Of a stretch of DNA of 64,000 bases, positions 1 through 64,000 are shown one piece after another. Source of the stretch: Pirellula sp. (GTDB lineage Bacteria > Planctomycetota > Planctomycetia > Pirellulales > PNKZ01); the NCBI GenBank assembly GCA_013822735.1, contig PNKZ01000009.1, positions 124,001-188,000 on the forward strand. Direction: 5' to 3'. Each line of letters starts with the position of its first letter. The first letter of the stretch is position 1. The notes under the pieces are model-generated. The model was not told the DNA's origin, did no database searches, and worked only from the letters and a program-made list of their open reading frames with translations. The position numbers and the translations under genes were made by a program.

Positions 1-1413
1 AGGAACCACGCGACCATAGGAACCGGTCTTCCGTTCGTACTCACGATGTTCGCCGGTGAGGAACCAGCTCGCTTGCATGTAATAGCCTTGGAAGTAGGCG
101 GTGCCGAGGTTCGGACCGGGGTTCGGTTGTGCCGGGACGTTCGTGGTTTGAATGGCGACGTCGCGATTGAACTGCCCGAAGTACTCGGCTTGCAGGTGCA
201 AACGTCCCATCACGAGCGAGACTTCCGGAATCAGCAAAGTCGAGCCGCTGGAGAAGAAGACCGTGGTGTCGGCGACGTTCGACCAGCTCTGTGCAATGCC
301 GTTGCGGAGCGAACCGCGAGCGCGGAGGCGGTCTTGGCCCTGGGTACAGCGGCGTTCGGTGGTGCTGAAGCCGAGGTGCAAATGGTACCGGCCGTGCGAT
401 TCTTCATCGTACCAAGGTGTCCAAGTGACGCGGCTGGCGACGTCCATGCCCCCCGCATCGTAGCCGAAGACGTTATACGCGTTCATGGTGACGGACGTGC
501 CGTACGTCATCGTCTGCTCATCGTTGTTGTTCCAAAACACCATGCCCGGCTGGAAGCCGTTGTTGAAGCGTCCGACGAAGGCGTCTTGGTTCAACGAGCG
601 TTCCATGAAGTCGAGGAACCGGCTGCTGTTGGCGTGCTCAAGACCGTTCACCGGCTTGATGTTGCCGATGCGGGCCGTGCCGAAGATCGGCAACTCGCGG
701 ACGCCGATCCAGACGTCGGTCGGGGCCGGAATGCCGAAGAACTGCCGGTCGAACGCATTCTTCAGGCCGCCGTAAGGATTCAGCGCATTGGTGCCCGCGT
801 TGCTGGTGAAGCAGTTGATGAAGTCCAATTCGACGGCGAAATCGAATTGTTCGTAAATCGTCCCTTCCGTACCGAGACGCAAGCGGCGGAAGTCGACGGT
901 CGTATCTCCCTGATTGCCGCCGAGGCCGTTGAAGTACGGTTGCGAACTGTCGGTAAAGCCGATCGTGTCGAACTGCGTCCGGCCGCGCCATTTCACTTTG
1001 AAGGCCTTGTCGGCCGTTTCCAGCGCAGCGCTGTCTTTCCAGTTGCCGCTCATCTTCGTGTCGGCGCCGACGATTACGCCCTTGGGGGCTTCCTTCTCGA
1101 CGGCCTTTTCTTCCGCCAAGCTTGCGAACTTCATCTGCTGGTCTTGGTAACGCGATTCCAAGTCGCGCAGGCGAGCTTCGAGTTCTTCCGTCGTCGAAGT
1201 GCCGTTCGTCGGGTACGACGCGAACGTCGTGCTCGGCGGCACGGGCGGAATTCCGGGATCGGCAAAGATCACATTTTGATTCGCCGTCGGTTCGAACGTC
1301 GGCGCGAGCTGTTGCGCGTCGGCCGATCCGGATGCTAGCGCAAGGGACAGAGTCGTGGCCGCGAAGCGCGCGCAAAGGCGCGGCGCAGGCCAGTGAGGCC
1401 AAGAAAAACGCAT
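1..1413 (-). CDS. Phosphate-selective porin (OprO/OprP type), 3' end cut by window edge
   Basis: Reading the minus strand from the ATG at 1413 gives 471 open codons to base 1 with no stop, so the C-terminus lies outside the window. Residues 1-34 are a long signal peptide ending in an ADAQ-like cleavage region. Residues about 75-105 form a charged coiled coil (EELEARLRDLESRYQDQQ), as in planctomycete OprO/OprP-like porins. From about residue 140 there are alternating aromatic/polar beta strands (KWRGRTQFDT, DTTVDFRRLRLGTEG, FDFAVELDF). The family forms trimeric outer-membrane channels for anions such as phosphate. An AAAGG motif lies about 11 bases upstream of the start. Assignment to the porin family is firm; substrate is not. 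The long open frame on the opposite strand is a GC-driven shadow. Confidence 0.85.
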   Translation of the reverse strand, partial: MRFSWPHWPAPRLCARFAATTLSLALASGSADAQQLAPTFEPTANQNVIFADPGIPPVPPSTTFASYPTNGTSTTEELEARLRDLESRYQDQQMKFASLAEEKAVEKEAPKGVIVGADTKMSGNWKDSAALETADKAFKVKWRGRTQFDTIGFTDSSQPYFNGLGGNQGDTTVDFRRLRLGTEGTIYEQFDFAVELDFINCFTSNAGTNALNPYGGLKNAFDRQFFGIPAPTDVWIGVRELPIFGTARIGNIKPVNGLEHANSSRFLDFMERSLNQDAFVGRFNNGFQPGMVFWNNNDEQTMTYGTSVTMNAYNVFGYDAGGMDVASRVTWTPWYDEESHGRYHLHLGFSTTERRCTQGQDRLRARGSLRNGIAQSWSNVADTTVFFSSGSTLLIPEVSLVMGRLHLQAEYFGQFNRDVAIQTTNVPAQPNPGPNLGTAYFQGYYMQASWFLTGEHREYERKTGSYGRVVP

Positions 1414-1874
1414 GAGAGTAAACCTTTTGTCGTTAAGGAGAGAACGCCGTCCAGCGCTCCAAAGACAGCGGTCTAACCACAAGACTCACGACGCGCCGTT
1501 CCTAACGCCGGCAACGAAAGTGCCGGCATTAAGCGTCGTAGTGAATCTGCGGATTGATCGCCGCCTATAGATCAAATCGAACGCCGTGGTCGCGACTTGT
1601 GTTAGGTTCGTGCGTCTCGAAGCATTTGTATGGCGTTTGCCGACGAAAAAGTTCGGCCTGTAGCGGTTGTACGGGTTCTCCTGCCCGCCGTGATCATTGG
1701 GCCCGGAGCACGCCTGAGAGAGAGATGATCGAAGGACGATCACTTCCATGGCGACATGCGACGAAAGCGGATCTACGGCCGTGCTAAATGGCGCGCGGTA
1801 ACCTGTGCGCCGAAATTCATACCGACCCGACTTCGTCGTGACGGCATGCACCGAAAGCGACGAACGGGCAGTCG
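1414..1874. other. Intergenic, 461 bases, no gene seen
   Basis: No open frame here looks like a real protein; the short frames are arginine- and serine-rich GC shadows. It should hold the promoter of the leftward porin. One perfect hairpin is visible, GCCGGCA (1507-1513) pairing with TGCCGGC (1521-1527) around a 7-base loop. It has no T-run on either side, so it is not a standard terminator. Confidence 0.6.
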
Positions 1875-2750
1875 TCAGTCGCTGCGTTTGTGCGCCCGGG
1901 CTCGGGCACTGGCACGTTCGAGCATCCGGCGCTCGTCGGGAGAGAGGCTGTCGTAGCCCGTGGCGTGGATTTTTGCCAAGATGCGATCGACCTCGGCTTC
2001 CATGCTGGTCGTCGGGGCTTCTTCGCCGGGGGCGTGCAGTTTGAGCTTCGGCCGGGGCGTCAAGCTGCGCGGCAGCTTGCGGAAGTTGTCGGCGCTAGGC
2101 AGGATTGCGCCGAGATTCCAGTGGAAGCGATAGTAGCCGAGCGCAAACAGGATACCGGCCATGTGCGCGTCGTAGGCCACGGGATCTCCCGGTCGAGCTC
2201 CGGCGATCCCGAAAAAGTTTGGAACCACGTACACGGCGCCGATGACCCAAACCGGCACGGGAAGCACGCCCCAAATCATGACCGTGCGATGCGGAAAGTG
2301 CAGGGCGTACAACACGACGACCGCCATCACCGCCGCCGAGGCGCCGACGACTTCCGCGTTCGGCTCGTGCAGTACGAAGTTACGAAACAAGACGAATGCA
2401 ACGCCGCCAAGCACGATGCTCGCCAGATAGAACCGAAGAAACTCCGCCTTGCCGAACATCTGCTCCAGCTCCCGGCCGAAGACGAAGAGCATGAGCATAT
2501 TGCCCAAGATGTGAAAGATGTCGCCGGGCGAGTGGAGAAACCCGTAGGTGACGAGCTGCCACAGCTTCCACGGGGCATAGAGTACGTCGGCGTTGAGGTC
2601 GAAGCGCGCGGAGAGCTTGCCGTCGAACATGACGTCGAGGATCCACAGCGCGATGTTGAGCAGGATCAGCCTGCCGACCATCGATTGCGGTGCGCTCAGT
2701 TGATAGCCCGAGTCCGGATCGCGGGCATAATCTCGATCGTTAAGTCCCAT
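1875..2750 (-). CDS. Rhomboid family intramembrane serine protease with C-terminal DUF6576-like tail
   Basis: A 291-residue polytopic membrane protein. Rhomboid signatures are present in order: HILGN (His80, Asn84) in the second core helix, GASAAV with the predicted nucleophile Ser138, and AHMAG with the general base His196. The family cleaves transmembrane substrates within the lipid bilayer using a Ser-His dyad. Six or so hydrophobic segments cover residues 25-210. The cytoplasmic tail, about 255-285 (EVDRILAKIHATGYDSLSPD), matches the short helical domain (DUF6576) often found after the rhomboid core in Bacteroidota and Planctomycetota. AHMAG replaces the more common AHxGG, a conservative change that keeps the His. 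Substrates are unknown. The gene is monocistronic-looking, followed by the porin in the same direction. Confidence 0.92.
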   Translation of the reverse strand: MGLNDRDYARDPDSGYQLSAPQSMVGRLILLNIALWILDVMFDGKLSARFDLNADVLYAPWKLWQLVTYGFLHSPGDIFHILGNMLMLFVFGRELEQMFGKAEFLRFYLASIVLGGVAFVLFRNFVLHEPNAEVVGASAAVMAVVVLYALHFPHRTVMIWGVLPVPVWVIGAVYVVPNFFGIAGARPGDPVAYDAHMAGILFALGYYRFHWNLGAILPSADNFRKLPRSLTPRPKLKLHAPGEEAPTTSMEAEVDRILAKIHATGYDSLSPDERRMLERASARARAHKRSD

Positions 2751-2855
2751 CGGTCGACGCCGTCACGCTCCGCGTTTCAGAAAGATCATCCCTGCCGACT
2801 AGACATCGTCGCCGGCGCGATTTTGCGTCGGCGGCGATATCGGAAAACGGGCCGA

Positions 2856-4046
2856 TTACGGAGCGTTCACGGCCAGCGGAGCCGGACCGGAAGAGCGGGT
2901 CAGCTTGCCGCCCTCTTCCTTTTGCTCCAGCTTGCGTTTGTTCTCCAGAAGCAATTGTACGATCTGCTTTTGAGTTTGATCGATCGCCTCGGCAAGCTTC
3001 GCGGAATGCTCGGTCACCACCATCAATTCCGCCTCGACCAGCGCAACTTCCTTTTCCAGCCGAGCCTTGCGGGCATCCAAGGCGGGAATGGTGACGTCCC
3101 TCAAATTAACGAGAGCTTGCTCGGCGTATTGCTTCTCCTTGACGAGAATCTGCAGCCGATCGTTCATGTCGGACATTCGCGTGCGTGCCGCGGCGAAAAT
3201 GATCTGGTATTCGCGCAGAGGGCGCACGAATGTCGCCTTCTTCGTCACCGGGTCGGTCACGATGTGTTTGCTGAGTTCGGCGTTGGCCGTGATGGCGTCC
3301 GTCGGAGTCTGATTGTCGTTCAGGTATTCGTCGACCGCACCGGGCGGAAGCAGCTTGCGCATTTCATCTTCAGGAACGCCGGTGAACGCTTCGTGCGAAT
3401 CGACGGGCATTTTGTCGAACACGATCCATTGCGCCGCGGCGGCCGAGGTCTTCAGTGCATCCCATTGTGCCGCCGTGAGCGGCAAAGCGGGCTTCAAGGG
3501 AATGATCGGATCGTTAGTTCCCGGCGGGAGACCGTTGACGACAAACTCTCCCAGGTACTTGTCACTACCGGAAGTCGGTTCGGCGGAGTGTTTCACCTGG
3601 AAAACGTAGAGCACCATCTTGTCGAGCATGCCGTGCTCGGTGAGCGGTGCCCGGGCGGCCATATCAAGATTTACTTGGTCGTCGAAGACCTCGAGCTTGA
3701 GCGTGCCCGTATCCGCGCTGATCGAAGCGGCTTGCGGCCGGCCGTACCAAACGCGACTCGCGCCGCGCATCATGTTGTCGCGCGCGGTGCGCCATTGCAC
3801 GAGGCCGGGAACACCGACAACCGGCTTCCCCGGAACCAATTCCTTCGTTTGCGATTGGAAATCGCCGTAAAGGAGGAGGTCGTGTTCCTTTTGCTGCTTC
3901 TCAAGCGCAACTTGAAGATCACGTACCTTCTTGTGCCATTCGTTTTGGACGTTCAGCACCGACGCGGCGAGGTACATCACCGGGAAGACGGCCACGATCA
4001 CCAAACCGATCAATACTTTCGTCAGTATGCTCATCGCCCGCCGCAC
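2856..4046 (-). CDS. Membrane-anchored coiled-coil protein of unknown function
   Basis: A 396-residue protein with one N-terminal transmembrane helix (residues about 6-28) followed by a short coil (about 34-55). A central non-repetitive region contains VVGVPGLVQWRTARDNMM, and a long C-terminal coiled coil (about 275-385) ends in a charged tail. The topology suggests a periplasmic or cytoplasmic scaffold tethered to the inner membrane. The first start is GTG at 4046; ATG at 4034 (MSILTKV) is an equally good alternative and would remove four residues. I do not recognise a characterised family, although proteins of this shape are common in planctomycete genomes. The rhomboid gene lies 105 bases downstream in the same direction, so co-transcription is possible. 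Confidence 0.8.
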   Translation of the reverse strand: MRRAMSILTKVLIGLVIVAVFPVMYLAASVLNVQNEWHKKVRDLQVALEKQQKEHDLLLYGDFQSQTKELVPGKPVVGVPGLVQWRTARDNMMRGASRVWYGRPQAASISADTGTLKLEVFDDQVNLDMAARAPLTEHGMLDKMVLYVFQVKHSAEPTSGSDKYLGEFVVNGLPPGTNDPIIPLKPALPLTAAQWDALKTSAAAAQWIVFDKMPVDSHEAFTGVPEDEMRKLLPPGAVDEYLNDNQTPTDAITANAELSKHIVTDPVTKKATFVRPLREYQIIFAAARTRMSDMNDRLQILVKEKQYAEQALVNLRDVTIPALDARKARLEKEVALVEAELMVVTEHSAKLAEAIDQTQKQIVQLLLENKRKLEQKEEGGKLTRSSGPAPLAVNAP

Positions 4047-4462
4047 CTGGGTTGTGGGAACCTTACTATTCTAGATCGAAGGGCTTAGCCGTGTTGTCGA
4101 AAAAAGCCGCGGTTCGATCGATCGCGCTATTTCCGTCGACAAGGCTCTGTTCTCAACGAAGCGGTATCCCTAAATACGCACCTGTAAATCGTACGGATCG
4201 CACTTCCTGACGAACGTCGTTGCCGCGACCTCCAGTAGGAGTCGCAAGAACGGCGAAAACCGTTGTCTCGGAAAACGTTACGTCGATAATAGGCACCTGT
4301 GCGAAAGCCTGTCAAGTTAGGCAATTTAGGATCTTGCCTGAGGAGTGGGATGGAGCGAACCAAATCGTCCGAAATCCAAAATCTTAGTTCGAAACCCCGC
4401 TTTGGCGGTACAGCCTGCACAATCGTTAAACTTTCACCAGATTGCCGCCGAAAACTGTTCGC
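4047..4462. other. Intergenic between divergent genes, no gene seen
   Basis: About 416 bases separate the leftward coiled-coil gene from the rightward efflux operon, so promoters for both should lie here. The sequence is noticeably less GC-rich than its flanks, with AT-rich runs around 4300-4440. I cannot assign a specific -35/-10 or -24/-12 pair with confidence, and no operator-like inverted repeat stands out. Frames within it are fragmentary. Confidence 0.55.
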
Positions 4463-7105
4463 ATGCTGCGAACACAGGGCGGTGCCGCACATCGCCTCCT
4501 ACCTCACTACCGCTGGCTCTGCGCGCTCGTACTTCTTGCGATCGTTTGCAGCGGCTGTACGCGCCGATATTGGCGCGATCAGGCGGATCGGCAGGTGTTC
4601 GGCCTTTGGAACGGATTCACCGCCGAAGCCGGCCAACCCTCGCGCGAGCAAACCATCGGCATCCGGCCGCAATCGCGCATGTTTGACCCGACCAATCCGG
4701 ATCATCCGCCGATGGCGCCCGACGATCCGGTCGCCCATTCGCGCATGCATTTTGTCGACGGCATGCGCGGTTATCGCAAATGGCACAAGTACGGCTCGGT
4801 CCCGGCAGTCGACGACGAACATTGGCGCGCGTATCTCCCCTACGATCAGGACGGGCGCGTGTTGCTCGATCGAAACTCGGCCGTACAGATTTCGTTGATG
4901 AACTCGCGCGACTACCAGCGCGAGTTGGAAGACTTGTACCTTTCGGCGCTGGACGTGACCTTCGAGCGGTTCCGCTTTAGTTCGCAATTCTTCTTTACGA
5001 ACAATACGCTCTTCACGACGGTCGGGTCGCGCCGGCCCGGCAGTCTCAACTCGTCGAGCATTTTGAACAACAACGCGAACTTTGAAGTCGACAAGCTCTA
5101 CGCCGGCGGCGGACAGCTGGTGGCGGACTTCGCCAACAACATCGTTTGGCAATTTGCCGGCGCCGATACGAACGCCAACGTTTCGATTGCCAGCTTTAAT
5201 TTTGTGCAGCCGCTCTTGCGCTTCGCCGGCCGTGCGCGCATCTTGGAGCGACTCACGCTCTCCGAGCGTTCGCTGATCTACAACGTACGTCAAATGGAGC
5301 AATATCGACAAGGCTTCTACGGACAAGTGATCACCGGCCGTAGTCCGGGCGACGGGCCCGTGCAACGCGGCCTCGGTGCGGGAGTCGGCAATCCGATTCC
5401 GTCGTTCACCGGCGTCGGCGGATATTTCGGACTGTTGCAGAGCCAACAGATCATCAAAAACCAAGAAGCCAACGTCGCGACATTGCGCGACTCGCTCGCG
5501 CGGCTCCAAGAAGAGTTCGACGCCAATCGCTTGAAAGACAAGTTCCAAGTCGAGTTGGCTCGGCAAGCGCTCTACCGCGGGCAGAGTACGTTGCTTGCGA
5601 CGAAAGCCAACTTTCAGACCTCGCTCGACTCGTTCAAGCTCCTGATGGGAATTGCTCCGGACGTTGAGCTGAAAGTCGAAGATCCGCTACTCAAACAGTT
5701 TCAACTCATCGACCCGGATGTAACTCGCCTTACCGAGCTGGCGGGGAAGCTGGCGCTCAAGACGCATCGCAACGACGAGCCGATCACCGATGCGGACTTG
5801 GCCGCGCTGGTCGGCGCCGAGGAAGGGATGCGCGAGGAAATCGAAGCGCATCTCGTTTCTCTCGAGGCCGACTACGAAACGCTGCTCGGAGCCATGCCGG
5901 CGCGCGAAGCACAACTTACGACATTGCTGAATCGCCCCGAAGTGGTGCGCGGCGAAGTCGAGCGCGGCGCCTATTCCATCGAAGCGCTTCAAAATCGCGT
6001 GAAGTCGCTCCGCGTCGACATCGATGGCCTCAAGAAAGGCTTCGCCGCCACTTGGGAAGGTCTCGAGAAGATTCGCACCGATCTCGCGACCGGCAACCAA
6101 GCGGATATTCGCGAACGCCTCAAGCGCTCGTATCCCGACCTCTCCAGCCAATTGCTGGCGCTTACTTTGGCCAAGGCTCGAGCGCGCGTCGATGCCGTGG
6201 TTTGGGTGCCGATCGAACTTTCGGCGTCCGACGCGCTGGAAACGGCGCGGATCAATCGCCGCGACTGGGCCAACGCTCGGGCGCAGCTCGTCGATATCTG
6301 GCGGCTCATCGAGTTTAACGCCAATGCGTTGAAGTCGGGCCTTAATGTGACGTTCGCGGGGGACGTTCAAACACGCGGCGACAATCCGATCAACTTCAAC
6401 GGCTCGACCGGCCGACTCGTCGCCGGTTTGCAATTCGACGCGCCTCTGACGCGCATGATCGAGCGCAACACCTACCGCGGCGTGCTCATCGACTACCAGC
6501 GCAATCGCCGGGCCTACATGCAGTTTGAAGATCGCGTCTCGCAGAACTTGCGTTTGATTTTGCGTACGCTCGAGTTGAACCAGCTGAACTTTGAAATTCG
6601 TCGCTCGGCGATTCAAGTCGCTATTCAGCAGGTCGACTTGGCGCGGGAGAACCTCAATCGCCCGCCGCGCATTAATGAAACGGCGGAAGCCTACGCCGTG
6701 GCTCGCGCTTCGATCGGTCGCGACTTGGTCTCGGCGTTGAGCGACTTGCTCGATACGCAGAACGACTTCTTGAACGTTTGGGTCACGTACGAAGTGCAAC
6801 GCTTGAATCTCGATTTCGAGATGGGAACGATGCTGCTTGACGACCAGGGAATGTGGATCGATCCGGGGCCGATTCGCGTCGACCCGAATGCGGCCGTCAA
6901 CGACCGTTTGATGGGCGATCAGGACCCCAACGAAGCCGATGCTCCGTTGCCCCTGCCGCCATTGCCGCCACGCGAGGAGTTTCCGGAAATTCGCATCGAG
7001 GGAGTGCCGGCGCCGCAGCCGCCGGAGCCGTTGCCTCCCCCAGATGCGCGGGTTCCCGGGCCGGTCGTGAAACCGGTTGCTCCGCCGGGACCGATGCCTA
7101 ACTAG
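4463..7105 (+). CDS. TolC-family outer-membrane efflux protein, unusually long
   Basis: About 880 residues from ATG 4463; an upstream TTG at 4442 is possible but less likely. Residues 1-32 look like a lipoprotein-type signal (LLAIVCSGC), with Cys32 as the candidate lipidated residue, although Cys at -3 is not ideal. The body has the helical pattern of outer membrane factors, including LRLILRTLELNQLNFEIRR and LLDTQNDFLNVWVTYEVQRL near the C-terminus. These proteins form trimeric channel-tunnels taking substrate from a periplasmic adaptor to the outside. It is almost twice the usual 430-500 residues; a charged helical region around 400-600 separates the two halves. The last roughly 60 residues are a Pro-rich tail. 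It is followed by adaptor, ATPase and permease genes in the same direction, so an efflux role is well supported. Confidence 0.88.
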   Translation: MLRTQGGAAHRLLPHYRWLCALVLLAIVCSGCTRRYWRDQADRQVFGLWNGFTAEAGQPSREQTIGIRPQSRMFDPTNPDHPPMAPDDPVAHSRMHFVDGMRGYRKWHKYGSVPAVDDEHWRAYLPYDQDGRVLLDRNSAVQISLMNSRDYQRELEDLYLSALDVTFERFRFSSQFFFTNNTLFTTVGSRRPGSLNSSSILNNNANFEVDKLYAGGGQLVADFANNIVWQFAGADTNANVSIASFNFVQPLLRFAGRARILERLTLSERSLIYNVRQMEQYRQGFYGQVITGRSPGDGPVQRGLGAGVGNPIPSFTGVGGYFGLLQSQQIIKNQEANVATLRDSLARLQEEFDANRLKDKFQVELARQALYRGQSTLLATKANFQTSLDSFKLLMGIAPDVELKVEDPLLKQFQLIDPDVTRLTELAGKLALKTHRNDEPITDADLAALVGAEEGMREEIEAHLVSLEADYETLLGAMPAREAQLTTLLNRPEVVRGEVERGAYSIEALQNRVKSLRVDIDGLKKGFAATWEGLEKIRTDLATGNQADIRERLKRSYPDLSSQLLALTLAKARARVDAVVWVPIELSASDALETARINRRDWANARAQLVDIWRLIEFNANALKSGLNVTFAGDVQTRGDNPINFNGSTGRLVAGLQFDAPLTRMIERNTYRGVLIDYQRNRRAYMQFEDRVSQNLRLILRTLELNQLNFEIRRSAIQVAIQQVDLARENLNRPPRINETAEAYAVARASIGRDLVSALSDLLDTQNDFLNVWVTYEVQRLNLDFEMGTMLLDDQGMWIDPGPIRVDPNAAVNDRLMGDQDPNEADAPLPLPPLPPREEFPEIRIEGVPAPQPPEPLPPPDARVPGPVVKPVAPPGPMPN

Positions 7106-7399
7106 TGCGTCGGTAACCGTTTGACGTCGCCGGCTTGGTGCTGAGGCGAAACCGGTCTTTACCCACGTATGCGGCTTCGTTTAGTGTTCGTGAAACCGTC
7201 CGGCAGCGGATTTTGCGGCTTTGAGCCCCTATCGCAGCCGAATAGAATATAGAACGCCTGCCTACAACTCGATCAGCCCGGCCTACCGTCGCTCCTTGGC
7301 GACGTGTTTGTTCCCACCTTGCGGCCGGATGCTTTTCGAGACGTTTGCCCTGCCTGCTACCTACCTGTTTGCCGTTCCTAGTTTCCGAAGAGGTGCCTT

Positions 7400-9085
7400 A
7401 TGAGCCGAGCGCGAGAGCTATCTTCGCTTTGCCACCGATCGGAATGCGCCGATCCGTTTCGTCGTGTTCGTTTCGTTTCTCAAAACATTCGCCTACGCGC
7501 CCACGTTGCCTTGTGCGGCCGCCGCGTTGGAGGCGCTCGTCTGAAGTTTGTCATCGTTGCGGCGCTCCTGGTCGTTGGCGCAGGCGTGGGTGTTTGGAAG
7601 TTTGCTCCCGCCTCGTGGCAAGGGCCCGCCGTCGCGCCGCTCACCGGGGAAGTGATTGTCGACAAGTTCGTGCACGAACTCGTCGAGCGCGGCGATATCA
7701 AGAGTTCGGCCAACGTCGAAGTCCGCAGTGAAGTGCAATTGCGCGGTAACAGCAACGGCGGCATCGCCATTCTGCAGATCGTGCCCGAAGGAACCTTCGT
7801 GGAAGAAGGGGACTTCCTCGTGCGGCTCGATTCCTCCAACTTGGAAACCGATCTGACGCTCCAAGAGATCGACGTCAACTCGAGCCAAGCCAACGTCATT
7901 CAAACGCAAACCGGCGTCGAAACGTGCAAGCTCGCACTTTCGGAATACGAGTCGGGCACGTTTAAGCAACAAGAAGAGCAGATGCAAAGCGAAGTCTTCG
8001 TCGCGGAAGAAAACTATCGCCGCGCTCAGGAATACGTCCGCTATAGCGAACGCCTCGCTTCGAAGGGTTACGTCACGCCGATTCAACTCGAAGCGGATCG
8101 CTTCGCCGTGGAAAAGGCGCAGAAGGAACTCGACGTTTCACGTACGAAGCTCGAGGTGCTTCGGCACTTCACCAAGCAGAAGATGATGAAGCAATTGGAA
8201 GCCGACGTGAAAACGGCGGAAGCCAAGCTCAACGCCGCCTTGGAGATTCACTCCGTGGAAGTGGCGCATCTCAACCGCGTTAAGGAGCAGATCTCCAAGT
8301 GCGTGATCGTGGCGCCGAAGGCCGGACAAGTCGTTTACGCCAACGATCAAGCGTTCGGACAATCGGCCGACGGCATCTTGATTGAGGAAGGCCGGTACGT
8401 TCGCGAACGGCAGGTCATCATTCGTTTGCCGAACCCGAAACAGATGCAGGTCGTGGCGAAGGTCAACGAATCGCGCATCGACTTGGTCAGGCCGGGCATG
8501 CGCGCGAAGGTCAAGGTCGACGCCCTGCCCGACGTCGAGCTCGTCGGCGAAGTACGGAAGGTGAGCGAGTACCCGACGCAGCAAGCCAGCGCGTTCACCT
8601 CGCACATCAAGGAATATGCGACCGAGATCGCCATCATCGATCCTCCGGAAGGTTTGCGTCCCGGCATGACGGCGCAAGCCTCGATCATCGCCGAAGAGCG
8701 CGACAAGGCGACGCAAGTTCCGCTGCAAGCCGTGATGGAGCGAAACGGTCGCTACTACGTATTGGTGCAAACCCCGGCGGGACTCGAACCGAAGCAAGTG
8801 CAAGTCGGCCCGACGAACGAAAAGTTCGTCGTCGTCGAGTCAGGCCTGGTCGGCGGCGAGCAAGTCGTCATGACGCCGAAGCAATACGTCGACGATCTGA
8901 CGTTGCCCGAGCCGATCGACTTTCCGTCGCGCAAGCAGTTGATGCTCGCTTCGAAAAAGAAGGCGAACGTAAGCGAGGCATCGTCGCAGATCGCGCATAG
9001 CGAGCTCACGACGCGGCCTGCGAAGCGCGAGCCGATCAAGCGCTCCAAGGCTTCGCTGAACGAATCGCACGGAGCCGGCCTATGA
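7400..9085 (+). CDS. HlyD/MacA-type periplasmic adaptor of an ABC efflux pump
   Basis: 561 residues. A single transmembrane helix (about 49-68) follows a basic N-terminus. Next come a biotinyl/lipoyl-like half-motif (about 105-150, VPEGTFVEEGDFLVRLDSS), a long alpha-helical hairpin (about 155-290) and the second lipoyl half (CVIVAPKAGQVVYAND). The beta-barrel and membrane-proximal domains follow (VAKVNESRIDLVRPGMRAKV). The family bridges an inner-membrane transporter to a TolC-type channel. A GAGGTG motif lies just upstream of ATG 7400. Its stop codon overlaps the start of the ATPase gene (ATGA), implying translational coupling. The Lys/Arg-rich C-terminal 60 residues look like a non-conserved extension. 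The start could be later, near the transmembrane helix. Confidence 0.93.
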   Translation: MSRARELSSLCHRSECADPFRRVRFVSQNIRLRAHVALCGRRVGGARLKFVIVAALLVVGAGVGVWKFAPASWQGPAVAPLTGEVIVDKFVHELVERGDIKSSANVEVRSEVQLRGNSNGGIAILQIVPEGTFVEEGDFLVRLDSSNLETDLTLQEIDVNSSQANVIQTQTGVETCKLALSEYESGTFKQQEEQMQSEVFVAEENYRRAQEYVRYSERLASKGYVTPIQLEADRFAVEKAQKELDVSRTKLEVLRHFTKQKMMKQLEADVKTAEAKLNAALEIHSVEVAHLNRVKEQISKCVIVAPKAGQVVYANDQAFGQSADGILIEEGRYVRERQVIIRLPNPKQMQVVAKVNESRIDLVRPGMRAKVKVDALPDVELVGEVRKVSEYPTQQASAFTSHIKEYATEIAIIDPPEGLRPGMTAQASIIAEERDKATQVPLQAVMERNGRYYVLVQTPAGLEPKQVQVGPTNEKFVVVESGLVGGEQVVMTPKQYVDDLTLPEPIDFPSRKQLMLASKKKANVSEASSQIAHSELTTRPAKREPIKRSKASLNESHGAGL

Positions 9086-9786
9086 GGCTCGCAGCCCGAG
9101 TTCAGGACCTCCGGAAGGTCTACCGCTTGGGCGACGAGGAAGTGCATGCCCTTCGCGGCGTCTCCCTCGATTTTCCCGAGGGAGACTACGTCGCCGTGAT
9201 GGGCCCCTCGGGTTCCGGCAAGAGCACGTTTCTCAACGTGCTCGGGTGCCTCGATCGTCCGTCGTCGGGAAGCTATTTCCTCGGCGACGAAGACGTGGCC
9301 CAAATGGACGACGACTCGCTTTCGGAAGTTCGCGCGCAGCGCATCGGCTTCGTGTTTCAGTCGTACAACCTGATTCCGCAGCTCACGGTGCTGGAAAATA
9401 TTGAAGTGCCGCTCTATTACCGAGGGCACATTACCGCCGAAGACCGCCAACGCTGCCGCGAATTGGCAGACTTAGTGGGCCTCGGAAAGCGACTGGGGCA
9501 TCGCCCGACGCAGCTCTCCGGCGGTCAGCAGCAGCGGGCGGGCATTGCCCGAAGCCTTGTGAACAACCCCCGGTTTATCCTGGCCGACGAACCGACCGGA
9601 AATCTCGATTCGGTGACGACGGCCGAAATCCTCACCTTGCTCGACAACCTGAACGCCGCCGGCAAAACGATCATCCTCGTCACGCACGAAGACGATGTGG
9701 CGCATCGGGCCCGACGAATCATTCGCCTGAAAGACGGCGTGATTCAAACGGACCAGCGCATCCGAGAGTTGGCGCTGCAGGGCTAG
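9082..9786 (+). CDS. MacB/LolD-type ABC transporter ATP-binding subunit
   Basis: 234 residues with a complete nucleotide-binding domain: Walker A GPSGSGKST (41-49), Q-loop around VFQSYNLIPQ (91-100), signature LSGGQQQR (145-152), Walker B FILADE (165-170) followed by PTGNLDS, and H-loop His202. The sequence is typical of MacB/LolD/FtsE-like ATPases that power mechanotransmission across the periplasm rather than substrate translocation through the membrane. The start overlaps the adaptor stop by four bases and the permease follows after about 80 bases, so this is one operon. A 15-base palindrome (9783-9797) covers the stop codon. ATPase and permease are separate chains here, whereas E. coli MacB fuses them. 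Confidence 0.96.
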   Translation: MRLAARVQDLRKVYRLGDEEVHALRGVSLDFPEGDYVAVMGPSGSGKSTFLNVLGCLDRPSSGSYFLGDEDVAQMDDDSLSEVRAQRIGFVFQSYNLIPQLTVLENIEVPLYYRGHITAEDRQRCRELADLVGLGKRLGHRPTQLSGGQQQRAGIARSLVNNPRFILADEPTGNLDSVTTAEILTLLDNLNAAGKTIILVTHEDDVAHRARRIIRLKDGVIQTDQRIRELALQG

Positions 9787-9868
9787 TCGACGACTAGCGC
9801 GCTGCGCTCTGCGTCACGGCTAACGAATGCCGTGAGTTTATCCTTCGTCCTTCGACATTCACGGCAAG

Positions 9869-11203
9869 ATGGTTTACCTGCAACTACGCACGTGGCAACT
9901 CGGGGTAAAAAGCCTCCTGTTGCATCCGCTGCGCTCGTTGCTCACGGTGCTCGGCATCTTCATCGGCACGGCCAGCGTTATCTGGCTCCTGGCGATCGGC
10001 GAAGGCATCAGCTCCAAGGCCCAAGAGCAAATTGCTCAGCTCGGGGCCGACAACATCATCCTCCGCTCCGTGCAACCGATGAGTAACAAAGGAGGCGGCG
10101 GTCGAGCGACGTTCGCCCTCAAGCAGTACGGAATCACGCGCGCCGACTACGACAACCTCGCGCAGATTGAAACGATCTCGCAGGCGGTACGTATCCGTGA
10201 AACCCGTCGGGAATGCAAATACCGCGACCGCATGGAAGATGGCCGCGTCGTCGGTTGCGATCCCGAATACCTCGAACTGAATCGCTTGGTCGTCGATCGC
10301 GGGCACTTCGTTACGGATTCCGAGTTGCGCAGCGAAGACGGCGTATGCATTCTTTCGGCCGAGATGGCGAACAAGCTGTTTCGCTATGAAGACCCGATTG
10401 GGAAGCAGATTCACATCGATAAAGATTACTACGACGTCGTCGGCGTGATGCAGGAGAAGACGGCCACGGCCGCGGTCGGCGGTTCGATGTCGGGCCAAGA
10501 CTTTTCGCAAGACATCTATATTCCTTACACGACGTTCGTGCGCCGCATCGGCGACAAGAACACCTATCACCAGGGAGGTTCGCGGACGAGCGAATACCTG
10601 GAGCTGAATCAGGTGACGCTCAAGGTCGCCCAGCCCGACGACGTCTTGCCGACGGCCGACGCCGTGCGCGCGATGCTCTCAGGTCGACACCACGAAGAGG
10701 ATTATGCCGTCGTCGTGCCGATGGAGTTGCTCGAGCAGGCCAAGAATACCCGGCTCATGTTTATGGTGTTCATGGGCCTGATGGCGGCCGTGTCGCTCGT
10801 CGTGGGCGGCATCGGCATCATGAATATCATGCTTGCTACGGTCACCGAGCGCACTCGTGAAATCGGCATCCGCCGCGCTTTGGGCGCCAAGCGCGGCGAC
10901 ATCACGCGGCAGTTTCTCGTCGAGACGATCGTCATTTCCGTCGCCGGCGGCATCACCGGCGTGCTCGGCGGATTGATCGTCGGTCCCCTCATTCAAGGGT
11001 TGCGTTGGTTTCTGGAGACCTTCATGCAGAGCGCGATGCAGAGCTTGCCGGAGACGATGCGCGACGTCACGCCCATTATCGTTCCCTGGTCGATCCCGCT
11101 CGCCTTCGGCATCTCGATGTTGATCGGCGTCGTGTTCGGCCTTTATCCGGCCCGACGCGCGGCACGAATGAATGTGATCGACGCGCTGCGGCACGTGGCG
11201 TAA
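9869..11203 (+). CDS. MacB-type ABC transporter permease (MacB_PCD plus FtsX domains)
   Basis: 444 residues. The first transmembrane helix (about 20-45, LRSLLTVLGIFIGTASVIWL) leads into a large periplasmic domain (about 50-285), then the FtsX core with three helices at about 290-320, 345-375 and 405-435. The core carries the classic VVGGIGIMNIMLATVTERTR and EIGIRRALGAKRGDI motifs. Together with the ATPase and adaptor it forms a type VII ABC (MacB-like) mechanotransmission pump that drives extrusion of periplasmic substrates such as lipopeptides, toxins or antibiotics through the outer-membrane factor. Substrate cannot be read from sequence. The RREC and GCD Cys residues in the periplasmic region (near residues 114 and 130) may form a disulfide; this is inference. 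Confidence 0.95.
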   Translation: MVYLQLRTWQLGVKSLLLHPLRSLLTVLGIFIGTASVIWLLAIGEGISSKAQEQIAQLGADNIILRSVQPMSNKGGGGRATFALKQYGITRADYDNLAQIETISQAVRIRETRRECKYRDRMEDGRVVGCDPEYLELNRLVVDRGHFVTDSELRSEDGVCILSAEMANKLFRYEDPIGKQIHIDKDYYDVVGVMQEKTATAAVGGSMSGQDFSQDIYIPYTTFVRRIGDKNTYHQGGSRTSEYLELNQVTLKVAQPDDVLPTADAVRAMLSGRHHEEDYAVVVPMELLEQAKNTRLMFMVFMGLMAAVSLVVGGIGIMNIMLATVTERTREIGIRRALGAKRGDITRQFLVETIVISVAGGITGVLGGLIVGPLIQGLRWFLETFMQSAMQSLPETMRDVTPIIVPWSIPLAFGISMLIGVVFGLYPARRAARMNVIDALRHVA

Positions 11204-11383
11204 GGCGAGCAGAATTAGTCGAGCCACGGCAAAAAAGGCGAGCCGAGGCCGTAAGGCCGCCGGTGTTCTCATTCGCTCTCTTGCGCTCGTTGGCAAACTC
11301 TTCGCCCCTGGCCGCATGATCCGTGGCGGATTACACTCGATAAGAGCCTCGATTCACCTCCGCCGGCCGCAGTAGCCACCGCC

Positions 11384-12448
11384 ATGCAACGTACTTCCGA
11401 CGTCCATATTCGTAGCCTCGTTCCTCTGACGCCGCCGCAGGCACTCATCAACGAGCATCCGCTGACGGAATTGGCCGCCGACACCGTGATTCGAGGGCGC
11501 GAGGAAATCCGTCGCATTCTCACGGGCGACGACCGTCGACTGCTGCTGGTCGTCGGTCCTTGTTCCATTCACGATGAGGATGCGGCGCTGGAATACGCGC
11601 GTCGCATCAAAGGCGTCGCCGAGCGCTTGAGCGATCGATTGTGCATCGTGATGCGCGTGTACTTCGAGAAGCCGCGCACGACCGTCGGCTGGAAGGGGCT
11701 GATCAACGACCCGCACCTCAACGGCACGTTCGACATTCCCGAAGGCCTGCGCCGCGCGCGGAAGCTCTTGCTTCAGATCAACGAGATGGGCCTACCGTGC
11801 GCCACGGAAATGCTCGACCCGATCACGCCGCAATACACGGCCGACCTCGTGACATGGGCCTCGATCGGCGCTCGCACCACTGAATCGCAAACGCACCGCC
11901 AAATGGCGAGCGGCCTTTCGATGCCGGTCGGCTTCAAGAACGCGACCGACGGCAACCTGCAGATTGCGATCGACGCCATGTTCTCGGCCCGCACGCAACA
12001 CAGCTTCCTCGGCATCGACGTCGAAGGCCGGCTCTGCATCGTCAATACCTCGGGCAACCCGTGGGGGCACGTGATCTTGCGCGGCGGCCGCGGCGGCACG
12101 AATTACGATCCGCAAACGGTGCAAGACGCCGTCGCCGGCATGACGAAGGCCGGTCTGACGCCGAACGTCATGGTCGATTGCAGCCACGCCAATAGTGACA
12201 AAGATCATCGCAAGCAAGAAGCGGTTTGGCTCAACGTACTCGAACAACGGGCCGCCGGCGCGACGAACCTGATCGGCATGATGCTCGAGAGCAATCTTTT
12301 CGAAGGGGCGCAAAAGCTGGCCGACCCGAGCAAGTTGGCCTACGGCGTGTCGATTACCGACGCCTGCCTCGGTTGGGAAAAGACGGAAGAACTCTTCGAG
12401 GCGGCCCACGCAGCGATGGCTCGCGGCATGCAACCGGCCGTGGCGTAG
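11384..12448 (+). CDS. aroF: 3-deoxy-7-phosphoheptulonate (DAHP) synthase, class I
   Basis: 354 residues, standard length for the AroF/G/H family. It catalyses phosphoenolpyruvate plus erythrose-4-phosphate to DAHP, the first step of the shikimate pathway. Visible family motifs are GPCSIHD (58-64) with the metal-binding Cys60, RVYFEKPRTTVGWKGLINDP (91-110) for PEP and E4P binding, the ATEMLDP segment, HANSDKDHRKQ and the C-terminal GVSITDACLGWEKTEEL. The isozyme letter, and hence feedback by Tyr, Phe or Trp, cannot be decided here, so the symbol is indicative only. It stands about 180 bases after the efflux operon and probably has its own promoter. Confidence 0.96.
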   Translation: MQRTSDVHIRSLVPLTPPQALINEHPLTELAADTVIRGREEIRRILTGDDRRLLLVVGPCSIHDEDAALEYARRIKGVAERLSDRLCIVMRVYFEKPRTTVGWKGLINDPHLNGTFDIPEGLRRARKLLLQINEMGLPCATEMLDPITPQYTADLVTWASIGARTTESQTHRQMASGLSMPVGFKNATDGNLQIAIDAMFSARTQHSFLGIDVEGRLCIVNTSGNPWGHVILRGGRGGTNYDPQTVQDAVAGMTKAGLTPNVMVDCSHANSDKDHRKQEAVWLNVLEQRAAGATNLIGMMLESNLFEGAQKLADPSKLAYGVSITDACLGWEKTEELFEAAHAAMARGMQPAVA

Positions 12449-12545
12449 GCTTCTCAAATGTTGCGCATTGAGACGCGGCGCGGAGCGTGCCTATAATCGG
12501 CCTGCCGCTCTTGCATCTTTGCCGTGCTACCTGGAGTCTTCTGCG

Positions 12546-13643
12546 ATGTTTGGTTTGGCGCGCACCTCGTTTGTTTCGGCGATCTTCTTCTTTGTTTGCT
12601 CTTCGCTCACAGCGCAAGTTCCGCCTGTCGCGCCGCCGGCAAAATCGCCCGAGCCTGCCGTGGAGCAAACCGGCGAGCCGAAGCCGGTAAAGGTCGCCGC
12701 TCCGATCGTCGCGCCGGGCGCCATGGTGAAGCCGGAAGGAATCGTAGCCTTTCTCGAAGGGCCGGCCTGGCATCCCAACGGGAGCGTGTTCTTCAGCGAC
12801 GTCGAAAACAACCGCATCATGCGGCGCGACGTCAGCGGCAAGTTTCAAACCTTCCGCACCCCGTCGGGCCGCGCCAACGGCCTCGTGTTCGACGCCGAGC
12901 GCCGGCTGCTCGCTTGCGAAGGGGCCAACGAAGGGGGCAATCGCCGCGTAACGCGCACCGAGAACAACGGCGTCGTCACCGTGCTCACCGATCGCTACAA
13001 GGGAAAACGTTACAACGCCCCGAACGATCTGACGCTCGACAGCCGGGGCCGAATCTACTTCACCGACCCGCGCTACGGGGACCGTGACGGCCTCGAAATG
13101 TTCGACGCGAAGGGAACGCCGATTCTCGGCGTGTATCGCATCGATCTCGACGGCAACGTGGAACGAATCCTCACGTTTGAGGTCGCCTGCCCGAACGGCA
13201 TTGATGTTTCGCCGGGAGACAAATATCTCTACGTCGTCGACAACGACAACAGCAAGCCCGACGGTAATCGCAAGATCTGGCGCTTCGAACTCACGGCCGA
13301 AGGCACGATCGTGAAAGACAGCCAAAAGGAACTTTACGACTTCGGGCGCGGCCGAGGCGGCGACGGCTTGGCTCTCGACACGGAGGGCCGGCTTTACGTT
13401 GCAGCCGGTACGAACGTGCCCGCCTTGCCGAAGGAAACAGCCGACAACAAGGCCGGCGTGTACGTGCTGTCGCCCGAAGGGAAGCTGCTGGAGTTCATCC
13501 CGGTGCTCGAAGACATGGTGACCAACTGCACCTTCGGCGGCCCGGACATGAAGACGCTCTACATCACGGCCGGCCACAAACTGTGGAGCATCCCGGTCGG
13601 CACGCCGGGCTATGTGCCGTTCCCACGGAAGCCGAAGCCATAA
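12546..13643 (+). CDS. Secreted SMP-30/gluconolactonase/LRE family protein
   Basis: 365 residues from ATG 12546, chosen because it begins a clean signal peptide (MFGLARTSFVSAIFFFVCSS, cleaved near residue 24). The open frame extends upstream to 12468 without signal-like sequence. A Pro/Lys-rich linker is followed by a six-bladed beta-propeller. Typical SMP-30 signatures are EGPAWHPNGSVFFSDVENN, NGLVFDAERRLLACEG, YNAPNDLTLDSRGRIYFTDP and PNGIDVSPGDKYLYVVDN. Metal-dependent lactonases and arylesterases of this family hydrolyse sugar lactones; the conserved Glu, Asn and Asp ligands appear present. Planctomycetes carry many secreted paralogues with undefined substrates. The preceding gene is DAHP synthase, with no functional link evident. 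Confidence 0.9.
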   Translation: MFGLARTSFVSAIFFFVCSSLTAQVPPVAPPAKSPEPAVEQTGEPKPVKVAAPIVAPGAMVKPEGIVAFLEGPAWHPNGSVFFSDVENNRIMRRDVSGKFQTFRTPSGRANGLVFDAERRLLACEGANEGGNRRVTRTENNGVVTVLTDRYKGKRYNAPNDLTLDSRGRIYFTDPRYGDRDGLEMFDAKGTPILGVYRIDLDGNVERILTFEVACPNGIDVSPGDKYLYVVDNDNSKPDGNRKIWRFELTAEGTIVKDSQKELYDFGRGRGGDGLALDTEGRLYVAAGTNVPALPKETADNKAGVYVLSPEGKLLEFIPVLEDMVTNCTFGGPDMKTLYITAGHKLWSIPVGTPGYVPFPRKPKP

Positions 13644-13665
13644 CGCACGGACGTCGTCGTCCGAT

Positions 13666-13697
13666 GCGAGCGTCGAGCCGTAAGGCCGACGTGTCTG
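13666..13697 (+). repeat. 32-nt dispersed element, copy 1
   Basis: This stretch, beginning GCGAGCGTCGAGCCGT, is identical but for one base to 50681-50712, some 37 kb away. A diverged inverted copy is at 50799-50830. Internally GTCG-GCC pairs with GGC-CGAC, so each copy can form a small hairpin. It lies between the convergent SMP-30 and beta-helix genes and could act as a bidirectional transcription boundary. Confidence 0.75.
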
Positions 13698-13708
13698 CAG
13701 CTTTTCCG

Positions 13709-15193
13709 TTACGGCTTCGGCAACTTCGAAGCATCGACGCCGCCGGAATAATTGCCGGGTTCCAAGAGCGTGCCGTCGAATGGTTCGCGGAACTTGATTG
13801 TCATTGACCGCGACTCCGAGCGATCGCGCACGTCAGCCTGGGCTTGTACGAAAAAGTTCTCGTCTACATCGACATCGTAGCGGTTGTGAAAGTCAGCCGT
13901 TCGAGTTGACTTGCCGACCGTCAGTTTGCTACGTCGATCTCCTATGCTTGCAACGACGGACTCCTCTAAAGTGAACGACATACCGTCGGCGCTGATATCA
14001 AATCCCGCAAAGACGCAATGAAGAGCGCCGACGATCGACCCCGCGCCGAACCGCATACTCGTGTTGCGGCCGCGCCGCACTATGGCGCTGTTCGATAACT
14101 TCAACGTGCAGGCGCCCGGCGGTATGACGCCGTCTTTCCCCGCGCGCGGGCCCATCACGACCACGCTCGACGATGCCGACGAGTAGACGATGCTGTTGGT
14201 GAGCGAGTGCCGGCCCGTGTCGAGCACGAAGACGTCGAAGCCGAGGCAATCGCGGATGATCACGCGGTTCGAGTCGCTGTGGCTATCGTTGGTGTGGCAA
14301 AAACCGGTGCTGTTGCCGATCGAAGTGAACCCTTCGACTTTGATTCGGCAATCATCATGGGCGCTGATCCCGTCGTCGCCGCATTCCACGGCCGAGACGT
14401 TTTCCAGCAGCACGCCGCGGCAGTAGCCGTGAATGTTGAAGCCGTCGTTGTAGACGTGTTGCGTATTCAAGTTGCGAATAACGAGGTTCTCGTTCCGCCC
14501 GCTGATCTGCACGCCGGCCGAACGCATCGGGGCCTCGATCACGTAGTCGGCAGGCTGCTTCGCGGGATCGAGTTGTACGTAGAACGCATCTTCCGCTTCG
14601 ACGAACGTCCATTCGCCCGGCTGCAATTCCGCGGGCGGTTTCAGTTTGGCGCTGGGGCCTTTCGAGGTGCGTCCCATGTGCTGCATGCGACCGTCGATGC
14701 GAAAGAACCAGCGGCCGAGAATGGCCGAATCCATGCGTAGCAACGTCGTCTTACGAAAGCGACCCGGCGCGACTTGCTCCCAGGTCGCGAGATCCATCGG
14801 TTCGGCGCCGGAGATCGTCGCGCCATGGCCGTCGAGCGTAATCGGCTTGTCCGCGGGGCAGATTCGGTCGTGAAAGACGGGCGACTCGTGATACGGCTCG
14901 TCGAGCGGCGCGAGATGCACGGTATCGCCCGGTTGAGCGTAGCGTACGCCTCGATGAATGGTCTTCACCGGCCCAATGCCCGCGGCTCCAGGCGCGGCGG
15001 TAAGGCCGTCATTACGCTCGTCGCCCGTAAGCGGGTTCACATAAAGATCACGGGCCTCGCTCGTTTGCGCGGCCGCGAAGAATAGCAGCAGCACGCCGCC
15101 CCAAACCCTTCTCCCACTGGGAGAAGGTGCCCAAAGGGCGGATGAGGGTCGCCTTACCTCACGCAAGGCGTCGGTGATTCTTAAGAGTCTCAT
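13709..15193 (-). CDS. Secreted right-handed parallel beta-helix repeat protein
   Basis: 494 residues. After a hydrophobic stretch (about 32-46, GGVLLLFFAAAQTSEA) comes RDLYVNPLTGDERNDG, the usual opening of planctomycete DUF1565-type parallel beta-helix proteins. Successive coils rich in Asn/Gly/Val follow (VIRNLNTQHVYNDGFNIHGY, VLLENVSAVECGDDGISAHD, VIIRDCLGFDVFVLDTG). Such folds occur in polysaccharide lyases, epimerases and surface adhesins; the enzymatic activity, if any, is unknown. The first 31 residues are odd: SALWAPSPSGRR is the translation of an intergenic palindromic repeat (15104-15149). No ATG or GTG lies suitably between the repeat and the hydrophobic core, so the ATG at 15193 seems to be the real start. 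Confidence 0.8.
   Translation of the reverse strand: MRLLRITDALREVRRPSSALWAPSPSGRRVWGGVLLLFFAAAQTSEARDLYVNPLTGDERNDGLTAAPGAAGIGPVKTIHRGVRYAQPGDTVHLAPLDEPYHESPVFHDRICPADKPITLDGHGATISGAEPMDLATWEQVAPGRFRKTTLLRMDSAILGRWFFRIDGRMQHMGRTSKGPSAKLKPPAELQPGEWTFVEAEDAFYVQLDPAKQPADYVIEAPMRSAGVQISGRNENLVIRNLNTQHVYNDGFNIHGYCRGVLLENVSAVECGDDGISAHDDCRIKVEGFTSIGNSTGFCHTNDSHSDSNRVIIRDCLGFDVFVLDTGRHSLTNSIVYSSASSSVVVMGPRAGKDGVIPPGACTLKLSNSAIVRRGRNTSMRFGAGSIVGALHCVFAGFDISADGMSFTLEESVVASIGDRRSKLTVGKSTRTADFHNRYDVDVDENFFVQAQADVRDRSESRSMTIKFREPFDGTLLEPGNYSGGVDASKLPKP
15104..15149. repeat. Double-hairpin intergenic-type repeat inside a coding region
   Basis: CCTTCTCCC pairs with GGGAGAAGG, then a second arm GCCCAAAGGGC and ATGAGGG follow. 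The same architecture (GGGAGAGGG, TGCC, a GCC/GGC hairpin, GTGAGGGG) recurs at 27477-27528 and, degraded, at 26808-26845. This is a common type of intergenic repeat; here it forms codons about 16-30 of the beta-helix protein. Confidence 0.7.
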
Positions 15194-15259
15194 GAAGGAT
15201 TGTCGCCAAGGAATCGTTTACACACGATCGTACTTGGGCCGGAGGCGAGACGCCACGCT

Positions 15260-15646
15260 TTAACGCTGTCCATTCGGCCGACGCGAAGAATCATCAACGC
15301 GCGACGAAGTTCGCGGTTGTTGGGGATTCGTTCGCCAGGCGGCGATATCGGCTCGCAACTCATCACGGCGGCGCGTCTCGTCTTGACGTTCGACCTTCCA
15401 TTCGCGCACGCGGCAAAGTCGGCAAGGCATATACACGCGACCGCCGCACGACTCACAGCGCTCGATCGGGCCGGTCTCCAACGGCGCGTCGTCCGGCACC
15501 TTCGCCAGATGCGTGCGAAGCAGGCCCGTCTCGATTGCAGTGACGGAGCCGCGGCTGACGTCGAGCTTCTTAGCAATGGCCCGATGCGACAGCTTTCCTT
15601 CCATCAGCAAACGTTGCGCGGCTTCGATCAGAGCATTGGAAAGCAT
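15260..15646 (-). CDS. Small HTH plus zinc-finger DNA-binding protein
   Basis: 128 residues from ATG 15646; the open frame continues upstream to 15778 but that part is not protein-like. Residues about 18-40 (GKLSHRAIAKKLDVSRGSVT) form a helix-turn-helix of the resolvase/Trp-repressor type. Cys64, Cys67, Cys75 and Cys78 (CESCGG...CRLC) form a likely zinc knuckle. The C-terminal half is charged (WKVERQDETRRRDELRADI). This looks like a planctomycete-restricted transcription factor or remnant of a recombinase HTH, function unknown. It lies 67 bases upstream of the beta-helix gene in the same orientation, so it may be co-transcribed with it. Confidence 0.72.
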   Translation of the reverse strand: MLSNALIEAAQRLLMEGKLSHRAIAKKLDVSRGSVTAIETGLLRTHLAKVPDDAPLETGPIERCESCGGRVYMPCRLCRVREWKVERQDETRRRDELRADIAAWRTNPQQPRTSSRVDDSSRRPNGQR

Positions 15647-15908
15647 GTCGTACCTCGTCGAGTTGAGTGATTGCGTGACGTGTAAAACCGTGAAAAAGGG
15701 AGCTTTATCGCGGCGAAAAACAGCGGGATTTTCGTCGCGACAAGGAGGATGATAGGTGCGCGCGCGGCCCATTTGCAAACGCCGGCGCGCTACAAGATAT
15801 GGTGCTCCGCGCGAGCTCGCGCGCTAGCGGTAAGGGCTCGAATCGGCGCCGAAAAACCGTGCGAAAAGCGCCGACTGCGCTTGATTTTGGCCGCGCCATT
15901 CCGGCGAT

Positions 15909-16676
15909 TTACGGCACGCGCGCGGTCCATTCCGCGGCGGCAAATTTCTCTTGGGCCTCGCGTTTCGCGACCGCCGACAACTGCGCCACAACTTGCGCAT
16001 CCGCTGCTTCGTGCGCGGCGAAACTCTCGATGAGATTAGCACGCAGCGCAGCCGCCGTGGTGGGCAAGTTGGCGACGAACGCGCGGTGCTCGCGGCCGGC
16101 GCGATACTCCGGTTGTCGCGGCGCGGTGCGCAAGACGGCGGCGATCAGATCGAGCGGGAAGTTGTAAAGGAGCGTGCCGTGATAGAGCATCGCTTCGCGC
16201 CGGCAACGGAGACTGTTGCCGGAGAACTTCTGTTCTCCGAGAGCCAAGTCGCTGGTGCCGCGCAGCGCGACGTTCGGCACGAGCGCGCGAACCGCCGCTG
16301 CGACCCTGCCGAGCACATGGCGATGCGCCAGATCGACGGCCCGCAACTCGGGATGGTTGTGGTAGGAGAGGACGACCGAGTACATCAGGCAGCCCGGCCC
16401 GAGCACCACGGCCGCGCCGCCGCTGGTGCGGCGCAACACCTCCACGCCTCGCCGGCGGCACTCGGCCGTGTCGACTTCCGCTTCGAGCGACGACGAGCGC
16501 CCGATGACGACCGCCGGACGCGGCGACTCCCAGAGTCGCAAGAATTCGGGCGGAGCGGCACCTTGGTCCCCAGCCTCGCTGCGGGCCCCGCCGAGTTGTT
16601 CCACATGGTCGAGTAGCGCCTCATCGAGCGCGAGATTATCGGCGGCGGTGGAGAACGCGTGCTCGAGCAAAAACAT
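15909..16676 (-). CDS. Lipoate--protein ligase A family protein
   Basis: 255 residues from ATG 16676. The open frame runs to 17237 but its upstream part is antisense to the HEAT-repeat gene and is rejected. BPL/LplA/LipB domain motifs are LALDEALLDH (15-24), RRTSGGAAVV (82-91, substrate loop), and GEQKFSGNSLRCRREAMLYHG (from 147) with Lys150 as the lipoyl-AMP contact. Members transfer lipoate or octanoate to lipoyl domains (GcvH, E2 subunits). The C-terminal accessory domain of E. coli LplA is missing, as in LipM/LipL-type octanoyltransferases, so exact activity (ligase or amidotransferase) is open. It is divergent from the HEAT gene, with about 170 bases between. Confidence 0.85.
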   Translation of the reverse strand: MFLLEHAFSTAADNLALDEALLDHVEQLGGARSEAGDQGAAPPEFLRLWESPRPAVVIGRSSSLEAEVDTAECRRRGVEVLRRTSGGAAVVLGPGCLMYSVVLSYHNHPELRAVDLAHRHVLGRVAAAVRALVPNVALRGTSDLALGEQKFSGNSLRCRREAMLYHGTLLYNFPLDLIAAVLRTAPRQPEYRAGREHRAFVANLPTTAAALRANLIESFAAHEAADAQVVAQLSAVAKREAQEKFAAAEWTARVP

Positions 16677-16848
16677 AGCGGAAGCTGCGAAAAGGGCGAG
16701 GATGAGGCGCCGCACGGACTCGCCGACGTCGGACAATTCGACTAAACTTAACGGTTTGGCTGCGATCGCGAAACGCCTGCCCGTCAAGCTGATGCAAGGT
16801 CGAATGTTCGCTTCCGCGTATTGCTTCGTCCCTTTTCGTTGAGTTTCG

Positions 16849-17847
16849 ATGGCCGATTTGCCGCAACGTCCCGCTCCGCTTTCTCCCAACGACGCCTTGC
16901 CGCCGGTCGAGCCGCCGAGCGCCGGTTTTATCGTACAGCTGTTCGTGATTCCGGCGGTGATCGTGGCGATTATCATCATCGTGTGGGCCACGTTCAACTG
17001 GCTCGCGCACATGGGGAGCGATCCGCGTTCGCACGTCGAAGCGCTGAAGCGGAATAACGAAAGCCGTTGGCAAGAAGCGGTCAATCTCGCCAACGAATTG
17101 AATCGCACCGGTAACGAAGCGCTGCGCAAAGACGAAGCGATGCTCCGCGAGCTGACGACGTTGTTGCAAGCGGAAACCGACGCCGCTGCGATGGACGACA
17201 AGTCGGTGAGCTTTCGGATGTATCTGTGTCGGGCCATCGGCGAGTTCTACCAACCGGCCGCCCTGCCGCCGCTTGTGAAGGCCGTCGAAACGAATCGCGA
17301 TCCCGCCGAACTCGACGTGCGACTGGGCGCTCTGCAAGCGCTGGCGCGGCTCTTGCCGAACATCGCCGTCGACAAACCGGAAAACGATCCGAACTTGCGG
17401 CGCGTGCTGAACGCTTCGGCCAAAGACGAGAACCCCGTCGTGCGCTACCACGCGGCCTATACGCTCGGCGTGCTCGGCGGCGCGGAGTCGATCGCGCAAC
17501 TGAAGCTCATGTTGAGCGACGCGAATGTGGATGTGCGGATGAACGCCGCCATCGGTTTGGCCCGCTACGGCGAAGCGGCTTGCGTGCCCGAACTCGCCAA
17601 GATGCTCGACCCGGCCGAAACGGAAGGGCTCGACGCCGAGAAGGAGCCCGAGGCGCGCGAAGCGAAGCGGTTCACGATGTTTGCCAACGCGCTTGAGGCC
17701 GTAACGCAATTTGCCGCGAAGAACCCGACGGCCGACGTGAAGCCGCTGATCGCGGGGATCGACAAGCTGCTGGCCTCGAATCCGCCGGCCAATGTTCGAC
17801 TCGCCGCAGAAAATGTGAAGCGCGAATTGCAGAAGCGCGCCGGGTAG
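16849..17847 (+). CDS. Membrane-anchored HEAT-repeat protein
   Basis: 332 residues. A Pro-rich N-terminus (about 1-24) is followed by one transmembrane helix (about 25-50, IVQLFVIPAVIVAIIIIVWA). Most of the rest is helical HEAT/PBS-lyase-like repeats (for example NPVVRYHAAYTLGVLGGAES and NVDVRMNAAIGLARYGEAAC at about 195-250). HEAT arrays are protein-interaction scaffolds, so this is probably an inner-membrane adaptor facing the cytoplasm. No catalytic motif is seen. It ends 11 bases before the convergent cysteine hydrolase gene. Confidence 0.85.
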   Translation: MADLPQRPAPLSPNDALPPVEPPSAGFIVQLFVIPAVIVAIIIIVWATFNWLAHMGSDPRSHVEALKRNNESRWQEAVNLANELNRTGNEALRKDEAMLRELTTLLQAETDAAAMDDKSVSFRMYLCRAIGEFYQPAALPPLVKAVETNRDPAELDVRLGALQALARLLPNIAVDKPENDPNLRRVLNASAKDENPVVRYHAAYTLGVLGGAESIAQLKLMLSDANVDVRMNAAIGLARYGEAACVPELAKMLDPAETEGLDAEKEPEAREAKRFTMFANALEAVTQFAAKNPTADVKPLIAGIDKLLASNPPANVRLAAENVKRELQKRAG

Positions 17848-17857
17848 GACCGTTCGC

Positions 17858-18793
17858 TCATTCCACCCCGAGCGTTTCATCTCCCGCGAAGCGAAACGGT
17901 TTGCCTCCCAACAGATCGGTGCTTGTGATCGTCGGGCAGACCGTGCTCTCGACGTACGCGATCATCAGCGCCGTTCCTTCGTAGTGGCTCACGTGCGGTC
18001 GCATCGCCGGGTTGTACATCGTGTCGGTCAGGTCGCGCACGAGCACCACGTTCTTGCCGTTGCGCACCATTTGCCGTAGACCGAACGGTCGTCCGAGTAC
18101 GCACATATTGAGATGCACGCCGACAAGCATCACGTTCTGAATGCCGCGCTGTTCCATCAGGTTCCAGATTTCGACGCCGGAGTCGCTGATTGCATCGCCG
18201 TCGGCAATGGTGATCGCGTCCATTTGCTTGATCCAAGGAGCCCTCGGGTTGCGTCCCATCGCCGTGAGTTTTGCAGCCCACTCGGCGTGCTCCGCCGGAT
18301 CGTCGTCTTCACCACCGTCGGTTTGGTCGATCGGATATTCGAGCTGATCTTCGGCCGGAATATGCCGGCACCATTGGTCGATTTCCTTCGGCAGGTTCGC
18401 GGCCGTCGGCGCTTGTTGGGCGAGCTTTCGGCCCGGCGCATCGGCGTATGCCGCCATGCGACTGCTGGGGGCATGAATGATCAGTGCGCCGCGCTCGCGC
18501 GCCGCCTTAAGCAAGTCGTTCATGCGCGGCGCCAGCGCTTCGCCGCGACGGACGGCATTGAGACAATGGTGGGCGTCCCACATGTCGCACACGATTACGC
18601 AAGTCTGGCGCGGTTGCCACGTTTCCTCGATGGTCGTCGGCTTGTAGGTGCCGGCGTCATCGAGTTTCCGGCTCTGCTTATGAAGCTGGAACGTCGCCGG
18701 CCCTTGAGCCGTGACCAGGTCCGCGCTCGTAAGCAGCAGGGCAGTTAGCGAGCACAGGATCAGACGAGTCCGTTGCGGGAGCGACGTATTCAT
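17858..18793 (-). CDS. Secreted cysteine hydrolase, isochorismatase-like fold
   Basis: 311 residues. A signal peptide (1-30, ending LVTAQ) is unusual for this normally cytoplasmic family. The core contains TCVIVCDMWDAHHC with Asp70, PWIKQMDAI with Lys189 and GVHLNMCVLGRPFGLRQM with Cys231, giving the Asp-Lys-Cys triad of isochorismatase-like hydrolases (nicotinamidase, biuret hydrolase and relatives). A roughly 25-residue acidic insert (about 150-175) precedes the Lys. Substrate is unknown: an amide or ester hydrolase acting in the periplasm is inferred. Exported cysteine hydrolases of this fold are recurrent in planctomycetes. Confidence 0.88.
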   Translation of the reverse strand: MNTSLPQRTRLILCSLTALLLTSADLVTAQGPATFQLHKQSRKLDDAGTYKPTTIEETWQPRQTCVIVCDMWDAHHCLNAVRRGEALAPRMNDLLKAARERGALIIHAPSSRMAAYADAPGRKLAQQAPTAANLPKEIDQWCRHIPAEDQLEYPIDQTDGGEDDDPAEHAEWAAKLTAMGRNPRAPWIKQMDAITIADGDAISDSGVEIWNLMEQRGIQNVMLVGVHLNMCVLGRPFGLRQMVRNGKNVVLVRDLTDTMYNPAMRPHVSHYEGTALMIAYVESTVCPTITSTDLLGGKPFRFAGDETLGVE

Positions 18794-19244
18794 AGTGTCG
18801 GCGGGCTTACAAGTTGAGGACGCTCGGGACAGGACGGCGTAGGGCAGGCCTTAAATATCGATGCTGCGGCGAATGGGGTCAAATTCGGTGATCGCTCTCG
18901 CACCTTCCGGGCTTCGCACGCCGGGCCACTTCGGGCCGGCAGTCCATCGCCCACCTTGTTCGCTCTTCGGCATGACCAAAGGTCGGCCAACCCCGGCTGG
19001 CTCGCCAATTTTGCCGCGAACTTCCGCACTTGCTTTAAGCAGTGCGCGGCGGATGTCCGCTCTGCAGGCCGAATTGGGCTCACATCGCGAAAGGTAGGTT
19101 TCGTCGCCGCGCGCGGCGGCACATGGATTGCAACTTAGTTCGCTTCGTCATTTCCTCCTCTTTCGCTAAACGCACGGGTCACGTCGACGACGCTTTCATG
19201 TCGGCGAGGATCCTTGCCCCGTTTCTCTCGTAGGAGTCGCCGTC
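18794..19244. other. Intergenic between divergent genes, no convincing gene
   Basis: About 450 bases. A 110-codon open frame on the minus strand (18790-19122) lacks recognisable motifs and has shadow-like composition, so I do not call it. The part nearest 19140-19244 should carry the promoter for the PDZ gene. A clear ribosome-binding site for that gene (AGGAG, 19232-19236) sits eight bases before its ATG. Confidence 0.5.
19232..19236 (+). promoter_or_regulatory. Ribosome-binding site of the PDZ protein gene
   Basis: AGGAG eight bases upstream of ATG 19245. It fixes the start codon; good Shine-Dalgarno motifs are rare in this window. Confidence 0.7.
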
Positions 19245-21968
19245 ATGATCCTTCGTAACTCACAGTCCCGCTCGCGTGCGTTCTTATCGCGCGCAATTCT
19301 TCGAGCCGCGACCCCTACCGCATTGATAATTTCCGCGCTACTCATCTGTTCCCCCTCGGTGCGGGCTCAAGGTGGCGGTGGCGGCGGCGGTGGGGGAGCA
19401 GGAGGCGCAGCGGGAGCAGGAGCTGGCGCGACAGGTGGTGCTGCTGCGGGTGGGGCGACATCCGGTGGCGCTGTGAGCGGCTCGGGAGGTGCGACGGCCG
19501 CCGGGGGCGCTATGCCTGCTACGCCCGCCACACCGGCCACGCCTGCAACCGGTGCCGCAGGAGCGGTAGCCGCGCCAGGCCCGCTCGGTGCAAGCGTTGG
19601 TCCAAACGGCCAACTGGTGCCCGCCGCAAACGGTGGCTCCACGACCGGTGCCGGTCCGCTGGGTGCAGCCAATAACCCCGGCGCGCCGGGCAGTAATGTG
19701 AATATGCCGGGCCAGGCCAACGGCACCAACGGAATGCAAGGCTTACCCAACGTGCAACAAGGCGCAGGGGGTACGCCTGCGAATGCGAACAACCCGTTGA
19801 TCAATCCCAACAGTCGCATGAACGCGCCGGGCAACAACCCCTTCAATGCTCGCATGCCTAATGAATCGGGCACGGCGGCACAAAACGGCACGGGCAACGC
19901 CGCCAACAATAACGCGTCTAACGCCGCCGCGAACAACGCATCGCGTAGCACCGCGACGGGAGCCAACAACAACCAATCGCTCGGCGAGCGTGCCCGCGGC
20001 CAACAATCCGGCAGCGCCAATGCGCAACTGTCGAACGGCGCGAATGCTAATCAGGCTAATGCGCGACTGAATGCCGCGGCAGAGGCAGGCGCTAGCGTTA
20101 GCGGAGCCGGCGGTACGGTCAACGCGCCGGTCGCGGGATCTGCGACAACGGCGTCCGGTGCGGCCAACGCGGGTGTTGCCACCGGCGCTACGTCGGCCAT
20201 GAACGCCGCCGGGGCGACGAATGCCGTGTCGGCAACCGCCACGACACAACCCGGCGTGATCGGACCTCTTGGGATCCGCATCAATACCGGCACGGCGACC
20301 GGTGCGAATGGCGTGGGCGGCGCTTCGGCAACTTCCGACGGTGTCGCTATTCAAAACATCGACGCCGGAGGAGTCGCACAACTTGCCGGGATGCAGCCGG
20401 GAGACCAAATCTTTTCGATCAACGGCTCCCCGGTAAATTCCAACGACGGGCTGACTTCGGCGCTGACCAGCGCCGGCAACCTCAGCGGCCTCACCAGCAT
20501 CGGCATCCGCCGCAACGGGCAAGTGCACACGATGCAAGTGAACCTCGGCGGCAATGCGGCCGGCGCGGGGGCATTCAGCTTCGGCGGACTTTCGTTTGTG
20601 AACGATCAAGGCGGGCTGCGCATCTCGCAACTTGAGCCCGGCAGTTGGGCGCAATCGGCCGGTATGCAAATGGGAGATCAAATTAGCTCGCTCAACGGGC
20701 AAGCGGTGAACTCCAGTTCGCAATTGATCGATCGCATGCGAGCCGCGGCGAATCTGAACGGCGGCAGTGCGCAACTTACGGTCACCCGTAATGGGCGTCA
20801 GGTCCCCATGACCGTGAATATATCGCCGCAGGCCTTTACCCAGGCGACGCCCCCACAAGCCTCGGCCCAACTAGCCAACTCTCAAACGATTATCGACCCG
20901 AATCAACAACAACCGGTTATCGGTCCCGACGGTAAGCCGCTCAGCGGCATTTCACCGGTGGGCCAAGCTGTGAACGGGCGCTACGCGCCGCAACAATTCG
21001 AATCGGGCGACCGGGCTCCGCTCGACGGCTCCATCGGCAACGGCACCCAAGCGACGACGCCCGCCGCGACGGGCACCGGCGCAACGATGCCGTCGACGAC
21101 CGGTGCCGCCGCGCAAAGTAACCAAACCGCGGCGACGCAAGGAACGCGGCGGTTCTCCAATGTCGCAGGCGCGCCGACCGGCCCCGCCGGTAGCACTTCT
21201 CCTTCCGGCGCCGGTACCGGAGGCTATGTTCCTCCGGCCTTCGCTCCAGGCAACACGCCCCCAACCGGTACGACCATCGGCGGCGTCCCGGTCGATGCTA
21301 CGACCGGTATCAGTTCCACGGTAGGCGCCAACAACGAGAGCCGCGGAAGCACGACCAACCGTCAGCCGGGCGAAAGCGCGGCAGCCGGAAACATGCCCGC
21401 AGGCCAAACCAACGGCACTTCCCCCAACACTCCAAACGGAACGAACGCAGGTACGGGCACCGCCGCTAATGGAACAGTTACGGGCACCGCTTCCACCGGT
21501 ACGGCTCTCGGCACCGGCGGCACGGTGAGCGGCGGGGCTGCGGTGGGCGGCGCAACAACCGGCGCTACGGCGACGGGCACACCAAGCACCACGAACTCCG
21601 CGACCGGCTCGTCCGGCACGTCGTCAGGCGCTAACACCGGCTCGGCCAATCCCCTAAGCGATTCGTTCGGCACGTGGTCCACCGACCTTCGAACCGCCAC
21701 CAGCGGTGCCGACGGCGCCGTCCGCACGCAGCTCGGCGGCTTGAGCGATCAAGTCTCCGTCATTCGCGACGGCCTCGTCGCGGCCCCCAACGAAACGGCC
21801 GCCGACGCGCGAGCTCGCACCGACCGTGTTCGGTTCCAGCTCAACGCGTTGCGCAATCGCCTGCAGCAAATCGGACCGGACGCCACCGGCACGACCCGCA
21901 CGCAACTCGAAGGCCTCCGCACGAATCTTGATACGCTTTACGGCCGCATCAACGAAACGCAGCCGTAG
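19245..21968 (+). CDS. Exported double-PDZ protein in a Gly/Ala/Thr/Asn-rich matrix
   Basis: 907 residues. A basic N-terminus and hydrophobic helix (about 20-42) form a signal peptide ending near VRAQ. Residues about 45-340 are almost entirely Gly, Ala, Thr, Asn and Ser. Two tandem PDZ-like domains follow at about 365-445 (VAQLAGMQPGDQIFSINGSP) and 448-535 (WAQSAGMQMGDQISSLNGQA). Another low-complexity region (about 540-800) leads to a C-terminal helical bundle (about 805-905, LRNRLQQIGPDATGTTRTQL). PDZ domains of this HtrA/CtpA type bind peptide C-termini in the periplasm, but no protease domain is present. This suggests a surface or periplasmic scaffold. No close characterised family is recognised. 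Confidence 0.82.
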   Translation: MILRNSQSRSRAFLSRAILRAATPTALIISALLICSPSVRAQGGGGGGGGGAGGAAGAGAGATGGAAAGGATSGGAVSGSGGATAAGGAMPATPATPATPATGAAGAVAAPGPLGASVGPNGQLVPAANGGSTTGAGPLGAANNPGAPGSNVNMPGQANGTNGMQGLPNVQQGAGGTPANANNPLINPNSRMNAPGNNPFNARMPNESGTAAQNGTGNAANNNASNAAANNASRSTATGANNNQSLGERARGQQSGSANAQLSNGANANQANARLNAAAEAGASVSGAGGTVNAPVAGSATTASGAANAGVATGATSAMNAAGATNAVSATATTQPGVIGPLGIRINTGTATGANGVGGASATSDGVAIQNIDAGGVAQLAGMQPGDQIFSINGSPVNSNDGLTSALTSAGNLSGLTSIGIRRNGQVHTMQVNLGGNAAGAGAFSFGGLSFVNDQGGLRISQLEPGSWAQSAGMQMGDQISSLNGQAVNSSSQLIDRMRAAANLNGGSAQLTVTRNGRQVPMTVNISPQAFTQATPPQASAQLANSQTIIDPNQQQPVIGPDGKPLSGISPVGQAVNGRYAPQQFESGDRAPLDGSIGNGTQATTPAATGTGATMPSTTGAAAQSNQTAATQGTRRFSNVAGAPTGPAGSTSPSGAGTGGYVPPAFAPGNTPPTGTTIGGVPVDATTGISSTVGANNESRGSTTNRQPGESAAAGNMPAGQTNGTSPNTPNGTNAGTGTAANGTVTGTASTGTALGTGGTVSGGAAVGGATTGATATGTPSTTNSATGSSGTSSGANTGSANPLSDSFGTWSTDLRTATSGADGAVRTQLGGLSDQVSVIRDGLVAAPNETAADARARTDRVRFQLNALRNRLQQIGPDATGTTRTQLEGLRTNLDTLYGRINETQP

Positions 21969-22124
21969 CATGTGATTCCGCGCATCCTGATATGCATCAG
22001 CCTCCGTCGACTTTTTGAGTCGGCGCAGGCTGTTTTCGTAGGCGGCTTCTGATTGAGACGCCCCACCTTCGCGGCTACACTCGATAGGCACGAATCCGCC
22101 TCGTCGAACTTAGCTCGCCCGTTC

Positions 22125-22913
22125 ATGCGTCCTCTGCTGTCTTCGCTGCTTAGCCTGATCCTCCATACCGCCGGCCTTTCGGCCGCGTGGTGGCTCGCCG
22201 CTTCGTCGATTCTCGCGCCCGACCTTCGCGTCCAGTCGGGCCGCACGGCCATCGCGCTGCAGGCCTCCGTCGCGGCGCACGCCCCCGCCGATCGCCCCCC
22301 CGAGCCGATCCGCCTACAGCCGTCGCGGCAGCGGAAGCCGGTTGAGGTTCTGCCCGAAGAAGAGCCGTCCGAACAACTCGCGGCGACCGCGCGCCAGACC
22401 CAACCCTCGGCCGCCGACGCGGCGCCGAAGTTGGAGCTCGCGATGCTCCCCGAAGAACTCGCGCGGCCCACGTTCGACGACGCGCCCGAGCGCCGCACGG
22501 CCGACGACGTGAGCCCCACGCCGCTCGCAGAAGCCGCGGCGCGCCCGCGCAAGCAAGCCGTCGCCGCACCGCCGCCGGAGCCTGCCGTCGCGCCGTCGGT
22601 CGCGAGCATGGCCGCCGAAGCCGCGCAAGGCGCCGCCGTCGACGAGTTGCCGCAGAAGCTCCCCACGAACCCTTCGCCGCCGTATCCCGCCGAAGCGGCC
22701 GGCGTCGAAGGCCGCGTCGTCCTCTACGTCGTCATCGGCGACGACGGCCGGCCCGAGTCGGTCACCATCCACGAGTCGAGCGGCTCCGTTCCTCTCGACC
22801 ACTCCGCGCTCCGCACCGTGCGCGATGCTTGGCGCTTCCGCCCCGCCTACCGCGCCGGCGTCCCGGTCCCGTTCGCCACCTACGTGCCGGTCCGCTTTCA
22901 AATCCGTCGCTAA
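22125..22913 (+). CDS. TonB-family energy transducer
   Basis: 262 residues from ATG 22125, chosen because it starts the membrane anchor (MRPLLSSLLSLILHTAGLSA, residues 1-30); the open frame begins earlier at 22053. A Pro/Ala/Glu-rich periplasmic spacer (about 40-180) is followed by a C-terminal TonB domain (about 182-262, PPYPAEAAGVEGRVVLYVVI and WRFRPAYRAGVPVPFATYVP). TonB couples the proton-motive force, via ExbB/ExbD, to outer-membrane receptors. The receptor gene lies 245 bases downstream in the same direction, so the two are a functional pair, although ExbB/ExbD are not in the window. Confidence 0.9.
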   Translation: MRPLLSSLLSLILHTAGLSAAWWLAASSILAPDLRVQSGRTAIALQASVAAHAPADRPPEPIRLQPSRQRKPVEVLPEEEPSEQLAATARQTQPSAADAAPKLELAMLPEELARPTFDDAPERRTADDVSPTPLAEAAARPRKQAVAAPPPEPAVAPSVASMAAEAAQGAAVDELPQKLPTNPSPPYPAEAAGVEGRVVLYVVIGDDGRPESVTIHESSGSVPLDHSALRTVRDAWRFRPAYRAGVPVPFATYVPVRFQIRR

Positions 22914-22932
22914 AGTTGCAGGCACACTCCGT
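22912..22932 (+). repeat. 21-base repeat fragment, copy 1
   Basis: A 21-base stretch (AAAGTTGCAGGCACACTCCG plus T) after the tonB stop, identical to 52740-52760. It looks like a piece of a larger dispersed repeat with the rest lost. Confidence 0.7.
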
Positions 22933-22938
22933 CTGCGC

Positions 22939-23023
22939 GTAGGGTGGGTCGAACGGAGTGAGGCCCACGCGGTAATCGCCGCCTCCTGTCCGCGTGGGCC
23001 TCGCGATGCTCGACCCACCCTAC
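22939..23023. repeat. 85-nt palindromic repeat, copy 1
   Basis: The ends GTAGGGTGGGTCGA and TCGACCCACCCTAC are perfect inverted repeats, with a second inner pair (GAGGCCCACGCGG / CCGCGTGGGCCTCG). A copy of identical length lies at 40542-40626 with the same arms and a different loop. Located between tonB and its receptor gene, it could act as an RNA stem-loop attenuator or be a non-autonomous mobile element (REP/MITE type). Confidence 0.85.
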
Positions 23024-23158
23024 GAGCCCTCCGCGCGCACTGCCGGCACGGGTTATTCCGGCTGCTGTAAGAACGTTAAGTCGCTCTTCGCACGACCCCG
23101 ATAAGCATCACAACCGTCCGACTTTGCATTGTCGGCGGCAGGGCAACGGGAACGCTCC

Positions 23159-25429
23159 ATGCGACGAGGCCGAACCGCGCGAAGCCGCACGTCCGCCGTA
23201 GCGGCGCTGGGCGCTTGCGCGTGGTTCGTGCTCCTCGCCTCAGTCGCATCGGCCTCCATTGCTTCAGCCCAGCCGCCCACAGCGCAGCAGCCCACAGCTC
23301 AACAACCCCCAGCCCAACAACCCACAGCGCCGCCCTCCGGCAATCGGCCGTTCCCCGATATCCCCACGCTCCCGGAAACGGTCGTCGAAGCCGAACCGCC
23401 GCGCGTCGCCGAGCGGCTCGCCAACACCGAAGCCCCCGGCGGCCAATCGTTCTTCAACGCCAACTCGTTCGACGCCTTCACAAGCCCCGGCCGCGCCGGC
23501 CAGCAGCTCGGCACCTCCGAAAGCGCGTCGCAAGGCACGTTCGGTCGGGCCGATCTCGAGTACCGCCCCTTCCTACGCCCCGGCGAAGTGCTCGAGCTCA
23601 TCCCCGGCCTCATCGTCACGCAACACTCCGGCTCCGGCAAAGCCAATCAATACTTCCTCCGCGGCTTCAATCTCGACCACGGCACCGACTTCGCCCTCAA
23701 GGTCGACGGCGTCCCCATCAATCAGCGCACGCATGCGCATGGCCAAGGTTATCTCGACATCAACTTCCTGATCCCCGAGCTCATCGATCATGTCGACTTT
23801 CGCAAAGGGACCTACTTCGCGCAAGACGGCGACTTCGCCTCGGCCGGCGCCGCCGACATTTCGCTCAGCACGGCTTTCCCGCAGAGCTACGTCAAGCTCG
23901 GCGGCGGCACCTACAACTTCTGGCGCGGCCTCGTCGTCGATAGTTCTGAATTCGGTCGCGGCAATCTCCTTACGGCTTTCGAATTCCAATCGTACGACGG
24001 CCCCTGGATCCTCCCCGAGAACTTGCAGAAGTACAACGGCGTGATGAAGTACTCCGTCGGCGACGACGACTTCGGCGCCGCCGTCTCCTTCCTCGGCTAC
24101 AGCAACGATTGGACCTCGACCGATCAAGTCCCGCGCCGCGCCGTCAATTCGGGCCTCATCTCCCGGCTCGGCTTCATCGACCCGACCGACGGCGGCCGCA
24201 CGACGCGCATCGGCGCCAATACACAACTGTGGAATCGCACCGACGTCTCCGAAACCACGGCCAACGTCTACAGCACCTACTACGACATGGATCTGTTTTC
24301 CAACTTCACCTACTTCCTCGACGATCCCGTCAACGGCGACCAATTCCAACAGGCCGATCGCCGCGTCACCTCCGGCTTCAACTTGCAGCATCGCTGGGAT
24401 GCGAACCTCGCCCGCAACACCGTCGGCGCACAGCTCCGCAACGACGCCATTCCCGAAGTGGCGCTCATGAGCACCACGGCGCGCGTCCCCGCCTCCGTCA
24501 CCAGCAATAGCAAAGTCTACGAGACCAGCTACTCCCTCTTCGCGATGCAAGAGCTCACCCTCTGGGACAAGGTCCGCCCCAGCTACGGCCTGCGCGGCGA
24601 CCTGTTTCACTTCGACGTCACGAGCCGGACCCTGCCGGTGAACTCCGGCACCGATACGGCCGGCATCCTCAGCCCGAAGGCCTCAGTCGCGTTCGGTCCT
24701 TGGGCCGAAACGGAAATGTTTCTCAACTGGGGTCTCGGGTTCCATTCGAACGACGCCCGCGGCGTCACGATCAAGGTCGACCCCGCCGACGGCGTCACCC
24801 CCGTCGATCCGGTCACGCCGCTGGTGCGTTCGCACGGCTACGAGCTCGGTGTCCGCACGAAGGCCGTCGAGAACCTCACCTCGACGGTCACCGTCTGGAA
24901 CCTCGATCTCGATAGCGAGTTGCTGTTCGTCGGCGACGCGGGCACTACCGAAGCGACCGGCCCGACGCGTCGCACCGGCGTCGAGTGGACGAACTTCTAC
25001 GCCCTCAACGGCTGGCTGCAATGGGACGCCGACGTCGCGTTCACGCATGCCCGCTATCGCGACAACGGACCCGACGGCGACCACATCCCCGGCTCGGTCG
25101 GCACGGTGCTCAACACCGGCCCGACGATCCTGCTGGAGAACGGTCTCTTCTGGACCTTCCGCACGCGCTACTTCGGCCCGCGCCCGCTGACGGAAGACAA
25201 CAGCGTCCGCTCCGCCTACACAAGCCTCGCCAACATGACGGTCGGCTATCAAACGCAAAAATTCCGCGCCTCGGTCGACTTCCTCAATCTGTTCGACTCC
25301 AAAGACCACGACATCGACTACTACTACACCTCACGCCTTCCGGGCGAACCGCCCGGCGGCGTCAACGACTTGCACTTCCACCCGGTGGAGCCGTTCAACG
25401 TGCGATTTAATCTGGCGTGGATGTATTGA
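23159..25429 (+). CDS. TonB-dependent outer-membrane receptor
   Basis: 756 residues from ATG 23159 (an in-frame TTG at 23129 is less likely). Signal peptide about 1-40, then a short Gln/Pro/Ala/Thr repeat. The plug domain (about 130-260) includes EVLELIPGLIVTQHSGSGKA, NQYFLRGFNLDHGTDFALKV and RTHAHGQGYLDINFLIPELI. The rest is a 22-strand type beta-barrel ending in RFNLAWMY with a C-terminal aromatic residue. These receptors import scarce ligands (siderophores, cobalamin, glycans) using TonB energy. The ligand is not predictable here; the absence of neighbouring SusD or siderophore genes gives no help. Paired with the TonB gene upstream. Confidence 0.94.
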   Translation: MRRGRTARSRTSAVAALGACAWFVLLASVASASIASAQPPTAQQPTAQQPPAQQPTAPPSGNRPFPDIPTLPETVVEAEPPRVAERLANTEAPGGQSFFNANSFDAFTSPGRAGQQLGTSESASQGTFGRADLEYRPFLRPGEVLELIPGLIVTQHSGSGKANQYFLRGFNLDHGTDFALKVDGVPINQRTHAHGQGYLDINFLIPELIDHVDFRKGTYFAQDGDFASAGAADISLSTAFPQSYVKLGGGTYNFWRGLVVDSSEFGRGNLLTAFEFQSYDGPWILPENLQKYNGVMKYSVGDDDFGAAVSFLGYSNDWTSTDQVPRRAVNSGLISRLGFIDPTDGGRTTRIGANTQLWNRTDVSETTANVYSTYYDMDLFSNFTYFLDDPVNGDQFQQADRRVTSGFNLQHRWDANLARNTVGAQLRNDAIPEVALMSTTARVPASVTSNSKVYETSYSLFAMQELTLWDKVRPSYGLRGDLFHFDVTSRTLPVNSGTDTAGILSPKASVAFGPWAETEMFLNWGLGFHSNDARGVTIKVDPADGVTPVDPVTPLVRSHGYELGVRTKAVENLTSTVTVWNLDLDSELLFVGDAGTTEATGPTRRTGVEWTNFYALNGWLQWDADVAFTHARYRDNGPDGDHIPGSVGTVLNTGPTILLENGLFWTFRTRYFGPRPLTEDNSVRSAYTSLANMTVGYQTQKFRASVDFLNLFDSKDHDIDYYYTSRLPGEPPGGVNDLHFHPVEPFNVRFNLAWMY

Positions 25430-25579
25430 GAAAGGGGTGAGGGGTCAGGGGCCAGGGGTGAGTGAGAGGCGCTAGGCGTCGGGCGCTAGACGCTAGTCCG
25501 GAAGACGGCCTGCAACTCGCTCGGCGTCGGTCACCAAAGTCTGTTAATGACCCCTGGGCCCTGACCCCTCACCCCTTTC
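25430..25579. repeat. Inverted pair of GGGGTSA heptamer arrays around a GGCGCTA array
   Basis: Left arm 25430-25461 is four tandem 7-mers of the type GGGGTGA/GGGGTCA/GGGGCCA. Right arm 25548-25579 is its near-perfect reverse complement. Between them, 25465-25496 is a second heptamer array (AGGCGCT, AGGCGTC). The structure fills the space between the convergent receptor gene and the leftward gene ending at 25644, so it is well placed to terminate transcription from both sides. Confidence 0.85.
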
Positions 25580-25643
25580 GACCAACGTCGGGCGCCTGGG
25601 GCAGAACGAAGTGACGCCCCAGTTCAGTGCATCGGCGGGATCG

Positions 25644-26687
25644 TTACTCGCGATCGCCGTGCCGCCGGTTTTTGTCGATGCTTGTTAGCTTAAACACGTC
25701 GCTCAAGCCTGCTTTATCCAGGTGCTCGTTGATCTTCGTCACGGCCTTCACATTGGTAAACAGCTCCAAGCAATCGCCGAGCGCCGATTTTACGATGTCG
25801 CATTGGATAAATACGTCGTCGCCGTTCAGCTCCCAAGAGAGCAGCGGCAAGCATTGCTCCTCGCCGTCATCTACGAGCGCCGTGCTTTCGAAAGGGTCAT
25901 AACCGGCCAGATACTCCCCGTCGAACCGCACACGCCAGCCGGAGCTGATCTTATTCCAGGTCGCGCGCGCCGCGGCATACTGATCCCCAGTGCAATCAAT
26001 GCGCACGCCGGTTTCCGAGCAGCGGCTGTTGCAACTTTCGAAGACGCGCCGATGTCGATCGAACGCGACGGCGACATCGGGCGCGCCCATCGAAACACTG
26101 GACACGTAGCCGACATGGATGTGATGAAAGGTCAACCGATGCTTATCGGAAACGATGCGAAAACCGTTGCTGGAAGTTTCGAAGTTCACCTCGCTCGCCA
26201 AGTTGCACGCCGCAAAGCAATGTTGCAATACGTGTCGGACGTCGATCGGCGTCATTTGGTCCGGGTTCAAGATCGACCACGTTGTGGACGGACCGCTTTG
26301 GGAATCAACATTAACGTCCAGTAGAAGCAGGCACGCGCCCAAGTATTCGCTCTGCGGATGGAAATACTTCATCGCCGGTGCGATCGATTGGGAGATGTAA
26401 AAGCGAGTGACGTCGGGCGGAGCGGCGCCGGCCCATCTCTTCCACGCGTCGAAGTTGCGTTCGTCGGAAGAATCATTTTCGATCCACACGTCGTCATTCA
26501 GCGGACGGCGGTCGATGCTAAAAACGTCAAGCGAGGGGAGCGAGCCGGCAGAAAACTCGCATCCCTCTTCGCGATCGATGGCCAAATAGCGCTTGGGGTG
26601 TTTTCGAAATTTCGTTTCCAACGCGACGATCACGCCGCGCAGTTCCTCCGGCGACATGACTTTGCTACGGGCGAGATGCGTGATCAC
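25644..26687 (-). CDS. Hypothetical protein, 347 residues
   Basis: The protein has mixed alpha/beta composition with no signal peptide and no transmembrane segment. The start is GTG at 26687 or ATG at 26657 (MSPEELRGVIVALETKFRKH). Ten Cys and many His residues are scattered (VLQHCFAACNLASEV, HRLTFHHIHVGYVSS, RVFESCNSRCSETG) but I see no recognisable catalytic or metal motif. An acidic patch, DPFESTALVDDGEEQCLPLL, precedes a C-terminal helical region. It is flanked on both sides by repeat arrays, which, with its lack of recognisable homology, suggests an accessory gene. Codon composition looks genuine compared with the shadow frames. Confidence 0.65.
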   Translation of the reverse strand: MITHLARSKVMSPEELRGVIVALETKFRKHPKRYLAIDREEGCEFSAGSLPSLDVFSIDRRPLNDDVWIENDSSDERNFDAWKRWAGAAPPDVTRFYISQSIAPAMKYFHPQSEYLGACLLLLDVNVDSQSGPSTTWSILNPDQMTPIDVRHVLQHCFAACNLASEVNFETSSNGFRIVSDKHRLTFHHIHVGYVSSVSMGAPDVAVAFDRHRRVFESCNSRCSETGVRIDCTGDQYAAARATWNKISSGWRVRFDGEYLAGYDPFESTALVDDGEEQCLPLLSWELNGDDVFIQCDIVKSALGDCLELFTNVKAVTKINEHLDKAGLSDVFKLTSIDKNRRHGDRE

Positions 26688-26744
26688 GGTTTCTGGTCTA
26701 TCGATGTCTTGGCGTAAATCGGCTGGGACTACTGTACCAAGAGC

Positions 26745-26880
26745 ACAGGCGCTAGGCGTCGGGCGCTAGGCGCTAGAGAAGAAGCAAGATAGCTCCGCCT
26801 CCCCTCGCCGCTTGCGGGAGAGGGGCCGGGGGTGAGGGGTGAGTGTGAGACGCGCGGTGCTAGGCGTCGGGCGCTAGACC
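26745..26880. repeat. Heptamer arrays (GGCGCTA and GGGGTGA types) upstream of a hypothetical gene
   Basis: 26746-26775 is a GGCGCTA-type array, 26808-26845 is a degraded GGGAGAGGGG/GGGTGAGGGG repeat running into GGGGTGA heptamers, and 26860-26880 is a second GGCGCTA-type stretch. The array at 26746 is nearly identical to that at 25465, so this pair flanks the hypothetical gene on both sides. The remaining intergenic bases to 26979 contain nothing I can assign. Confidence 0.7.
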
Positions 26881-26979
26881 GACGACGGCATGCAACTAGT
26901 TCGGTGTCCGTCTCTAAATCTGTTACTAACCCCTCATCCCATCATCCCCCAAAACGAAGTCGACGACGGCGAGCCGACT

Positions 26980-27330
26980 CTAAGCCCCCGGCTCCGCGAC
27001 GGCGGGAGGTTCCTGCTGCGGGACGATTGGCTTCGACGTAAGGTAGCGCTCTCGCGAAGTTTGTTCGGTGGTCTGAACGACCTTACACTCCACGCCGCCG
27101 ACGACCATGGCCGCGAGGTTGTAAAACAACGCCGTCACGCCACCACTTATAAAACCGCCGATCGTGCACAAGAACGGCAATTGCACGAAGTAGAACAGCG
27201 CGGAATAAGGTCGCGGCGGGTCGAGCCATAGAAAAGCTCCCCACACGAGGCTTCCCATCAGTGCTATAGCGGCCTGGATGCGTGCCAGTGAAAACACTTC
27301 GACGCGAGCGATCTTTAGAGTCGTGTTCAC
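26980..27330 (-). CDS. Small two-helix membrane protein
   Basis: 116 residues from GTG 27330, preceded by GAGGGTG at suitable spacing. Two hydrophobic segments (about 15-37, IQAAIALMGSLVWGAFLWL, and about 47-80, LPFLCTIGGFISGGVTALFY) flank a Pro-rich loop. The tail is Pro/Glu-rich. The second helix with its GG and GxxxG spacing resembles DUF3566-like or similar small transmembrane domains, but I cannot place it firmly. Likely an inner-membrane protein of unknown function. Confidence 0.65.
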   Translation of the reverse strand: MNTTLKIARVEVFSLARIQAAIALMGSLVWGAFLWLDPPRPYSALFYFVQLPFLCTIGGFISGGVTALFYNLAAMVVGGVECKVVQTTEQTSRERYLTSKPIVPQQEPPAVAEPGA

Positions 27331-27738
27331 GGTTCACCCTCGAAGGCCTGCGGTGGAACGGTGCGATGAATTGCGAAGCCGTGGATTCTAGTCCGATTTA
27401 CGGCCGTCGCTACGTTTGGCCAACATCGCGTAACCGGCTCACAGCGAACGGATGCCTCAGCAGCGCTATTCCGCCTCCCCTCGCCCCTTGCGGGAGAGGG
27501 TGCCGCCGAAAGGCGGCGGGTGAGGGGTGCCTGGTGCTCGGTGTCGCATTCACACACAGGCATCGCCCTCGCAAGCGAGGAGATTCTCCGGAATGCCGCG
27601 GCGTGGATGTTCTAGGCTCACTTCCCGGTGGACGAACGGTTTGGGAACTTTTGGGCAACGAGCGGCGTCTTACAATCAGCCGATCGCCCGACGATGTACG
27701 TGCGTTCCGGCGATCACTACTCGCACGGAACCACTTCC
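27331..27738. other. Intergenic between divergent genes; contains one repeat
   Basis: About 400 bases with no convincing gene. The one clear structure is the GGGAGAGGG/GGGTGAGGGG double hairpin at 27477-27528. Short open frames through it are repeat translation or shadows. Confidence 0.5.
27477..27528. repeat. Double-hairpin repeat (CCCCTCGCCC ... GGGTGAGGGG)
   Basis: Outer arms CCCCTC / GAGGGG enclose CTTGCGGGAGAGGG and an inner perfect hairpin GCCGCCGAAAGGCGGC. This is the same architecture as 15104-15149. It is an intergenic repeat of a type found across many GC-rich bacteria. Confidence 0.75.
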
Positions 27739-28272
27739 ATGCCGAATGCTCTGCAGGGCGATGACGCCCGTCGAATTCAACGCACGGTCCTGAGCGATGT
27801 CCGGATCGCCGGCCCGTGCGAGATCGCCTGGGACGCCATGACCGGCACGGATCGTGAGCGGCACTGCGCGTCGTGCAATAAGAAGGTACACAACCTGATC
27901 GAACACACCACCGACGAAGCGTACCGCTTGGTCATGGAGCCCGACTCTCACATTTGCATCCGCGTCCATCGCGACGACGCCGGCAACGTGATAACGAAAG
28001 ATTCGTGCGTTGAGCCCGGATCGACGCGCCGGAGCGTGCTTCAGCGTTGGGCTCTTCTGGCCGCCTCGTGGCTAGGACTCTCGACGGGAGTGGGCTGTGA
28101 TCGCGTGAAGAACAAGCTCTACCCCGTTGTTCAGGGAGACGTTTGCCCCCCACCCCGCTCCAGCACCTTGCCGACCGGACATGGTACCGGCAAACACTAT
28201 ATCCTCACCGGCGGCATGCAACCGATGCTTAGGCCGCAGGCAAGTGCCACGACCTCTTTAATGCCGAAATGA
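27739..28272 (+). CDS. Small protein with a Cys-motif domain and one membrane helix
   Basis: 177 residues from ATG 27739; the open frame starts at 27628 but the extra region is not protein-like. Residues about 20-92 form a compact domain with Cys27 (GPCEIAWDAMTGTDRERHC), Cys43 and Cys46 (CASCNKKVHNLIEHT), Cys73 (HICIRVHRDDAGNVI) and Cys90. The same pattern (C...W..M.....RhC..C.k.V.nl ... ciR...d..G.i.t.dC) is known to me from uncharacterised planctomycete and Bacteroidota proteins, so it looks like a zinc or disulfide module. A transmembrane helix follows at about 100-118. Function unknown. Confidence 0.7.
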   Translation: MPNALQGDDARRIQRTVLSDVRIAGPCEIAWDAMTGTDRERHCASCNKKVHNLIEHTTDEAYRLVMEPDSHICIRVHRDDAGNVITKDSCVEPGSTRRSVLQRWALLAASWLGLSTGVGCDRVKNKLYPVVQGDVCPPPRSSTLPTGHGTGKHYILTGGMQPMLRPQASATTSLMPK

Positions 28273-28432
28273 GCCAACGATCGATGAGCTTCCCTGGCGC
28301 CCGCTAGCGAGGGAATTGCCGACGCACAAATTCAAAACGCAACCGGTTTGGTCCCCTCTCCCCGACGAGCGACGCAAGATTTCACACGCGGACAGATTTC
28401 GGGGAGAGGGTTAGGGTGAGGGGCGGAGAACA

Positions 28433-28507
28433 GTTATGAGTTATGAATTGTGAGTGATGAAGGCACGATCGCTATCCTCATAATTCATAACTCCTAACTC
28501 ATCATTC
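28433..28507. repeat. Inverted pair of GTTATGA-type heptamer arrays
   Basis: Left arm 28433-28461 is four 7-mers (GTTATGA, GTTATGA, ATTGTGA, GTGATGA). Right arm 28478-28507 is the matching set in reverse complement (TCATAAT, TCATAAC, TCCTAAC, TCATCAT). Both arms keep a 7-base period although the sequence is AT-rich, unlike the GC-rich arrays nearby. Confidence 0.8.
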
Positions 28508-28614
28508 CCTGTTTCCCCTCACCCCATCCCTCTCCCCGTTGGACGACGTACGGGCAAAAGTCCATTCGCGCACGGGGCGAGGGGGCCGAGCATGGTGGGT
28601 CTAATAATCACTCA

Positions 28615-28690
28615 CGGCACCCGGCACCCGGCACCCGGCGCCTCTCCGCCTACTCACCCCTGACCCCTGTCCCCTGACCCCTGTCCCCTT
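28615..28690. repeat. CGGCACC and TGACCCC/TGTCCCC heptamer arrays
   Basis: 28615-28642 is three exact CGGCACC units plus CGGCGCC. 28654-28690 is five 7-mers alternating TGACCCC and TGTCCCC. Neither has an adjacent inverted partner, although the second is complementary to the GGGGTCA arrays elsewhere. Confidence 0.8.
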
Positions 28691-28874
28691 CTGACCAACC
28701 TCAGGCGGTAACGCGCCAAGCGCCAATACTCTGCCCATCGGATGATTGCACTCGCAAAAATTGCTCGGTCCATTAGCGCGGTGTAAGATCGCGTTAAGGC
28801 CTCAAAGGCAAACGACTAAGGTCGCCGGTGGAGTCGTTGGGGCGAACATTTATATCCCGCGCCGGCGCAAGATA

Positions 28875-28881
28875 GTTAGGC
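28875..28881 (+). other. Left integron recombination half-site GTTAGGC
   Basis: This matches the R' core consensus GTTRRRY, with the crossover expected between G28875 and T28876. No full attC can be folded upstream of it, so it is either the left junction of a cassette inserted at a secondary site or a decayed attI. Confidence 0.7.
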
Positions 28882-29469
28882 GTCAACGAGAGTCTGAAAA
28901 GTGTTGAAGAATGATCGGCGAGCTTTCCTAGACATGGTATCTGGTGACGCGGAGCGCGCTACCGGCGCGGTTGCGTACTTCGATGCCCTTGAGCGCGGGC
29001 ACTTAGAAGAACACCCGCTATCCAAGAAACTGGTGCTCGAGAACATCGATGCGTTGCTGATGCTTTGGCATGAGGGCCGTGTTCCAGGGGGAAGGACATG
29101 GGTGCTTCAATTTGTTGCAGACGCCCACATTGCATCCCTGGCCACTAAGCCGCTGGTGGTATCTGCACTTAGTGAACCATCGTGCGCGTTCCTACCTACG
29201 GTACTTTACCTAATGGGAACAGAGCCTGACCTTTTTTCCGACACAGGACAATACATGCAGGCGCTATCTCGCCACCCGGACCGCGAGGTTCGATGGCGAG
29301 TAGCGTGGTTCATATCGAAACTCAGATATCGCGATGACGAGATGTACGCGGCCATCCAAGTGCTTGAGCAAGATCCTGATCCAACGACGCAGGTCTACGT
29401 CCGAGAGTGCCGGGTAAAGGCCTAACCAATCATTCAAGCCGACGCCTTCGGCGCGGCTTAACTCAATCG
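28876..29469 (+). mobile_element. Single integron gene cassette (594 bp)
   Basis: The unit runs from the crossover point in GTTAGGC at 28875-28881 to the crossover point in the attC R' box at 29469. It contains one gene whose stop codon is inside the attC R'' box, the canonical cassette layout. Its base composition is visibly less GC-rich than the flanking genes. No integron integrase and no second attC is visible in the window, so this is a solitary attC element. Confidence 0.88.
28901..29425 (+). CDS. Integron cassette protein of unknown function, HEAT-like C-terminus
   Basis: 174 residues starting at GTG 28901, only 20 bases inside the cassette, as is usual for cassette genes. The protein is mostly alpha-helical, soluble and without signal peptide. 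The C-terminal part (DREVRWRVAWFISKLRYRDD, then VLEQDPDPTTQVYVRECRV) resembles HEAT-repeat helices. Residues about 30-70 (YFDALERGHLEEHPLSKKLV) look like an imperfect repeat of the same kind. The TAA stop (29423-29425) lies within the attC box GCCTAAC. Many cassette proteins are uncharacterised, and similar HEAT-like ones are sometimes suspected immunity proteins; no function can be assigned from sequence. Confidence 0.82.
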   Translation: MLKNDRRAFLDMVSGDAERATGAVAYFDALERGHLEEHPLSKKLVLENIDALLMLWHEGRVPGGRTWVLQFVADAHIASLATKPLVVSALSEPSCAFLPTVLYLMGTEPDLFSDTGQYMQALSRHPDREVRWRVAWFISKLRYRDDEMYAAIQVLEQDPDPTTQVYVRECRVKA

Positions 29470-29475
29470 TTAGGC
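29420..29475 (+). other. Integron attC recombination site (56 bp)
   Basis: R'' is GCCTAAC (29420-29426) and R' is GTTAGGC (29469-29475), exact reverse complements. Between them AAGCCG and CGGCTT flank an unpaired A and a CGCC/GGCG stem with a TTC loop, giving the folded single-strand hairpin with extrahelical base that integron integrases recognise. The internal sequence CAAGCCGACGCC ... GCGCGGCTTAACTCAA is very close to the attC of mobile aadA-type cassettes. Confidence 0.93.
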
Positions 29476-29738
29476 CTCATCGATACCCGCGGCTGCTAGC
29501 TCCGTCCCTAGCGACCGACGCCTAGCGACTCTCACGCACCCCGCACTCTTAGCCGCTGTTTTTCCTGTCGGTTGTAGGGGTCGTAGCGGCCGCGCATTTC
29601 CCACGCGACAGAGTGTGCGTTTCGGCCCGATGCAGTGGGTGACGACCGTAGCACTCTTAGCGATCGTGCCGCCATTGCCGGCACGCGTCGGGCCAGCGGT
29701 CGGGGTTCCTGCGCGCGACACCTCACGAGCGATTCACC
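29426..29738. other. Intergenic after the cassette, no gene
   Basis: After the attC site there is a weak 7-base-period stretch (29495-29531, TAGCGAC/CTAGCTC-like units), then plain sequence to the autotransporter start. No second cassette or attC is visible. The stretch 29570-29738 should hold the autotransporter promoter, but I cannot assign one. Confidence 0.5.
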
Positions 29739-32700
29739 ATGCGGCAGACGCTGCGCCTTTGTTTTTTGCTGTCGGCCTACGCCGTATTGGCAAGCGAATC
29801 GGCGCACGCCCAACTCACCGACCGGCACGTGGCTTCGGAAATCGATTTCGCGCAAGCGATCAGCGACGCCAACGAGAACCCGTCGATCCAGTTTCGCATC
29901 ATTCTCGACACCGACATTACGTTGTCGTCGCCGGTGTTGCCGATCAACCTCCCCGGCACGCTCACCATCGACGGCCGGGGACATAGCATCGACGGCGGCG
30001 GCTCCGTGCGCCCGTTCTTCATCGAAGGGGGCTCCGTCCGCATTGAGAACGTCATCATCGCCAACGGTCTCGCGCAAGGGGGCGGCGGCGGTGCGGGCGC
30101 GGGCGGCGGTCTCGGCGCAGGGGCGGCGATCTTCGTCGACGCCGGCGGGCAGCTCGCGCTGAAGAACGTGCAGTTCGCAAACAACCAAGCGATCGGCGGC
30201 GCCGGCGGAGCGGCGGGCACCGGCGGCGGCGGCGGTGGTCTCGGCGGCAGCGGCTCTTCCGGCAGCGGCGCCGGGGCTGGGGGCGGCGGTGGTTTGTACG
30301 GCGCGGGGGGAAGCTCTTCGGCAGCCGGCGGCGGCGGCGGCGGCGGACAATTCGGCGCGGGGGGCAACGCCAACGGAGCCGGCGGCGGCGGTGGCGGCGG
30401 CGTTTCCACGAGCGGCGGCGATAGTTCCGGGCCAGGCGGAGGAGCCGGCGGCCTCGGTCTGCTCGGCATCGTCACGGTCGGCGGCGACGGCGGTAACGCG
30501 ACCGGAGTTGCCGGCGGCAACGGTAGCACCGGCGGCGGTGGTGGTGGCGGCGGACAAGCCGACGGTGGAGCGGGCGGACTCTTCGGCGGCGGCGGCGGCG
30601 CTGCTGCTCCCTCCGGCGGCACCGACTACAACGGCGGCTTCGGCGGAAACTTCGGCGGCGGCGGCGGCTCCACAACCGGCACCGGCGGCGACGGCGGCTT
30701 CGGCGGCGGCGGCGGCTCGGGCAGCACCGCAGGCGGCTACGGCGGCTTCGGCGCAGGCGGCGGCGGCAGCCTCGGCGGTTCGCCCGGCAGCAGTCAGTTC
30801 GGCGGCGGCGCCGGCGACAGCTCCGGCAACGGCGGCGGCGGTGCGGGCTTCGGCGGCGCCCTCTTCGTCGCCTCGGGCGCGCAGATCGTCATCGAAGGGA
30901 ACGTCGGTTTCACCGGCAACACGGCGACCGCGGGCTCAAGCTCCAGTTCGGGCGCCGTCTCCCTCAGCGACGGCAACGACCTCTTCGTCATGAGCGGCAC
31001 GCAGGTCGTCTTCGATATCGGGCTCAACGACGCGCTTACCTTCGCGCCGGCGCTGGGCAACGACGACGGCTACAACTTCGGCGTCGAACTCGTGAAAGAC
31101 GGGCAGGGGACCCTCACCCTCACCGGCGATAGTCCGTTTATCTCCACCACGTACGTCGATCGCGGGACGCTCGTCGTCAATGGCGCGCTCGGCAGTTTCG
31201 ACATCTTCTCGGGACGTATCAGCCTGCTCGAAGTCGACGACTTCGGCACGCTCGCCGGCACCGGCACGGTGCGCGGCTACGTCGACAACTACGGCCATAT
31301 CTCCCCCGGCACCAACCCCGGCGATATCGGCACGCTCCGCATCGACGGCGTCTATCTGCAAGGCTCCGAAGCGGTGTACGACGTCGACATCAACGCCGCC
31401 GGCCAGAGCGACCGGATCGAAGTGTCGTACGTTGCGCAGCTCACGTGCGGCTGCGGACCGGACGGCGGCGACCTCGTCATTCGCGCCGCGCCGGGCACCT
31501 ACACGCCCGGCCAACGCTACACGATTCTCACAACCGGCTTCGGCGTCTTCGACACGTTCGGCCAAGTCACCACGCAAGGCCTGCCGTACTTCTGGTCGGT
31601 GATGTTGGAGTACGACGCGTTCAACGCCTACCTCGTGCTGAACAACAACGGCCTTGCCGGCGTGGCCCAAACGTTCAACCAATACAACACCTCCGTCGCC
31701 GTGATGAACGAGTCGACGACGACCGACCCGCAACTCGGCGCGGTATTCACGGCGATGACGGGCATGAGCGCCGACGGCAAGCGCGCGGCCCTCGACCAAC
31801 TGAGCGCCGCGCTCTACGGCACGCTCACGAGCGTCGGCTTGCAGAACACCGAAAACTACTTCGGCTCGATCTCGAGCCGGCTCCGCCCCAACGGCGGCGC
31901 CATGCAAACGTTCGGCTTAGTCAATGCCGACGGCTCGGCCCGCGCGTCGAGCGACGAAGCCTTCGGCGATGTCTTTGGTAATAACGAAGACGAACCGTTT
32001 CAACTGGTTTCGTATTCACAGCCGAGCCGCAACACGAACTCCGACACCTACGGCCTCACGGCGACGCGAAGCTCCGGCTCGCGCTCTCCGCGCCGCGGAC
32101 CACCGCGCAACTACGGTTGGGTGGGCGGCTACGGCGTCGGCGGCAACGTCACCGGCGACGGCAACGCGCAAGGCTTCCACTACGGCTTCGGCGGCTCGTC
32201 GGCGGGGGTCGATCGTTACGTCGGCGGCAACACGGTCGTCGGCCTTGCGGGAGGCTATGCCAACACGTCGGTGCACACCGACAATCAACAACAAACGGCG
32301 CAAGTCGACTCGTATCAGGGCGCGCTATACGCGAGCCGCGTGACCGATCGCCGCTACCTGCTCGGCATCTTCGGCTACAACTCCGACTCGTACGACACCA
32401 CGCGGCAACTGCCGGCCAACCTGACGGCCCGGGGCAACTTCGACGGCCATCAACTCGGCACCTACGTCGAGAGCGGCCTGATGCGACGCTGGGGGAATTG
32501 GAACTGGCAGCCGTCGATCGGCATGCAATACATCTCGCTCCGCCAAGACGGCTTCACCGAAACCGGTGCCGGAGGAGCGGGACTGAACGTGCTCGGCCAT
32601 ACGGATGATTCGTTCCGCGGCAACGTCGGCCTCCGGTTCACGCGCCCGACGCAGGTCGCCGGCTTTATGGTCATTCCGAACTTGCATGCCCGCTACGGAC

Positions 32701-32927
32701 ATGAGTTCCTCGACGTCGGGCGCTTCGCCACCGCGAACTTCGCCGGCACGGTCGGCAACGCCTTTACCACGGCCGGCAATCAGCTCGGTCGCAACTTCGG
32801 GCAGTACGGCGTCGGCGTGAATACGGTCTTCACGCGTCACCTCGGCGCTTACGCAGGCTATGACTTACTGACCGCCGAGCGAGCCGTATCGCATACCGGC
32901 AGCGGCGGCCTGCAACTGGCCTGGTAA
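29739..32927 (+). CDS. Glycine-rich autotransporter (type V secretion)
   Basis: 1062 residues. Signal peptide about 1-24 (MRQTLRLCFLLSAYAVLASE). A short beta-helix opening (about 40-115, ITLSSPVLPINLPGTLTIDG) is followed by a Gly-dominated region (about 115-375) of GGxGGGGGxG type. An autotransporter-associated repeat (about 450-480, VKDGQGTLTLTGDSPFISTT, then GTLVVNG) and further beta-helix follow. The C-terminal autotransporter barrel spans about 790-1062 (NYGWVGGYGVGGNVTGDGNA) and ends in LQLAW, the required terminal aromatic. The barrel inserts in the outer membrane and exports the passenger to the cell surface. Passenger function is unknown; the Gly-rich part suggests a structural or adhesive surface fibre. 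The 3' end overlaps the convergent O-antigen ligase gene by 63 bases. Confidence 0.9.
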   Translation: MRQTLRLCFLLSAYAVLASESAHAQLTDRHVASEIDFAQAISDANENPSIQFRIILDTDITLSSPVLPINLPGTLTIDGRGHSIDGGGSVRPFFIEGGSVRIENVIIANGLAQGGGGGAGAGGGLGAGAAIFVDAGGQLALKNVQFANNQAIGGAGGAAGTGGGGGGLGGSGSSGSGAGAGGGGGLYGAGGSSSAAGGGGGGGQFGAGGNANGAGGGGGGGVSTSGGDSSGPGGGAGGLGLLGIVTVGGDGGNATGVAGGNGSTGGGGGGGGQADGGAGGLFGGGGGAAAPSGGTDYNGGFGGNFGGGGGSTTGTGGDGGFGGGGGSGSTAGGYGGFGAGGGGSLGGSPGSSQFGGGAGDSSGNGGGGAGFGGALFVASGAQIVIEGNVGFTGNTATAGSSSSSGAVSLSDGNDLFVMSGTQVVFDIGLNDALTFAPALGNDDGYNFGVELVKDGQGTLTLTGDSPFISTTYVDRGTLVVNGALGSFDIFSGRISLLEVDDFGTLAGTGTVRGYVDNYGHISPGTNPGDIGTLRIDGVYLQGSEAVYDVDINAAGQSDRIEVSYVAQLTCGCGPDGGDLVIRAAPGTYTPGQRYTILTTGFGVFDTFGQVTTQGLPYFWSVMLEYDAFNAYLVLNNNGLAGVAQTFNQYNTSVAVMNESTTTDPQLGAVFTAMTGMSADGKRAALDQLSAALYGTLTSVGLQNTENYFGSISSRLRPNGGAMQTFGLVNADGSARASSDEAFGDVFGNNEDEPFQLVSYSQPSRNTNSDTYGLTATRSSGSRSPRRGPPRNYGWVGGYGVGGNVTGDGNAQGFHYGFGGSSAGVDRYVGGNTVVGLAGGYANTSVHTDNQQQTAQVDSYQGALYASRVTDRRYLLGIFGYNSDSYDTTRQLPANLTARGNFDGHQLGTYVESGLMRRWGNWNWQPSIGMQYISLRQDGFTETGAGGAGLNVLGHTDDSFRGNVGLRFTRPTQVAGFMVIPNLHARYGHEFLDVGRFATANFAGTVGNAFTTAGNQLGRNFGQYGVGVNTVFTRHLGAYAGYDLLTAERAVSHTGSGGLQLAW

Positions 32928-34301
32928 CTCGGGCTGCGCGACCGCCGCACGCGGAGCCGCCGGTTGTCGACTGCCGACCACGAGCGCCGACGCGGTGCCT
33001 GCGAGGAAGAACACCAGCGAGTTGTCGATCGGCGTGTAGCTGAGCTCGTGGAATAACAGCTGCGCCGCGTACACCGGCACGGCGCCGAGCACGAGCACCG
33101 CTTGACGTCGGGCCCAAGCGGGCGTATCGGCATTGCGCACCGTGTGCCAGGCGTTGAGCATCCAGTAGCTGAGCATTGCGAGAAAGAGCACCAGGCCCAC
33201 AATGCCGGTGTCGACCAAGATGCTCAAGAACGTGTTGTGATGCACGTACGGTCGCAAAGCTTCGAGATTCAGATCGGTCGAGCGATCGTCGAGGTACGGC
33301 AGTTTGTCGACCGGGAACCGACCGAAGCCGAAGCCCAACAGTGGGCGATCTTGGAACATCAGCCAGCTGCAATAGGCGAAGCTCACTCGCAGGTTCGCGC
33401 TGTCGGCCGTGTCGACCGCCGATTGTTCGCGCTGGAAGCCGACGATCTTATCCATCTGCGTCGCCCCGACGAGCAAGCCGGCCATGACCATGCCGCCGAG
33501 CACGATGTTGCGCGTCCGGCCTTGGAGCGTGAGCAAGAGCACCGTGCACAGGCCCATGGCCGCGCCGATCCATGCGCTGCGCGTGTAGCTGAAGAACACC
33601 CCCGCGGCGTAGAGCGGCAACACGAGCCCGACGGCGACGCGCCCCCACTTGCCGAGCGAACCGAACCAAACGACGCCCGCCAACAGGCAGACCGACATGT
33701 AGTGCCCGAAGCTCACGCCGTGGACCATCGGCCCTCGGGCACGACCGTAATGGAGCCCGACGTTGGGGTCGGCGATGTAGGCCGGCCAGACGAGCGACCA
33801 TTGTTGTGTGATTTCGCAGATCGCCGTGAAGGCGAGGTAGAAGCCGAAGACGGTGATACAGGCTTGCACAAGGCCGGCCGTGCGTTCGTTCCACGGCGCT
33901 TGCTTCGCGGCCCAATAAACAATCAGCGGAGTCAGGTAGCCGCCGACCCAACGCCACATCGGCCCGACGTGCTCCTTGGGAAACGATCGCCAATCGCTGG
34001 CGAGCATGCTGAGGAGCAGGTAGCCGACGAACGCTATGGTGACGACGTCGGCCCGATTGAGCGGTTTCGGTTCCGTGCGCCGTAGCGCTCGCTGCCAAAC
34101 GTACGTGGCGATCACGAGCCCGAGCGCGAGCCGATCGATGGTCATCGGCAGCGGACCGACGTCGAAATGCACAAGCTCATAGCCGAAGCAACAAGCGCTC
34201 AGGAGCACCAAGAGCGCCGCGGCGATCAACGAACCGCGCAGCATCAAGAGCACCCCGCAAACGAGGCCCGCCGGCGCGAGAATGAGGAGGAGATCTTCCA
34301 A
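32865..34301 (-). CDS. O-antigen ligase / Wzy polymerase family membrane protein
   Basis: 478 residues with about ten to twelve hydrophobic segments. The Wzy_C-type region is visible (about 225-330, AAGVFFSYTRSAWIGAAMGL, then the large periplasmic loop with FGFGRFPVDKLPYL and LRPYVHHNTFLSILVDTGIV). The motif HHNTFLSILVDTG is diagnostic of the family: WaaL attaches O-antigen to lipid A core, and related proteins polymerise or glycosylate. The start is TTG at 34301, immediately after a heptamer array and without a Shine-Dalgarno; it may alternatively begin at Met22. The last 21 codons are antisense to the autotransporter C-terminus, so the true C-terminus is a little uncertain. Confidence 0.9.
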   Translation of the reverse strand: MEDLLLILAPAGLVCGVLLMLRGSLIAAALLVLLSACCFGYELVHFDVGPLPMTIDRLALGLVIATYVWQRALRRTEPKPLNRADVVTIAFVGYLLLSMLASDWRSFPKEHVGPMWRWVGGYLTPLIVYWAAKQAPWNERTAGLVQACITVFGFYLAFTAICEITQQWSLVWPAYIADPNVGLHYGRARGPMVHGVSFGHYMSVCLLAGVVWFGSLGKWGRVAVGLVLPLYAAGVFFSYTRSAWIGAAMGLCTVLLLTLQGRTRNIVLGGMVMAGLLVGATQMDKIVGFQREQSAVDTADSANLRVSFAYCSWLMFQDRPLLGFGFGRFPVDKLPYLDDRSTDLNLEALRPYVHHNTFLSILVDTGIVGLVLFLAMLSYWMLNAWHTVRNADTPAWARRQAVLVLGAVPVYAAQLLFHELSYTPIDNSLVFFLAGTASALVVGSRQPAAPRAAVAQPELPGQLQAAAAGMRYGSLGGQ

Positions 34302-34336
34302 GGAAGGGGTGAGGGGCCAGGGGTCAGGGGTCAGTA
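34302..34336. repeat. GGGGTSA heptamer array abutting the O-antigen ligase start
   Basis: Four 7-mers (GGGGTGA, GGGGCCA, GGGGTCA, GGGGTCA) followed by GTA. It begins at the base next to the TTG start codon of the leftward gene. The same arrangement occurs at 58506-58540. A partial inverted partner (TGACCCC, TGGCCCC, TGGCCCC) lies at 34419-34446. Confidence 0.85.
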
Positions 34337-34418
34337 ACGGACGTAAAAACGTACGTCACCCGTGGCGGCAAGGCCTCCTTCTCGACGAGCGCTTAGCGCC
34401 CCACGCCGATCGCCTCTC

Positions 34419-34446
34419 CTTCTGACCCCTGGCCCCTGGCCCCTTT
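34419..34446. repeat. TGACCCC/TGGCCCC heptamer array
   Basis: Three 7-mers plus a CCCTTT end, complementary to the array at 34302-34336. The pair encloses about 80 bases of the region between the divergent O-antigen ligase and GNAT-like genes, where both promoters should be. Confidence 0.8.
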
Positions 34447-34519
34447 CTCCCGTCTGTATCAATCACGCCGATTACTCCGCCCGCGCTTGCCTTTCCTCTC
34501 GAAAAAGCAATATTCGCAC

Positions 34520-35719
34520 ATGCCTCCATTCACCGTCACGCGCATCCGCACGCTCGCTGCACTGCGCCCGCTTACTGCCGCTTGGTCGGCGCTGGCGGGC
34601 GACGTGCCGTTTCGCGCGCCGGAGTGGCTGATGCCGTGGTGGGAATACTATGGCGAGCCGCATCCCGGCCGGCGCCCGCGGCGCGAACTTTGCGTACTGG
34701 TCGTCGAGCGCGCGGGCGAAGTCGTCGGTATCGCGCCGTGGTTCATCGATCGCTCGCCGCTGTGGGGCAACATCCTCAAGCAACTCGGCACCGGCGAAGT
34801 CTGCTCCGATTATCAAACGTTGCTCGTCGCGCCGGATTGCATGGAGGAAGTCGCCGCGGCCGTCGCCGACTTTCTCAGCATGGAAATGCGCAACGAGTGG
34901 GACCGGCTCGACCTCGACGGCTGCACCATCGACGACGCGGCCCTGGCCGCACTCGTGGAAGAATTGCAATCGCGCGGCGCGCCGCTCGAACGTCGCCGCG
35001 GCCCCGCCTGTTGGAAGGTGGCCCTTCCGGCGACGTACGACGAATACTTGGCGACGCTCTCGAAGTCGCACCGGAAGCAACTGCGCCGGCTCGAGCGCAA
35101 CGTGCTCGACACGCCCCGCGCGCGTTGGCACACCGTGCGCACGGCCGACGAGTTCGCGCTCGCTTGGCCGATCTTCGTCGAACTGCATCAACGCCGGCGC
35201 AAGAGCTTGGGAGATGTCGGCTGCTTTGTTTCCTCGTGCTTCGAAGCCTTTCACGAAGAGATGGCCCGCACGTTCCTCGCCCGCGGCGCCCTGCGGCTCC
35301 AGTGGCTCGAGCTCGACGGCACGCCGCTCGCCGCCGAATACCATCTGCTTGCCGGCGACACGCTCTACGGGTACCAGTCGGGCATCGATCCCGACCGGCT
35401 GGAAGAAGAGCCGGGCCGGCTGGCGGGGATCGCGGTCATACGTCAGGCCATCGACGAAGGGCTCGCCTGCTACGACTTGCTCCGCGGCGACGAACCGTAC
35501 AAAGCCCACTGGCGAGCAGTTCCCACGCCGACCGACCAACTGACGCTCGTCAACCCGCGGCGCCGCAGTCGGGCACGCCACAAAGTGCACCAGTTCCTCC
35601 GCCGCATCAAGTACGGGCTGTTAGGGTTCGCACCACGGCGTGAAAACTATTTAGCCCCCGGCGAGCCGCCGGGGGCCATCGACGTTGCCACGCCGGAAAC
35701 GTGTGCGACGTCGGCGTAA
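34520..35719 (+). CDS. GNAT/FemAB-like (BioF2/CelD-type) acyltransferase
   Basis: 399 residues from ATG 34520 (MPPFTVTRIRTLAALRPL). The double-GNAT fold of the PF13480 type is visible: the first domain (about 1-160) contains RRELCVLVVERAGEVVGIAP, and the second (about 170-340) contains YLATLSKSHRKQLRRLERNV and WLELDGTPLAAEYHLLAGDT, ending DLLRGDEPYKAHW. These proteins transfer acyl or aminoacyl groups and commonly sit in exopolysaccharide loci, in keeping with the O-antigen ligase gene divergent to it. The last 25 or so residues (ENYLAPGEPPGAIDVATPET) are translated from a hairpin repeat (35643 onward), so the original stop has probably been lost to the insertion. Confidence 0.85.
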   Translation: MPPFTVTRIRTLAALRPLTAAWSALAGDVPFRAPEWLMPWWEYYGEPHPGRRPRRELCVLVVERAGEVVGIAPWFIDRSPLWGNILKQLGTGEVCSDYQTLLVAPDCMEEVAAAVADFLSMEMRNEWDRLDLDGCTIDDAALAALVEELQSRGAPLERRRGPACWKVALPATYDEYLATLSKSHRKQLRRLERNVLDTPRARWHTVRTADEFALAWPIFVELHQRRRKSLGDVGCFVSSCFEAFHEEMARTFLARGALRLQWLELDGTPLAAEYHLLAGDTLYGYQSGIDPDRLEEEPGRLAGIAVIRQAIDEGLACYDLLRGDEPYKAHWRAVPTPTDQLTLVNPRRRSRARHKVHQFLRRIKYGLLGFAPRRENYLAPGEPPGAIDVATPETCATSA

Positions 35720-35778
35720 ATAGTTTTGTTGTGCAAAGATGCCACGTCGTCTCCCCCCGGCGACTCGCCGGGGGCTAA
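35643..35778. repeat. Nested palindromes: AAAACTATTTA pair and two TTAGCCCC hairpins
   Basis: AAAACTATTTA (35643-35653) pairs with TAAATAGTTTT (35717-35727). Inside, TTAGCCCCCGG...CCGGGGGC (35651-35677) is a hairpin. A second, inverted hairpin CCCCCGGCGA...CGCCGGGGGCTAA lies at 35754-35778. The first part is translated as the C-terminus of the preceding protein; the rest is intergenic. The CTCACTCC/TGACCCC heptamer stretch at 35810-35835 follows just before the next gene. Confidence 0.8.
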
Positions 35779-35849
35779 TGAGTAGAATCTCGGCAGTGGG
35801 TTCGTGCTCACTCCTGACCCCTGACCACTCGCCCATTCCGCCCGCCGGC

Positions 35850-36734
35850 ATGCCCGACGCTCTGCTATCTCCCGATGTGCTCGCGAAGCTCGAAGCGCTC
35901 GACTTCGTGAGCCGCAAGATCTTTCAGGGGCACGTACGGGGCGAACGTCGCAGCACGCGCAAGGGGCGCTCGGTCGAATTCGCCGACTACCGCAACTATG
36001 TGCAGGGGGACGACCTGCGGTTCGTCGATTGGAACATCGTCGCCCGGCTCGATAAGTTGTTCGTGAAGTTGTTCCTCGAAGAAGAAGACTTGCACTTCTA
36101 TGCGTTGGTCGACAACAGCCCGTCGATGGACTTCGGCGATCCGACCAAGCTCCACACGGCCCGACAGATCACCGCGGCCCTCGGCTTCATCGGGCTGATC
36201 CGTTCGCATCGCGTCTGCATCGAGACCCTGGGGCAGGGGCTTCGGACGCCGAGCCCTATCTGGCGCGGCCGGCATAACGCGTGGCGCATGTTTCAACATA
36301 TTGCCGCGCCGGCGCCGACCGAGCGCGCGTCGCTGCTTGAAGGGGTGCGCAATTTCGGCCTGCGTCATCCGGGCCGGGGCATCCTCGTCCTCGTTACCGA
36401 TCTCATGGATAAGCAAGGCTACGAAGAGGCTCTGCGTTATCTCTCCGCACGCAGGTTCGATACGTACGTCGTACATGTGCTGAGCCGCGAAGAACTTCAG
36501 CCCGACGTCGAAGGAGAGCTCCGCCTGATCGACGCCGAAGACGAACAGGCCGTGGAGATTACGGTCGGCGAGCCGCTCGTGAAGGCATACGACCGTACGC
36601 TCAAGGCGTTCCTGCGCGAAGCGGAGGAGTTCTGCACGCGCCGCGGTATACACTACGTGTTCGTCGACAATCAATCGCCGGTCGAGAAGACCGTCTCCGA
36701 AACGCTGCGCCGCCGCGGCCTACTCCGTCGATGA
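35850..36734 (+). CDS. DUF58 domain protein (vWA-like, MoxR-associated)
   Basis: 294 residues from ATG 35850 (MPDALLSPDVLAKLEALDFV); earlier in-frame starts to 35739 lie in repeat sequence. DUF58 signatures are GRSVEFADYRNYVQGDDLRF and VDWNIVARLDKLFVKLF. A vWA-like core follows (HFYALVDNSPSMDFG) with a DNSPS MIDAS-like motif. In other bacteria DUF58 proteins act with MoxR AAA+ ATPases and BatA-type vWA proteins in protein-complex maturation or stress responses. A BatA-like gene follows 25 bases downstream, supporting an operon. No moxR gene is adjacent, because the upstream neighbour is the GNAT-like gene. Confidence 0.93.
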   Translation: MPDALLSPDVLAKLEALDFVSRKIFQGHVRGERRSTRKGRSVEFADYRNYVQGDDLRFVDWNIVARLDKLFVKLFLEEEDLHFYALVDNSPSMDFGDPTKLHTARQITAALGFIGLIRSHRVCIETLGQGLRTPSPIWRGRHNAWRMFQHIAAPAPTERASLLEGVRNFGLRHPGRGILVLVTDLMDKQGYEEALRYLSARRFDTYVVHVLSREELQPDVEGELRLIDAEDEQAVEITVGEPLVKAYDRTLKAFLREAEEFCTRRGIHYVFVDNQSPVEKTVSETLRRRGLLRR

Positions 36735-36759
36735 ACCCAGCGATGAACGGAGCACGGCG

Positions 36760-38721
36760 ATGAACACCGGCGGGCCGATTCCCTGGGGGCAGTTGCTCAT
36801 TCCGGCGGTCGCCGCCGCGGCGATTCTCTCGTTCTACTTTTTGAAAGTGCGTCGCAAGCCGGTGCTCGTCCCCAGCACGTTTCTCTGGCGTCGCACGATT
36901 CAAGACCATCGCGTGAACGCCCTCTGGCAACGGCTGCGCAAAAGCATCTTGCTCCTGCTGCAGCTCTTGGCCGTGCTCCTGGCCGCCGTCGCGCTGGTTC
37001 GGCCTACGTGGTCGGGCTCCGTCTTACGCGGCGGGCGGTATGTATTCCTCATCGATAATTCGGCGAGCATGTCGGCCACCGACGTCGCGCCGTCGCGGCT
37101 CGAAGAAGCCAAACGTCGGGTCCTCACGCTCATCGACCGCATGGGCTCGGGCGACGCGGCGATGGTGGTCAGCTTCTCCGACCAGGCCCGGATCAATCAG
37201 GCCTTCACGGAAAACCGGGAACAACTGCGCCGCGCGGTGCGCGAGATCGCGCCGACCAATCGACCGACATCGCTCGACGAAGCGCTGCGTATTTGCTTGC
37301 GCCAAGGCGCGACGACGACCGGCGCCGACGACGGCGCGGCCGCGCCCGCCGCGCCGGAGATGCCGCAGTTGTTCATCGTCTCCGACGGCCGCTTCACGCC
37401 GCCGGCCGACCTCGCGACGCAGGGACTCCGCGCGACATTTCTCCCGGTCGGCGAGGCCGCGTCGAATAACCTCGCCGTGCTCGGGTTCGCCGTCGAGCGA
37501 AGCAACAGCGGCAGTTCGGCGGCGCAGGCCTTGGCGAAGGTGCGCAACTTCACCACTGAGCCGCGCACCGTAGAGCTCGAACTGCGCATCGGCGACCGGC
37601 TCATCGATGCCCGACGCGTAGCGCTCGAAGCCGGCCAACAGAAGGATATTCTCTTCCAAGTGGCCGATGCCGCCGACGGTCTCTGGCAACTCAAGCTCCC
37701 TCACGCTGACGTACTCCCGGCCGACGACATCGCCTGGGCCGTGCTCGCGCCGCCGCGCACGACGCGCGGGCTCGTCGTCACCGCGGGCAATCGTTATTTG
37801 GAAGCGGCGCTAGCCACGGACGAAGCGAAGCATTGGACCAAGGCCCGCTTCGAGTCGCCGCGCTTCTTGAAGACGAGCGACTATCAGGCCTCGGTCGAGG
37901 CGGGCGCGTGGGATTGGATCCTGTTCGACAACTGCCGGCCGCCGACGAGCCCGACCTGTTCGACGCTCTACCTCGGCGCGCTGCCGCCGGGAGACGATTG
38001 GCGCAGCGCCGCCAAAATCGACCTGCCGCAGATTATCGACGTCGTGCGGACCCATCCGCTGTTTGAAAACGTGGCGCTGGGCGAAGTGCTCTTGGCCGAG
38101 GCCGTACCGCCGGTCGGGCCGCTCGGCACGCAAACGCTCGTCGAAAGCGATCGCGGTCCGCTGGCCTCGATTGCTCCGCGCGGCGCTTATGAAGACTTGG
38201 TGCTCGGCTTTTCGCTGGCCTCGGCCGACGGCACGCCGCTGACGAATTGGCCGCTCGTCGACGGCGCCGGGTTCGAGCAGTTCGTGCTCAACGTCGTGCA
38301 ATACTTCGGCCGCGCGCGGAGCGGCGCGGCCGCGCCGAGTATTCGTCCCGGACGACCTTACAGGTTTCGCCTCGAAGGGGCGGCGAGCGAAGCTCGCGTC
38401 GTCGCGCCCGACGGCACGGCCACGTTGGTCAAGCGTGCCGATTCCGGCGACTTTGCCTATTACGATGCGTCGCTCGTCGGACCGTACGGAATCGAAGTCG
38501 ACGGCCGGCCGCGGCAGACGTTTTGCGTGAATTTGTTCGATGCCGCCGAGTCGCAAACCGGCTTGGGAGAGCAGCCTGCGCTGAAAATCGGTGAGTTCGA
38601 AATCGCCGGAAAACAGCAATGGGAGACGACCCGACTGGAGGGGTGGCGTCCCTTTCTTTTGGTCATGCTGGCCCTCCTACTGGTCGAGTGGTATATCTAC
38701 GGAAGGCGGGCAGGGCGCTAA
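36760..38721 (+). CDS. BatA-like membrane protein with vWA domain
   Basis: 653 residues. BatA N-terminal domain about 1-85 with two transmembrane helices (IPAVAAAAILSFYFLKVRRK and LLLLQLLAVLLAAVALVRPT). The vWA domain starts at about 93 with the MIDAS motif DNSAS (99-103, VFLIDNSASMSATD). A beta-rich CARDB-like and periplasmic region follows, and a C-terminal transmembrane helix (about 630-650, FLLVMLALLLVEWYIYGRR). The topology matches aerotolerance-related BatA/BatB-like proteins, which work with MoxR and DUF58 partners at the inner membrane. The preceding DUF58 gene is the likely partner. Activity and client are unknown. Confidence 0.92.
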   Translation: MNTGGPIPWGQLLIPAVAAAAILSFYFLKVRRKPVLVPSTFLWRRTIQDHRVNALWQRLRKSILLLLQLLAVLLAAVALVRPTWSGSVLRGGRYVFLIDNSASMSATDVAPSRLEEAKRRVLTLIDRMGSGDAAMVVSFSDQARINQAFTENREQLRRAVREIAPTNRPTSLDEALRICLRQGATTTGADDGAAAPAAPEMPQLFIVSDGRFTPPADLATQGLRATFLPVGEAASNNLAVLGFAVERSNSGSSAAQALAKVRNFTTEPRTVELELRIGDRLIDARRVALEAGQQKDILFQVADAADGLWQLKLPHADVLPADDIAWAVLAPPRTTRGLVVTAGNRYLEAALATDEAKHWTKARFESPRFLKTSDYQASVEAGAWDWILFDNCRPPTSPTCSTLYLGALPPGDDWRSAAKIDLPQIIDVVRTHPLFENVALGEVLLAEAVPPVGPLGTQTLVESDRGPLASIAPRGAYEDLVLGFSLASADGTPLTNWPLVDGAGFEQFVLNVVQYFGRARSGAAAPSIRPGRPYRFRLEGAASEARVVAPDGTATLVKRADSGDFAYYDASLVGPYGIEVDGRPRQTFCVNLFDAAESQTGLGEQPALKIGEFEIAGKQQWETTRLEGWRPFLLVMLALLLVEWYIYGRRAGR

Positions 38722-38781
38722 AATCTTTATTAGCGACCCGGGTGGGGGGCCGAGTGGGCGATTTGTCTGTGAGGGTTCGGG

Positions 38782-39516
38782 ATGAGTTTGAAGCAAGGGA
38801 CGTCGAAGCCGCGCCGATCTCGCACGCCGGGCATTTTCAGCCGGATCGTCGAACACAAGCTGATGAAGCGCGTCAGCTACAAAGAGTATCGCAACGCGGT
38901 CCGCGAAAAGTACGACGGCCCCCAAGGCGCCTTGCTCACCACCGCGAGCATGCTCTCGCTCCATATCCCGCTGGGCGAACGTTTGTTCCGTAAGCGCACC
39001 TTCGACCTCACCGGATGCCGCAACATCCTCGACGTCGGCAGCGGCGCCGGGCAGATCGCCAAGCATCTTTTGAAGTACTCCGATTCCGGCGCCTCGGTCA
39101 CCTGCTTCGACATTTCGTTTGAGATGTTGCGCCGGGCTCGCAACCGTTTGCAGAGCGACGTACCGCGCAACCTCGTGGCCGATTTGGCCCACTTACCGTT
39201 CGCCGACGGCAGCTTCGACTGCATTACCTGCGGTTACGTATTGGAGCACTTGCCCGACCCGCGCCCCGGCCTGACGGAGCTGGCGCGCGTGCTCGCCCCG
39301 GGCGGCCGGATGTTGCTCTTGGCCACGGAAGACAGCGTCGCCGGCGCGTTTACGAGCCGCGTCTGGTGCTGCCGAACGTACAATCGCCGCGAATTGCATC
39401 GCGTTTGCGAAGACGCAGGCCTGCGATGGAGTCGCGAATTGTGGTTCACGCGGATGCACAAATTGCTCCGCGTCGGCGGAATTTGCGTGGAAATGATCCG
39501 CACGCCCGCCGCGTAG
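38782..39516 (+). CDS. Class I SAM-dependent methyltransferase
   Basis: 244 residues. The Rossmann-like core starts at about 70 with motif I NILDVGSGAGQIAKHLLKYS, followed by VTCFDISFEMLRRARNRL (acidic Asp binding the ribose), DLAHLPFADGSFDCITCGYV (motif II/post I) and EHLPDPRPGLTELARVLAPG. This is the Methyltransf_11 layout. Substrates of such stand-alone methyltransferases range from ubiquinone or menaquinone precursors to small metabolites. The N-terminal 65 residues are basic and contain VSYKEYRNAVREKYDGPQGA. It follows the vWA gene by 60 bases and precedes fabI, but no functional link is clear. Confidence 0.92.
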   Translation: MSLKQGTSKPRRSRTPGIFSRIVEHKLMKRVSYKEYRNAVREKYDGPQGALLTTASMLSLHIPLGERLFRKRTFDLTGCRNILDVGSGAGQIAKHLLKYSDSGASVTCFDISFEMLRRARNRLQSDVPRNLVADLAHLPFADGSFDCITCGYVLEHLPDPRPGLTELARVLAPGGRMLLLATEDSVAGAFTSRVWCCRTYNRRELHRVCEDAGLRWSRELWFTRMHKLLRVGGICVEMIRTPAA

Positions 39517-39658
39517 CGCCCCGCTCGGGCCGCCGCCCCGCCTTGAAGAGGTCGGGATTTAGCGCTATTCTTATCGACGCACGTTCGGGCGTCGTAAATA
39601 TCCGCGTCGCACCTCCGGACGCTTTTCGCAGGCACGCACTCTCTCGAGGTCTCCAGTC

Positions 39659-40534
39659 ATGGGCTTGTTCGATGGTAAGAAGGGTTTGATCCTCGGCGTC
39701 GCCAACGATCGGTCGTTGGCCTGGGCCATCGCAGAGTTCGTCATGAATGAAGGGGGCGTCTGCGGCTTCTCGCACCTTCCCGATCGGGCCGACGACGAGA
39801 AGAAAAAGAACCGTCTGCGCGTCTCGAAGTGCACCGACAAGTATCCCGAGAAGGCGAAGATTCTCGGTCCGATGGATGTGCAAAAGGACGACGACATCCG
39901 CGCGATCATGGCCGCCGCCAAGGCCGAATACGGCCAGATCGACTTCCTCGTGCACGCCATCGCCTACGCGAAGCTCGACGACCTGAAGGTCGACACCATT
40001 CAAACCAGCCGCGACGGCTTCAACCTCGCGATGGAAATCAGCGCGTACAGCCTGATTGCCGTGTGCAACGCAGCCCGCGAGTCGGGAGTTTTGAAGGAAG
40101 ACGCTTACGACCGCGCCACGAAAAAGGGCGGAAAACAAGGGACCTCGATTCTCACGCTCACCTACTTCGGCGGCGAGAAGGCGGTGCCGGGCTACAACGT
40201 AATGGGCGTTTGCAAAGCCGCGCTCGACTCCATTGTGAAGTATCTCGCCTACGACCTGGGCCCGAAGGGAATCCGCGTGAACGCCGTGAGCGCGGGTCCG
40301 GTGCGAACCTTGGCGGGCAGCGCCGCCGGCGTCGACGAAATGATGAAGCTTTACGAAATGATGTCGCCGCTCAGCCGCAACATCGACCAAGAAGAAGTCG
40401 GCAAGACCGGCGGCTTCTTGCTGTCGGACCTTTCGGCAGGCATCACCGGCGAACTGCTGCACCTCGACGGCGGCTACAACATCATGGGCTCCCCGGGCCG
40501 ACTACTCGACGCGGCGAAGGACATGGGGAAGTAA
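39659..40534 (+). CDS. fabI: Enoyl-[acyl-carrier-protein] reductase (NADH), FabI
   Basis: 291 residues, SDR fold. The N-terminal NADH-binding motif is GLFDGKKGLILGVANDRSLA, the typical FabI variant G-(x)5-S-(x)A rather than the classical TGxxxGxG. The catalytic pair follows the FabI spacing Tyr-(x)6-Lys: Tyr179 and Lys186 in GYNVMGVCKAALDS. The C-terminal substrate loop (KLYEMMSPLSRNIDQEEVGK) and GITGELLHLDGGYNIMG are family-conserved. It reduces enoyl-ACP to acyl-ACP, the last step of each type II fatty acid elongation cycle, and is the target of triclosan and isoniazid-type inhibitors. The family is usually about 260 residues; the extra roughly 30 are mostly inserts in the N-terminal half. 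A GAGGT motif lies upstream of the ATG. Confidence 0.95.
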   Translation: MGLFDGKKGLILGVANDRSLAWAIAEFVMNEGGVCGFSHLPDRADDEKKKNRLRVSKCTDKYPEKAKILGPMDVQKDDDIRAIMAAAKAEYGQIDFLVHAIAYAKLDDLKVDTIQTSRDGFNLAMEISAYSLIAVCNAARESGVLKEDAYDRATKKGGKQGTSILTLTYFGGEKAVPGYNVMGVCKAALDSIVKYLAYDLGPKGIRVNAVSAGPVRTLAGSAAGVDEMMKLYEMMSPLSRNIDQEEVGKTGGFLLSDLSAGITGELLHLDGGYNIMGSPGRLLDAAKDMGK

Positions 40535-40541
40535 ATGAGCC

Positions 40542-40626
40542 GTAGGGTGGGTCGAGCGCAGCGAGGCCCACGCGGTGTAGTTACGAGAATTGCGGCGTGG
40601 GCCTCGCTGTGCTCGACCCACCCTAC
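40542..40626. repeat. 85-nt palindromic repeat, copy 2
   Basis: Identical terminal arms to 22939-23023 (GTAGGGTGGGTCGA / TCGACCCACCCTAC), same total length, inner pair GAGGCCCACGC / GCGTGGGCCTC and a diverged loop. It occupies nearly all the space between fabI and the NUDIX gene. Confidence 0.85.
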
Positions 40627-40630
40627 TTTC

Positions 40631-41032
40631 ATGCGGCGTCCTATGCCTACTCCCATCGCCGTCGCCGTCTTGGAGCATCGCGGCAAGTTTCTCATCGGGC
40701 GCAGGCCTGAGGGTGTGGCGCTCGCCGGCTTGTGGGAGTTTCCCGGCGGCAAAGTGGAGGCCGGCGAAACTCCGGCCGAAGCCGCGCGGCGGGAGATGCG
40801 CGAAGAGACCGGGCTCGACGTGTTCGTCGGCGCGCCATATCCCGAGATCGTGCAGCAGTACGATCACGACCGCGTGCATCTGCATTTCTTCGCCTGCGCG
40901 CTCGTCGATGAACACGCGCCGACGCCGGACGGCTATCGCTGGGTCGCTCCCGGAGAACTGTCGGCGTATGAATTTCCCCGCGCCAACGAGGGGTTGCTGG
41001 CGTTGCTGGCGACGCGCGGCGCGGCGGGCTGA
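40631..41032 (+). CDS. MutT-like NUDIX hydrolase
   Basis: 133 residues from ATG 40631, or 129 from ATG 40643 ([20 protein letters not shown]), which matches family starts better; the two cannot be separated by a Shine-Dalgarno. The complete NUDIX box is [20 protein letters not shown] followed by ETGL, with the metal-binding REMREE. The length and [20 protein letters not shown] fit the 8-oxo-dGTP diphosphatase/MutT group, which sanitise the nucleotide pool or hydrolyse other (d)NTPs. The 85-nt palindrome sits directly before its start and fabI before that. Confidence 0.88.
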
Positions 41033-41538
41033 AGCGTCGTAAGCGGAAAGCCGTAGTTACCGCAGAGAGTGGTAGCGATTGCGTTGCGCGTCCGGAAAAT
41101 AGGCGGCGGGTTCTTCCGGTGACAAGCACCGGGGCTAAATGACATCTCGTTCATCCGACGTCTTCCCGCCGCAATTGCCTCCTGTCTTTCCTTCAAATCG
41201 CTCTAGGTCGTTCGCGGCTTGTCGAGTATTTTTTGCAAGTCTTACATCGAGCGGCCGACCGCCGCGCGAAGGTGAGCGACTTGTCGAAAAGTTTTCGGCG
41301 AAGTCGGCGAGCGAGCGACCACGCGTCGCAAGCTGCACAAACTCGCGTGCACGACGAAACTTCGTCGCGCCGCACGAGGCGGTTCGGAAAGCAGAAGGTC
41401 GCGCACGGCAGGAGAGTGGCCCTCAGGCCGGCGCGAAGTTTGCATCGAAATGGCGGCCGACCAAACGGCCCGGTGCGTCGCGAAGAATGGAATTCTTCTC
41501 GCCGTCGCCGAACGAAATCGCACTGCGGAGAGTAGAGC
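41033..41538. other. Intergenic, about 500 bases; one hairpin, no gene
   Basis: No frame here looks real. The only structure I can name is the CCGGTGacaaGCACCGG hairpin at 41116-41140. The section 41230-41538 is GC-rich and may include a leader for the peptidase gene that begins at 41539. Confidence 0.5.
41116..41140 (-). repeat. TTTAGCCCC-family hairpin (GGTGC/CACC stem)
   Basis: On the minus strand it reads ATTTAGCCCCGG, TGCTTGT, CACCGG. The 21 bases from AGCCCCGG onward are identical to 43953-43973 on the plus strand. Related hairpins with compensatory stem changes are at 35651-35677, 35752-35778 and 52491-52520. Confidence 0.75.
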
Positions 41539-42843
41539 ATGGAAGCTCGTAAGTTGTGCGCGGCGCTGGTCGCCGTGCTGCCGGTGTTGCTGGGGGCCAG
41601 TTACCGTACGCAAAACTTCATCGTCAACGCGCCCAACGCGGCCGTGGCGAAAGACGTCGGCGATGCCGCCGAACGTTATCGCGAAGAACTCGCGACCGAA
41701 TGGCTCGGCCGGCCGTTGCCGCCGTGGGGCCAGCCCTGCCCGATCACGGTGCAAGTCGGCCGCAACCTCGGGGCCGGCGGAGCGACGAGCTTCGTCTTCG
41801 ATCGCGGCGAAGTCTTCGGTTGGACCATGACGATTCAAGGTTCGCACGAGCGGATCATCGACTCCGTGCTCCCGCACGAAGTGACGCATACGATCTTCGC
41901 CAGCCACTTTCGCCAGCCGGTTCCGCGCTGGGCCGACGAAGGGGCTTGCACCACGGTCGAGCACGTCAGCGAGCGCACCAAGCAGCAGCAGATGCTGATT
42001 CAGTTCCTCAAGACGGGCCGCGGGATCGCCTTCAGCTCGATGTTTGCCATGAAGGAATATCCGGCCGACGTCCTGCCGCTTTACGCGCAGGGGCACTCGC
42101 TGGCGACCTACTTCATCAGCCAAGGCGGGAAGGCGAAGTATCTGCAATTCCTGGCCGACGGCATGCAAGATGAAGATTGGACCGCGGCCGTGAGCAAACA
42201 CTACGGCTATGCCGACCTAGCCCAACTGCAAAACACATGGCTCGATTGGGTGCGCTCCGGCAGCCGCCCGCTGCAACCTGCTCCGGCCGGCGATCCGGCG
42301 ATCTTGCTGACCTCGGCGACCGCCGACGCCTCGGCGCCGGCACCGGGCTCGCTCGCCCCGGCCGCGCCGAACTTGCCGACGCCGCCGCTCAACGCGATGG
42401 CGAGCAACTCGGCCCCGAACAACGGCCCGGAATCGCAGGTCCCGCTCTTCCAATGGACCAATTCGGCCGAGGGACGTAAGCGCTCGCGACCGACGCCGAA
42501 CCTTGTACACCACGCGGCGCCCAACGGCGCCATGGCCGCCGGAACGATGGTGCCGGTGCAACTCGGCCCAACGTCGGCAGGCGCGCCGCCGGCAGGCACG
42601 GTACCGAACAACGGCGCTCCGCCGGTCGATCCGTTCGCGGCTGCGTCGCAAAGCGCCTCAACAGGTACGGCGCACTCGGCTCTCTCGAGCGGCGTGCACA
42701 GTGCGACATCGCAGAGCGGCCCTGTGCAAACGAGCGCCAGCCGCCCGCAACCGCCGCAAACGCCGGGTCAGATCGTGCTCGAATGGTCGAAGCCGGCCGA
42801 ACCGCCGATCGTCGGATATTCGTCGGCACCGCTGAGGCGGTAG
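41539..42843 (+). CDS. Gluzincin-type metallopeptidase (peptidase MA-like)
   Basis: 434 residues. Short hydrophobic N-terminus (LCAALVAVLPVLLGASY, signal peptide of about 21). The zinc motif HEVTH is at 113-117, with the third ligand Glu134 in RWADEGACTTVEHVSER, the layout of the gluzincin peptidase MA-like family. Residues 200-235 complete the domain (GKAKYLQFLADGMQDEDWTA). From about 255 the tail is Pro/Ala/Ser/Thr-rich low complexity. It is probably an exported zinc protease, substrate unknown. Independent of its convergent downstream neighbour cdsA. Confidence 0.85.
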   Translation: MEARKLCAALVAVLPVLLGASYRTQNFIVNAPNAAVAKDVGDAAERYREELATEWLGRPLPPWGQPCPITVQVGRNLGAGGATSFVFDRGEVFGWTMTIQGSHERIIDSVLPHEVTHTIFASHFRQPVPRWADEGACTTVEHVSERTKQQQMLIQFLKTGRGIAFSSMFAMKEYPADVLPLYAQGHSLATYFISQGGKAKYLQFLADGMQDEDWTAAVSKHYGYADLAQLQNTWLDWVRSGSRPLQPAPAGDPAILLTSATADASAPAPGSLAPAAPNLPTPPLNAMASNSAPNNGPESQVPLFQWTNSAEGRKRSRPTPNLVHHAAPNGAMAAGTMVPVQLGPTSAGAPPAGTVPNNGAPPVDPFAAASQSASTGTAHSALSSGVHSATSQSGPVQTSASRPQPPQTPGQIVLEWSKPAEPPIVGYSSAPLRR

Positions 42844-42848
42844 ACGAC

Positions 42849-42937
42849 GAATGCCGAATGCTGAATAACTGAATGCTGAACCGCAGACGCAGATTTCGTC
42901 CGCTATTCAGCATTCAGCACTCAGTCATTCAGCATTT
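42849..42937. repeat. Inverted pair of GAATGCT heptamer arrays
   Basis: Left arm 42849-42880: GAATGCC, GAATGCT, an 8-base unit GAATAACT, GAATGCT. Right arm 42905-42937: ATTCAGC, ATTCAGC, an 8-base unit ACTCAGTC, ATTCAGC. The one irregular 8-base unit is matched in both arms. It sits between the convergent peptidase and cdsA genes, immediately after the peptidase stop. Confidence 0.85.
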
Positions 42938-42944
42938 GTCCCCA

Positions 42945-43895
42945 CTACGTCAAACCTTGGGTAACCAAGTACTTCGTCGCGTGGTAAAACACCGGCGCGG
43001 CGAAGCAAATCGAGTCGATTCGGTCGAGTACGCCGGAGTGGCCGACTAAGAGCGTGCCGTAATCCTTCACGCCGCGATCGCGTTTGATGGCCGACATTGT
43101 GAGGCCGCCGCAGTAGCCCATCGCGGAAATGAGCGCCGCCATCATCGCGGCTTGAGGCGCACGGAAAGGGCTGGCCCAATATAGAGCCATGCCTGCGAGA
43201 CTCGCGCAGCCGAGCCCGCCGAGAAAGCCTTCCCAGGTCTTGTTCTGGCTGATGGCCGGCGCGATGAGATGCTTGCCCAAGAGCTTTTCGCACGCGTAGT
43301 GAAACGCGTCGGACAGGGCCACGATAATAAAGAAGAACAGCAACAGCCGAACCGGCTGGGCATCCTTGAGCGGAATGCTTTGCAGGGCCGGGGCGTAGCT
43401 GAGGCAATAGACGCAAATCATCAAGCCGGTTTGAATCGTCGTGCAGCGCTCGAGGTAGCGTTTGAAGTCGCCGGCCAGCGCGATGCGCGCCGGGATAAAG
43501 AGAAACGCGTACACCGGAATAAGGATGCTGTAGACCTCGTACTGGCCGGTCGCCACGAGATAAAACTGCAGCGGGGTGAAGACGAAGAAGACCCAGAACA
43601 GCGTGCGATGGTCGGCGATGCGCGTGGGCGTGAGCGTGATAAATTCGCGCAAGGCCCAAAACGATAGGCCGCCGAACAGCGCGACGGTGACGCTCGGCCC
43701 GAGCAAGAAGCCGACGGCCAACATGGCCGTGAGCATCCACCACGAGCGGACTCGCAAGTTGAACTGCTCGACCACCGCCGGGTTGACGCCGAGTTCGGTC
43801 TGGCGGCGCAGCATCTGCCCGACCACGGTCGCCGCGGTAAGCACCATCAGCAACGTCGTGAAGATCCAGAACGTCGGTAAGTCGAAGGAGTCCAT
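42945..43895 (-). CDS. cdsA: Phosphatidate cytidylyltransferase
   Basis: 316 residues, eight or so transmembrane segments. The CDP-diglyceride synthetase signature is near the C-terminus: SAIKRDRGVKDYGTLLVGHS followed by GVLDRIDS, with the KR, KD and DRxD acidic/basic residues of the catalytic site. It makes CDP-diacylglycerol from phosphatidic acid and CTP, the branch point of phospholipid synthesis. The GHSGVLDRID variant (Ser for the usual Gly) is a small deviation from the canonical HGG. Upstream (98 bases) lies plsC in the same orientation, which makes the phosphatidic acid substrate, so the pair is functionally coherent. A GGCGCTA heptamer array ends seven bases before its ATG. Confidence 0.93.
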   Translation of the reverse strand: MDSFDLPTFWIFTTLLMVLTAATVVGQMLRRQTELGVNPAVVEQFNLRVRSWWMLTAMLAVGFLLGPSVTVALFGGLSFWALREFITLTPTRIADHRTLFWVFFVFTPLQFYLVATGQYEVYSILIPVYAFLFIPARIALAGDFKRYLERCTTIQTGLMICVYCLSYAPALQSIPLKDAQPVRLLLFFFIIVALSDAFHYACEKLLGKHLIAPAISQNKTWEGFLGGLGCASLAGMALYWASPFRAPQAAMMAALISAMGYCGGLTMSAIKRDRGVKDYGTLLVGHSGVLDRIDSICFAAPVFYHATKYLVTQGLT

Positions 43896-43902
43896 GAAAA
43901 CA

Positions 43903-43926
43903 GGCGTTAGGCGCTAAGCGCTAGGT
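43903..43926. repeat. GGCGCTA heptamer array upstream of cdsA
   Basis: Three 7-mers (AGGCGTT, AGGCGCT, AAGCGCT) then AGGT. It starts eight bases upstream of the leftward cdsA ATG, in the position of a ribosome-binding site. Confidence 0.75.
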
Positions 43927-43951
43927 AAAACAAGTTAGTCATCATCTTACT

Positions 43952-43974
43952 GAGCCCCGGTGCTTGTCACCGGG
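43952..43974 (+). repeat. AGCCCC-family hairpin (GGTGC/CACC stem)
   Basis: GAGCCCCGGTGC, TTGT, CACCGGG. It shares 21 identical bases with 41116-41136 in the opposite orientation, so these two hairpins bracket the peptidase-cdsA region as inverted copies 2.8 kb apart. Confidence 0.75.
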
Positions 43975-43994
43975 CGCCATCGTAAACAAACACG

Positions 43995-44633
43995 TCACAC
44001 ATCTTTCAACTTTCGCACGGCCTCGCGGGCCTTCTTTAAAAACTCCACCTTCGGTTCGCCGGCCTCGAGCCAAATCGGCGGGCCGAACGTCACGCAACTC
44101 AAGAGCGGCACCGGTAGGAACTCGCCGCGCGGCAGTACCCGGTTCAGATTATCAATATGAACCGGCACTAGTTCTAGGTCCGGTCGCTTCTTTGCCAAGT
44201 AGTAAAGCCCGCTTTTAAACTCGTCGATTTCCGAGCCCGTGTTTCGATGCCCTTCGGGAAACACGATAATCGAATACCGATCGCCGATTTCGCGCAGCAT
44301 TAAATCGACGGGACTTTGATGCACCTTGATGTTCTGGCGGTCGATGAGCATCGCGCCGAACACGTGTTTCGCCAAGTACGGCTTCAGGCGACCGCGCTCC
44401 CAATAATCGCGGGCCGCCACGGGGCGCGTCAGCATCCGCACGTCGTGAGGCAGCAGCGACCAGATCACCAGAGCGTCGAGGTGGCTCGTGTGATTCGCGA
44501 AGTAAATCCGCTGGTTGGTGTCGGGCTGGCAGTTGATATACCGCACGCTCGCGCCGGAAATAAAGCGCGCGAACCCGACGAGCAACGCCCTCGAGACGGC
44601 CTCCATGGTTTTACTGGTGATCGCTTCGAGCAT
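43995..44633 (-). CDS. plsC: 1-acyl-sn-glycerol-3-phosphate acyltransferase (PlsC-like)
   Basis: 212 residues. The acyltransferase HX4D motif is NHTSHLD (His48, Asp53), followed by the phosphate-binding region around 95-125 (IDRQNIKVHQSPVDLMLREI) and FPEGHRNTG (motif III, about 131-139). PlsC acylates lysophosphatidic acid at sn-2 to make phosphatidic acid. The N-terminus has one or two membrane-associated helices. Orientation and distance place it just upstream of cdsA, giving two consecutive steps of phospholipid synthesis. The related ornithine-lipid or lyso-lipid acyltransferases cannot be ruled out. Confidence 0.88.
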   Translation of the reverse strand: MLEAITSKTMEAVSRALLVGFARFISGASVRYINCQPDTNQRIYFANHTSHLDALVIWSLLPHDVRMLTRPVAARDYWERGRLKPYLAKHVFGAMLIDRQNIKVHQSPVDLMLREIGDRYSIIVFPEGHRNTGSEIDEFKSGLYYLAKKRPDLELVPVHIDNLNRVLPRGEFLPVPLLSCVTFGPPIWLEAGEPKVEFLKKAREAVRKLKDV

Positions 44634-44896
44634 GAACGGTCGGTGCGGGAGGCGAAAACGTGGTCGGCGGAGTCAGGTTGTTTTTGGAGTCGCAGTAGTT
44701 GCCGAGACTCCCGCACCTTCAAACTTGCCATGCTATCCTGCCGCCCGACCGACCGCCAAGGGCGACGGCCGGGAATCCGTCGAACCGGCGAAATTGCGGA
44801 GAAAAGAAGCGCCCTAACGACCGTTTGCGCGGCATTTCCGCGGCCTGCTCGTTCCGTAGGAAGCGATTGTGCCGTCGCGCCGCGGCACACCGTGCG

Positions 44897-45589
44897 CTAG
44901 ACAAGCCCTTCGCCGAAGCCGCGCTTCGGCGCTTCGCCCGGCGTGCGCGAGGCGGGCGCATGCGGATTCGTATGCGGCGCGGGAAGGTCCGGCGCGGCGG
45001 GTTCGACTTTGCTTTGCTCCGCCGGCTTCGATTCCGAGGTCGGTGAACTTTGCGCGGCGGCCGGCGGCGGCGAATGCGGCGGCGAAACAGGCGGCATCTT
45101 TCGAATGTGCCCTTCGCGCTCGCCGTGGCCGCGACCATGGTCACCATGGTGTTTGCGGCGCGGCATCGGCGCCACATCGTCGTCGAAATCGTCGTAGCTG
45201 GAAACGTAGCCCGGCAGCTTCGCGCGCTCCTGCTCGTGCTGAAACGCCTCTATGACTTTTTGCTGAATCATATCGCGACAAGCCTGATTGATCGGATGCG
45301 CGATATCGGCGTAGAGCTTCGCACGGCCGTCGTCCTCGCGAATCGATTCGCCGCGCAACCGCGCTCCGCATTGGTTGCAGTAGCCGGCTTTGAGATGATT
45401 CTTCGAGCCGCATTGATGGCAATGCGCGGTCAGCCGCCGGCTCGGCATGGCTACGAACGAACCATTCGCGCCGCCGATGATCTTCAGATCGCGAATGACG
45501 AAGCAATGATCGAACGTGATGGAGCAGAAGGCTTGCAGGCGCTCGCCCGACTCCTCCATCAACTTGATGCGCACCTCGGTGATTTCCAT
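44897..45589 (-). CDS. spoVG: SpoVG family protein with inserted zinc ribbon and disordered tail
   Basis: 230 residues. The SpoVG fold is recognisable in [20 protein letters not shown], then [16 protein letters not shown] and [10 protein letters not shown], with [20 protein letters not shown] completing it after an insertion. The insert (about 55-78) is a zinc ribbon with Cys57, Cys60, Cys71, Cys74 ([19 protein letters not shown]). SpoVG in Firmicutes is an RNA/DNA-binding regulator of sporulation, virulence and division; the role in planctomycetes is unknown. The C-terminal roughly 110 residues are Pro/His/Ser-rich disordered sequence. It lies 74 bases downstream of ispE in the same orientation. 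Confidence 0.92.
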
Positions 45590-45663
45590 GGCTGCTTCTC
45601 TCCCTAGCGTCGCCCCAATCTATCGCTGCGTGATCCGTCGTAGTGCTGCTTCCTGCCAAACTT

Positions 45664-46584
45664 CTAATTCGGTGTCGTCATGAGTGCCATGGTTCGTCCG
45701 AGCCCGCGCCCGCGAAGCGTTGCCGCCATGCTGCGGGCATGCGTCGCCGACCGGCACAGGGCGAAGTAACTGGTGCCGCTGCCGCTCATCCGATGTCCCA
45801 AGCAGTCCAGTTGATGCAATTCGCGCGCCAGGCGGTTGATCCAGGGGGAGATGCCTTCCGCGGCGTCCTGCAATCGATTGTGAAACAATCGCCCCACTTC
45901 ATCGCAATTCCCGCTCTGCCAAGCCTGGATCAGTTCGACGGCGCGCCGGGGCTTCTCCGAAGGCCGGCAAGCGCGATAAACGGCCGCGGTCGATAATCCC
46001 TCAGGTGGGGCAATCACTGCGAAGTGCAGGACGCCGCAGCCGGAAAGAGGTTCGACCTGTTCCCCTCGTCCGCGGCAAAGCGCCGGGCCGGGCGTGAAAA
46101 AATAGGGAATGTCGCTCCCGAGCGTCGCCGCGATTTCCGCCAGCCGGGTGCGCGACCAATCGAGCCGCCAAGCGATGTTCGCGGCCACGAGCGCCGCGGC
46201 GGCGTCGGTTGAGCCTCCCGCCATGCCGGCAGCCATCGGAATGCGTTTCACGAGTCGCACGCGCGCCCCGTGCTCCACGCCTGCGGCCTCGCGCAACGCT
46301 TCCAAGGCCCGCACGACGATATTCGCCGAACCGGTGGGGAGCGTGCGCTCGGCGGCCGCCGCGTGGCCTGCCGGCGGAAGCGAGTCGGCGCTTAGGTCGT
46401 TTTCCAGCGAGAATGCGCCGCCGGGGTCGTCGGCGAGCGTCAACGTGTCGTAGAGCGACACCCGCGTCATCACGGTTTCGATTTCGTGAAACCCGTCCGC
46501 GCGCTTGCCGAGCACTTCGAGAAAGAGGTTCAATTTCGCCGGAGCGAAGACCTCGACCATTTGCGGGCCGCGTCGTACGTGCAT
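45664..46584 (-). CDS. ispE: 4-diphosphocytidyl-2-C-methyl-D-erythritol kinase
   Basis: 306 residues from ATG 46584 (MHVRRGPQMVEVFAPAKLNL; Met9 could also serve, beginning MVEVFAPAKLN). GHMP kinase motifs: N-terminal APAKLNLFLEVLGKRADGFH, the glycine-rich ATP loop PMAAGMAGGSTDAAAALVAA, and C-terminal MSGSGTSYFALCRSA. IspE phosphorylates CDP-methylerythritol in the MEP isoprenoid pathway. The usual order ispE-spoVG seen in Bacillus is conserved here across phyla. The open frame extends upstream to 46665 but the extra part is not conserved-looking. Confidence 0.94.
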   Translation of the reverse strand: MHVRRGPQMVEVFAPAKLNLFLEVLGKRADGFHEIETVMTRVSLYDTLTLADDPGGAFSLENDLSADSLPPAGHAAAAERTLPTGSANIVVRALEALREAAGVEHGARVRLVKRIPMAAGMAGGSTDAAAALVAANIAWRLDWSRTRLAEIAATLGSDIPYFFTPGPALCRGRGEQVEPLSGCGVLHFAVIAPPEGLSTAAVYRACRPSEKPRRAVELIQAWQSGNCDEVGRLFHNRLQDAAEGISPWINRLARELHQLDCLGHRMSGSGTSYFALCRSATHARSMAATLRGRGLGRTMALMTTPN

Positions 46585-46757
46585 GGCCGACGGTTCTCGT
46601 TCAAGACGGCGACTCTGCGTTGCTTCACCACCACGTATCGTATCGGTGCAAAAATCGAGGGTCAACCTGAGTCTTGGCCGGCCCTAGATTCACGTTGCTT
46701 TGGGTAGTGTGGGCTTTGGGTAGTGTGGCGAATGCAACGAAGCCCGCCCGCCGCTTT

Positions 46758-47915
46758 CTATACGATGCGTTCTAAAATCAACGGATGCGCCTGCGGAGAT
46801 GCGTCAGAAATCTTGATTGCCTTTCGCACGACGGCCGCGGCGGTATGTGCGGCAGATCCTGGTTGCGCAAACAGGCGCAGGATCGGCTCGCCCGCGTCGA
46901 CCTTCTGCCCCAGCCGTGCGAGTATTTCAAAACCGACAGCCGGATCGATTTTGTCGCTGAGCACTTTCCGACCGCCGCCGAGTTCGATCACTGCCCAACC
47001 CAGCGCTTCGGTATCGATGGCCGCGATATAGCCGGCATGCGCGGCCGAGACCAGGACTTCGCCGGCCCGAGCGCGCGGGACGTCGAGATCCCCTCCTTGC
47101 GCCTCCACCATCTCGCGAAACTTCGCCAAGGCCCGGCCGTCGGCCACCAGCGCGCGTTGCTCGGCGAGGGCGGCTTCGCGCGTTGCGAAAGTTCCCGCGG
47201 CCGTGAGCAATTCGGCGCCGAGTTCCAACGTGAGCTCGACCAAGTCGGCAGGGCCTGCGCCTTGCAACACTTCGATCGATTCGTCGACCTCCACGCCGTT
47301 GCCCGCCATCCGTCCGAGCGGTTGGTTCATATCGGTCAGCAGCGCCGTGGTCTTCACTCCCATGCGCTTGCCGACGGCGACCATCGACTGCGCCAGACGT
47401 CGGGCGTCGTCGACCGTTTTCATGAACGCGCCGCTGCCGAACTTGACGTCGAGTACCAGGGCGTCGAGTCCTTCGGCCAACTTCTTGCTCATGATGCTGG
47501 CGGTAATCAAAGGAATCGAGGCGACCGTGGCGGTTACGTCGCGCAGGGCGTAAAGTTTTCGATCGGCCGGCACGAGATCGGCCGTGGCCCCCGTGATCAC
47601 GCAGCCGACGCTCGATGCCACGGCGCGGATTTCGTCGAGCGAAAGATTGGTGCGAAAGCCCGGGATGGCTTCGAGCTTATCGAGCGTTCCCCCCGTCGCC
47701 CCCAGACCTCGGCCGGAAATCATCGGCACGGTGAGATCGCAGCAAGCCAAGAGCGGCGCGAGGATGAGCGAGGTCTTGTCGCCGATACCGCCGGTCGAGT
47801 GTTTGTCGACGACCTGCAGACCCTGCGGCCACGCAAGCGTTGCACCGCTCGCAAGCATCGCTTCGGTAAGCACGGCCGTTTCTTCGTCGGTCATCCCGCG
47901 CAGATACACGGCCAT
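46758..47915 (-). CDS. pdp: Pyrimidine-nucleoside phosphorylase, main frame (5' part frameshifted)
   Basis: 385 residues starting at ATG 47915. The first part contains [20 protein letters not shown] and the thymidine/pyrimidine phosphorylase motif [20 protein letters not shown]. Further family blocks are [40 protein letters not shown] and [20 protein letters not shown]. It phosphorolyses thymidine/uridine in pyrimidine salvage. The expected first roughly 41 residues are encoded in another frame at 47918-48040 (see next entry), so this frame starts inside the N-terminal alpha domain. Whether the gene is a true pseudogene, is saved by internal initiation at 47915, or reflects an assembly error cannot be decided. 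Confidence 0.85.
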
Positions 47916-47917
47916 GG

Positions 47918-48040
47918 CCAGGCGGCCATCTGATAGTCGGGCACCGCGCCGGCGGCGTAGCCTTCGACGAGGCGTTGCAATTCGGCCGGCGAGAGCGTAT
48001 CGCCGTCGCGCTTCTTCGCGATGATCTGCGCGGGGTTCAT
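47918..48040 (-). pseudogene. pdp: Detached N-terminal segment of the pyrimidine-nucleoside phosphorylase
   Basis: From ATG 48040 the minus strand reads [20 protein letters not shown], continuing [21 protein letters not shown]. This is exactly the family N-terminus (compare IAKKRDG and IPDYQMSA in Bacillus Pdp). After Trp41 (47918-47920) only two bases (CC) separate it from the in-frame ATG at 47915, where three are required, so one base is missing in about 47916-47917 and the frame is lost. Confidence 0.85.
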
Positions 48041-48081
48041 GCGTGCGAGGATTCGTTCGGGTGCGAAGACTTCAACAACAC

Positions 48082-48111
48082 AAGCCCTCGGCGACGGTGC
48101 GCCGAGGGCTT
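48082..48111 (-). terminator. Hairpin terminator after the Cys-rich protein gene
   Basis: AAGCCCTCGGCG (48082-48093) and CGCCGAGGGCTT (48100-48111) form a perfect 12-bp stem with a six-base loop. On the minus strand it is followed by TGTGTTGTTG, a weak T-rich tail. It lies 50 bases after the stop of the leftward gene at 48161. Confidence 0.75.
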
Positions 48112-48160
48112 GCAGTGTAGTCTAGCGGATCGCAAGGCCTGAATCGTTAGCGAAGGGCCG

Positions 48161-49309
48161 TTACCGGTTCGGCACGTATTCGACGGCCGGGTTCGGCATC
48201 GGCACCGGCACGGAACCCTGCGGGATCGGACCTTGCGGCATCATGCCCTGCGGCATGGCGCCTTGAGGCATCATCCCTTGCGGAACGCCGTCTTGGCCCG
48301 GCACATATTGCGGCATGCCCGGGTAGTTGGGAACCGGCGTCGGTACCACGTACTCTTGAGTGGTCGTGCCGTTGGCCTTCGCCGCCGCGGCGGCCTTTGC
48401 ATCGGCTTCGGCTCGAGCCTTGACCGTCGCGGCATCCACGCCCAACTGTTGATACACGTTTTGGAACATCGTGTTATCGTACGGGTTCCGCGGATCGCCG
48501 TTCCAACGCGTTGCCAACTCTTGTTGCGAGAAGACGTGCATCACGTGGTACGGACGGAAGTAGTAGTAGCCGTGCGTCGTGCCGAAGTGCGGCATGTGTT
48601 GCACGAGGTCGCCGGTCGATCGCAGCAAGCAGTGGTTGCCGAGTCCGCAGCAGCACTGGCCGATGCAACCGCAGGCGCTGCTCAAGCAGCAGCAGCCGAT
48701 GCCGCAGGGAATGCCGCACGGGATACCGCAGTGGCCGGTGTTGCAGGCGCCGCCGTTGTTGCAGCACTCGCCGCCGCCGCCGGAGAATCCGCCCGGCTGG
48801 CCTCCGTAGCTGCTCATGTTCGGATCAGCTTGCGGAGCCGGAGTTCCCTGCATGCCGCCGGGAGCCGAGGCGCCGTAAGCCGCGCCGTTCGATTGATCCC
48901 AGGGCAACGAGTTGACGCTCGAGTTCCAGTATTGCTGCGGGGCCGCTGCGGGAACGCTCGGACGCGCCCCGCCACCGCTCACTCCCGCCGCCGGAGCCGG
49001 AGTCGGTTGCGTGCGACTGGCCATGAGCACGCGTTGCGTCGCCGCCGACGGCGGATTGACGGGCTTGAAGCCCGACGACACCGGAGCGGCCGCGTAGGTC
49101 GTCGTGCCGGGGCGCATCGCCACCGTAGCCGGTTGCACGCCGTAGCCGCGCTGGGCGGGAGCGTAGTGTGCTTGCGAAGCGTGAGCGTAACGGCCGGGCA
49201 TCGCCGCGGTCGCCTGTTGCGCTTGCTGTTGATAGTATTGGGCCGTCGCGTCGCTCGCGAAACCGGCCGCGCAGACCACCAACGTCAGAGAGAAGAAAAA
49301 CTTCCTCAC
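48161..49309 (-). CDS. Secreted Cys-rich, Gln/Pro/Met-rich protein of unknown function
   Basis: 382 residues from GTG 49309, chosen because AAAGGAG precedes it by six bases and it begins a clean signal peptide (VRKFFFSLTLVVCAAGFASD). The upstream open frame to 49546 is discarded. A Gln/Ala/Tyr-rich start and a low-complexity region lead to a Cys cluster at about 182-228 (CGIPCGIPCGIGCCC and nearby CC pairs, about 20 Cys in 45 residues). Next come a GYYYFRPYHVMHVFSQQELA conserved block and a C-terminal PQGMMPQG repeat tail. The Cys cluster suggests dense disulfides or metal binding in the periplasm or cell surface. No known family is recognised beyond similar planctomycete secreted proteins. 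Confidence 0.82.
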   Translation of the reverse strand: MRKFFFSLTLVVCAAGFASDATAQYYQQQAQQATAAMPGRYAHASQAHYAPAQRGYGVQPATVAMRPGTTTYAAAPVSSGFKPVNPPSAATQRVLMASRTQPTPAPAAGVSGGGARPSVPAAAPQQYWNSSVNSLPWDQSNGAAYGASAPGGMQGTPAPQADPNMSSYGGQPGGFSGGGGECCNNGGACNTGHCGIPCGIPCGIGCCCLSSACGCIGQCCCGLGNHCLLRSTGDLVQHMPHFGTTHGYYYFRPYHVMHVFSQQELATRWNGDPRNPYDNTMFQNVYQQLGVDAATVKARAEADAKAAAAAKANGTTTQEYVVPTPVPNYPGMPQYVPGQDGVPQGMMPQGAMPQGMMPQGPIPQGSVPVPMPNPAVEYVPNR

Positions 49310-49841
49310 CGGGATCTCCTTTCCCACCACGCACAAGGCCGACGCCCGCGGCGTCGAACAGCTCGCATCCGTATCGTTCCGTCGGACAAAGTCGTGCCGC
49401 GCGTTATAGCGCGCTCGGGCAGGACTCCGTCTGCATCCTTCAATCGTCGTCGGGCTCCCGCAAAGTTCCCTGAATTGCACTGCCGGCGAATAACGCGCAC
49501 GACCCGCGTAGCCGGCACGCCCCTCCTCTGCGACTTCCCTCGGCACGACCCGGCGCAGGTGATACGACCCGCCTTTTTGCTACGCCTTCCCGCCGCGTGG
49601 TGTTGCATGGGTTCATGATGCCTGAGGGCAACAGGCATGATGCCGAACGGCAACGCCGCCGCCGCGTCGCGAACTCCGTTCATCGCTCGCCCTGCCGCCG
49701 CGCAACTCGCCGAACGGCAACGACTTCCGCGTATCACAGACCTTACCGCGCAGTCTCTGCGACCCCCCCGGCACCGGCTTTGCTTTTCACTTCGGTACGC
49801 TCGGGCAGGCCGCACCGAACGCACCACCGGAAAAGTCCACC
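49310..49841. other. Intergenic between divergent genes, no gene
   Basis: About 530 bases. A hairpin ATGCCTG...CAGGCAT (49618-49638) is the only clear structure. Short frames across it are fragmentary, so I call nothing. It should contain promoters for the Cys-rich protein (left) and the sugar transferase (right). Confidence 0.5.
49316..49322 (-). promoter_or_regulatory. Strong ribosome-binding site deciding a GTG start
   Basis: On the minus strand AAAGGAG stands six bases before GTG 49309. It is one of the best Shine-Dalgarno motifs in the window and fixes the start of the Cys-rich protein. Confidence 0.85.
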
Positions 49842-50639
49842 ATGAAGCGACTCCACCAAGCCCACCCGTCGACGTTGAAGCCCGTCGACAATGTCGCCTC
49901 GATGCCTCGACCGGCGTCGAGCCCGACACTGCCCCTGTCCGTCGTCACCACAGATACGTGGATCGGCGGTCGCCCGACTCCCAACTTCTCGGCTTGGCTT
50001 GAAACGGGCGCTCCGCTCACTGCCCGCGCCGGCAACCTTTCGCCGGTCTATCGCTTTATGAAGCGGGCCGTCGACATCGTCGGCGCGTTGGCCGTGCTCG
50101 CCCTCTTGGCGCCGGTGATGGTCGCGACGTTCGTCGTTCTCTGCTTCACCACGCGCGGCAATCCGCTGTTTCGCCAAGAGCGCGTCGGTCTCTGCGGCAA
50201 GCTCTTCCCCATGTACAAGTTTCGCACGATGCGGCTCGACGCACTCGCGCTACAGAATCAGGTGCGCAACGAACACGACGGCCCGATCTTCAAAAACCGC
50301 CGCGACCCGCGCGTCACGCGACTCGGCCGCCTTCTTCGCTCGACGAGCATCGACGAAACTCCGCAACTCTTCAGCGTGCTCGCCGGCCACATGACGCTCG
50401 TCGGCCCGCGCCCGCCGATCGCTTCGGAAGTCATGAAGTACGAACCGTGGCAACTCGGCCGGCTCTCGGTCGTTCCCGGCCTGACGTGCCTCTGGCAAGT
50501 GAGCGGTCGCAGCGAGATCGGCTTCGAAGATTGGGTCCGCATGGACCTGTGGTACGTCGAAAACCAATCGCTGCTCACCGACCTCAAACTCCTGGCCCGC
50601 ACTCCGCTCTCGGTGATCAGCCGCAAGGGAGCGTATTAG
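49842..50639 (+). CDS. Undecaprenyl-phosphate sugar phosphotransferase (WcaJ/RfbP-type)
   Basis: 265 residues. One membrane anchor (about 72-98, RAVDIVGALAVLALLAPVMV) then the bacterial sugar transferase domain: NPLFRQERVGLCGKLFPMYK, FRTMRLDA, RVTRLGRLLRSTSIDETPQL, LVGPRPPI and GLTCLWQVSGRSEIGFEDWV. The family transfers hexose-1-phosphate from UDP-sugar to undecaprenyl phosphate to begin exopolysaccharide or O-antigen units. The first 65 residues are Pro/Ser/Thr-rich and replace the CoA-binding-like N-terminal domain of longer PssY/WcaJ proteins. The acceptor sugar is not predictable. No polysaccharide cluster surrounds it here, although O-antigen ligase-like and GNAT-like genes occur 15 kb away. 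Confidence 0.93.
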   Translation: MKRLHQAHPSTLKPVDNVASMPRPASSPTLPLSVVTTDTWIGGRPTPNFSAWLETGAPLTARAGNLSPVYRFMKRAVDIVGALAVLALLAPVMVATFVVLCFTTRGNPLFRQERVGLCGKLFPMYKFRTMRLDALALQNQVRNEHDGPIFKNRRDPRVTRLGRLLRSTSIDETPQLFSVLAGHMTLVGPRPPIASEVMKYEPWQLGRLSVVPGLTCLWQVSGRSEIGFEDWVRMDLWYVENQSLLTDLKLLARTPLSVISRKGAY

Positions 50640-50641
50640 GA

Positions 50642-50869
50642 GAGTAGCTAGTTGCTAGTAGCTGGTAGCTAGGACGGCAGGCGAGCGTCGAGCCGTGAGG
50701 CCGACGTGTCTGTTGCAACCCTCGCTAACTCGTACCGCGCCCGCCCAATTTGCAATTTGCAATTTGCAATTCTCAATTTGCAATCGCCCGCATTCCCGGA
50801 CACGTCGGGCTTACGCTTCGACGCTCGCCTTCCCCAACTAGCTACTAGCAACCAGCTTCTAGCTACTCC
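50642..50869. repeat. Nested inverted repeat between convergent genes: TAGCTAG heptamers, 32-nt element, CAATTTG array
   Basis: Outer arms are TAGCTAG-type heptamers (50642-50672 and 50833-50869). Inner arms are the 32-nt element copy 2 (50681-50712) and its inverted diverged copy 3 (50799-50830). At the centre 50746-50785 is a CAATTTG array (three exact units, CAATTCT, CAATTTG). The unit begins three bases after the sugar transferase stop and its right arm overlaps the last codons of the convergent dehydrogenase. Confidence 0.85.
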
Positions 50870-52428
50870 TGCGTCCATCTTCCATCAATCGAGCGCCACA
50901 GTTTCCCCGTCGGGTTCTTGTTCTTCAGCGCCTCCGGCAGGCGGGCTTCGCGCACGTTGTCGTAACAGGCCCACATCGCGAAGCGGTCGATGGCCGTGGG
51001 AATACCGACGGCCGTGAAGCCGGGATGCCCCGTCGCCGGAAACGGCCCGCCGTGATTCATCGCGGCCGACACCGCCACGCCGGTCGGCATCTTGTCGTTG
51101 AGCAAGCGCCCCACGCGCTCGCGCAGCGCAGGCACAATCTTGTCGTAGGTCGCGTCGTCGCTGCCGGCCGTGTCGCTATACACGCAGCCGGTCAGGTTTC
51201 CTTCTAGGCTCTTCAATACGCCGAGCAACTCGTCGACGCTCTCGCACACCACGGCCAGCGAGGCATTGCCGAAACACTCCGTTTGCAACACGTGCGGCGC
51301 GGCGATGAATTGCTTCGCCGTGGCTCTTAGCAACGTATTCGAGTGACGAAACCCGGCCGCATCGGAAGGCTTGCCGCCGGCGAGCACTTTCGCGCCGGCC
51401 TGCTCCAGCACGTCGACGCCGCGCGCCAACGACTCGGCCACGCTTTTGGATAGCAGCGCACCGACCGGCGCGGCTTCATAGCGCTTGCCGACCGCCGCGA
51501 GAAACGTCTCGCACTCCGCGCCGGCCAACAGCACGACGAGGCCAGGGTTCGTGCAGAACTGCCCGGTTCCCATCAGCGCGCTTGTGAGGAACTCATCCAC
51601 CAGCTTCTCGCCGCGCTCTTTGAGTGCGCCCGGCAGAATCACCAGCGGATTCACGCTCGAAAGTTCCACGTAGATCGGCTTGCCCACCGCATCGGCGGCC
51701 GCTTTGAGCTTCAGCCCTGCGCTCCGGCTACCGGTGTACGCGATGGCCGCCAAGCGCGGATCGCTCACCAAGCGTTCGCCGTCGGTGTGCGACGTGCGAT
51801 AGATCAACTGCACCATTCCCGTCGGCAGGCCGGCTGCGTCGGCCGACAGTTGCGCAAGCTCGGCGAAGAGCCGTGTCGTGCCGGGATGCGACGTGTTGGC
51901 TTTCGCGATCACCGGACAGCCGGCCGCAATGGCCGCCGCGAAGTCGCCGCCGCTGCAGCTGCCGAACGCAAACGGAAAGTTGTTCGGCCCAAACACGGCG
52001 ACCGGCCCGAGCGCTTCGTAACGTGCCCGAATGTCGAGCTTCGTGTCGATCGTCGGGCGCGTCCACGATTCCTCTTCACACGCCGCGGCGGCCGCGCGCA
52101 GTTGATTGGTCGTGCGCGGCAGCTCGACTTCTGCCAAGCGCGGCTTCACAGGGTAGCCGGTCTCGGCGTTAGCCATTGCCGCGAGCGGCTCCACGTTCGC
52201 CTCGATGCGGGCCGCGAAGTCGCGCAGGAAGCCGGCGATCTTCGTCCGCGGCAAGGTCCGGAGCGTTTGAAACGCGGCGGCGGCGGCCGTGAGGGCGGCG
52301 TCGCAATCGGTCCAAGCGCTCGTCGGATAGACGTCGGGCAAGGTCGCCCCCGTCTGCGGGTTGGCGGCTTGAAAACTTCCGGCGGCATCGGCGGCCCGCC
52401 ACTTTCCGGCGATCAATACGGGTTGCAT
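50863..52428 (-). CDS. NADP-type aldehyde dehydrogenase (2-ketoglutarate semialdehyde dehydrogenase-like)
   Basis: 521 residues, standard ALDH length. The catalytic Glu255 is in IYVELSSVNP and the nucleophile Cys292 in GTGQFCTNPG. The oxyanion Asn150 is in FGPNNFPFAF and Lys176 in AGCPVIAKANTSHPGT. The QFCTNPG and GRLLNDKMPTGVAVSAAMNHG blocks are typical of ALDH_KGSADH-like enzymes, which oxidise 2-oxoglutarate semialdehyde to 2-oxoglutarate at the end of non-phosphorylated pentose, hydroxyproline or glucarate routes. No sugar dehydratase genes are adjacent, so the pathway is uncertain. A GGGGTSA heptamer array ends about seven bases before the start. The last two codons lie in the nested repeat. 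Confidence 0.92.
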   Translation of the reverse strand: MQPVLIAGKWRAADAAGSFQAANPQTGATLPDVYPTSAWTDCDAALTAAAAAFQTLRTLPRTKIAGFLRDFAARIEANVEPLAAMANAETGYPVKPRLAEVELPRTTNQLRAAAAACEEESWTRPTIDTKLDIRARYEALGPVAVFGPNNFPFAFGSCSGGDFAAAIAAGCPVIAKANTSHPGTTRLFAELAQLSADAAGLPTGMVQLIYRTSHTDGERLVSDPRLAAIAYTGSRSAGLKLKAAADAVGKPIYVELSSVNPLVILPGALKERGEKLVDEFLTSALMGTGQFCTNPGLVVLLAGAECETFLAAVGKRYEAAPVGALLSKSVAESLARGVDVLEQAGAKVLAGGKPSDAAGFRHSNTLLRATAKQFIAAPHVLQTECFGNASLAVVCESVDELLGVLKSLEGNLTGCVYSDTAGSDDATYDKIVPALRERVGRLLNDKMPTGVAVSAAMNHGGPFPATGHPGFTAVGIPTAIDRFAMWACYDNVREARLPEALKNKNPTGKLWRSIDGRWTQE

Positions 52429-52434
52429 GGTTCT

Positions 52435-52520
52435 GAGGGGTGAGGGGTCAGGGGCGAGGGGTGAGTTCGGAGTCGTGAATCAAAAGTCTTATTTAGCCCC
52501 GGAGCTCGTCTCCGGGGGAA
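52435..52520. repeat. GGGGTSA heptamers plus TTTAGCCCC hairpin upstream of the dehydrogenase
   Basis: 52435-52465: GGGGTGA, GGGGTCA, GGGGCGA, GGGGTGA. 52491-52520: TTTAGCCCCGGAGC, TCGT, CTCCGGGGGA. The first lies just upstream of the leftward dehydrogenase start; the second is the AGCTC/CTCC variant of the covarying hairpin family. Confidence 0.8.
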
Positions 52521-52564
52521 TGTGCGTTCTGCAATGTTCGACGTACCTACGTTGTCGATTTTGT

Positions 52565-52594
52565 CCTAGCGCCTAGCTTCTAACGCCTAGCGCC
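52565..52594. repeat. CTAGCGC heptamer array
   Basis: Four 7-mers (CCTAGCG, CCTAGCT, TCTAACG, CCTAGCG). It is complementary to the GGCGCTA-type arrays at 25465, 26746 and 43903. Confidence 0.75.
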
Positions 52595-52625
52595 TTTTCT
52601 GCCACTTACGTCAATTTTCCCGCTG

Positions 52626-52713
52626 GGCACTGCGCAGATAACTCTTGTTATCTGCGCACCCCTTGTGGGTTTTGGGGTTGTGCGCAGATAGATCGAGTTA
52701 TCTGCGCAGTGCC
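52626..52713. repeat. Palindrome built from four copies of TGCGCAGATA
   Basis: GGCACTGCGCAGATAACTC (52626-52644) and its exact reverse complement (52695-52713) form a 19-bp outer stem. Inner TTATCTGCGCACCCC and GGGGTTGTGCGCAGATA form a second. Each arm is itself a hairpin, so cruciform or clover folds are possible. Confidence 0.85.
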
Positions 52714-52739
52714 GGTCCGGCGCGTCGACGTAAGTCTGC

Positions 52740-52760
52740 AAAGTTGCAGGCACACTCCGT
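52740..52760 (+). repeat. 21-base repeat fragment, copy 2
   Basis: Identical to 22912-22932. Here it follows the TGCGCAGATA palindrome and is not adjacent to a gene end. Confidence 0.7.
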
Positions 52761-52950
52761 GAGCCGTCGAGCACCGCACGGCATCGCCGCAGTGCCCCCA
52801 ACCAAGCAAAAAGCACGAAGAACCAAGCACGGTAGTTCCACAATCGCCCGGCATTATATCAGACGAGTTCCCAGATTTGGCCGGCCCAAAACGAGCCTTG
52901 ATTTATGCACCAGCGATATCGGTTAAAACCGCGAAGCGGTTTCACGGCAG

Positions 52951-53160
52951 AGCCCAGGGTCGCGGTATTCCGCGCACCCTGGGATGATGACGAATCAGCA
53001 ACCATGATCGGAACCCTGAAAGGGTTCCACAGATTTGACCAGGATCCACCGAGGCGACGGATTGAGTTGCCTGCTGTGCAACCCCTTTCAGGGTTGCGGA
53101 GGGAGATTGGTGGTACTCTTGCGGACCCAGGGTGCGCGGCACCGCCGCGACCCTGGGCTT
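52951..53160. repeat. CCCAGGGT composite inverted repeat
   Basis: AGCCCAGGGTCGCGG...CGCGCACCCTGGG (52951-52983) and its mirror GACCCAGGGTGCGCG...CGCGACCCTGGGC (53124-53158) flank AACCCTGAAAGGGTTCC (53011-53027) and CAACCCCTTTCAGGGTTG (53079-53096). The set is an imperfect palindrome of hairpins. Repeats of this look are familiar from planctomycete genomes. Confidence 0.75.
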
Positions 53161-53231
53161 TGCTGTGGAACGCCGTTGGCGTTCGAGTTGTTGCAGCGTG
53201 ATGGCCGACTCGGCGGCGGCGCGATGGCCCG

Positions 53232-54014
53232 TTACTTCGGCAAGCTGAGCGGCGACGGGGGGCCGGAACTCGGCGTGCCGGGGAGGATCGGCGATTGCGG
53301 GCCGATGCGCGGGCCGCCGGTGCCGAGTTGTAGTTGCGGTCCGGTCGGCATCGGTTGCGGCGCGGTTTGGCCCGGAATCGTGAGCGTCTGCGACTTGATG
53401 AGCGGCGACGCTTGTGTGGAGTTGTGCGCGCCCGGCCCGATCTGCGGCAAGGCGAGGCCGGCGTTCGTCGTCGGTTGCGTGCTAATGGTGAGCGGGCCCG
53501 ATTGGATCTTGGGGACGCCGAGCGTGGTTGTCGGCGGCAGCGTCGGCGCGGTCGGGCCGGCGCCCAAAGCGGGCAGGGCTCCGGTCGCCGGAACAGTCAG
53601 GCTTGGTGCCGTGGGGCCGGCGGTAGTGGAGCCCGGTACCATCGCCGAGCCGGTTCCCAGCGGAGTGGGTGCGACGATGTTGATCGGGGCATTCGACGTC
53701 GCCGGCAGAATGCGCGGATCGAGCGGTTTGCTTTGCGGGGCGACTTGCACCGGCAGCTCGACCGGCGGCAGATCGGCCGCGGTCGTCGGCGTGCCGGCGG
53801 TCGGCGAGGTGCGCGCAGCGGGCAGTGCGAACACGGGGCCGGAGCGCGGGTCGACCGGCGGCGTTAGGTCGGCGTTTGGGCGATCGGCCGGCTTCGGCGG
53901 AAGCGGCGGCGCCGCTTCCTCGAACGAGCGCTTGCCCGACTGCATGAGGAGATACACGACCACGAGCGCCACGGCGCCGGTGATCGCCCCAAGTTTCATG
54001 AGCGTCGCTTTCAT
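53232..54014 (-). CDS. Membrane-anchored Pro/Thr/Gly-rich protein of unknown function
   Basis: 260 residues. A transmembrane helix at about 7-25 (KLGAITGAVALVVVYLLMQS) anchors a long Pro/Thr/Gly/Ala-rich extracytoplasmic region with repeats such as PSLTVPATGALPALGAGPTA. There are no catalytic motifs or Cys. The composition suggests a disordered stalk spanning the periplasm. It lies 69 bases downstream of the sigma-54 regulator in the same orientation, so may be co-transcribed with it. The opposite-strand frame is a shadow. Confidence rests on the clean anchor and lack of internal stops. Confidence 0.72.
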   Translation of the reverse strand: MKATLMKLGAITGAVALVVVYLLMQSGKRSFEEAAPPLPPKPADRPNADLTPPVDPRSGPVFALPAARTSPTAGTPTTAADLPPVELPVQVAPQSKPLDPRILPATSNAPINIVAPTPLGTGSAMVPGSTTAGPTAPSLTVPATGALPALGAGPTAPTLPPTTTLGVPKIQSGPLTISTQPTTNAGLALPQIGPGAHNSTQASPLIKSQTLTIPGQTAPQPMPTGPQLQLGTGGPRIGPQSPILPGTPSSGPPSPLSLPK

Positions 54015-54083
54015 GACGTTCGATCGTAAAAAGAGTTCCGCGCGGTTGTCAAATTATCACCTGCGAACTTGCGAACTAACTTG

Positions 54084-57000
54084 TTAATCCAAACCGTATT
54101 TGCGGAGCTTGCTGAAGAGCGTGCTGCGGGGAATGCCCAAGGCGCGGGCCGCTTCGGCTTTGTTGCCCGAGGCGCGGACCAGCGCCTCGCTGAGCCGTTC
54201 CCGTTCGAGATGGTCGAGTTCGTCGGCTAGGCCCGCCGGCGCGGCGACGACCGTCTCAACGACGCTCGAGCGCAGCAAGCGTCCGGTACCGATCGTTTCG
54301 CGTCGACCGGTGAGGCGATTGGTCGGCACGGCGGCGGCCGTTTGCGGCACGGCCGATACGATCTCCGGCGGCAAGTCGTCGACGTGGATCGTTTCCGTTT
54401 CGGCGAGCACGACGGCCCGTTCGATCGCGTTTTCGAGTTGGCGGATATTGCCGGGCCAGGCATAGTTCATCAGCACTTCCAGCGCGTCTTCGTCGATGCG
54501 GGTCGGCGTCTTGCCGAGTTGGTTGGCGTAGCTGCGGAGGAAGTGAAGGGAGAGTTCGAAGATATCTTCCGGCCGTTCGCGCAATGCCGGGCAGCGCAAG
54601 CTGATGACATTGAGCCGGTAGTAGAGGTCTTCGCGAAAGCGCCCTTGGCGAATGAGCTCTTCGAGGTTTTGGTGCGTGGCGGCGACGAGGCGCACGTCGA
54701 CGCTAAGGGTTTGCACGCCGCCGACGCGCTCGAACGTGCGCTGCTGCAAGACGCGGAGCAGCTTGGTTTGCGTTTCCAGGCTGATGTCGCCGATTTCGTC
54801 GAGGAAGAGCGTGCCGCCGTCGGCCAGCTCGAACCGGCCGGCCTTGTCGCGATCGGCCCCGGTGAACGAGCCCTTCACGTGGCCGAAGAGTTCGCTTTCC
54901 AACAAGCTGCTCGAGAGAGCGGCGCAGTGCACCGTGACGAACGGTTTCTCCGCGCGCGGGCTATGGCGATGGATGGCTCGGGCCAGCAGCTCTTTGCCGG
55001 TGCCGCTTTCGCCGCGCACCAAGACCGAGGCTTGGCTCGCCGCGACCTTCGCGGCTTTTTCGAGCAGATCGCGCACGGCGGCGCTGGAGCCGAGGATTTC
55101 GCTGCGCCACGGCGCGCTCTCGCGCTCTTTGCGCGTCGTCGGTTCGGCCGCGGCGTCGGGGCGGAGGTCGACGTTGTCTCCCCGGCTGAGCAGTTCGCCT
55201 TGCAGATACATGATGCGGCGCTGTTGCTCGGAGATCTTATCGACCTTGGTTTGCAGTTCCCCTTTGAGCGAAAGAATGGTGCGATGCCCTTGGGCCGTGC
55301 TTAAGGCGAGCGTCGTGGTGCGGGCCAGCGTGCTCACGAAGTTTTGATCTTCGGGCGTGTAGGGATCGCCGTCGTCGCGCGGGCCGAAGAAGGCCGCGCC
55401 GATCACCGTGCCTTCCACTTCGAGCAGGTAGCCGAGCCCTGCGCCGAAGGCGTGCAGCGCTCGGGCGCCCGCGCCGCTGGCGGTGCGCTTAAGCGTGCCG
55501 GAGATCGAGAGCTCGGAAATCAGCGGATGGTCGGGCTGTAGTTGTTCCGGAGCGCCGGGCCAGGCGATGCGATCGGCCGCGAGGAAGAGTTGGGTTTCCT
55601 CGTCGCGCAGGTAGACGATGCCGCGATCCGCGCCGATCGTGTCGCGCGCTCCTTGGAGGAGTTGCCGCGCGAGCTGGGCCGGAGCGACGAGCCGCTCGAC
55701 CGCCGCGCCGAGTTGGCGGACCGCCTTATCGAGCCGATATTTTTCGCGGTAGAAACTCCGGTCGAGCGATTTTTGGAATCGGTCGCGAATCCACCCGAGG
55801 CACACGACGATCGCCATGGCCGTGAGTCCGGCGGCCAGCGCGTTCTCCCATTGGAAATAGAATTCGCCGACGAGCGCCGTCGCCAGGCCGACCATTGCGC
55901 AAAAGAGCACCGTGGCCACGGAGCTGATGCCGACGTAGAGAATGCCGCGGTTCACGACGCGGCCCACCTGCATGAGCTTGTAGCGCGTAATGCTCAGGCC
56001 GTAAGCGGCCGTGAACATGAGACTGGTGACATACACCATAAGCTTCGGCATCGGGCCGAAGGCAAACTCCGCACGGTCGTGCAGCGCGGTCCAGAGCAAA
56101 TAGCCGACGGGGCCGGTCGTGAGCATCACCGCGCCGAGCAGACCTTGCACCTGTTGACGCTCTTGCGTCGTGCGGCCGCGAAGAAAGCGATAGATGAGCA
56201 CGCCGAAGCCGACGAGGTACATGCCGACCGAGGCCGCGAGATAGCCGTAGATCGTGCCGGCCAAGGTGTCGAGCATCGGCGCGAGCTCGCCGACGGAGCT
56301 GGGCTCGAGGTACAGGCGATCGATGCGCCAGATCTGATAGAAGAGATACAGCATCCAAACGCCCGGCCCGAGGTAAATCGCGACCGTCGACAGGCGCGGG
56401 TTGTTGCGAATGATCCCGAGCGGGCGCGGGAACATGGCAAAGAAGTGGAGCGTCATCGGTGCGAGCAGCATCGCGCAGAAGACGAACGGATACGCCAGCG
56501 CCTTCGAGCCGATGAGACTCGGCCAGTGGAAGGCCCCCATGAACGTGACGGTGTTGACCGTGCAGAGCAGAAAGAAGAGGACGGCGGAAACGTCGCCGGG
56601 GCGCTTCCAAACGACCGCCGCACCGATGGCGAAGATCCCCATCTCCAGGATAAACCAGGCCAACGATAGCCAGACGGCCGCCGAGGAGCTCGGCTTCACC
56701 ATGAGCCAAGCCGTTTGCGGAGCGTTGGCTCGGGCGCTGAAGAACTCGACGCGAGCCCAACGTTGCGCGTCGATGTCGGCGATGACGGTCGACGGGGGTT
56801 GCGCGGCGAGCTGGTCGGGGTTGGCGAGCAGCACGAGGCCCGGCTTGGGGTCGGGCGGGGCGATCTCGATCAGGCGGGGCGTAATGTGCAACGCGCTTGG
56901 GACGGGCTGCCCGGCGATGCGATAGAGGACGTCGCCGCTCTGCGGCGCCGGGCCTGCCGCCACGACGGCGTCGTTCGCACGGCCGATCACCGTGCCGGGG

Positions 57001-57146
57001 CCGGCGTCGTGGATCGTGGCCGAGTCGGCGAAGAGGCCTCGGACGCCGAGGTCCCAGCCTGTCTGGACGTAGTAGAGAACGCTGACGCAGTAAAGGATGA
57101 CGAGCGGCGTCGTCGCGTAGAGCAGGACCTTCCGTAAGGAATTCAC
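54084..57146 (-). CDS. Membrane-embedded sigma-54 activator (PDZ-like, multi-TM, GAF, AAA+, Fis)
   Basis: 1020 residues from GTG 57146 ([20 protein letters not shown]); upstream sequence to 57215 is not conserved-looking. Order: TM helix about 7-27; an extracytoplasmic PDZ-like segment about 45-110 ([14 protein letters not shown]); about seven TM helices at 155-445; a GAF-like domain about 470-610; coiled linker; AAA+ domain about 675-915 with GESGTGKE Walker A, GSFTGADR loop (Ser instead of the usual Ala in GAFTGA) and [11 protein letters not shown] Walker B. The C-terminal Fis-type HTH is [20 protein letters not shown]. The protein should activate sigma-54 promoters in response to a membrane or periplasmic signal. 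No histidine kinase partner is adjacent, so sensing is probably intramolecular. Confidence 0.93.
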
Positions 57147-57620
57147 GATGCCCGCCTTTACCCTAGTTTGCCGCGCTGAACGACGACTTTTCGGCGCTCG
57201 ACACCGTCGATTCAACCAGAATCAGCGCCGAAAGGCAAGCGCCGATGTTAGCGAACTGTTTCGACGATCGGCCTAAAGCTTTGGGATCAAATGCGTTGAA
57301 GCGTAAGTCGGTACTTGTCGAAAGTTCGACAGGTCGACGGCACGAAGTTTGCCTTGGTAGAAGATCGTTAGCTCACTACCCAAAGGCCCACAGCTTCGAC
57401 GAGTTCGCAGACCCTCGGCTCCCAGCAGTTCCCAATTATCGGTTTTCGGCGTCTCTACCCATTCGCCGCGAATCTTCTTCTGAGCCCTGCCGAGGTCATC
57501 TGTGCGTCGAAACCTGTGGGCTTTTTTTGCGCGCCGAGGTTTTGGCGAGCGGCGGGGTTCATCCCCGCCGGTTGGTAGAAAAGTCCGAACGAAGACGGCG
57601 GGGGTAAACCCCGCCGCTCG
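57147..57620. other. Intergenic, contains one palindrome, no gene
   Basis: About 470 bases upstream of the leftward sigma-54 regulator and downstream of the leftward formyltransferase. The palindrome at 57544-57622 is its one clear structure. The section 57150-57300 should hold the regulator promoter. A 120-codon frame (57245-57607) runs into the palindrome and is not accepted as a gene. Confidence 0.5.
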
Positions 57621-57622
57621 CT
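57544..57622. repeat. GCGAGCGGCGGGG palindrome pair at the end of fhcD
   Basis: GCGAGCGGCGGGGTT (57545-57559) pairs with AACCCCGCCGCTCGC (57607-57621), each arm also carrying its own small hairpin (CGGCGGGGTTCATCCCCGCCG on the left; GGCGGGGGTAAACCCCGCC on the right). It ends at the stop codon of the leftward formyltransferase gene, consistent with a terminator. Confidence 0.8.
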
Positions 57623-58505
57623 AGGCTAGCTCATGCAGGCGGAAGTGAAACTTCCCCAGCTTGCCGCCGTAGTTGCCGGCCCCGATGGCGACCACGTCCG
57701 GCCCGACGGCGGCTCGCAGCGCCGTGGCCATCGCTTGGCCGACCGCCTGCTCGTCGATGCCGTCGATGACGATCTCGTAGGCGTAGTGGGCCTCGGGGTG
57801 AAGCTGCGTGGGGACATTTCCGCGGAGCGTCGGGCAGTAGGCGTCGGCCGTGGAAGCGGCGAGCCCTTTGTAGATGGAGCCGACCTTGCTGCCGCTGCGC
57901 GCGATGCCGCCGGGAAACGGCGTGACGACCCCCGGCATTTCGGCGAGCGACTCCGCCGCTCGGCGTGCGGCGCCGAGCGCCGCTTCGAACGTGCGCCCTT
58001 GCATGATGAGGTTCCCGCCGGCCACACCCTTGGCCACGCCGAGCCGCTCTTCGACGAGGAACTCCCCGTCCATCACCGGGATGCGCCAATAGCGCCGGCC
58101 GTTCAGGCGTTTGCTCTTCTGATAGCCGTCGCCGAAGAAGCGCAGATGCTTGCCGAGCGGGATTCGCTCCTCGCCGTCGGGCAGCCCGTCGTACACGGCC
58201 GTGGTCGGGCAGGTCATTAGGCATTGGCCGGCCCGATTGGCGATGGCCTTGCCGAGCCCCTCGGCGGAGAACCCGAAGACCAGCAGCGCGGCACCGACGC
58301 GGCCGTCGGGTGTTTCGGCCGTTGTTAGGTGCCGCTCGACGCCGATCTCGGCGTCGCACGCGATCACCGAACTCGCATACCCGCTAAAGGCGCGCACGGC
58401 CGCATCGAGCCAATAGTCGTCGTGCGCCGTCACGATCACGCGCGCGTAACGCACGCGAAACGCTTCGGCGAAGGTATCGATGATTTCGGTAGTGTCGAGA
58501 TGCAA
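57621..58505 (-). CDS. fhcD: Formylmethanofuran--tetrahydromethanopterin N-formyltransferase
   Basis: 294 residues, family length. The N-terminus TTEIIDTFAEAFRVRYARVI matches the Ftr signature. Conserved blocks are MTCPTTAVYDGLPDGEERIP, LGKHLRFFGDGYQKSK, MEGEFLVEE-like MDGEFLVEERLGVAKGVAGG, and the C-terminal VVAIGAGNYGGKLGKFHFRL. Ftr transfers the formyl group between formylmethanofuran and tetrahydromethanopterin; in bacteria it belongs to the Fhc complex, which runs toward formate in formaldehyde detoxification. The other H4MPT C1 genes (fhcABC, mch, fae, mtdB) are not in the window. The start is a TTG with a heptamer array immediately upstream. Confidence 0.93.
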   Translation of the reverse strand: MHLDTTEIIDTFAEAFRVRYARVIVTAHDDYWLDAAVRAFSGYASSVIACDAEIGVERHLTTAETPDGRVGAALLVFGFSAEGLGKAIANRAGQCLMTCPTTAVYDGLPDGEERIPLGKHLRFFGDGYQKSKRLNGRRYWRIPVMDGEFLVEERLGVAKGVAGGNLIMQGRTFEAALGAARRAAESLAEMPGVVTPFPGGIARSGSKVGSIYKGLAASTADAYCPTLRGNVPTQLHPEAHYAYEIVIDGIDEQAVGQAMATALRAAVGPDVVAIGAGNYGGKLGKFHFRLHELA

Positions 58506-58540
58506 GGAAGGGGTGAGGGGCCAGGGGTGAGGGGTCAGTA
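58506..58540. repeat. GGGGTSA heptamer array abutting the fhcD start
   Basis: GGGGTGA, GGGGCCA, GGGGTGA, GGGGTCA, GTA, next to the TTG of the leftward gene. The junction sequence AAGGAAGGGGTGAGGGGCCA is shared with 34300-34319, where the same array abuts another TTG start. GCTAGAA/GCTAGAG heptamer-like units follow at 58543-58570. Confidence 0.85.
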
Positions 58541-58608
58541 AAAGAGGCTAGAAGCTAGAGCTAGACGCTGGAACAAACAACTTCTGTCTCCAGTCTTCGG
58601 TCTCTCCG

Positions 58609-59205
58609 TCACAGCCATTCCGCCAAGATGCCTCGTTCCGTCAGCTTCTTGCGGAGCCGGCTTAGGCGAACGCGGAGCACGTCGGGGTCGGCCTCGAGCG
58701 CGCGGGCCGCTTCGGCCGTCGAGAAACCTTCGAGGCGGAGCTGCAGCAGTTGTTGGTCGGCCGGGTCGCATTCCTTGAGAATGCGGTCGACGCCGTCGCG
58801 CAGCTCGGCTTCGGTCGTCGGGTCGAGCTCTCCCATCCGGTTCACCACCGTATGTTCGGCGTCTTCGCGCGTGCCGGTGAGATGCGTATTGAGCTCCGTG
58901 CGGCGCTTCATCCGTTTCCACACCTGGGCGACCTTGCGACGGATGATCTCCGCGCTGAGGGCCACGAGTTCGTGCGGCCCGGCGATGTGAAACTTGTCGG
59001 CCCGAATCCCTTTGAGCAGCGTGATGTAGACCGATTGCACAAGGTCGACCGAATCCAGATGCGGGCGGAGCAGGGGGCCGAGCCGCATGCCGGCGGCCCG
59101 GCGGATCTCCGGTTCATACTCGCGGACGAGCGCCGCCAACGCCGTTTCGTCCGCCTCGCGGAGGCGGCGCCAGAAGTCGGGTTCGTCGTCGAGCGGCGAA
59201 GACAT
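58609..59205 (-). CDS. ECF-type RNA polymerase sigma factor
   Basis: 198 residues. Region 2 (about 20-95) shows LAALVREYEPEIRRAAGMRL and SVDLVQSVYITLLKGIRADK; region 4 (about 140-195) is the HTH QLLQLRLEGFSTAEAARALE ADPDVLRVRLSRLRKKLTER. The family gives promoter specificity to RNA polymerase. It belongs to the planctomycete ECF groups associated with serine/threonine kinases; the neighbouring gene, divergent across 99 bases, is such a kinase, which makes the pair a likely signalling unit. No anti-sigma factor of the usual type is adjacent, so control may be by the kinase. This is inference from the neighbourhood. Confidence 0.9.
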   Translation of the reverse strand: MSSPLDDEPDFWRRLREADETALAALVREYEPEIRRAAGMRLGPLLRPHLDSVDLVQSVYITLLKGIRADKFHIAGPHELVALSAEIIRRKVAQVWKRMKRRTELNTHLTGTREDAEHTVVNRMGELDPTTEAELRDGVDRILKECDPADQQLLQLRLEGFSTAEAARALEADPDVLRVRLSRLRKKLTERGILAEWL

Positions 59206-59304
59206 GCGCTGGGGGAATTCTTAAGGGACGGTTCGCGGCATTCATTATCTTACCACGACTTGCGATGCTACTATAGAAGTAGCTTCAGGTTATGACGCCG
59301 CCTA

Positions 59305-62300
59305 ATGACGCAGCCCAGCACTTCTCCGCCGTCGAATGCTTCCACGCTGCGTGAGGCGTGCGCCGATTTGCTGCGCCGCTTGGCCCGCGGCGAACCGGCT
59401 CGGGCCGAGAGCTACTTCGAATCGTTCCCGGCCCTGGCGGCCGACGCGGAAGCGGCCGTCGAATTGATCTACACCGAATTCGCGGCCCGCGAAGAGGCAG
59501 GCGAGCAACCGCAGGCCGAGGCGTTTCTGGTCCGCTTCCCGCAGTGGGTCGGGCCGTTGCGACGGCAGCTCGATATCCATCGGCTCCTCAATGGCGACGG
59601 GGAACAAGCGACGCCGAAGCCGGCCGGATTGCTGGGGGCGGCCGCCACGAAGGCAGGCTCCGCCGCAGCGGACGCGCCGCAAGAATTCGGCGCGTATCAC
59701 GTGCTCCGTCGGCTCGGGCGCGGCGGTATGGGCACCGTTTACCTCGCGACGCATGGCGCACTGGGGCGCTTGGCGGCCGTAAAAGTCTTGCATGGGTCGG
59801 CGCGCGGCGATCAGCAATCTGCCGACCCGACGGAACGAACTTCCGCCGAGCGGTTTCGCGCCGAAGTGCGCTCCGTTGCGGCGCTCGGGCATCAGGGCAT
59901 CGTGCAACTGTATGAACTCGGCGAAACGTCCGACGGCCGGCACTTCGCGGCGTTTGAGTTCGTCGAAGGGGGCTCGTTGCAACAGGCGCTGCAAGGGCGA
60001 CCGCGGCCGGCGCGCGAAGCGGCCGAGCTTGTGCGGCGCGTCGCCGAAGCGCTCGACGTTGCGCACAAGGCCGGCATCGTGCATTGCGACCTGACGCCGG
60101 CCAATATCTTGCTTGCGCCCGACGGCACGCCGAAGATCGCCGATTTCGGTTTGGCCCGACTACCGCGGAGCGCCGCCGATCTCGAAGCCGCCGCCGCGCC
60201 GCACGGTGCTCGAAATCACAGTGCTCGAAATAGCGCGGAGCTCGACGAAGAACCCCAGCCCGACACGGCGCACCTTTCGAGCGTCGCGCTCGCCGGCACG
60301 CCCGGCTATTTGGCGCCGGAGCGGATCGATAATCCGGCCTCGGCCGCACCGGCCGCCGATTTGTATGGTCTCGGCGCGGTGTTCTACGAACTGCTCACGG
60401 GCCGGCCGCCGCACATCGGGGCCACTCCGCTCGATACGCTGCGCCAAACGAGGGACTACGATCCGCCGTCGCCGCGCACCCTCGCGCCGAGCGTGCCGCG
60501 CGACGCTGCGACGATTTGCTTGAAGTGCTTGGAGCGCGATCCGGCCCGGCGTTACGCCACAGCCGCCGCGCTGGCCGACGATTTGCGCCGGTTTCTCGCC
60601 GGCGAGCCGATCGCCGCGCGGCCGATCCACGCCGTCGAACGGCTCTGGAAGTGGGCGGGCCGGCATCGCGGGCTCGCCGCCGCCTTGGCCACGGCCGCGG
60701 CCGCGCTCGTCGCCTTAGGTATCGGCGGAGCGTGGTACAACGTCCGGCTGCGCGAGGCGCTCGATCAATCGAAGTCGCAGGAAACGCAGATCGCGCGACA
60801 AGCGAGCGACTTGGAAACGCGGGTCGAGCAGCTCGATCGTAGCCTGTTCACGATGCAGCTCAATCAGGCCGAGGCGTTGTTGCAACGCGCGCCGCATCAG
60901 GCGCTGGCGCTCTTGAACGACGTGTCGCGTTGCCCGCCGGAGCGGCGTGATTTCGCCTGGGGTTATCTAGTTCGGCGCGCTTCGCAAGATCGGCGCACGT
61001 TCCTCGGCCACACCGGGCCGATCGGCGCGGTCGTCTGCACGCAGCCGGTTGCCGGCGGACCGACCTTGCTCATTACCGCCGGGCTCGACGACACCGTGCG
61101 GCGCTGGAACTTGGCCGACGATGCGACGGTCGGTACGGTTCCGGTCGTCACCAGCGATGCCGCGCTCGTCGCCCTCAATCCCGACGGCTCGCGCCTGGCC
61201 GCCGCTTATGCCGACGGCTCGGCCCGACTTTGGAACCTTGCGGCAGGAAGCGCGCCGCGGGAGCTCGTCGGCCACGCCGAGGAAATTACCGCACTCACGT
61301 TCTTCAACGGCGGACGTTGGCTCGCCACGGCGTCGGCCGACGGTCGCTTGCGCATTTGGGACCCGACCGGCGCGGCGATCACGTCGTGGCAAGTCGCCGA
61401 GGCCGGCGAAATCCTTTCACTCGCCGCCTCGCCCGACGACCAGACGTTGGTGCTCGGTCTCACCGGCGGCATCGTGCGCTTCGTCGATTCGATCGAGGGG
61501 ACGACGACGGCCCAAGAAATCGGCAAGGGGGCCGGCCCGACGTCGCTCAGTTTCACGGCCGACGGCAAGCAACTGCTCGGCGTCGACGGCGCGACCGGCC
61601 GCTTGGAACTTTGGAACCTTGGCGAGCGCCGCACCTCGCGCTTGCTCGATCTTCCCGAAGGATTCGCGCGCACGGCGGTGATCCGTCGCGACGGGGCGTA
61701 CTTGGCCTACGCCACGGCGGAAGGACTGGTGCGCGTCGTCCGCCCGGCCACGGGCGAGGTGACGGCCGAGTATCGCGGGCATCTTGCGCGTATCACAGGA
61801 CTGGCTTTCACGGTCGACGGCGCCGGCTTGGTGAGCGTATCGGAAGATCGCACGGCCAAGTATTGGGACGTGCCGGGCGTGCGCTATCCGCAACTCATTG
61901 AGGGAGACGAGTTCAAAACCTTCGCAACGGCCTACTCGCCGAGCGGCCGCCTCTTGGCAAACGCCGGCGCCGACGGCGTGATTCGCATTCAGGATCTTTG
62001 GCCGGACGCCGAGACGTCGCAAACTCGTAAACTTGTCGGACATGGCGCGGCGGTGCGCGTGTTGAGATTCTTCGGCGAAGACCAGCTCCTGAGCGGCGCA
62101 GAAGATAATACAGTGCGTTTCTGGGATCTGAAGAAGGGAAAGGAAGTTCGTAGTTGGTCTCAAGCAGCTTGGGTGCAAGACGTAGCGGTGGCGGAGCACG
62201 AGATCTTCTCCGCCGACGCGGCCGGGCATGTTCGCCGATCGGACGGATTCGATTTCGTCGCTCATGCCGGATCGATTCATGCCGTCGCCGCGATCCGAAC

Positions 62301-62865
62301 GCGCGACCGTGATCCCGTTCGTGCGAAAGGAGAGGTGGTCGAACCGACCTATCTGCTTGCGACGTCGGCACGCGATCGAACGGTGAAGTTGTGGGACGGA
62401 CAAGGAAAGTTCGTGGCGACGCTCGTAGCGCCCGGTCAGGATATCGTGTCGCTCGCGTTTGCGCCCGACGGCAAAACACTCGCAGGCGGCGACGACGCCG
62501 GGAACGTCACGTTATGGGACGTCGACACGCGAGCCGTACGCTACACCTTGCGCGGCCATAGTCGCGGCGTGTACGCGCTCGCGTTCAGTCCCGACGGACG
62601 GATTCTCGCTTCGGCGTCCGGCGGGCGCTGGTTGCAGACCTCGGGCGAAGTGAAACTTTGGGACGTGTCTTCGGGGCAGGTGCATGCCACTTTAGACGGG
62701 TACACCGCGCCGCTGGCGTTTCGTCCCGACGGGCTCGCCTTGGCCGCCGGGCGGGATAATGAGCGGAAAATAGCGATTTGGACGGCTGCGCCCTACCGAG
62801 TGGAAATGAATTCTCTCTCGGGGCCGGCGACAAACGCACCAAATGCGGCGAAAATCAAACCGTGA
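59305..62865 (+). CDS. Serine/threonine protein kinase with membrane helix and WD40 propellers
   Basis: 1186 residues. The N-terminal helical domain (about 15-95) is the type found before planctomycete Hanks kinases. Kinase domain about 131-440: glycine loop GRGGMG (138-143), Lys160 (AAVKVLHG), catalytic loop HCDLTPANILL (about 259-269; HCD replaces the usual HRD) and DFGL (about 280). A transmembrane helix (about 454-476, AAALATAAAALVALGIGGAW) then a coiled segment and two WD40 arrays (about 555-1180; for example FLGHTGPIGAVVCTQPV and LRGHSRGVYALAFSPDGRIL). The kinase is cytosolic, with WD40 blades probably outside the membrane as a sensing or docking platform. It is divergent from an ECF sigma gene. 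Activity is likely, since Lys160, HxD and DFG are all kept. Confidence 0.95.
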   Translation: MTQPSTSPPSNASTLREACADLLRRLARGEPARAESYFESFPALAADAEAAVELIYTEFAAREEAGEQPQAEAFLVRFPQWVGPLRRQLDIHRLLNGDGEQATPKPAGLLGAAATKAGSAAADAPQEFGAYHVLRRLGRGGMGTVYLATHGALGRLAAVKVLHGSARGDQQSADPTERTSAERFRAEVRSVAALGHQGIVQLYELGETSDGRHFAAFEFVEGGSLQQALQGRPRPAREAAELVRRVAEALDVAHKAGIVHCDLTPANILLAPDGTPKIADFGLARLPRSAADLEAAAAPHGARNHSARNSAELDEEPQPDTAHLSSVALAGTPGYLAPERIDNPASAAPAADLYGLGAVFYELLTGRPPHIGATPLDTLRQTRDYDPPSPRTLAPSVPRDAATICLKCLERDPARRYATAAALADDLRRFLAGEPIAARPIHAVERLWKWAGRHRGLAAALATAAAALVALGIGGAWYNVRLREALDQSKSQETQIARQASDLETRVEQLDRSLFTMQLNQAEALLQRAPHQALALLNDVSRCPPERRDFAWGYLVRRASQDRRTFLGHTGPIGAVVCTQPVAGGPTLLITAGLDDTVRRWNLADDATVGTVPVVTSDAALVALNPDGSRLAAAYADGSARLWNLAAGSAPRELVGHAEEITALTFFNGGRWLATASADGRLRIWDPTGAAITSWQVAEAGEILSLAASPDDQTLVLGLTGGIVRFVDSIEGTTTAQEIGKGAGPTSLSFTADGKQLLGVDGATGRLELWNLGERRTSRLLDLPEGFARTAVIRRDGAYLAYATAEGLVRVVRPATGEVTAEYRGHLARITGLAFTVDGAGLVSVSEDRTAKYWDVPGVRYPQLIEGDEFKTFATAYSPSGRLLANAGADGVIRIQDLWPDAETSQTRKLVGHGAAVRVLRFFGEDQLLSGAEDNTVRFWDLKKGKEVRSWSQAAWVQDVAVAEHEIFSADAAGHVRRSDGFDFVAHAGSIHAVAAIRTRDRDPVRAKGEVVEPTYLLATSARDRTVKLWDGQGKFVATLVAPGQDIVSLAFAPDGKTLAGGDDAGNVTLWDVDTRAVRYTLRGHSRGVYALAFSPDGRILASASGGRWLQTSGEVKLWDVSSGQVHATLDGYTAPLAFRPDGLALAAGRDNERKIAIWTAAPYRVEMNSLSGPATNAPNAAKIKP

Positions 62866-62982
62866 CGCCGCCGCCGGACGATCGTATAGAATAAGGGGCG
62901 GGTCCGTCGCGACGCGAACACGCCGCTGGTCGGCTTGGTCACGTTGCGGTGTAGCTTATTGCGCCGGGAGATTCTCTCGATC

Positions 62983-64000
62983 GTGTCGATTGCTTCGACC
63001 ACTTCCGATCTGCGCGTGGCCGCGACGCATGTCGCGTCATCGCCGGCGGTCCAGGCCGGCGCGGTTCCGGCCGCTCAAGTGCAGTCGGAGCCTGTGCATC
63101 CGGTGCCCGCTCATCCTGTTCCCGCGCAAACTGTGCAGAAGCAGGCCGCGAAGCCGAGCCCGCCGGTGTATGTCGCGGAAGTGGTGTATGAAGCTTCCGT
63201 CGCCCCACCGGCTCCGGTGCTCATCACTTCTCACGATGAACCCCTGGCGCGGCGCAGGACGCTCAGTTCCCTGGGGCTGGGTGCTTGGCTCTGGCACATT
63301 CGCTACGCGCTCACGGCCGGCTCGCTCTCGGGTGTGACGCATTGCGTGGCGCTCGTGACGCTGGGGGTCGTGCTGCTGGACGCCAAGATTACGCCGCCGC
63401 AGCAGACGCCGCCGCTCGAGGTTTCCGTCCCCGTGCAGAAACTGCTCGATAAGGTTGAGCCGCCGGTGATCACGGCGCTCGAAGCCGATAAGCCGAGCTT
63501 CCGCAGCGACGGGCGCAGCACCGGCAGCGGCTCAGGGAGCGCCGGTGCTTCAGGCGGTCGCGGCGGCGAACTGGTCGGCGGCGTTCAAGTCGCCGCGCTT
63601 ACGCCCAACGCGGCGCAAACCACGAATTCCGGCGGTACCGGCTTCGGCATCGATCGCGCCTACGGCAACGACATGCTCGGCGAAGTCGGCGAGATGAAGA
63701 AGGAGGCGACCTTCTTCGGCGTAAAGGCCGAAGGACGTTCGTTCGCCTTCGTGGTCGACACTTCCGGCAGCATGGGAATCAACAATCGCTATTTGCGCTG
63801 CCGGGCCGAACTCTTGCGGGCCGTGAGCGAGCTCGGGCACAAGCAAAAATATTTCATCACGTTTTTCAATCATCAAACGTTTGCGATGCCGGAGCGAAAG
63901 CTCGTCGAGGCGACGAGCCCGCAGTTGAAGAAAACGATGCAATGGATCACCGGAGCGGTGCCGATGGGAAGCACCGAGCCGTGGGACGGGGTCTACTTGG
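62983..64000 (+). CDS. vWA domain protein with one membrane helix, 3' end cut by window edge
   Basis: At least 339 residues from GTG 62983, with GGGAG 12 bases upstream (62966-62970); no stop before 64000. A Pro/Ala/Val-rich cytoplasmic N-terminus (about 20-85) is followed by a transmembrane helix (about 114-133, SGVTHCVALVTLGVVLLDA). A Ser/Gly-rich linker (about 170-200) leads to a vWA domain starting near 247 (SFAFVVDTSGSMGINNRYLR) with the MIDAS motif DTSGS. The domain continues with KQKYFITFFNHQTFAMPE to the window edge. vWA domains bind protein partners through a divalent metal. In planctomycetes these anchored vWA proteins are abundant with unknown clients. It follows the kinase gene by 117 bases and may be co-transcribed. 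Confidence 0.85.
   Translation, partial: MSIASTTSDLRVAATHVASSPAVQAGAVPAAQVQSEPVHPVPAHPVPAQTVQKQAAKPSPPVYVAEVVYEASVAPPAPVLITSHDEPLARRRTLSSLGLGAWLWHIRYALTAGSLSGVTHCVALVTLGVVLLDAKITPPQQTPPLEVSVPVQKLLDKVEPPVITALEADKPSFRSDGRSTGSGSGSAGASGGRGGELVGGVQVAALTPNAAQTTNSGGTGFGIDRAYGNDMLGEVGEMKKEATFFGVKAEGRSFAFVVDTSGSMGINNRYLRCRAELLRAVSELGHKQKYFITFFNHQTFAMPERKLVEATSPQLKKTMQWITGAVPMGSTEPWDGVYL

Follow-up and report, generated by a model that had tools for sequence, protein, structure and literature searches.

Integrons typically carry one attI each, a site that is poorly described outside class 1, where IntegronFinder 2.0 does not detect it; by default the program requires two attC sites to call a CALIN, an attC-bearing chromosomal locus with no intI nearby (PMC9024848). 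Loss of intI was proposed by Cury et al. as one route to CALIN, in a passage quoted in PMC8618304. A published survey located 935 of 941 Xanthomonadales-like (XL) attC sites in Xanthomonadales, and the cassettes with sites of this type include aadA, aadB, aacA, qacF and catB (PMC8352920). The locus described here lies in a 64,000-nucleotide stretch of a planctomycete genome (the window). It resembled a CALIN in having an attC-bearing chromosomal cassette without intI nearby but differed in having one attC instead of two and in retaining a recognisable attI with a putative promoter. In common with the XL attC cassettes, the site had the same length class, box sequences, hairpin and arms; it differed in its planctomycete host, in an apical stem-loop that is 4 nt shorter (TTC loop) and in a cassette gene that is not a resistance gene. 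The array of Stenotrophomonas sp. PS02298 (NZ_JASCOR010000215.1) shared the gene of its first cassette, the gene-attC junction and the attC type, while differing in its number of cassettes and in a left end that falls outside the attI family found here. A chromosomal integron in a related genome (G003, contig C4) belonged to the same attI family and had the kind of intact IntI lost from the window genome, but its contig stops before the core, and cassettes are not visible on it. The window cassette with its attI is an ordinary integron part, and the scattering of attI copies is the unusual aspect.

The boundaries of the cassette were read directly from the sequence (Table 1). The earlier note had described a GCCTAAC box and a GTTAGGC box, with a matching GTTAGGC at the left end, and all three were present; its figure of 56 bases was correct as the length of the whole attC and not as the gap between the boxes. 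The stop codon (TAA, 29423-29425) lies inside the GCCTAAC box, as had been claimed, so that a compact ORF ends within the attC, and G^TTRRRY points delimit the unit. Since GTTAGGC by itself is common (3.8 occurrences are expected per strand in the window), proof rests on the whole attC site, in which complementary R'' and R' boxes enclose a structured interior. These observations confirmed that 28876-29469 is one complete integron gene cassette. An Rfam search of the window gave no match. The neighbour on the same strand (29739-32927) encodes a glycine-rich autotransporter of 1,062 aa in which a beta-barrel domain is clearly recognised (PF03797, 176 bits).

Table 1. Positions of the cassette, its attC and the adjoining attI in the window
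Feature	Position	Strand	Description
attI with putative cassette promoter	28758..28881	+	about 124 nt; similarity starts at 28753; from blastn, alignments and model R1
putative cassette promoter Pc	28761..28789	+	TTGCTC and TAAGAT hexamers 17 nt apart, directed into the cassette; predicted
GTTAGGC core	28875..28881	+	read directly; crossover expected between G28875 and T28876
integron gene cassette	28876..29469	+	594 bp between two G^TTAGGC points; ORF plus attC inside
cassette gene	28901..29425	+	174 aa, GTG start
attC	29420..29475	+	56 nt; R'' GCCTAAC 29420-29426, R' GTTAGGC 29469-29475, boxes read directly
attC hairpin	29436..29459	+	stems 29436-29441/29454-29459 and 29443-29446/29450-29453; bulged A29442

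Both strands of the attC folded as a hairpin, and the extrahelical A reported previously was identified as A29442, which is bulged on the top strand and corresponds to a T on the bottom strand. Each strand of the 56-mer folded with a z score of -4.8, and including the flanks brought the bottom strand to -6.75. A covariance model (R3) was built from Stenotrophomonas and plasmid attC sites only, with the window sequence left out, and gave 62.0 bits for the window attC (E of 1.3e-14 for a 224-kb search space and 4e-13 for the whole genome); the runner-up site in this genome scored 38.9 bits. A second model (R2) included the window attC, and its score of 72.3 bits is not independent. The proposed likeness to aadA-type attC sites was borne out by blastn, with about 80-86% identity to the attC sites of aacA, aadA and aadB cassettes and E values down to 1e-8. 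With R3, other attC matches in the genus scored 18-41 bits. By sequence, the window attC is most probably of the Xanthomonadales-like type found in aadA, aacA and qacF cassettes, the class being assigned with a home-made XL model.

The origin of the cassette was examined by comparison of its gene with those of other genomes. A scan of ~85,000 GTDB genomes, performed with short peptide patterns that pick up close relatives only, found a sole homologue in Stenotrophomonas sp. PS02298 (60% identity, 174/174 residues). This homologue heads a series of five or more cassettes whose attC sites are of the same type as the window attC, and the junction between gene and attC, with the stop codon inside the attC (AAGGCCTAAC), is common to the two cassettes. 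No real relative was detected in 392 planctomycete genomes, where two matches near an E of 5e-4 covered 64-69 residues, and no homologues were found in plasmids, phages or viral contigs. The cassette was lower in GC (55%) than the window (63%), and the GC3 of its gene was 58%, against 71-84% in five neighbouring ORFs. A horizontal, cross-phylum origin of the cassette is well supported by these comparisons. The earlier note had called this exchange recent, and that part was not supported. The two genes were 60% identical at the nucleotide level, which indicates that there was no recent direct exchange, and their third codon positions were saturated, matching at 32%, so that exchange with the lineage of PS02298 was not a recent event. 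A donor closer than the PS02298 lineage may exist among unsampled organisms. The same note had held that its reading would fall if a covariance search missed the attC or if vertical homologues were conserved in related genomes; R3 recovered the site, and the planctomycete genomes yielded no such homologues.

The encoded protein was predicted to be entirely helical, with eleven helices (AlphaFold pLDDT of 86 from a two-sequence alignment). Designed armadillo repeats were the nearest structures in a fold search with this model (E of about 1e-3), and HEAT_2 matched the protein below its cut-off. A PDB sequence search returned chance-level matches only, and no match was obtained among defence-system families. 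The product is likely a small HEAT/ARM-like binding protein.

A DNA comparison with 40 relatives detected a 122-bp segment (28753-28874) that ends directly at the cassette and is repeated on contigs C5 and C6 of the same genome and in sister genomes, with E values down to 1.1e-21. The aligned copies had in common an invariant TTTATATCCCGCGCCGGCGC block followed by a GTTRRRY-like core, which is GTTAGGC in the window copy. Elsewhere this element adjoins an intact IntI or IntI stubs in the layout intI, promoter, attI, and therefore the element is an attI: a conserved region between the 5' end of intI and the first cassette that ends in a GTTRRRY core. The window copy lacks 7 nt (ATAACTA) that other copies carry just before the core, so that the sequence beside its GTTAGGC is not intact; this loss may have fixed the cassette in place. 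The positions of the Pc hexamers and their 17-nt spacing recurred in 10 of the 11 attI copies examined, most commonly as TTGCTC/TAATAT. A strict sigma-70 scan found no site. Judged from the sequence, the 120 bases left of the cassette are a putative promoter plus attI. In several copies, that of the window included, recognisable similarity on the integrase side stopped a short way upstream of the -35 hexamer, and part of intI was retained in others. This pattern of loss fits retention of a promoter driving a captured gene, and decay alone could give the same picture. Further left, the window has two nested imperfect inverted repeats with arms of 24 and 23 nt (28400-28538) and CGGCACC-type short repeats (28615-28642).

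Scanning with an attI model (R1) detected 14 sites in four genomes of the family: four in this genome (one on C9, two on C5, of which one is partial, and one on C6), six in G003, three in G001 and one in G006. Three of the 14 were partial, two being cut by contig ends and one truncated. Outside those four genomes, none was found among 196 genomes of the order. The G003:C4 copy adjoins an intact IntI of 324 aa (TIGR02249, 373 bits against a cut-off of 265); this contig ends inside the attI, and an intact intI, an attI core and a cassette were consequently never seen on one contig. Next to the copy on C6 is a divergent IntI stub that keeps roughly the first 38 codons (PF13495, 36.7 bits, over the cut-off), and a C5 copy adjoins a shorter, degenerate stub. 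No intI remnant was found beside the window attI, which thus lacks the adjacent intI gene of a complete integron. C2 also carries 35 codons of the IntI N-terminal part, interrupted by a TAG (L024 8304-8408; G000:C2:420303-420407), and no attI was detected beside this stub; its end point is nearly that of the C6 stub. An integrase profile scan found no IntI over the cut-off in the assembly, which is given as 99.06% complete. The two strongest recombinase matches were XerC and XerD, each over its own cut-off, and the rest were weaker matches and IntI N-terminal stubs. The absence of an integrase, asserted earlier for the window, thus held for the genome.

Two G003 copies (L122 on C4 and L123 on C3, positions 1-188) were identical over about 142 bp, a stretch that takes in the start of intI, and then diverged, one running on into the intact intI and the other into unrelated sequence. 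This pair represents either a recent attI duplication or an assembly effect at contig ends. Together with the 14 sites in four related genomes, the pair suggests that attI copies arise anew within genomes. Searches of open-access literature for extra or attI-like sites yielded no report of such scattering, which is weak evidence of novelty.

The earlier statement that no other attC is seen was true of the window and untrue of the genome. Sites followed attI copies on C5 and C6 as well as on G001:C23 and G003:C143, and the latter two also had the layout attI, gene, attC. Arrays of two or more cassettes were led by attI on C6, C5 and G003:C143. Two more attC-like sites were observed around a cassette-like ORF on C17 (L080 1000-1560; G000:C17 about 9969-10529), in an array without an integrase; one has a degenerate R' box (GTTTGAC), and one of the two was read by eye. 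This genome therefore holds several integron remnants. A palindromic repeat of ~45 bp (AAAGGGGACATTCT ... AGAATGTCCCCTTTT) was observed at L022 9177-9214 and 10274-10311, L023 8745-8783 and L072 1603-1641. Its sites are the break of the C6 IntI stub, C5 between a truncated attC and the partial attI, and contig C166 of G006, and it may have helped to break these integrons. The repeat was absent from the window.

Cassette anatomy, attI homology, the absence of IntI from the assembly and the foreign nature of the gene and of the attC type were shown. A history that accommodates them would begin with the arrival, in an ancestor of this planctomycete, of a circular cassette composed of the HEAT/ARM-like gene and the Xanthomonadales-like attC. 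Recombination between its attC and a native attI at G28875^T28876, carried out by an integron integrase, would have placed it so that the gene lay some 110 bp downstream from a resident putative promoter that is presumed to be active. The integrase gene would later have been lost from the locus and from the genome, leaving stubs on C6, C2 and C5, and the window attI would have lost the 7 nt beside its core, this order of events being the probable one. The host itself can probably no longer excise the cassette, which would have been kept as an expressed or neutral gene. We consider it very probable that this account, of a foreign cassette inserted by IntI at a native attI with later loss of intI, is correct as a whole. 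Counting against it, the window attI has neither an intI remnant nor the 7 nt, which leaves some room for insertion elsewhere followed by rearrangement. No empty site was found, and the left flanking gene was absent from the three sister genomes; G005 has this gene, but the other flanking genes are not with it. When the flanks were compared at the DNA level with 40 relatives, short repeats and attI copies were all that matched.

A variant of this history, not exclusive of it, is that the cassette remains from a longer local array from which all the others were excised or deleted. This is a tentative possibility, suggested by the arrays that other attI copies lead but opposed by the lack of any attC-like remnant beyond the single attC within 6 kb on the right side of the window attI. 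Carriage or copying of attI and cassette into the locus as one block, by recombination or transposition instead of the action of IntI on site, is less likely and would be quite surprising. The attI copies are scattered, their left ends differ and the G003 pair diverges after its identical portion, all as a block transfer might produce; against this, no flanking transposase or repeat pair marking a transposed block was found at the locus, and the cassette starts exactly at the crossover point. The earlier note had regarded the cassette as a single stray one, possibly at a secondary site. It is indeed the single true cassette of the window but not a stray one, as it lies exactly where a native attI with a putative promoter would recombine, this attI being one of four copies (one of them partial) in the genome. 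That an integrase active elsewhere placed it at a secondary GNT site is highly improbable: this would suit a lone cassette without an adjoining intI remnant and the absence, directly left of the core, of the 7 nt found in other attIs, but the 122 bp on the left belong to the attI family, matching the C5 copy at 79% identity and stopping at the core. A chance inverted repeat in place of an attC, for which only the commonness of GTTAGGC speaks, was rejected on the independent R3 score and on the conservation of the gene-attC junction in Stenotrophomonas.

Insertion by IntI at a native attI, the history preferred here, would mean that a planctomycete attI captured a cassette with an attC type of clinical resistance genes and that the reach of the cassette pool extends across phyla. 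A genome without an integrase still keeps several putative promoter-attI units, and an attI can mark an old capture site, a signal for which current integron software does not look outside class 1. A further proposal, which we regard as unlikely, is a distributed integron in which one integrase, when present, serves many scattered promoter-bearing attI sites, each heading a short cassette array. If this were true, attI would duplicate to new places, several loci could capture and express cassettes simultaneously, and the cassettes would stay expressed after loss of the integrase. Should the scattered attI sites be usable in trans, the view that each integron has a single attI platform would have to be revised.
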